A stretch of 22,973 bases of DNA from a virus: IMG/VR virus record IMGVR_UViG_3300038786_000051, positions 1 through 22,973 of that record, one strand, 5' to 3'. The notes beneath the pieces are model-generated. The model was not told the DNA's origin. It saw only the letters and a list, made by a program, of their open reading frames with translations, and did no database searches. Shown here piece by piece: positions 1 through 22,973 of this stretch. The position numbers and the translations under genes are program-made. Each line of letters begins with the position of its first letter. Position 1 is the first letter of the stretch.

Positions 1-1897
1 TAACTTCTTCTGGCCAAGCCCTAATGTTGTTCTTGATATCATCATTAAGAACGCCTATTGTATATAATTTTTCAGTTAGTTTTGTACCAATTGTTTTGAT
101 ATCTTCTTTAGAAGTGACTATATCGACCCCAAAATGCTCTCCTGCATCAGTCCATCTTTCAGGAGTGATTAGTGCAGAACGGCTATCAAGGTTATTCATT
201 ATCTCAATGATATACTCATCGAAGCCTTTCTCAAGGAAGACTCCAAATCCTGTATGAGCCCTACCAACAGAACCGTGTTGTTCTGATTCTTGGTCCCAAA
301 TATCAACTGCAACATCAAGATACGAGAATATAGCAACCATTAACTTGGCATAATCTGTAGGTAATTCGATTACCAAATCAACTGTAGAGCGGAACGAGAA
401 TTCAGCAAACAGTTTAAGTCCGACTGGGTGAACTAGTTTCTTTAGAACTTCTCTATATGATTGAATAGGTACATTTGACCTAACAACATACGAGAAATCT
501 TGGTAGTAATCGTTATCTTGTAGTTTTCTATCAGAGGATAAGAATGCACCAGAATCTAACCAACGACCATTCGTTTTCCATACTGCGGTTTTTACGAGTG
601 GCTGAGTTTCTAAATTTAATAGAACTTCACATTCTTCTCGTGTTAGAGGAGGAGTATCGATACCCGTTAGAATGTCGTGTTGAACGTCTTGAAGTATTTT
701 TGATATTTCGACTACTGGGAACCAAACAAGGAATGCAGATTCGCCAAAGTAAGGGGAATTCTTATCCATACCGCCAGGGTGCATTGCGGCTTTACAATCA
801 ATCTCAGTAGTGTATGTGCCTAATGTAGGCCAATCTGTAGACGTAGAACAAAATGATTCAGATGGGTTTTCCCAATAATTATTAGCGGCTACGTTGAATA
901 GTTTCTCACCGAGTTCAAAATCACCACTTACTTCTAATAGATTAAACTTAGTCCAATCAGTATCAGTTTTGCTAATAACGGCAGTCGATTGAGAAATTAA
1001 TCCTTTTACTAAAGAACCACCCTCTCTGTTAATACCAGCGGCGTGAAGATAGTGAACTTCATTTGGATGACCAGTGATGTTAATCCACTTATCAGTCCAT
1101 CTATGTCCGTTAACAATACATTCACCTTCGGTTCTTATGCCGTCAGAGATGATTAGTGCTTTATACGGAATTACTCCTGAAGTTCCTACATCTTCAAATA
1201 TTAATTCGTCTTTTAAGAATACACCATTTACTTCTGTTAATAGTATTTTCTCATAATCTGTTGTTGATAGGGACTCGTCCATATCCACGAATGCTGTTGC
1301 ACCAGACGTTTGACCTATAATCTTTTTGTTGTATATGTCACGTACAGTCGCAGGCAATTGTACATAATCAGTCGCACCATAATACTCGTGGTTAACGTCT
1401 GAAGATGCGTGGTCAGTTAGTACCGTAAGCCACTGCGGCTCATACCATACAGAACCAGAAGCGTTCATTATCCATTGTTTTGGATACATCGTATCAACAT
1501 CTGTATTGAAATCTCTCCTGAAGAGAAATTCTAGTGCAGAGGTAGTACCCTTCTGCCTATATACAGGTTGAATATTCTTTGTAAGGAAGGATTTGTCTGT
1601 GGTTTCAACCGTTGGGTCAATAGAAGTGTGAGGAGTACCGTGTAGATACTTCGCCTCAAACTCTGGAATAAAGTTGTCGAGTGCGTGGTCAACATCGATA
1701 TTCTGAATTAAATCGGTTATCTGATTATATTCACCTAGTTCACCGTTTACACCAGTTTCACGTTCCAAATACTCAAAGTATTTCCGTATGAACGTGATGA
1801 ACATAGGATGGTCTTCCCGAACATAGTCGGGAACCATTCTCTCCACAAAGACAGATAAAAACTTAGCAGGAGTTTTAGTAAAGTTATCGTTAGCCAT
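1..1897 (-). CDS. Large baseplate/tail structural protein (gp7 position), partial
   Basis: This open frame starts at an ATG at 1897 and has no stop before the left edge, so about 632 N-terminal residues are visible and the C-terminus is missing. The protein begins MANDNFTKTPAKFLSVFVER and soon has a conserved-looking helical stretch (VPDYVREDHPMFITFIRKYF). I associate this N-terminus with the large tail proteins that follow gp6 in marine T4-like phages. The rest is beta-rich, with no catalytic motif that I recognise. The start is supported by a GGGGAA ribosome site about 12 bases upstream and a late-promoter-like TATAAATT further up, overlapping the end of gp6. In T4 the gene after gp6 is gp7, a large wedge protein, so a baseplate wedge role is inferred from position; sequence identity to T4 gp7 is not claimed. 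Other tail-fibre connector or VrlC-like roles are possible. Confidence 0.6.
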   Translation of the reverse strand, partial: MANDNFTKTPAKFLSVFVERMVPDYVREDHPMFITFIRKYFEYLERETGVNGELGEYNQITDLIQNIDVDHALDNFIPEFEAKYLHGTPHTSIDPTVETTDKSFLTKNIQPVYRQKGTTSALEFLFRRDFNTDVDTMYPKQWIMNASGSVWYEPQWLTVLTDHASSDVNHEYYGATDYVQLPATVRDIYNKKIIGQTSGATAFVDMDESLSTTDYEKILLTEVNGVFLKDELIFEDVGTSGVIPYKALIISDGIRTEGECIVNGHRWTDKWINITGHPNEVHYLHAAGINREGGSLVKGLISQSTAVISKTDTDWTKFNLLEVSGDFELGEKLFNVAANNYWENPSESFCSTSTDWPTLGTYTTEIDCKAAMHPGGMDKNSPYFGESAFLVWFPVVEISKILQDVQHDILTGIDTPPLTREECEVLLNLETQPLVKTAVWKTNGRWLDSGAFLSSDRKLQDNDYYQDFSYVVRSNVPIQSYREVLKKLVHPVGLKLFAEFSFRSTVDLVIELPTDYAKLMVAIFSYLDVAVDIWDQESEQHGSVGRAHTGFGVFLEKGFDEYIIEIMNNLDSRSALITPERWTDAGEHFGVDIVTSKEDIKTIGTKLTEKLYTIGVLNDDIKNNIRAWPEEV

Positions 1898-1915
1898 TTG
1901 TTACTAATTCCCCAA

Positions 1916-3676
1916 TCAATTTATACTTTGCATCGTTACACTACTGTTATTTAGTATTAACAAATTACTTCTTATGGCAGTAATGTCATTAGATTGCGGC
2001 GTAGCGTACAAACTAATTACTGAGTTAGTGTCAAGAACTGGTCTAAAACCAATCAACTCTATAATTCCATTTTCATAATCGACCGTTCCTTGTTCTGTAT
2101 TCAAAAATTGTTCGTTTACAATATCGTATAATAGTATGTTCCCTTGCCCATCATCAAGTAGAGCATATTGTGTTCCAGTATCTGAGTTTCCAAATACAGA
2201 GGAGACCGCAGTACCAGGAGTAATTGCGTTATCATATTTAAAGATATAGTTACCAACTGTGTTGGATGCTTGAATGTAGAATTTCTTATAGAATTTAATA
2301 GAAGTTAAGTTGTTACTAATAGATTCATCTGCAACATCAATAACACTTCCGAGTCTAGAATATCTCATAGTGACTTTAAATGCACTGATTTCTGAATCAA
2401 AGAATTGTTTAATATCAGCAATAATCTTTGATTGAATTTCTCCAGCAGACAATGAAGTCAGTACAGGATTATATTTAACTGTAGTAAGAACATCAAGATA
2501 TGTATATTCTGGTGCAGTGATAATAGGGTTAATCGCCAACATATTATATTTTGCTAATATGTCAGTAGTTAATTTTTGTTTAGTGAGAGGCGATAGTTCA
2601 AGCCCGTGTTTAGGCTTAATACAAATGAATACTGCTCCATACTGAGGAGGGTCATTATCTTCTCCGCCCCAAACTGCAATAGAATCAATATTAGGATACT
2701 TCTCAATAAGAATCGTCTTGTAATCTTCTGCCGTAACTGCTCTGTCTTGACGTTCATAGGCACGAGGCGCAGTCAACTTGATATTATCAGTTGATTCTGC
2801 CGAAGCACCAAGAGATGATATATCTACAGTGTTTAGCGTGACGTGGCTCGCTGTATAGACGTTATCAATAGTCGATTCAAGTGCAAACGTCTGTTCATTA
2901 ATAGTTGAAGTGTAGTTACCTGGCGCACCTTGTGTAGAAAGATACGTAATTTGAATTTTCTGTCCATCAAGAGGAATCTTTCCGAAGATTCCATTACCAA
3001 AGTAAATCTCTGATACTCCATCAAGTCCTTCTTGAAGGAAGTATGAAAGTGAACTAGGACTCATTTCAGATAATACTTTTCCGTTATCCCAAGGCTTATC
3101 GTTCACAAGCATTGTAATTGTAGAGCGGTCACAAGTTTCATCTTTAATGAAGAATTGTTGTCCGTCAGCGGAGGAATCAAATGTCCATTCAAGGGCTTTT
3201 AATTTGCCTTGATGGAGTTTAATTTCTCCTGTGAACTCGCCACCCTCATCAGCGAAAATGTTGATTGTGCTAAGGTTAGTAAATACTTGAGGTACGCCTG
3301 TAATGTTAGAAACAAACTGAGTGCCCTTTCCAATAATAATATATTGGGGGTCATATCCAGTCGTGTCGAATGTTAATTTAACAATGGCTTCAGAGGCGGT
3401 AACTGATTTTGGAATATATCCAATTGCTTTTGCGTGAGATACTACAGAATTACGTAGCGTAGCCGTATCCAGGAACGCTTCGTTGATTGCCATATTAGTA
3501 TGAAATCCCATATAATGAGTAGTGTATGCCATAATATCAAGCATTACACTCATACCAGAGCCATCAAAGTCGTAATCTAAGAACTCATTCTGTCCTTTTA
3601 GAAAGGTTTTAATATTCTTCTTAATTCCATCAAACTCTAGGTCCGATAAATCTAATGCTTTTGTATTCTTTGCCAT
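1916..3676 (-). CDS. 6: Baseplate wedge protein gp6 (baseplate J-like)
   Basis: This is the structural protein that forms the inner ring of the T4-type baseplate by joining wedges. It has 586 residues against about 660 in T4. The N-terminus (LDLSDLEFDGIKKNIKTFLK) and the following segment about a body that stays attached in every wedge (YDFDGSGMSVMLDIMAYTTH) are typical of the gp6/baseplate J family. The central part has a baseplate-J-like region (APRAYERQDRAVTAEDYKTI, about residues 305-325) and then an alpha/beta domain (YPNIDSIAVWGGEDNDPPQY). It follows gp25 with a 6-base gap, and its GAGGTAG ribosome site overlaps the end of gp25. The order gp25-gp6-gp7 position agrees with a wedge assembly operon. 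Assignment rests on sequence motifs, length and neighbours. Confidence 0.9.
   Translation of the reverse strand: MAKNTKALDLSDLEFDGIKKNIKTFLKGQNEFLDYDFDGSGMSVMLDIMAYTTHYMGFHTNMAINEAFLDTATLRNSVVSHAKAIGYIPKSVTASEAIVKLTFDTTGYDPQYIIIGKGTQFVSNITGVPQVFTNLSTINIFADEGGEFTGEIKLHQGKLKALEWTFDSSADGQQFFIKDETCDRSTITMLVNDKPWDNGKVLSEMSPSSLSYFLQEGLDGVSEIYFGNGIFGKIPLDGQKIQITYLSTQGAPGNYTSTINEQTFALESTIDNVYTASHVTLNTVDISSLGASAESTDNIKLTAPRAYERQDRAVTAEDYKTILIEKYPNIDSIAVWGGEDNDPPQYGAVFICIKPKHGLELSPLTKQKLTTDILAKYNMLAINPIITAPEYTYLDVLTTVKYNPVLTSLSAGEIQSKIIADIKQFFDSEISAFKVTMRYSRLGSVIDVADESISNNLTSIKFYKKFYIQASNTVGNYIFKYDNAITPGTAVSSVFGNSDTGTQYALLDDGQGNILLYDIVNEQFLNTEQGTVDYENGIIELIGFRPVLDTNSVISLYATPQSNDITAIRSNLLILNNSSVTMQSIN
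1918..1925 (-). promoter_or_regulatory. Candidate T4-type late promoter (TATAAATT) for the gp7-position gene
   Basis: On the minus strand this reads TATAAATT, one mismatch from the T4 late -10 element TATAAATA. It overlaps the last codons and stop of gp6. A start site about six bases downstream would give a short leader that holds the GGGGAA ribosome site of the next gene. T4 late promoters need gp55 with gp33 and the gp45 clamp, and a gp33 homologue is encoded in this window. A chance match in AT-rich DNA is possible. Confidence 0.4.
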
Positions 3677-3682
3677 TTTCTG

Positions 3683-4090
3683 CTACCTCAATCTATTTAA
3701 GAAGAAATCTAATTGTACTGGTGAGCCAGAGTTTATGGGAGTATATGCAATGGTTACATCATATCCATTCTTATCTGGGTCTGCTTTGACCACGACACTT
3801 TGTAACTCAATACGAGGTTCAAACGTATTAATAGCCTGTTGGATTGCCCCTTCCAGTATAACACGAGTTTCAGTAATCATTGGCTCAAACAGTGAACTGT
3901 ATATGGTAGAGCCGAAATCCTTCTGAAAAACTCGTTCTCCTTGCTTTGTCTTTATGATATTAATTACCGAACCATTGATAGCATCCACATCTGAACGACC
4001 AACTATATCGTTGGTCATAGGATGTACCAACATATCGAGGTCTAAATCTCGATATTTTCTGCTTCTCATCGTTCTAATAGGTGCCGGCAT
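3683..4090 (-). CDS. 25: Baseplate wedge protein gp25 (lysozyme-like fold family)
   Basis: The 135-residue protein is close to the 132 residues of T4 gp25. The gp25/GPW family forms the sheath-initiating wedge core with gp6 and gp53; despite its family name it is structural, not a working lysozyme. Recognisable features are the N-terminal segment ending in DLDLDMLVHPMTNDIVGRSD, the NGSVINIIKTKQGERVFQKD motif with the conserved turn GER, then FGSTIYSSLFEPM, and the C-terminal strand pattern of the family (YDVTIAYTPINSGSPVQLDF). An AGAGGAA ribosome site lies eight bases before the ATG, and a perfect late promoter lies just beyond it. It is the first gene after that promoter, so gp25, gp6 and the next gene can be expressed as one late unit. 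Confidence 0.92.
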   Translation of the reverse strand: MPAPIRTMRSRKYRDLDLDMLVHPMTNDIVGRSDVDAINGSVINIIKTKQGERVFQKDFGSTIYSSLFEPMITETRVILEGAIQQAINTFEPRIELQSVVVKADPDKNGYDVTIAYTPINSGSPVQLDFFLNRLR

Positions 4091-4114
4091 TCTTAAATTC
4101 CTCTGTATATACTA

Positions 4115-4122
4115 TATTTATA
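4115..4122 (-). promoter_or_regulatory. T4-type late promoter upstream of gp25
   Basis: The minus strand reads TATAAATA, an exact match to the T4 late promoter element, directly after the TAA stop of the PAAR gene and 25 bases before the gp25 ATG. Transcription would begin near 4109 and give a short leader holding the AGAGGAA ribosome site of gp25. Position in the only small gap of this operon supports function. Confidence 0.7.
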
Positions 4123-4123
4123 C

Positions 4124-4414
4124 TTATCCGTTGGTAATCACATCACCAGAACCCGTTTGATTTGAAGAGCCACAGTCAATAGCATCACCAATTCTTGCAA
4201 GAGGCAAACTGTTTACGAATACATTAGGGCTTCCAGATGCTTGTGCGCCACCGTGGTCAACACATACTGGACATCCGTGTTCGTTCCAAGGGTCGCCAAC
4301 TCTATGAGCACCCAAACTATTTATCAATACATTACCAGAAGCACCAGCATTATCTCGTGATGGATAACATCCGTGACCTGTGCATATATCAGTTAATCTT
4401 ACGGAACCTGGCAT
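4124..4414 (-). CDS. PAAR-repeat spike tip protein (T4 gp5.4-like)
   Basis: The 96-residue protein shows the PAAR design: short repeated strands with paired Gly, His and Cys residues (TDICTGHGCYPSRDN; HGCPVCVDHGG; IDCGSSNQTGSGDVITNG). PAAR proteins form a sharp cone that caps the trimeric spike of contractile tails and often bind a metal through His and Cys. Repeats of the type G(N/S)x-V-x(I/V)NSLxxxRxGD occur twice (NVLINSLGAHRVGDP and NVFVNSLPLARIGDA). The length matches T4 gp5.4 (97 residues). It starts eight bases after the stop of the 779-residue protein, with AAGGAT as ribosome site. With gp5 in the same operon it should sit on the gp5 beta-helix tip. Confidence 0.9.
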   Translation of the reverse strand: MPGSVRLTDICTGHGCYPSRDNAGASGNVLINSLGAHRVGDPWNEHGCPVCVDHGGAQASGSPNVFVNSLPLARIGDAIDCGSSNQTGSGDVITNG

Positions 4415-4422
4415 CTTTATCC

Positions 4423-6762
4423 TTACGTTTTCGTAAACTTGTCAAAATTGAGAGAAGGCAATTCGTTAGTATCAAACGCCTTCTTTGTTGGAAGAGTTGA
4501 TTTCGGATTAACATTTTTCTTATTAGTGAATTTTCCATATGATTCCACTGCGGTTTTACCAGAGCCTGAGTTAGCAGTACCTTTAGCACATACCCAACTT
4601 CCGTTTGCGTTCTCACAAACTGCTTTAGATTTAGCGTTTTTAATATCATAGGAAGAACTGCCGCCAGAAGACCCAGTATTTGCGGCAACGGACGCTATCC
4701 ATTTGCCTTGATATTTAGTACAAGCGGCTTTACCTGGCAGGAACGGGTCTACTTTCTTTGCTCCGTATTGAGCAACTACCACGACTTGAGCAGATTGATA
4801 GACGTTTCCATCATCGCCCATTACATATTCTCCTGAACCAGAGTTCTCTGCGGCTGTAACCTTCTGGAGAAATTCAGTAGTGTAGAAAGAGGGTTCAATT
4901 AACTTATATCCATCAGGGAATGCTAAGCCTGAGAAGTCACAGGCACCAACTTCTTTAGTAGATGCTACGGCAGCCTTTGCCTCACACGTACAAGTTTCAA
5001 CTGCGGAGAAGTCTCCGGTCTTCATTGCTTTCTCAATAACTTCCATTGATTTATGATATTCTGAAATATCTCCACCAACATTAGATAACTGTGTGTCAAA
5101 ATTATTTACTGCGGCCGCTCCTTGTCCGAAGTTTGCAGTTCCCGGCATCACAGCGGGCAGTACAAAACTCGCTGAGTCTATTGGTGTAAATGGTGTTGGT
5201 GTAAATGCGTCAAATGAATCGGCTTTCGTTGATGCTCCAGAAGGGGAATTAGTTGATATAGGAACGCCTGTTCCAGGTAAAGAGACACTAACATATCCTT
5301 TAACACTATCACGAGTTTTCCCTGCGACTGGTGGTGGACCACCTACCAACGCTGAAGATGGACTTGATGGTGGAGGATTACCAGTAATAGAGCCGAATGC
5401 TTTTCCTAATGTAATTGCAACTGAGCCCATTGCGGCTTCAATTGAGCCTGCAACCTTGACTTCGTTGTCTGTCATCTCCTTTGTGTTCCACGTTCCCTTC
5501 TTGGCTTCACAATGAGCCTTGTTTCTATTTGCTGATTGGTCACTACCACCAGAACACCATCCGACTACGTGTATCTTTGCAACAGCGTTCTTTTTCTCAT
5601 TAACTGCTTCGTATTTCTTGTTGGCCGCATTAGCAATAAAGTTATCTTTTGAAGGTGAAAACCGTGCAATGCCAGAGGATACACTTACCGAAGAAGCCGA
5701 TAAAACTTCTTTAGTGAAATCTGATTGTGCGCCTTCAGGAACTATCCAACCGACACCATTAACATATTCCATTTCATCAGAAGAATATTGTACATCAACT
5801 AAGTCTTTACCAGTTTTGATTGAATTAGATACAGTACCGAAAGTTTTAAGTCCAACACCAGTTGCTTGTTTGAATTTTGGTACTGACGGTATTCCACCAA
5901 CTACTTTTCCTAAGAAATCTCCTAACGGAATAATAGGATTCGTAGGTGTTGCTGTAATGCCGGTGGCCTTTTGATACAATTTAATAATATCTTCCATCAC
6001 TGGTTCAGTAATATGCTCTAACATCTTGTGATTATTTACAAGGGCACAAGGGTCACCAGTGGCTAATTTAGCAAAGGCAGCCCATTGTGCTAATTTATTA
6101 AGAGCGGCCTGCATATTATCAAGGTCTTTTTGAATTAATCCATTCAAAGATTTAGTCATATCAGAACACATATTGTTATACTTACCAACAAGTTCCTGGA
6201 TGATTGGTAAACTAGCCGTCATATTTGCAAGTTGTGTTGCATCAGTGGCATTAACTAAAATGTTTCTTGTCCGACGTTGAATCTGGCCTAAGTCGCCCAG
6301 TCCTAAAGCATCGTCTATTACACCAGCACCTTCAAAGAGTGTGGCAAATCCAGCGACACAATCAATGTCTGCTTCATAGTCGCCTAATGTTCTCGCAAGG
6401 TCTCTACCTGCTTGTTGAATACCAGAGTTTTTAATGTAATCTGTTTGTGCGCCTAGAATGGCATTAAGTGCAGTATCACCACATACTGAAAAGGCATCAG
6501 ATAAATCTTGGACCTCTTGCAGTACCGACCAAATTTCTTCGCCTTGCTGACCGTGTACAAAGAGAACATCTTGATTTATCTTATCTGTGATAAACAAATC
6601 TCTAGCGGCCGTTTTCATTTTCACCGCAGTACCGTGAGCAGGCGACTCTAATACAGTACCTACTTTCCCTAAAGCATCATTGATGCCAGAAAAATATGAA
6701 GTACCAGTTGCCGCTTTAATGGCATTCGCTGGTGAACCTAATAGATTCGATAAATTTACCAC
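4423..6762 (-). CDS. Large baseplate-operon structural protein with three Cys-Gly-Trp motifs
   Basis: I do not recognise a named family for this 779-residue protein. The N-terminal half (to about residue 300) looks helical, with Cys residues in CGDTALNA, DIDCVAGF, NNMCSDM and DPCALV. The middle is Gly, Ser, Pro and Thr rich (PPPSSPSSALVGGPPPVAGK) and probably flexible. Three copies of K-A-x-C-x4-G-x-W lie near residues 417, 681 and 717, and a CTC motif lies near 592. The start is GTG at 6762, preceded by GGGAG at seven-base spacing; no nearby ATG in frame has a comparable site. It lies between the 2OG oxygenase-like gene and the PAAR tip, inside a run of baseplate genes, so a role in the hub, spike or tail-fibre attachment is inferred. 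There is no signal peptide or clear membrane segment. Confidence 0.6.
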   Translation of the reverse strand: MVNLSNLLGSPANAIKAATGTSYFSGINDALGKVGTVLESPAHGTAVKMKTAARDLFITDKINQDVLFVHGQQGEEIWSVLQEVQDLSDAFSVCGDTALNAILGAQTDYIKNSGIQQAGRDLARTLGDYEADIDCVAGFATLFEGAGVIDDALGLGDLGQIQRRTRNILVNATDATQLANMTASLPIIQELVGKYNNMCSDMTKSLNGLIQKDLDNMQAALNKLAQWAAFAKLATGDPCALVNNHKMLEHITEPVMEDIIKLYQKATGITATPTNPIIPLGDFLGKVVGGIPSVPKFKQATGVGLKTFGTVSNSIKTGKDLVDVQYSSDEMEYVNGVGWIVPEGAQSDFTKEVLSASSVSVSSGIARFSPSKDNFIANAANKKYEAVNEKKNAVAKIHVVGWCSGGSDQSANRNKAHCEAKKGTWNTKEMTDNEVKVAGSIEAAMGSVAITLGKAFGSITGNPPPSSPSSALVGGPPPVAGKTRDSVKGYVSVSLPGTGVPISTNSPSGASTKADSFDAFTPTPFTPIDSASFVLPAVMPGTANFGQGAAAVNNFDTQLSNVGGDISEYHKSMEVIEKAMKTGDFSAVETCTCEAKAAVASTKEVGACDFSGLAFPDGYKLIEPSFYTTEFLQKVTAAENSGSGEYVMGDDGNVYQSAQVVVVAQYGAKKVDPFLPGKAACTKYQGKWIASVAANTGSSGGSSSYDIKNAKSKAVCENANGSWVCAKGTANSGSGKTAVESYGKFTNKKNVNPKSTLPTKKAFDTNELPSLNFDKFTKT

Positions 6763-6774
6763 TTACTTACTCCC

Positions 6775-7485
6775 TTACATAAACAATACTTGATTGATTC
6801 GATTATGTTCTTTAAACATTCCAAGGTCGACATTTTGTCCGTGAAGAACCTCTGATTGATATAATGCCATTCGATTGTATTTCATCTCTATTCCGTATTC
6901 ACAAGTATATGGCTTACCACCATCAACTTTGGATTTAATATATTCAAACTCTACATCATCAATTTCATCTTCTTTGTCTATCAGCCACTGTGGAGAATAG
7001 TTGTCTTTTAGACTCATTTCTCCAAAATGACTATACAAATTTGTACCACCTGCACATTCTTCTGGAGAATTTAAATACACCACACTTCCAAACTGAAAGC
7101 CGGGTCCTGGGTCACTCTCACAATAATCTTGGTGAGGGATTATTCCCATTGGATTCTCCTTTAAGAGAGAATCATTTAAAACATTCAACAAGAATATTTG
7201 ATTGTTCCAATTCTCATTAAACTTCTCTTCATTAAAGTCTCCGAAGTAATTCTTACAGAGATGATAATATACGGCGTTTAACTTTTCCTTTACTTCTGGA
7301 GTGTTTACAATTCCCCTCGTTCCTGGGAATGCACCCTTCAACTCTCTTGAACTGACATAATCTAAAGATAATGCAAGGTCCCTAATTTCATCAGGATTCT
7401 TGTAAAAATTATCAATAATAACTGCCCTTCTTCCTTTGATATCTGTAACCACTTCTATCTTCATCTTTTCATTTACTTCAAACAT
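6775..7485 (-). CDS. DUF6445 / 2OG-Fe(II) oxygenase-like protein
   Basis: The 236-residue protein has the N-terminal signature VIIDNFYKNPDEIRDLALS (residues 22-40) followed by FPGTRG, which I recognise from the DUF6445 family of prolyl-hydroxylase-like proteins. The iron-binding triad of 2-oxoglutarate dioxygenases is visible: H118-x-D120 in PHQDYCESDPG, H215 in SEVLHGQN, and R229 as candidate 2-oxoglutarate anchor in RINQVLF. The strand with ECAGGTNLYSHFG between them fits the double-stranded beta-helix core. Such enzymes use Fe(II), oxygen and 2-oxoglutarate to hydroxylate a side chain or small molecule; the substrate here is unknown. The gene lies inside the baseplate operon, 7 bases downstream of gp5 (stop at 7497) and 12 bases before the 779-residue gene, with AGGAAAA as ribosome site. 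Confidence 0.75.
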   Translation of the reverse strand: MFEVNEKMKIEVVTDIKGRRAVIIDNFYKNPDEIRDLALSLDYVSSRELKGAFPGTRGIVNTPEVKEKLNAVYYHLCKNYFGDFNEEKFNENWNNQIFLLNVLNDSLLKENPMGIIPHQDYCESDPGPGFQFGSVVYLNSPEECAGGTNLYSHFGEMSLKDNYSPQWLIDKEDEIDDVEFEYIKSKVDGGKPYTCEYGIEMKYNRMALYQSEVLHGQNVDLGMFKEHNRINQVLFM

Positions 7486-7496
7486 TATATATTTTC

Positions 7497-8489
7497 CTAT
7501 GGATTTAAGTGAATTACTGAACCTTTGATTGTATGTACTCCACCCGATTGGTCTAATTTCGTTCCACCAGTTTGAATATCTGTATTGCCACCAATAGTGA
7601 CTGCCCAGTTTCCATCAATTTGTGTGGTAGCATTTCCCTTAACGTGAGTGTTCAAGTTGCCATCAACTTGTAGATGTGCATCACCATCAACGGTTATATA
7701 CATATTTCCACCTAGTCCATCAACAGGATTGGGCTTAACGTGTATATAATCATCTCCTAATGTAATCTTATAATTGTCTTTTTGAATCTTTGTGACTTTA
7801 GTTCCGTCTGCTCGTATTTCTTCAAATGTACCAGATTTGTGCCATTTCATAAGGCGTTCTGCATCTAGTGTATCGTCCCATTCCTCTACGTGACCGCTCT
7901 CGCTTGCTCTTACGTGGTTTAATGGATACACTGCTTTGAACGGATTCTCTGGCTCATCCCAGGTGGCTCCAAGTGCAATGCCTACTGCCATATCTTCAAC
8001 ACGACCACCAGCAGTATCAAGAGGAGTTGGTTTTGAGTCAACAACTTCCATATCAGGTGGTGACTTAAAATCTACTCTTGCTCGTCTATGTGTATCTGGC
8101 TCAATCAAATGTGTGGCTTTTGGATAAAGTAAATTGGGGTCATTAAATCCGACCGGTTTTGGGGCTTCCATAGGGAATCCACCAAATGTTCCCATTACAA
8201 TAGGCTCTTGTGCGTTTTCACCATCTCTGAAGAATCCTATTACCCAAGTTCCTTCAACACATCCAAGTGGAGTTGTTCCAATTCCATTCATTGCGGCACT
8301 AGTTATAGGTTGCATAGGATGTGCCCACGGTAAATCTTCAGTGGGAATGCCGACATCTTCACCCAAAGTTCTCTGTTCTGTGTGAAGTCCAGCAATACGT
8401 ACCTTCATTCTTCCCAATTTCATAGGGTCTCGCCTGTCCTCTACAACACCCGTGAACCAAATAAATCCGTCAAATCCCATAAATTGCAT
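7497..8489 (-). CDS. 5: Baseplate hub spike protein gp5, without lysozyme domain
   Basis: This 330-residue protein is the central spike of the tail. Residues 1 to about 125 form the OB-fold (FDGFIWFTGVVEDRRDPMKL, then GRMKVRIAGLH and the loop GTWVIGFFRDG). About residues 185-250 hold the spike connector typical of gp5/VgrG proteins (VYPLNHVRASESGHVEEWDD; HKSGTFEEIRADGTKV). The C-terminus is a beta-helix made of octads V-x-G-x5 (VDGDAHLQ, VDGNLNTH, VKGNATTQ, IDGNWAVT, IGGNTDIQ), the same octad as in T4 gp5. T4 gp5 has 575 residues and a lysozyme domain between OB and beta-helix; here that domain is missing. An in-frame start further upstream at 8573 exists, but the ATG at 8489 is chosen because AGGGAGA lies seven bases before it and the protein then begins exactly at the OB-fold. 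The ribosome site overlaps the gp27 stop. Confidence 0.9.
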   Translation of the reverse strand: MQFMGFDGFIWFTGVVEDRRDPMKLGRMKVRIAGLHTEQRTLGEDVGIPTEDLPWAHPMQPITSAAMNGIGTTPLGCVEGTWVIGFFRDGENAQEPIVMGTFGGFPMEAPKPVGFNDPNLLYPKATHLIEPDTHRRARVDFKSPPDMEVVDSKPTPLDTAGGRVEDMAVGIALGATWDEPENPFKAVYPLNHVRASESGHVEEWDDTLDAERLMKWHKSGTFEEIRADGTKVTKIQKDNYKITLGDDYIHVKPNPVDGLGGNMYITVDGDAHLQVDGNLNTHVKGNATTQIDGNWAVTIGGNTDIQTGGTKLDQSGGVHTIKGSVIHLNP

Positions 8490-8500
8490 AATATATCTCC

Positions 8501-9811
8501 CTAAGCCCGTGACGGAATGGTGATTGCTGGGTCTGAGAAGAACCCATCTTTCATACATTCTAGTGTCATCCAATAGCCATCATTGTTAATTTTGTGATGA
8601 ATTGCAGTTACTAACCAAGCACCTGTCGAGTATTGGTCTTCAGAAATTTTTCCTTGTCTCAACTGAGTAGGTATTCGTAGTATCACTACATCGCCCGCAA
8701 AGATATTAGAATCTCCTGGAATGTCAAACTTGACTACGGTATTTCTCAATTCTGTTCTCTTCATATCATATAAAGGATAATGGCTTTTCTCGCCCTTATC
8801 GTGAATATCATACAAGTAATTCGCACTCATAAACCCAGTATGTTGGTCTACGTTAAAATCTTTAAATGGCTTTCCAGGAGGACCGTTATAACCAATACCT
8901 TCTGCTAATACTTTGTCTGCTTCGCCATCATACTCTACTGTATATTTATCTAATTTCTTCTGTAAAATATTATGTGTCAGTATAGAACTAGCATATGAAC
9001 CACTAGTTTGAGCCAGAGGAATATTAAATCTCTGTACTTCTTGATACTTTTCCATCATAGAACCATCGACAGATATCCCTTTCCCGTGTTGTTGTACTTT
9101 AACAGGCATATCTTTTAGGGTTAATACTCGTTTAGGTTCTTCTAATTTCATCTCATCGACAGTCATAAATTTAAAACCATCGTTATTCTCAAAGAATAAA
9201 TAGTTACTTGCCCCGTCTGCCGAAACACTATTCTTTGCAAGAAAATTAATCAATTGGAAAGGATTCCAATTTGGCACTACAGTATTCTTTTCGTGTAGTG
9301 ACGGGGTCGTTTTCAATTCAGTCCATTCTTTAGCAATGCCGCCCAAGGTACCGAACTTCAAAATCTTCACCCCAACATAATCAACTATTTCAGAAGCAGT
9401 CATTTTTAAGAATGAGCGACTAATTTTCTTTTGATTATTTACGAATAGATATGGTGATGTGACTCCAATGTGATATGTTGTAAACTTGTCGTTCCTGCTA
9501 CCACCACTTATACTACTAATTCTGAATTCTTTTTCTAGATTAGCACTCGTGCCCATCGTCTGATTATCAGTTAATATTTCAAATAGAATTTTCTCTTCAC
9601 CAGAACCCACAATACCTTGAGCCTCAACAAATCCAGTTCCGTCTCTGAGTAGTATATCACCGAACATACAGTTATTATATATGGATTCAAAGATAGAGAA
9701 TTGGTCAATGATGCTACTCATCTCAATGCCTTCTCCTTCCATATTAAAGAATTCAGCATTCCAGTTAGAAGTTGCTTCTGGTTGTAATGTTTCAAAACTA
9801 CTTTGTGCCAT
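8501..9811 (-). CDS. 27: Baseplate hub protein gp27
   Basis: The 436-residue protein (T4 gp27 has 391) fits the hub family that forms the trimeric ring between tail tube and spike. Features are the N-terminal segment EGIEMSSIIDQFSIFESIYN with the following GDILLRDGTGFVEAQGIVGS, the conserved YHIGVTSPYLFVNNQKKISR segment, the mid-protein NWNPFQLINFLAKNS and the C-terminal beta segment WLVTAIHHKINNDGYWMTLE. These are the tube-like domains of gp27/gpD. It stands directly before gp5 and after gp53; the gp27-gp5 complex is the core of the hub, so close linkage supports co-expression. An AGGAATAAT ribosome site precedes the ATG at 9811. Confidence 0.88.
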   Translation of the reverse strand: MAQSSFETLQPEATSNWNAEFFNMEGEGIEMSSIIDQFSIFESIYNNCMFGDILLRDGTGFVEAQGIVGSGEEKILFEILTDNQTMGTSANLEKEFRISSISGGSRNDKFTTYHIGVTSPYLFVNNQKKISRSFLKMTASEIVDYVGVKILKFGTLGGIAKEWTELKTTPSLHEKNTVVPNWNPFQLINFLAKNSVSADGASNYLFFENNDGFKFMTVDEMKLEEPKRVLTLKDMPVKVQQHGKGISVDGSMMEKYQEVQRFNIPLAQTSGSYASSILTHNILQKKLDKYTVEYDGEADKVLAEGIGYNGPPGKPFKDFNVDQHTGFMSANYLYDIHDKGEKSHYPLYDMKRTELRNTVVKFDIPGDSNIFAGDVVILRIPTQLRQGKISEDQYSTGAWLVTAIHHKINNDGYWMTLECMKDGFFSDPAITIPSRA

Positions 9812-9817
9812 AATGTA

Positions 9818-10318
9818 TTATTCCTGTACTTGTTTTTTAATCGTTCTCATCCACGCCTTAAATTCCTTTTCAATCTTAGGAATATTTTCTGGTTTGAGTA
9901 GAAAGATATTTCTTAGTTTGTCGTTCTTATAGATTTCCCAATCAAAATTTGTGATAGGTACTCTATCGTTCTCTGGACTATCTTCCTCAAATTGAGCATA
10001 TTCTTGGTCTTCCCAATGATGAATTCCAGTTCTACTTGGATATGCCAAATCAACATATCTATATACTTCTGCTTCTGTTTTTACCCAATCATAGAATGGG
10101 TCAATAACTTTATTAATAGTGCATACTATCCACCACAAATCTTGGTCTCCATATGCGGCCTGTGCCACTTTTTCTGGAGTCATATCTTCTGTAATTCTTA
10201 TTGTGTAGTATAGTGCCTCATATTTAGTGACGCTAGCCAACAAGTCTATTCTATGGGTGATATCTGCAATAGTGACTCCATTATAAGTCAACTTAGGAAG
10301 AGTTGAAGAATATTTCAT
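9818..10318 (-). CDS. 53: Baseplate wedge protein gp53
   Basis: The 166-residue protein (T4 gp53 has 196) has the family pattern: an N-terminal short strand region ending in ADITHRIDLLASV, then the LysM-like segment TEDMTPEKVAQAAYGDQDLW with WWIVCTINKVIDPFYDW. A charged C-terminal helix follows (IPKIEKEFKAWMRTIKKQVQ). gp53 clamps the gp6-gp25 wedge core and is needed for wedges to join around the hub. The start codon overlaps the gp48 stop by one base, which suggests translational coupling. The stop is seven bases before the gp27 start. Confidence 0.88.
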   Translation of the reverse strand: MKYSSTLPKLTYNGVTIADITHRIDLLASVTKYEALYYTIRITEDMTPEKVAQAAYGDQDLWWIVCTINKVIDPFYDWVKTEAEVYRYVDLAYPSRTGIHHWEDQEYAQFEEDSPENDRVPITNFDWEIYKNDKLRNIFLLKPENIPKIEKEFKAWMRTIKKQVQE

Positions 10319-11265
10319 TAGAATCCTCCTTGAATTTCGCTTTGTGTAACAATAGAAGTCTCTTTGATGTTTAGTGTCAGTTGAGTTTCAACTGGAGCAC
10401 CGTCCATATACGCATTCCAAGTTCCTGTTGGAGTATAGTTTACATCAACACTTAATATGAATGAATCTTTAATCCTAAATAGATGCGGATTGATTGCATC
10501 TTTATACCAGAACTCTACAGATACCGTTGGCGGTATTCCTAATCTTCCGATTGCTCGTAGTACAGTTTTGTCGCTACCAGCTAAACCGGTCTTCAGACCC
10601 GCATTACCATTTGTCGCAAACTTGGCAATTGCTCCTGCTTGTTCTTTGCTATCTTGTACTTCTCCACCAAACATACCTGCTGTGGCAGGAGTTGCGAAGC
10701 CTTTCAAAGCCCTTACAATAGATTCAATTGCTTTCTGCTCCTCTGGATTCTTAGGAGTCATTCTCCAAGAAAATGTATGTGCCCGAAGAGATGCTCCGTC
10801 ATACACTAATCCCATTTGTTGGTTCGCTATAGAACCTTTAGCCATTTTAGCAGAAGCATTCATACCAGTGAGACCTGCGCCTGCTTTGGTCACTTCTTGG
10901 GCTATTCCATTAAAGGTAGAAACACCAGCATCTGCAACTGTACTACCTATACTCGCAGACTGTGAAGTTAGTCCTCGATTGACCATAACATCTTCTGTTT
11001 CTGTAAAGTTTTGATTATATGCAGTACCCAAATTCAGAGGCATAGGTAACCATATATCAGCGATTTTATACACCGCTAAGTCGTGGTTCTGTTGTTCAAG
11101 GGGAGAAGTCGGTGTAAGTGGTGTCCAGGAGTTAACTGTAAGTTTAGTCCAGAAATTACCAGCAGAAATGTCTTCTAGAGGAAATTTGAATCCTTTCGGA
11201 CCGCCACCAAAACTTATGGACAATGAGGCTCCACCTTCGCTTACGTTTACTTTTATGCCTGCCAT
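10318..11265 (-). CDS. 48: Baseplate tail tube cap protein gp48
   Basis: The 315-residue protein (T4 gp48 has 364) is the cap at the top of the baseplate from which tube polymerisation starts. Visible family features are the segment VYKIADIWLPMPLNLGTAYN, a Gly/Ala-rich middle, the motif HTFSWRMTPKNPEEQKAIES followed by a helix (IVRALKGFATP), and a C-terminal tube-type beta domain (PPTVSVEFWYKD; FILSVDVNYTPTGTWNAYMD) like other tail-tube-fold proteins. T4 gp54 is a paralogue; gp48 is preferred for length and the ADIWLPMP region. It is the first gene of the leftward operon, 64 bases after the predicted start of the minus-strand late promoter, with AGAGG before the ATG at 11265. Confidence 0.82.
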   Translation of the reverse strand: MAGIKVNVSEGGASLSISFGGGPKGFKFPLEDISAGNFWTKLTVNSWTPLTPTSPLEQQNHDLAVYKIADIWLPMPLNLGTAYNQNFTETEDVMVNRGLTSQSASIGSTVADAGVSTFNGIAQEVTKAGAGLTGMNASAKMAKGSIANQQMGLVYDGASLRAHTFSWRMTPKNPEEQKAIESIVRALKGFATPATAGMFGGEVQDSKEQAGAIAKFATNGNAGLKTGLAGSDKTVLRAIGRLGIPPTVSVEFWYKDAINPHLFRIKDSFILSVDVNYTPTGTWNAYMDGAPVETQLTLNIKETSIVTQSEIQGGF

Positions 11266-11334
11266 TCTATTGAACCTCTGCTAGTTGAAGGGTAAAAAAC
11301 ATCTCTTATGTTTCTCCTTATTGACTCTTTGAAC

Positions 11335-11342
11335 TATTTATA
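11335..11342 (-). promoter_or_regulatory. T4-type late promoter for the leftward baseplate operon
   Basis: The minus strand reads TATAAATA, an exact match to the T4 late element. Transcription would start near 11329 and give a leader of about 64 bases before gp48. It overlaps the plus-strand late promoter by two bases; together they form the palindrome TATTTATATAAATA. Confidence 0.7.
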
Positions 11343-11348
11343 TAAATA
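11341..11348 (+). promoter_or_regulatory. T4-type late promoter for gp4 and the rightward structural genes
   Basis: The plus strand reads TATAAATA, an exact late-promoter match. The element ends six bases before the gp4 ATG at 11355. With usual late spacing the transcript would start at or within a base of the ATG, giving a leaderless mRNA. No Shine-Dalgarno sequence is visible before the ATG, in agreement with this. Confidence 0.7.
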
Positions 11349-11354
11349 ATAGCG

Positions 11355-11795
11355 ATGGCACATAAAGGTAAGTATAAAGTTCAGAATCGCTCTAAATACG
11401 TTGGTGCAGTTGATAATGTAGTATATAGGTCATCTTGGGAAAGACGTTTTATGGTGTATGCTGATACGAGTGTAAAGGTAATCAAATGGAACAGCGAGGA
11501 ACTCGTAATTCCATATGTAAGCCCAGTTGACGGCAAAGTGCATAGATACTTTCCTGACTTCTGGATGGAAGTATTAGAAGAGGGCGGTAATACTAGAAAC
11601 ATAGTGATAGAAGTTAAACCTAAGAGCCAGTGTTCGGCTCCAGTAATGGGCAAAACTGCGAAATCTAAATATCGTTATCTAAGAGAATTAAAGGTGTGGA
11701 AAGTGAATGAAGCAAAATGGGAACACTGCAAAGATTTTTGTGAAGACAGACAATGGCAGTTTAAAATACTCACTGAGGACCATCTGGTAAGGTAA
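11355..11795 (+). CDS. 4: Head completion protein gp4 (TnsA-like nuclease fold)
   Basis: The 146-residue protein matches the size of T4 gp4 (about 150 residues, also called gp50/gp65), which acts after DNA packaging to complete the head before tail joining. The family resembles TnsA-type endonucleases. The likely metal-binding residues are in place: E29 in YRSSWERRF, D68 in RYFPDFWMEV, and E86-x-K88 in NIVIEVKPK. The N-terminal NRSKYVGAVDNVVYRSSWER is very close to the family pattern. It is the first gene of the rightward unit and has no visible ribosome site, see the promoter entry. The next gene starts one base after its stop. Confidence 0.88.
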   Translation: MAHKGKYKVQNRSKYVGAVDNVVYRSSWERRFMVYADTSVKVIKWNSEELVIPYVSPVDGKVHRYFPDFWMEVLEEGGNTRNIVIEVKPKSQCSAPVMGKTAKSKYRYLRELKVWKVNEAKWEHCKDFCEDRQWQFKILTEDHLVR

Positions 11796-11796
11796 T

Positions 11797-12489
11797 ATGG
11801 CAATAGCAGTCGCAAAAAAATTGATTCAAATAGCAGTAGGGACCGAAAAGGTCGCTAGTGATGGACAGAAATATCGTTATCTCGGAAAGCAATGGGGTAA
11901 AATTGGACGCACTGGCAAGACTGGTCAGATGGCGAAAAGAGGCATTGGGGCAGAATTAACTGCTTCTCAAATGACTGCCACTAAGAGGCCATCTAAGGCA
12001 AAGTTAGCAAGAAAGTCTGCCGCTTGGTTTAAGACTAAAGTTGGTGATTCTGCTAAAGGAATGAGGAAAAGAGCAGTATTAAAACCGGGTAGAATGTATA
12101 CATATGGTTATGATGCAAAAGGCAAAGCAACACTTCCTTATTGGGATAGATTCCCTTTAATTATATGCTTAGATGTATATAAAGATGGATTCCTTGGATT
12201 GAACTTCCACTACCTATCTCCTATTGAGCGTGAGAAGTTTTTACGTAAAGTATTGAAGTTTGCTAGTGAAAAGGGTGACCCAGAGAAAATGTCTGATAAA
12301 GCACATTTTAGGATTAGTTGGGATGCAGTCAAAAACATCAACGGGGCTGACAAGATGATACATAAATACTTATACGGCCACGTAAAGACAAGTCTTTTAG
12401 AAGCCCCGGCAAACGAATGGGAAAATGTTATATATTTACCATATCAGAAATTTGTTGGTGCCTCGGCGAAATCAGTTTGGGGTAAATAG
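11797..12489 (+). CDS. Conserved T4-like virion protein, possible gp2-type DNA end protector
   Basis: The 230-residue protein has a very basic N-terminal third (many Lys and Arg up to about residue 95), then PGRMYTYGYDAKGKATLPYW, DRFPLIICLDVY, the segment DGFLGLNFHYLSPIEREKFL and a C-terminal HFRISWDAVKNI and KYLYGHVKTSLLEAPANEW. I know this FPLI/GLNFHYL pattern from many T4-like and larger myoviruses, where it is often unnamed. T4 has gp2, the protein that protects DNA ends, beside gp4, so gp2 is a fair guess from position and from the basic N-terminus, but I cannot confirm homology. AAGG four bases before the ATG serves as ribosome site; the gene is tightly linked with gp4. Confidence 0.5.
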   Translation: MAIAVAKKLIQIAVGTEKVASDGQKYRYLGKQWGKIGRTGKTGQMAKRGIGAELTASQMTATKRPSKAKLARKSAAWFKTKVGDSAKGMRKRAVLKPGRMYTYGYDAKGKATLPYWDRFPLIICLDVYKDGFLGLNFHYLSPIEREKFLRKVLKFASEKGDPEKMSDKAHFRISWDAVKNINGADKMIHKYLYGHVKTSLLEAPANEWENVIYLPYQKFVGASAKSVWGK

Positions 12490-12491
12490 AA

Positions 12492-13088
12492 ATGAAGATA
12501 TCAGAATTCAGTAATCAGGCATACGGTAGTTATTACGACTATCTAAGGACTAACCTATTCAGTGTAGAATTCTATAAACCAACTGGTCTCCCAGAGTTCT
12601 ATAATGGTGCATCAGATGCCAACACCAAGCGGCTGTCTTATATGTGTAAGTCTATTTCAATACCGGGCAAATCAGTAGGCACAATTGATGCTAAACGATT
12701 TGGACCAATTTTTAAAGTAGCAAATGATATGATTGTCGATACAGTAGCAATGACTTTTATGTGTAGTGCCCAAGATATGCTGGAGCATCGGTTCTTTGAG
12801 GGATGGATTGCGGCTATAACAGGAAACGTCAAAGACGCAGGAAGACAGAAATATACATTATCGTATTATGACCAATATTGGAGTACCCTTAGAATTGTTC
12901 CAGTTACAAGACTTCACGCACAACAAACTCCATCTGTAATATTAGAAGAGGCTTATCCGACTAATGTAGGACCGATAGAATTAGCGTGGGGAGATAGTTC
13001 AGATGTTGCTACCTTTACTGTTACCTTTACAATGAGAGACTGGCGCTGGGATGGAGATTCAACTTACTGGGCCGACAGTGAAAATTAA
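12492..13088 (+). CDS. Tail-tube-fold protein (gp19/gp54-like)
   Basis: The 198-residue protein looks like a tube-fold protein of contractile tails. It opens with YLRTNLFSVEFYKPTGLPEF, continues with RLSYMCKSISIPGKSVGTID (the conserved Cys and IPG turn region), then VDTVAMTFMCSAQDMLEHRF with FFEGWIAAI, and ends with a strand ELAWGDSSDVATFTVTFTMR followed by DWRW. That order of strands and the FxxW-like helix are shared by T4 gp19 (163 residues) and the tube initiators gp48 and gp54. The length is above gp19 and below gp54 (320), so which role it has, main tube or initiator, is open. It lies directly before the gp26 and tape-measure genes, the usual place of a tube gene in many tailed phages. 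The start follows the previous stop by two bases. Confidence 0.7.
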   Translation: MKISEFSNQAYGSYYDYLRTNLFSVEFYKPTGLPEFYNGASDANTKRLSYMCKSISIPGKSVGTIDAKRFGPIFKVANDMIVDTVAMTFMCSAQDMLEHRFFEGWIAAITGNVKDAGRQKYTLSYYDQYWSTLRIVPVTRLHAQQTPSVILEEAYPTNVGPIELAWGDSSDVATFTVTFTMRDWRWDGDSTYWADSEN

Positions 13089-13116
13089 ATTTATATAAAA
13101 TAATGGAGTGATAATT

Positions 13117-13866
13117 ATGGCTTTACCGAAAATTGAAACACCGATTTACACATTAAAATTGCCTTCTAATGGCAATAGTGTATCATATCGACCATTTCTT
13201 GTGAAAGAAGAGAAAATTCTTTTAACAGCAATGGAAGGGGCTAAGACCCTAAAGGGCACAGAATTTGCTACCGCAGTGAGAGATGTGATTATTAGAATCA
13301 TTTCTAACTGTACTGAGGGAAAGATAGATGGTAATAAATTACCAGCGTTTGATGTAGACTTTCTATTTTTGAATATTAGAGCGAAGAGTCGTGGAGAAAT
13401 TATTGAACCGTCCTTTACTTGTAATCAAGAAGTTGATGGGGCTACGTGTGGACAGACCGATAAGTTTTCTGTTAAGATTGATACGATTGCGATTGATTTT
13501 GCAGAGGATGACCATTCTAAAATAATGCTGAATGACCAAGTCGGAGTTCAACTTAAATACTTGACTACTGAAGAATTAGCATATCACGATTCAGAAAAAG
13601 ATACAATCGAAAAGATGTTTAAAGTTATTGTTGATTCTATTGATTATGTATTTGATGGAGAAGGAGTTTACAAAGGCTCAGAAACATCTAAGACAGAATT
13701 GACAGAGTTCGTAGAGAATTTACAAGAACCTGTTTTCGATAAAATTAAAGATTTCTTTGCTAATCAACCTACACTGAGGCACACTATAGATTATAAGTGT
13801 TCTAAATGTGGACATAGCGAAGATGTAGTATTGGAGGGTCTGGAGGATTTTTTCGGCTTTGCATAA
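13117..13866 (+). CDS. 26: Baseplate hub protein gp26 family / probable tail assembly chaperone, 0-frame product
   Basis: The 249-residue product (T4 gp26 has 208) matches the T4 baseplate protein family: ALPKIETPIYTLKLPSNGN, then VSYRPFLVKEEKILLTAMEG, VDFLFLNIRAKSRGEIIEPS, and a C-terminal zinc-ribbon-like CSKCGHSEDVVLEGLEDFF. Four Cys (102, 111, 228, 231) could bind zinc across two loops. Start: the ATG at 13117 is preceded by GGAG at eight bases; a GTG nine bases upstream overlaps that ribosome site and is less likely. The last codons hold a T_TTT_TTC heptamer, and a fraction of ribosomes is predicted to slip into the -1 frame and make a 305-residue fusion (see 13854-14033). The role in T4 is hub assembly; the context suggests a chaperone for the tape measure. 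Confidence 0.85.
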   Translation: MALPKIETPIYTLKLPSNGNSVSYRPFLVKEEKILLTAMEGAKTLKGTEFATAVRDVIIRIISNCTEGKIDGNKLPAFDVDFLFLNIRAKSRGEIIEPSFTCNQEVDGATCGQTDKFSVKIDTIAIDFAEDDHSKIMLNDQVGVQLKYLTTEELAYHDSEKDTIEKMFKVIVDSIDYVFDGEGVYKGSETSKTELTEFVENLQEPVFDKIKDFFANQPTLRHTIDYKCSKCGHSEDVVLEGLEDFFGFA

Positions 13867-13916
13867 GTTATGATAATCTTATAAACCATTATAAGACTAA
13901 TTTCCAACTTATGCAA
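13848..13916 (+). promoter_or_regulatory. Programmed -1 frameshift signal: slippery heptamer plus stem-loop
   Basis: In the gp26 frame, positions 13848-13854 read T_TTT_TTC, a canonical X_XXY_YYZ heptamer. After a four-base spacer (13855-13858), TTGCATAAGTT at 13859-13869 pairs perfectly with AACTTATGCAA at 13906-13916 (11 bp). Inside, TCTTATAA at 13877-13884 pairs with TTATAAGA at 13889-13896 (8 bp) across the loop ACCA. The gp26 stop codon lies inside the stem, as in many frameshift sites. Heptamer, spacer and structure are read directly from the sequence; frameshifting itself is inferred. Confidence 0.8.
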
Positions 13917-14033
13917 CACCACAATTACAGCCTCAGCGACCTAGAAAATATGTTGCCTTATGAACGAGACATTTATGTTCGTTTATTGAGTCAATGGTTA
14001 GAAGAAGAAAAAGAACGGCACAATGCAACTTAA
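13854..14033 (+). CDS. -1-frame extension of gp26 (tail assembly chaperone C-terminal part, gp51-like position)
   Basis: After slippage on TTT TTC the -1 frame continues as RLCISYDNLINHYKTNFQLM and ends with LSDLENMLPYERDIYVRLL and a charged helix (SQWLEEEKERHNAT), 59 residues in all, stopping at TAA 14031-14033. The stretch with Leu-Pro-Tyr-Glu-Arg-Asp resembles C-terminal parts of tail assembly chaperones, where a Glu-rich helix follows. An independent start is unlikely: the first in-frame ATG (13911) has no ribosome site, lies in the predicted stem, and would give only 40 residues. An ATG at 13870 is in another frame and stops after four codons. In T4 the gene after gp26 is gp51 (249 residues, hub assembly catalyst); this one is far smaller. 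The tape-measure-like gene follows at 14056. Confidence 0.75.
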   Translation, partial: RLCISYDNLINHYKTNFQLMQHHNYSLSDLENMLPYERDIYVRLLSQWLEEEKERHNAT

Positions 14034-14055
14034 TAGATTGTAAGGCGGAGATAAG

Positions 14056-17000
14056 ATGAGTACACCGACATTAATGAAAATGATGGCCACTTATGGCTTG
14101 GCCAAAGAGGGTATAGGCAAAGTCAAAGGTGGAATTGACAAGGTCAAAAAGATTACGGGTACTGGCTCTGCTACAGAAAGAATGGACAACAAGATTGCCA
14201 AGGAAGCGGCGAAACAGGCGAAGATAGTTGCTAAAGACGCCGCAGACGCCCGTCACGAAGAGGCAGTTGAATATCTCCGTAAAGATGGTGAGTTTTATCA
14301 GAAGATGCTTGATAAGATGTCCATTATGTCTGAGAAAGTAGAGGTGGCGACAGAACAAAAAGCAGAAACAAGTACAACTGAGCAACCTCAAAGTTCCGAA
14401 ACTAAATCCAAAGCCGTTCCTACTATCACCGCCGGCAGTTCAATTGGTAAATCACCAGATTCTTCTAGTGTAAAACCAACTGAAGGTGGTGTCGTACTGA
14501 ATACAGATGAAGCAATGCCTGTTACTAATGAGGCATTGAATGAATTACTAGAAGGCCAAAAAGAATTACTTGCTATTGATGCCCGAAGAGATAAGCGTGA
14601 AATCAAAGCAGAACGTAGAGCATTAGAAGACCGTAGAGATAAAAAGGGACTGGGATTGCCCAAAAAGAACGGTGCGCCTCTGTTGAATAAGAAAGCCGCA
14701 GGTGGTTTATTTTCTACAATCGCTTCTGGACTTGCGTCTGTGCTTAGTGGACCAATTGGCAAAATTGGATTAGCAGTTGCTGGTATGGCTACGGGTCTAA
14801 CTGCTCTGAAGATGATGCTCAATAAAATTCCTGGAGTAAACCTCAAGGTCGATGACCCTGATAAAAAAGGACCAAAGAAGACCGTACCAAAACCCAAGCC
14901 AGGCGCAGACAAATCCTTATTGAAGGCTGCCGAAGAACAAAAAATCAAAAACGCTAAGAAGGCGGAAATAAAAAAAGCAAACGCATTAAAGAAATTTCAC
15001 GCCATCGAAGCGGCGGCAGAGAAGAAGAGGTTAGCACTCAAGCCCAATAAAGTTTCTGGTGTAGTTAAAGGCGTAGGAATTAACGGACCTGCTGGTGGTT
15101 CCAAACCAGGAATAGCAATAGACAAATCTAAAATTACAGTGGGTAGAGCCCCTAATGGACAGTTCACTCCATTGAAACAGCCAGTGACACCGAAGATTTC
15201 AACTGCTCCTAAGATATTCAGCAATCCACCAGGTACTCCTCGAAATATTAATACCACTCCACCGAAGATGCCAGTGTTTAAAAATCCACTAGGTTCTCCT
15301 GGAAATATTAATACCACTCCTCCAGTAAAACCAAATAAAATATTCAGCAATCCAAAAGGAACGCCTAGAAATATTAATACGTCACGAGTACCACCAGTTG
15401 AACCAAATAAAATATTCAGTAGAAATATTAATACGTCACGAGTACCACCAGTACCGAGTGCGGCACGAGTACCACCAGTACCGAGAACTCCAATCAATGC
15501 AATGACTTTGGCTCCGAAGGGTAATATGTTGCCCAACTTTTCAAATACACGCATTGCTAACTCCAAGGTTGGAACAAAAACTGCGGAAATTACTGCTAAA
15601 GCGGTTACAAAACTGGCAGAGAATACACCTACTATAATAAAAACTACCGCACAAACTGCCCTCAAAACTGCATCAGTAATTGCAACAAAGGCGGCTGTTC
15701 CGTTGACTATTATCGCATCCGGGTATGAAGCCTTCACAACAGAAAATGACGATACCCTGAACAGAGATGAAAAGAATGCTAAACACGTTGGAACAGGTGG
15801 CGGATTAGCAACTGCAACTGCAATGGGTATGGCAGGTGCCGCGGTTGGCTCAGTTGTTCCAGTAGTTGGAACTCTTATCGGTGGACTTACCGGGGCCGCA
15901 ATAGGCTACTTTATGGGAAAATATGGTGGAGAGAAATTAGGGGAAGAGTTATTCCTTGACGGTAAAGAAATTGGTGACCCAACACTAGAAGCCTCTGCAT
16001 CTGAAGGCGGTAAAGGTGGTGAGACTAAAGAAGAAATGGATATGGTATTGGCCAAGCAAGCCCAAGATTCTGGTGCAGTAGACATTGGATGGGGTGATGC
16101 AGATATCGATGACTTAGAAAAGTTAAAAGATTTAACTACAGAACAAGTTCAGGCTCTTCTTGACGTAGAGACTTGGTCTAAAGCAGATGAAGAAATGCTG
16201 AAGAAAGTTCTTGATGCTAAGAAAAATGGACTAACAATAACACACGATGATGGTGGTTGGTTAGGGAAAGAAAGTCTTGAATTTGAAAAGGGCTCAGACA
16301 CGGCGGAAAATGCCGCTAAACTTTCACCAGTTAAACATCTAAATGCAGATGGAACCCCATACGTTGAACCGAATACTCTTGCCGCACAAACCAAACGTGC
16401 CGAAGGTATGCCAGAAAATAATCTCGAATTGTCTAGTGGTTTTTCAGAACGTAAATTCTCACAAGAAGACCCAGAGTCATATAAAAAATTCAGAGCGTAT
16501 ATGAAAGAAAACAAATCCGCTCGTAGAGAAGAGAATGAAGCGTCCGGTAAGAAAGGCAAAAGATATAGACGTACAGAAGAAATGTTCGCTAAGGCCGATG
16601 CCATAAAGTTGTTCGCTAAAGAAATCGCTCTTGCAAATGCTGCCACGTTTAGAGATAAGAGGACTAAGATAGAATATACACCTGAAAAAGATGTAGATTT
16701 AAGTAATGTCAGTGGTGTAAAACCACCAAGCCAGACACCAACTAATCCAAATATGATGGGACTAACTGCTCAAGAGTTTGAGGAAATTACTCCTGATGTA
16801 GATGCACAGGATGCCTTCTATAGTGCAGGTAATAATCCGGGTTCAATATACACACACGATATGCACCTAGAAAAGATTTTAAACGGAGATGGGGATAAGG
16901 ATTCGATATTCAAACTTAAAACTTTGCGACCTAATTCTCTACCTCCACTTAGTAACAGTAACTTAGCACCGGAAATAACTCCAGTTGCGGGTTCTAATCT

Positions 17001-17247
17001 AACACCAGTTGCCGCAGGAGATGCTCAAGCGAATGTTGGTGCTGATAAACTAAAAGAAGACACTGTTACTCCTGCAATGTCGGCTGCGAAGAATGGAAGT
17101 GCTGGAGGAGGGGGAACTACGGTCATTAACAACACTACTGATAATAGCCAACGTAACTCTAGCGTTAATAATCAAAACTCGACGGCTCACGCTCCATCTA
17201 GTCCGCCGGGTATAGGACATATGGGGGTAACCACCCCAAGAGGATAA
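14056..17247 (+). CDS. Predicted tape-measure protein (gp29-like position)
   Basis: The 1063-residue protein is the largest here. N-terminus: helical, Lys-rich (GLAKEGIGKVKGGIDKVKK), then a coiled-coil-like region to residue 110. Hydrophobic, Gly/Ala-rich segments lie near 213-255 (LFSTIASGLASVLSGPIGKI onward), 525-560, and 580-620 (GLATATAMGMAGAAVGSVVP with VVGTLIGGLTGAAIGYFMGK), the kind of membrane-active zipper found in tape measures. Between them is a Pro-rich repeat region (residues 386-479). The C-terminus is Gly/Asn/Ser rich (GGGGTTVINNTTDNSQRNSS). I infer tape-measure function from size, hydrophobic segments and its place after the tube-fold and chaperone genes; T4 gp29 has 590 residues and no clear sequence match is claimed. 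A good ribosome site (GGCGGAG) precedes the ATG. Confidence 0.65.
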   Translation: MSTPTLMKMMATYGLAKEGIGKVKGGIDKVKKITGTGSATERMDNKIAKEAAKQAKIVAKDAADARHEEAVEYLRKDGEFYQKMLDKMSIMSEKVEVATEQKAETSTTEQPQSSETKSKAVPTITAGSSIGKSPDSSSVKPTEGGVVLNTDEAMPVTNEALNELLEGQKELLAIDARRDKREIKAERRALEDRRDKKGLGLPKKNGAPLLNKKAAGGLFSTIASGLASVLSGPIGKIGLAVAGMATGLTALKMMLNKIPGVNLKVDDPDKKGPKKTVPKPKPGADKSLLKAAEEQKIKNAKKAEIKKANALKKFHAIEAAAEKKRLALKPNKVSGVVKGVGINGPAGGSKPGIAIDKSKITVGRAPNGQFTPLKQPVTPKISTAPKIFSNPPGTPRNINTTPPKMPVFKNPLGSPGNINTTPPVKPNKIFSNPKGTPRNINTSRVPPVEPNKIFSRNINTSRVPPVPSAARVPPVPRTPINAMTLAPKGNMLPNFSNTRIANSKVGTKTAEITAKAVTKLAENTPTIIKTTAQTALKTASVIATKAAVPLTIIASGYEAFTTENDDTLNRDEKNAKHVGTGGGLATATAMGMAGAAVGSVVPVVGTLIGGLTGAAIGYFMGKYGGEKLGEELFLDGKEIGDPTLEASASEGGKGGETKEEMDMVLAKQAQDSGAVDIGWGDADIDDLEKLKDLTTEQVQALLDVETWSKADEEMLKKVLDAKKNGLTITHDDGGWLGKESLEFEKGSDTAENAAKLSPVKHLNADGTPYVEPNTLAAQTKRAEGMPENNLELSSGFSERKFSQEDPESYKKFRAYMKENKSARREENEASGKKGKRYRRTEEMFAKADAIKLFAKEIALANAATFRDKRTKIEYTPEKDVDLSNVSGVKPPSQTPTNPNMMGLTAQEFEEITPDVDAQDAFYSAGNNPGSIYTHDMHLEKILNGDGDKDSIFKLKTLRPNSLPPLSNSNLAPEITPVAGSNLTPVAAGDAQANVGADKLKEDTVTPAMSAAKNGSAGGGGTTVINNTTDNSQRNSSVNNQNSTAHAPSSPPGIGHMGVTTPRG
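15211..15492 (+). repeat. Proline-rich tandem repeats inside the tape-measure-like gene
   Basis: The encoded segment has four copies of a unit centred on R/G-N-I-N-T (codons at 15241, 15301, 15367, 15421; spacing 60, 66 and 54 bases), with KIFSNPxGTPRNINT as fullest form. The last two copies share 32 identical bases (15367-15398 and 15421-15452). A second, 27-base repeat follows, encoding ARVPPVP twice (from 15437 and 15464). Near-perfect DNA identity points to recent in-frame duplication. Confidence 0.85.
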
Positions 17248-17268
17248 CTACTACAAAAGGAAATGTAA

Positions 17269-17571
17269 ATGCAATATCAACAAATATCGGAACTTATCGA
17301 TAAGTTAGGATTGCCGATTGTTGGTTTATTATTTGTAGGGTGGGGTTTCTGGAAGATTATAAAATGGTTACAAGTATCGCTAACAGACAAAATCGATATG
17401 CAACAGAATATTATAGTGCAGTTAATTGATAGGATACGAGTATTACAGACGGACATATTAAAATTAGATACAATGATAAGAGTGAAATATGGCCTCGAAG
17501 TAGACGAACAGCGAATTGAACGGTCAAATGACCCCAAATACGATAAGTCAACACGAGACTGGAAACAATAG
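17269..17571 (+). CDS. Small single-pass membrane protein with coiled coil
   Basis: The 100-residue protein starts with a short amphipathic segment (QISELIDKLG), then one clear membrane helix (LPIVGLLFVGWGFWKIIKWL, residues 15-34), a coiled-coil-like stretch (about residues 38-72, IIVQLIDRIRVLQTDILKLD) and a charged tail. I do not recognise a named family, though similar short proteins with the pattern DxLGLPIVG, then membrane helix, then coiled coil occur in marine T4-like phages. Possible roles are holin-like lysis protein, spanin-like inner-membrane part or tail/membrane adaptor; nothing here decides. AAAGGAAA before the ATG is a good ribosome site. It follows the tape-measure-like gene by 21 bases and precedes the capsid-fold gene. 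Confidence 0.6.
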   Translation: MQYQQISELIDKLGLPIVGLLFVGWGFWKIIKWLQVSLTDKIDMQQNIIVQLIDRIRVLQTDILKLDTMIRVKYGLEVDEQRIERSNDPKYDKSTRDWKQ

Positions 17572-17575
17572 ATTT

Positions 17576-17583
17576 AATAAATA
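17576..17583 (+). promoter_or_regulatory. Late-promoter-like element before the gp23-like gene
   Basis: AATAAATA differs from the T4 late element TATAAATA at its first base. It lies in the 43-base gap before the gp23-like gene, would start transcription near 17589, and leaves the AGGAAT ribosome site in the leader. It is a weak match in AT-rich DNA. Confidence 0.3.
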
Positions 17584-17614
17584 GAACGATAACGAATTAA
17601 TAATAGGAATAATT

Positions 17615-18481
17615 ATGGAAAATATTCAAGAAGTAGGAACCACGAATGCTGATATCGGTACTGCCGATTTTAGTTTTAATACGCTCATCGAAACATTTGA
17701 AGAGTTGCCAACCATCTCACTATTGAGAGCCGTGGCGGCAGTTGTTCCTATGAAAATGAGTACAGGCTCTATCATCAATCTTAAACGAGATGCGGCAACG
17801 AATTCGTTTAAGACGGTACAAGCGGCCTTAACCATCAATACTGCATCATCAAATCCAATTCAATCTGGATTATCAATGGAAGCATTACGTGATTTGTACA
17901 ACCAATATCAATTGGATGGATACAAGATTGCGGCGAATCTATTGAAGGGTATTACTGACCAGGCAGAAAATGATGCTTTCATCACCTTTCTTAATGCCAA
18001 CTCATTAAATACTCCAGTGTTAACTTTGACTGCACCAGGAAATGCAGAGCAAAATTTGTTTGAAATTACTCAGAGAGTTCAAGAACTTGTTATTAAGATG
18101 AACACTCCTAACTTCAGAACATTTGATGCTTTCGCTATTCTTCCTTATAAAGTGGCAGCCGCTATATCCGCTCTAAGTGGATATGCTCGTGGAGACGATG
18201 ACACTGAAGATAGATTGATTGTTAACAAGATGGGTAAGACTAGATACTACGTCAACCCAGATGTTACAGCCACACAAGCCTATGTTGGATTAGGTAGCAG
18301 AGATAAGAGTTCTATGGGCTCGACTTCAGTTATTATGGGTACATTCCCACAAGAACTATTGCGGTCACAGAATGTAGAATCTTTCCAAGGCAATATCGGT
18401 ATTCTAAACCGTTATGCTACGGCAGCCAATCCACTATCTGTCGCTGGTTCAGAAATGTTAATGGAATTCGCAATAGCGTAA
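17615..18481 (+). CDS. Short gp23-like HK97-fold capsid protein paralogue
   Basis: The 288-residue protein resembles the core of T4 gp23/gp24 in order. An early segment LLRAVAAVVPMKMSTGSIIN matches the VQPM-GPTG-I region of gp23. A spine-helix-like segment follows (SMEALRDLYNQYQLDGYKIA and AANLLKGITDQAENDAFITF), where gp23 has its long helix of AKYTLELAQDLKAVHG type. Then come RTFDAFAILPYKVAAAISAL, VNKMGKTRYYVNPDVTATQA-YVGLGS and a C-terminal strand pattern GILNRYATAANPL like the GxxxRYGLxxNP of gp23. T4 gp23 has 521 residues and an extra insertion domain; this protein lacks room for it. It may be a minor head or vertex protein or a decoration protein; the true gp23 is probably outside the window. 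AGGAAT is the ribosome site. Confidence 0.55.
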   Translation: MENIQEVGTTNADIGTADFSFNTLIETFEELPTISLLRAVAAVVPMKMSTGSIINLKRDAATNSFKTVQAALTINTASSNPIQSGLSMEALRDLYNQYQLDGYKIAANLLKGITDQAENDAFITFLNANSLNTPVLTLTAPGNAEQNLFEITQRVQELVIKMNTPNFRTFDAFAILPYKVAAAISALSGYARGDDDTEDRLIVNKMGKTRYYVNPDVTATQAYVGLGSRDKSSMGSTSVIMGTFPQELLRSQNVESFQGNIGILNRYATAANPLSVAGSEMLMEFAIA

Positions 18482-18484
18482 ACC

Positions 18485-18514
18485 AAAAAAAGGGGCCCCT
18501 TTCGGAGCCCCTTT
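18485..18514. terminator. Bidirectional intrinsic terminator between gp23-like gene and gp32
   Basis: AAAGGGGC at 18489-18496 pairs with GCCCCTTT at 18507-18514. After one C-A mismatch the stem continues with two C-G pairs around the loop TTTC. On the minus strand the stem is followed by seven T, an optimal terminator for the gp32 transcript. On the plus strand the T run is short, so termination would be weaker. It lies between two converging genes that end at 18481 and 18534. Confidence 0.88.
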
Positions 18515-18533
18515 GAAACATTTCCTGATGGAC

Positions 18534-19442
18534 TTATGCTTCGGCTAGTTTAGAAAAGTAACTCATAGTGTCATCTTCTTCTGCAGGTTCACTAGCAGTA
18601 TCACCAGAAGTCCAAGGTGCTTCATCAGATGCGATATCTGAGACCTTAGCGGCTGGGGCTGATACTGATTCCGCAGTAAAAGAATCTGCCGATTCAGAAC
18701 CACTTCCAATTACTCGGAAGAACTTCTTCTTCAACTCATCATAAGATTTGAACTTATCTTCAGCAATTTCAGACTCTAAAGAATACAGACCGTTATAAAG
18801 GGTCTCCATTTCTTCTTCGCTTTCTAACCACTGAGTAGGTTCTTCAAAACCAGACTTGTCGTACTTCACAAAGCCATCTGCTTTACGAGCCTTCAATTTG
18901 AAGTTCGCTCCGCTGAATAGATTGAAGACGTTGACCGGGGTCTCATCATCAAACTCAGGCGCACCTGCGGCTTGTATCATATCAAAAATAGACTTACCAT
19001 ATTTGAAAAGAAATACTTTCCCTTCATTTTCTGGATGGGCGGAATCACTAACAACATAGACGTTAGAGATATACTGAAGCCTACGCTTCCTATCTCGTGC
19101 AATCTGTTTGTTAGAATCTATACCTGAATTCCACAATTCTGAATTGGCTTCAGAAATTGGGTCTTGTTTCCCAATCGTTGTGAGAGAATTCTCGATATAC
19201 CAACCACCTTTACCTTTGAAACCGTGAGAATAGATTTTCACGAATGGAAAATCCTCTTCGGCTGGAGCATCAAGGAAGCGAATGATTGCGTAACCATTGC
19301 TTGCTTTATCTCGTTCTAACTTCCAGTAACGGTCGTCTACATAACTAGCCTTCGAACCACCACCGGCGGCTGAAAGTTTGTCCATCATTGATTCTACGTC
19401 TTTTTTAGACTTAGAACGCTTTTTAAGAGCGGCAAAACTCAT
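18534..19442 (-). CDS. 32: Single-stranded DNA binding protein gp32
   Basis: The 302-residue protein matches T4 gp32 (301) in length and domains. The N-terminus has a basic, Ser-containing LAST-like motif (KKRSKSKK, residues 7-14) for cooperative binding. The OB-fold core follows (YAIIRFLDAPAEEDFPFVKI), then SHGFKGKGGWYIENSLTTIG, RDRKRRLQYISNVYVVSDSA, HPENEGKVFLFKYGKSIFDM, and the acidic, Ser-rich C-terminus (ASEPAEEDDTMSYFSKLAEA) that contacts gp59, primase and polymerase. The T4 zinc ligands Cys77, Cys87 and Cys90 have no counterparts; the region reads IENSLTTIGKQDPISEANSE, so it is probably zinc-free. gp32 protects single-stranded DNA in replication and recombination. GGAG precedes the ATG in an A-rich leader that could serve as the autogenous binding site known in T4. 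Confidence 0.95.
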   Translation of the reverse strand: MSFAALKKRSKSKKDVESMMDKLSAAGGGSKASYVDDRYWKLERDKASNGYAIIRFLDAPAEEDFPFVKIYSHGFKGKGGWYIENSLTTIGKQDPISEANSELWNSGIDSNKQIARDRKRRLQYISNVYVVSDSAHPENEGKVFLFKYGKSIFDMIQAAGAPEFDDETPVNVFNLFSGANFKLKARKADGFVKYDKSGFEEPTQWLESEEEMETLYNGLYSLESEIAEDKFKSYDELKKKFFRVIGSGSESADSFTAESVSAPAAKVSDIASDEAPWTSGDTASEPAEEDDTMSYFSKLAEA

Positions 19443-19513
19443 ATGTTTTCTCCTGTTTTATATTAGATTTTAGGGTTACCATTATTGGCACTACCTGCTT
19501 TTGAAACGATTGA

Positions 19514-19795
19514 CTAGTTTGCGGCTGTCTTTGTAGGTACCGCTTGAGGGCCTTTAGGTTTGTCTTCCGACTTTACCTTTGGACCATCAACTGGGTCGGG
19601 TGCTTCATCCCCATCCATAACGGCTTTAATCGCTTGAGCAAATCCTGCTCGTGCCATTTCAAGTCGCTGAACTTCTTTGTCGATAGAAACTAGATGTTCG
19701 ATAGCAATCTTGGCCACTTGTGGCAAGGTTTCCACGTCATACTCACTTCCATCAATTCGTACAGTATTTTTCTGTACTACATTTTCATTACTCAT
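19514..19795 (-). CDS. Small conserved phage protein, DUF6447-like
   Basis: The 93-residue protein has an N-terminal short beta region (NTVRIDGSEYDVETLPQVAK), a helix with the pattern L-x4-D-x-E-x2-R-L-E-x-A-R-x-G-F (residues 34-53), and a Lys/Pro-rich, disordered C-terminus. I associate this layout with small DUF6447-type proteins of marine T4-like phages, where the function is unknown. It sits between the 76-residue gene (two-base gap) and gp32 in a short operon that starts at the consensus sigma70 promoter near 20100. A coupling role with gp32 is possible but not shown. Confidence 0.55.
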   Translation of the reverse strand: MSNENVVQKNTVRIDGSEYDVETLPQVAKIAIEHLVSIDKEVQRLEMARAGFAQAIKAVMDGDEAPDPVDGPKVKSEDKPKGPQAVPTKTAAN

Positions 19796-19797
19796 AC

Positions 19798-20028
19798 TTA
19801 ATTATCTCCTTCAAGATTGGTTTTAATAACATCGCTTCCGCGAATTTCTCTTTCGAGTTCTGTTGCTAGTTGCTTCATCGAATCGATTTTCGGGTCTAAT
19901 CCAACAATAATTCGGCTAGGATTATCACGTTGCAATCTATTTATAGCGTAAACTTGATTGCATTCATCAACTAAGGCTAGTAACTTTATAGTGACTTCTT
20001 CATCACTGTGGATTCGACCTATACTCAA
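19798..20028 (-). CDS. Small unknown protein with TTG start, first gene of the gp32 operon
   Basis: The 76-residue protein is unrecognised. It reads as two helices (EEVTIKLLALVDECNQVYAI and DSMKQLATELEREIRGSDVI) joined by a loop with RDNPSRIIVGLDP. The start is TTG at 20028; it is supported by a strong GGAGGTG nine bases upstream, and no in-frame ATG or GTG is nearby. It stands where T4 has dsbA before gene 32, but I see no sequence likeness to DsbA. Its leader carries the promoter and inverted repeat described separately. Confidence 0.6.
   Translation of the reverse strand: MSIGRIHSDEEVTIKLLALVDECNQVYAINRLQRDNPSRIIVGLDPKIDSMKQLATELEREIRGSDVIKTNLEGDN
19938..19945 (-). promoter_or_regulatory. 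Possible internal late promoter upstream of gp32
   Basis: The minus strand reads TATAAATA, an exact late-promoter match, inside the 76-residue gene. T4 gene 32 is also transcribed late from a promoter upstream of it, so such a site would make sense. It lies within coding sequence, so it may be chance. Confidence 0.3.
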
Positions 20029-20076
20029 CTTCTTACACCTCCAGCTAGTTCATCGGACTTTCTCGTAGTGCTTCAT

Positions 20077-20092
20077 TATAATATGTATTATA
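20077..20092. repeat. Inverted repeat over the -10 box and start site
   Basis: TATAAT, four bases ATGT, then ATTATA form a perfect 6-4-6 inverted repeat. It covers the -10 box and the expected transcription start of the gp32-operon promoter. It could be an operator, or simply two -10 boxes facing opposite ways. Confidence 0.5.
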
Positions 20093-20115
20093 CACCCTTA
20101 TTTTCCGAATGTCAA
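20087..20115 (-). promoter_or_regulatory. Perfect consensus sigma70 promoter for the gp32 operon
   Basis: On the minus strand TTGACA (20115-20110) and TATAAT (20092-20087) stand 17 bases apart, the exact consensus with optimal spacing. The thyX stop codon lies between the two boxes. Transcription would start near 20080, about 52 bases before the TTG of the first gene. Such strong promoters are typical for early phage genes read by unmodified host polymerase. Confidence 0.85.
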
Positions 20116-21087
20116 GTGTTTTTTTACATTAATTGCATATTTTCTCACTTCTAATTGGGCGTGAGGGTCTTCCCGTAGTTCAATCAATCTCCTATAAGCA
20201 AAGATTGACCCAGTTTCGACAAACTCAGTATACATCGATTGAGGTAAAACTGACCGTGCTTGTTCAGGACAAATGTTCTCATCGTTCATCAATTCGTTAT
20301 ATTTAGATGTTATGCTCTCAGTCGCATTGGCAATCCATCCCTGCATATCTCCAGAATGTCTATGAACTTCGTTAGAAGAACCTTGTTTAACAGATGGTGC
20401 CTGAAGTCTCCATTCATTTGGAATAAAGAACTCTGGAGCATCCGAAACGTAGCGTCTACTAACTTCATTTCTAGTAAATCCAATCTGGTGCTTATACCAC
20501 TGCCTAGCAATAAAGATAGGCATCTTAATACGGAACTGAGCGACCTTTAGTTTTTGAGCATTCCATCCAAGTCCTTCATATAACTCTATTTTATTCCACC
20601 AATCATTATCAACATCAGCCAACATAGGTGTCCAGTCTTCGACCAAATGGGGGTCAGCAGATTGGAACATAGGAACATTGAAGGCTCTCAAACTGAGTTC
20701 GTTGTTTCCCCACATTGATGCGGTAATGATACCGTGTTTGATGAACGCATAGAGAGAGCCACGCTCATAGAACCTGACACCACCATCTCCCATACTAATG
20801 ACTGCACGAACAAATTGTTCATCGGCAGACTTAGCACACCACACAACATAATCTTGAGTAGTCATTTTTCGCTCAAGCATATATTGAGCGTGGGAAAACG
20901 GAGTCCAATGTTGATGCTTGGCTAGATAGTTAATTAGTCCAGCATCTTTATCTTGAACTTCGGTGTGGATTTTGTGCATAGAAACCCTGGCCGCATTAAC
21001 TACCTGCAGGTCAGAGGGTTCAATTGGAAGTCTTTCAATTGAAGAAACTCCATCCCCCAATGGGTCTAAAATACCAAGGCTACGCAT
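20098..21087 (-). CDS. thyX: Flavin-dependent thymidylate synthase ThyX, with large insertion
   Basis: ThyX makes dTMP from dUMP with FAD, NADPH and methylene-tetrahydrofolate. Family segments are seen in order: NAARVSMHK (31-39, the ARVS region), LINYLAKHQHWTPFSHAQY (51-69), PIFIARQWYKHQIGFTRNEV and SRRY (190-213), and CPEQARSVLPQSMYTEF (273-289) with HAQLEVRKYA at the end. Two things are odd. The usual RHRX7S signature reads K199-H200-Q201 with eight residues before S210. About 124 residues lie between TPFSH and PIFIARQ, where most ThyX proteins have some 15 to 25, so about 100 are inserted. Length is 329 against 220-250 normally. The start overlaps the upstream gene by eight bases. It supplies thymidylate for phage DNA synthesis independent of the host enzyme. 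Confidence 0.9.
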   Translation of the reverse strand: MRSLGILDPLGDGVSSIERLPIEPSDLQVVNAARVSMHKIHTEVQDKDAGLINYLAKHQHWTPFSHAQYMLERKMTTQDYVVWCAKSADEQFVRAVISMGDGGVRFYERGSLYAFIKHGIITASMWGNNELSLRAFNVPMFQSADPHLVEDWTPMLADVDNDWWNKIELYEGLGWNAQKLKVAQFRIKMPIFIARQWYKHQIGFTRNEVSRRYVSDAPEFFIPNEWRLQAPSVKQGSSNEVHRHSGDMQGWIANATESITSKYNELMNDENICPEQARSVLPQSMYTEFVETGSIFAYRRLIELREDPHAQLEVRKYAINVKKHLTFGK

Positions 21088-21337
21088 TTTTTACGTATCC
21101 ATTAAATGTTTCATTAAGAAGTTGTTTTGACCCCTCACTAGCATTTAGCATATCGATTAACATTGTATAATCCCGTCTGGCATCGGTACTAGTACCATAC
21201 ATTAGATTTGTTTCTACTAGAACATCATTAAGCATAAAACTCAAGGCTAACATATGTTGCCCCTCGTACTTCACGCCTTTGAGATTCATCTTTGTTAGAT
21301 TGACCTCTGTTTGGTCGCTGTCATTCATCTGAGGCAT
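21080..21337 (-). CDS. Small unknown protein between gp59 and ThyX
   Basis: The 85-residue protein is unrecognised. It has a beta-like N-terminal part (TEVNLTKMNLKGVKYEGQHM) and a helical C-terminus (DYTMLIDMLNASEGSKQLLN). It overlaps gp59 by 17 bases at the start and thyX by eight at the end, so it is bound into the operon. AAAGGAG about nine bases before the ATG is a strong ribosome site, which supports that it is expressed. Confidence 0.55.
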   Translation of the reverse strand: MPQMNDSDQTEVNLTKMNLKGVKYEGQHMLALSFMLNDVLVETNLMYGTSTDARRDYTMLIDMLNASEGSKQLLNETFNGYVKNA

Positions 21338-21947
21338 TTAAAAATACTCCTTTCATTATATTACCATAATTATTATCATCTAACTTTAAGAACTCAGAAT
21401 ATCTATCATATCGGTATTGTTCAGAAGGGAAAATATAAGAGTCAATTATATTCTTGGCGATTCGTTTGCTAAATTTTAACACTGAATCCATTATAATATA
21501 TGACTCTACCTCTATCATCCTTTGCTGAACAAATCGAAATATGATAGGATGTTCTCCATCCTCTACATCAAACAATCTGTCGAACCCCAATCCACGAGCG
21601 ATTAAGAATTCATTAACTTCCTTCAAGTCTTCTTCAAATATGTAGTTAAGAGATTGAACCCTTTTCTTCCATTTGAAGTAGACATCCTCACTTTCTTTGC
21701 TATGTAAATTCCCTATCCAAACTGCATCACTTCCGTGATATGCAAAATTGGCTACGAAATATTGTAGCAAATCTTTCTTCTGCTTGTTCCCTAAAGCCTC
21801 AAAGAAGAACTTATCGTTCCGCCTTTCGTAGGTCGAAACATTTAAACTTCTCATTTTTCCATTATACTTAACATAATTATAGTCGTTATGTATACTGAAA
21901 TGTTGCTTCAAGGAAACATACAATTTATATGCTTCAAATCCTGTCAC
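21321..21947 (-). CDS. 59: Helicase loader gp59
   Basis: The 208-residue protein (T4 gp59 has 217) loads the gp41 helicase onto gp32-covered forks. Matches to my memory of T4 gp59 run along its length: YKLYVSLKQHFS against YKLYLMIKQHMN, VKYNGKMRSLNVSTYERRND against the IKYNWCMRVSDAAYQKRRDK type segment, KFFFEALGNKQKK against KYFFQKLSEKYK, DAVWIGNLHSKES against DAWIGDISDAD, and NYIFEEDLKEV against KFKFEEDI. The start is GTG, which overlaps the gp33 stop as GTGA, so it is translationally coupled. In T4 gp59 also lies beside gp33 and close to gp32, so synteny agrees. Confidence 0.9.
   Translation of the reverse strand: MTGFEAYKLYVSLKQHFSIHNDYNYVKYNGKMRSLNVSTYERRNDKFFFEALGNKQKKDLLQYFVANFAYHGSDAVWIGNLHSKESEDVYFKWKKRVQSLNYIFEEDLKEVNEFLIARGLGFDRLFDVEDGEHPIIFRFVQQRMIEVESYIIMDSVLKFSKRIAKNIIDSYIFPSEQYRYDRYSEFLKLDDNNYGNIMKGVFLNASDE
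21355..21360 (-). promoter_or_regulatory. Candidate -10 box before the 85-residue gene and thyX
   Basis: The minus strand reads TATAAT directly before GAAAGGAG, the ribosome site of the 85-residue gene. The -35 region at 17-base spacing is TTAGAT, only a weak match. It could give thyX its own promoter, but the evidence is thin. Confidence 0.25.
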
Positions 21948-22174
21948 AATGGCAATACACTACCTGGTTCTTCGTCATCTGCAATTTGATTATTCTTTAT
22001 TGCTTCTGCACTAACTTTCACAAGAAACGCAGGAGAGATTAACTTCGCTACTGCTTTTGGTTCTATCTGGTGTTCAACCATATACTCAACCATTGCATCG
22101 ACATAGGACACTCCTCCGTCAATTCGTTCTTCAATCAATAGTTGAAACGCTTGTTGTTTATTCACTTTTCTCAT
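21944..22174 (-). CDS. 33: Late transcription co-activator gp33 (short form)
   Basis: The 76-residue protein resembles the C-terminal two thirds of T4 gp33 (112 residues): GVSYVDAMVEYMVEHQIEPK against GMSYLEATTAFLEENSIPET, then AKLISPAFLVKVSAEAIKNN against AKFIPSGIIEKIQSEAIDEN. gp33 links the gp45 sliding clamp to RNA polymerase at late promoters and binds the polymerase flap. The hydrophobic C-terminus (SVLPL) may be the clamp contact, as the T4 C-terminus is. Most of the T4 N-terminal arm is missing. It starts at the last base of the HIT gene stop (TAATG), with GGAAGGGGAA as ribosome site, and overlaps gp59. Confidence 0.8.
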   Translation of the reverse strand: MRKVNKQQAFQLLIEERIDGGVSYVDAMVEYMVEHQIEPKAVAKLISPAFLVKVSAEAIKNNQIADDEEPGSVLPL

Positions 22175-22611
22175 TAATATTTCCCCTTCCCTGGAATTAC
22201 ATTTCTGATTCCCCCGGTGGGGTCCTCGCCAATATCGTCTTTCCGTCTAGGAATAAGATGGACGTGGGCGTGTTCAACTGTTTGACCAGCATCGAAGCCG
22301 TTATTAAATCCTACATTGAAACCAGTAATTGTGGCATCTATTTTCATCAATTCTTCCTTTGAGTAGTTAAGAATTTCGTGTAGAGCCAGCACTTCTTTTC
22401 TACTTAAATCAAATATCTCGGCTGTGTGTCTTTTAGGTATCAACAAAGTATGATACTGAGTCACCGGGAAATTGTCTCGTACTGCAATGAACAAATCATT
22501 CTTAACAATTGACTTGCCCTCTGTAGTGTAGAATTGTTGTTCTCCAGAGAAAACTTGACTCTGGTGCCAAACAACTTCGTGCTTAATATTACAAAATATA
22601 CAATCTTTCAT
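22174..22611 (-). CDS. HIT-family nucleotide hydrolase/transferase
   Basis: The 145-residue protein carries the histidine triad H114-A-H116-V-H118 in GQTVEHAHVHLIPRRKDD, with H118 at the end of the triad and H116 as the likely nucleophile by family rule. The N-terminal CIFC (Cys4, Cys7) and the segment YHTLLIPKRHTAEIFDLSRK fit the HINT/Fhit-like branch, and DPTGGIRNVIPGKGKY is a typical ending of phage and bacterial HIT proteins. Members cleave nucleoside phosphoramidates or dinucleoside polyphosphates; the substrate here is unknown. The start MKDCIFC is the usual family start, and no ribosome site precedes it, see the promoter entry. It precedes gp33 and gp59 in the replication cluster. Confidence 0.88.
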   Translation of the reverse strand: MKDCIFCNIKHEVVWHQSQVFSGEQQFYTTEGKSIVKNDLFIAVRDNFPVTQYHTLLIPKRHTAEIFDLSRKEVLALHEILNYSKEELMKIDATITGFNVGFNNGFDAGQTVEHAHVHLIPRRKDDIGEDPTGGIRNVIPGKGKY

Positions 22612-22617
22612 AGGTTC

Positions 22618-22646
22618 ATTATAACACAGTTTCTAGTTGCGGTCAA
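22618..22646 (-). promoter_or_regulatory. Near-consensus sigma70 promoter for the HIT gene, leaderless spacing
   Basis: On the minus strand TTGACC (22646-22641) and TATAAT (22623-22618) stand 17 bases apart. Six bases then separate the -10 box from the HIT ATG at 22611, so the expected start site falls on the A of the ATG. No Shine-Dalgarno is present before it. The promoter overlaps the end of the DUF1289-like gene. Confidence 0.75.
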
Positions 22647-22839
22647 GTAGTTCTTTACAAATAATTTCACGTTCTGCGAATGGCATTTGTTCCCATCCAG
22701 CAATTTCCGATAGTGTACGCTTACAGGTCTTACAAAGGTTCTGGGCACCATTCATCTTACAATTAATCGTACCCCAACCAACACAAGGTGTTTGTGCTAC
22801 ACATTGGCTTATAAATTTTTCTTTACTAGTATTACTCAT
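22633..22839 (-). CDS. DUF1289-like small cysteine-rich protein
   Basis: The 68-residue protein fits the DUF1289 pattern: PC near the N-terminus (TPCVGWGTINCKMNGAQN), then LCKTCKRTLSEIAGWEQMPF and a closing helix (AEREIICKELLDR). The conserved Cys set (C19, C27, C36, C39) suggests a small metal-binding fold. Bacterial DUF1289 proteins are common in proteobacteria and have no established function. The ATG directly follows the TAG of the upstream frame, with GGAG six bases ahead, which suggests coupled translation. Confidence 0.7.
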   Translation of the reverse strand: MSNTSKEKFISQCVAQTPCVGWGTINCKMNGAQNLCKTCKRTLSEIAGWEQMPFAEREIICKELLDRN

Positions 22840-22968
22840 CTACGTCTCCAGTCGTTTCAAGGCTTTTTTAACTAAGATATGGACAGTCTCGCTATTCCAT
22901 CCGAAAGTATCAACATACTCACAGAAGATAGGGGACTCATCCTGTCTTATTCTCTTATAGTTTCGCAT
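22840..22968 (-). CDS. Small unknown protein or C-terminal part of one, window edge
   Basis: A frame of 42 residues reads MRNYKRIRQDESPIFCEYVD and ends ALKRLET at TAG 22840-22842, directly before the ATG of the DUF1289-like gene. The ATG at 22968 lies five bases from the window edge and has no room for a ribosome site, so the true start may lie outside. The close link to the next gene and the ribosome site within its 3' end support that it is translated. No family is recognised. Confidence 0.45.
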   Translation of the reverse strand: MRNYKRIRQDESPIFCEYVDTFGWNSETVHILVKKALKRLET

Positions 22969-22973
22969 CCTAG

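Follow-up and report, generated by a model that had tools for sequence, protein, structure and literature searches.

Two overlapping reading frames at the end of a phage gp26 gene raise the question of whether the second frame encodes a protein of its own or is the end of the first, reached by ribosomes that change frame. The stretch of DNA analysed here (the window) covers positions 1-22,973 of IMG/VR record IMGVR_UViG_3300038786_000051, from an uncultured T4-like phage. On its + strand, a gp26-like gene (13117..13866) encodes the short chaperone form (TAC-N) of 249 aa, and a gp51-like -1 frame extension (TAC-C) of 59 codons and a stop follows at 13854..14033. Both parts gave significant profile matches within the gp26/gp51 family, with PF12322 T4_baseplate (E 8.6e-59) and phrog_150 (E 4e-66) for the former and phrog_634, baseplate hub assembly catalyst (E 9.1e-25), for the latter. 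The chaperone gene sits between a tail tube-like gene of the gp54/gp19 type upstream (12492..13088, +; phrog_45 tail tube, E 3e-36) and, directly downstream, a tape-measure-like gene whose protein is the probable client (14056..17247, +; phrog_794 tail length tape measure protein, E 4e-13), as is the case for TAC-N/TAC-NC frameshift genes. By inspection, gp26 has a Shine-Dalgarno (SD) sequence GGAG at 13105-13108 ahead of its ATG at 13117; the tape-measure-like ORF has its own SD GGAG at 14047-14050 and ATG at 14056.

Several other genes of the window were recorded. A Gp23-like capsid protein (17615-18481, +; PF07068, E 1.1e-7) has just 288 aa and is shorter than T4 gp23. A ThyX-type thymidylate synthase is encoded at 20098-21087 (-; PF02511, E 1.4e-33), and its motif region, RQWYKHQIGFTRNEVSRRY, appears to differ from the usual RHRxxS signature. 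A HIT-domain protein (22174-22611, -; PF01230, E 1.6e-19) lies near phage structural and replication genes, and a DUF6445 protein (6775-7485, -; PF20043, E 2e-14) is inserted between baseplate genes.

Shortly before the end of the first frame, an in-phase heptamer of the X_XXY_YYZ type links it to the second. The slippery heptamer T_TTT_TTC (13848..13854, +) stands in the phase GAT TTT TTC GGC TTT GCA TAA, in which the final TAA is the gp26 stop codon (13864..13866, +), located within the 5' arm of a downstream stem. From 13854 onwards the -1 frame stays open until its stop at 14031-14033, and its first ATG is codon 20 (13911), inside the conserved domain. No Shine-Dalgarno sequence was found ahead of this ATG, whereas gp26 and the next gene both have one. 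The two products would measure 249 aa (short) and 246+59 = 305 aa (long). The original prediction had proposed the in-frame heptamer shortly before the gp26 stop, an open -1 frame of 59 codons lacking its own start signal and both product lengths, and all of these were confirmed.

The comparison set consisted of 80 relatives from IMG/VR together with a panel of regions from named phages, and counts were restricted to the 98 loci where the gp26 stop is reached. Slip sites were chosen by the protein FF motif alone and not by the heptamer; a count with loci selected by the heptamer was circular and was replaced. The FF motif ends gp26 in 92 of the 98 loci, all 92 of which carry T_TTT_TTY, and three loci with FL in place of FF retain T_TTT_TTA or T_TTT_TTG, so that T_TTT_TTN is found in 95/98. 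Clustering at 80% protein identity left 70 representatives with the FF motif, and the heptamer is present in every one. The codon before FF ends in T in 70/70, against 40 expected from codon usage (a chance of about 10^-17.8), and the first Phe codon is TTT in 70/70, against 49 expected. The residue ahead of FF varies (S, D, N, A, G or H), which indicates that this T is not kept for the protein. The slip signal is confirmed to be strongly conserved and not a product of chance.

The three exceptions to T_TTT_TTN are Vibrio phage K469 and two Ackermannviridae, at 22-24% identity. These phages read CTTTTTG, CTTTTCA and ATTTTCA at the site, and the slip site, if any, is a different one. An open -1 frame with a gp51-like MPWHL motif nevertheless persists after gp26 in all three (L096:3208-3405, L097:3226-3441 and L098:3292-3465). 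In the loci that retain the heptamer the -1 frame is likewise open and conserved, also in phages that have no usable start codon. Among close relatives, dN/dS of the extension was about 0.06-0.27 where dS could be computed, which indicates purifying selection on the -1 frame.

Upstream of the slip site, the gene contains a Shine-Dalgarno-like GGAGGG (13833..13838, +) at a distance of 9 nt from the heptamer; this element is a candidate frameshift stimulator. Of 73 representatives, 35 carry SD-like 5-mers within this 21-nt stretch, as opposed to 12.3 expected from codon-preserving shuffles, and no such excess was seen in four control stretches. Positions 13833-13847 hold two SD-like motifs, GGAGGG and GGAGGA, just ahead of the heptamer. 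GGAGGG occupies a conserved LEGL position, where codon choice across relatives is biased to GAG GG. We found no earlier description of an SD-like element upstream of the heptamer in the part of the literature consulted.

Downstream, the predicted 11-bp perfect stem (13859..13869 with 13906..13916, +) enclosing an 8-bp hairpin (13877-13884 with 13889-13896, +) is present in the sequence. The structure has a folding energy of -20.3 kcal/mol (z -6.2 against dinucleotide shuffles), and the stem reaches z -4.4 against codon-preserving shuffles, in which the protein of the -1 frame and its codon usage are unchanged. In 10/10 members of the window's clade, the 78 nt that follow the slip site fold with z between -3.9 and -6.4; averaged over 80 loci, z is -1.43 for these nucleotides and -0.27 for the stretch after them. 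Within the clade, nine pairs of the outer stem are kept, one of them with a compensatory change from A-U to G-C (L008, L010 and L011); this covariation is modest, a single pair in one lineage that falls short of decisive under the shuffle and slide controls. The register of the inner hairpin is not conserved in relatives. A gap between heptamer and stem exists as predicted, although the conserved spacer measures 6 nt and not the predicted 4, as the invariant core of the 5' arm starts from G13861. A stem conserved across the whole family was considered and rejected, as many loci have z near 0 and many relatives with the heptamer have a weak stem or none. An Rfam search gave no credible match. 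The stem is real in the window's clade, and the structure is variable elsewhere. The alignment of relatives, which the prediction had proposed as a check, thus upheld the heptamer broadly and the stem, with its one compensating pair, in that clade only.

Three other explanations for the broken frame were weighed. A one-base gap in a run of T is a typical error of sequencing or assembly, which could split one gene into two; the break recurs at one position in 95 loci, some of them in finished cyanophage genomes, and the error reading is refuted, its probability being negligible. The run of six or seven T could also induce RNA polymerase to slip, giving mixed mRNAs that encode both forms. Six T followed by C is, however, a short run when compared with the nine A or T on which bacterial transcriptional slippage has been described (Atkins review, PMC5009743), and most relatives do not have a longer run. 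Moreover, selection on the RNA structure and the SD-like element acts where such signals typically sit in ribosomal frameshifting. We consider slippage during transcription very improbable.

Slightly less improbable, and still a slim prospect, is that gp51 is a separate small protein produced by reinitiation or translational coupling just past the gp26 stop. S-PM2, S-SSM7, P-SSM2 and others have a -1-frame ATG right after the stop, which is annotated as the gp51 start, and relatives from Rhizobium, Vibrio and Stenotrophomonas have overlapping TGATG or TAATG. Across the 82 distinct loci, however, 60 have no ATG, GTG or TTG within 8 codons after the slip, and only one of the 22 with a nearby start codon has an SD match. 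The loci with such an ATG retain the heptamer regardless, the window's own first ATG lies inside the conserved domain, at codon 20, and T4 gp51, being a fused form, speaks against a separate small gp51. Given this scarcity of start codons and SD sequences, reinitiation cannot be the common mechanism, but in some lineages it may contribute to expression.

Further insight into the frameshift reading was provided by phages of the T4 group. In T4, Aeromonas Aes508 and Krischvirus MIZ3, gp51 is a single-frame protein with a complete PF12322 domain ahead of the extension, and the alignment to T4 gp51 runs unbroken through the window's frame-shift point, with the extension aligning to the gp51 C-terminus. 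T4 and Merlin gp26 retain FF, but written TTC TTT and lacking the heptamer; no in-phase heptamer was found near the gp26 end in any of the 4 gp26 genes of the T4 group. The slip site is gone where a dedicated gene encodes the long form, and no other single argument speaks as strongly for production of that form being what the heptamer is for. In a tree whose long branches make exact placement uncertain, the gp26 proteins of T4, Aes508 and MIZ3 form one clade and their gp51 proteins another, which fits one duplication. Judged from these alignments, T4 gp51 is the fused long form, and T4 gp26 corresponds to the short form after loss of the heptamer. The duplicated paralogues of T4 would then correspond to the short and long products of the one frameshift gene found here.

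Taken together, one gene very probably yields both the gp26 short form and the gp26-gp51 long form by -1 slippage. This fusion, as first predicted, is well supported by conservation, the absence of a start site, purifying selection and the fused homologue T4 gp51. Most ribosomes would terminate at 13866 and release the 249-residue short form (gp26, TAC-N). From the sequence, its conservation, the homology and the duplicated state in T4, we infer that a minority would move back by one base at U_UUU_UUC and read past the stop, the extra 59 residues making the 305-residue long form (gp26-gp51, TAC-NC). Slippage at this presumed low rate would probably be aided by pairing of the upstream GGAGGG with 16S rRNA and by the downstream stem. 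Counting against it, the U-run heptamers U_UUU_UUA and U_UUU_UUU are less shift-prone than A_AAA_AAG in E. coli (Atkins review, PMC5009743). The two products are most naturally read as a pair of chaperones for the tape measure. If they act as lambda gpG/gpGT does, the tape-measure protein encoded next would be coated by many copies of the short form and few of the long one, and the extension would recruit the tube protein. The structure of the short form is predicted with confidence (pLDDT 89.5); Foldseek and sequence searches against solved structures returned no significant match for it, the HK97 tail assembly chaperone 2ob9 matching weakly (E 1.2, prob 0.41).

The identification has consequences for annotation. 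In public records, gp51 is annotated from an internal ATG in HTVC008M, Melnitz and Syn19 and is unannotated in ACG-2014i and Aeromonas CC2, as would be expected if no real start exists. Public records leave the extension out, truncate it or give it a wrong name, and correcting this would affect hundreds of marine phage genomes. The T4 gp26 and gp51 proteins, long treated as separate hub proteins, would in the cyanophage-type branch be two products of one frameshift gene.

The principle itself is not new. Vladimirov, Gautam and Davidson (2022, Virology 566:9-15) reportedly identified the tail assembly chaperones of T4-like phages and their frameshifting, which is reported to be conserved in several T4-like groups, with the T4 group using separate genes. 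PMC10885494 summarises the arrangement of a short gene plus a fused gene (separate genes) from that work, and in PMC12846349 the poly-T slippery signals of TAC-N genes in T4-like phages are treated as known from it. The claim that no gp26/gp51 frameshift had been described has been wrong since 2022. The present result thus amounts to an independent and correct rediscovery, in a new phage. Its genes and their arrangement are identical to those of the T4-like TAC-N/TAC-NC genes; the window adds an uncultured contig and its clade, and the SD-like element and the clade-specific stem are possible additions to the known frameshifting, as further stimulators.

In T4, gp26 and gp51 have domains homologous to the window's two products but are two divergently oriented genes with no heptamer, and they are listed as hub assembly chaperones, gp51 being required yet absent from the virion (PMC3004832). 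Frameshifting of the G-T type is widely conserved in long-tailed phages except T4 (Atkins review, PMC5009743). Lambda gpG/gpGT likewise comprises a short form and a -1 frameshifted long form encoded just upstream of the tape-measure gene, whereas its protein family is unrelated by sequence to the PF12322 protein of the window. The slip site of lambda is G_GGA_AAG, and that of the window is U_UUU_UUC. The E. coli dnaX -1 cassette similarly combines an upstream SD-like element, a heptamer and a downstream stem, with a different gene and a different heptamer; in the window the SD-like element is a candidate stimulator. We tentatively suggest, with rather less than even confidence, that T4-like chaperone genes use a dnaX-like three-part cassette, in which an internal GGAGGG, U_UUU_UUC and, in some clades, a long stem would tune the short-to-long ratio in a lineage-specific manner.
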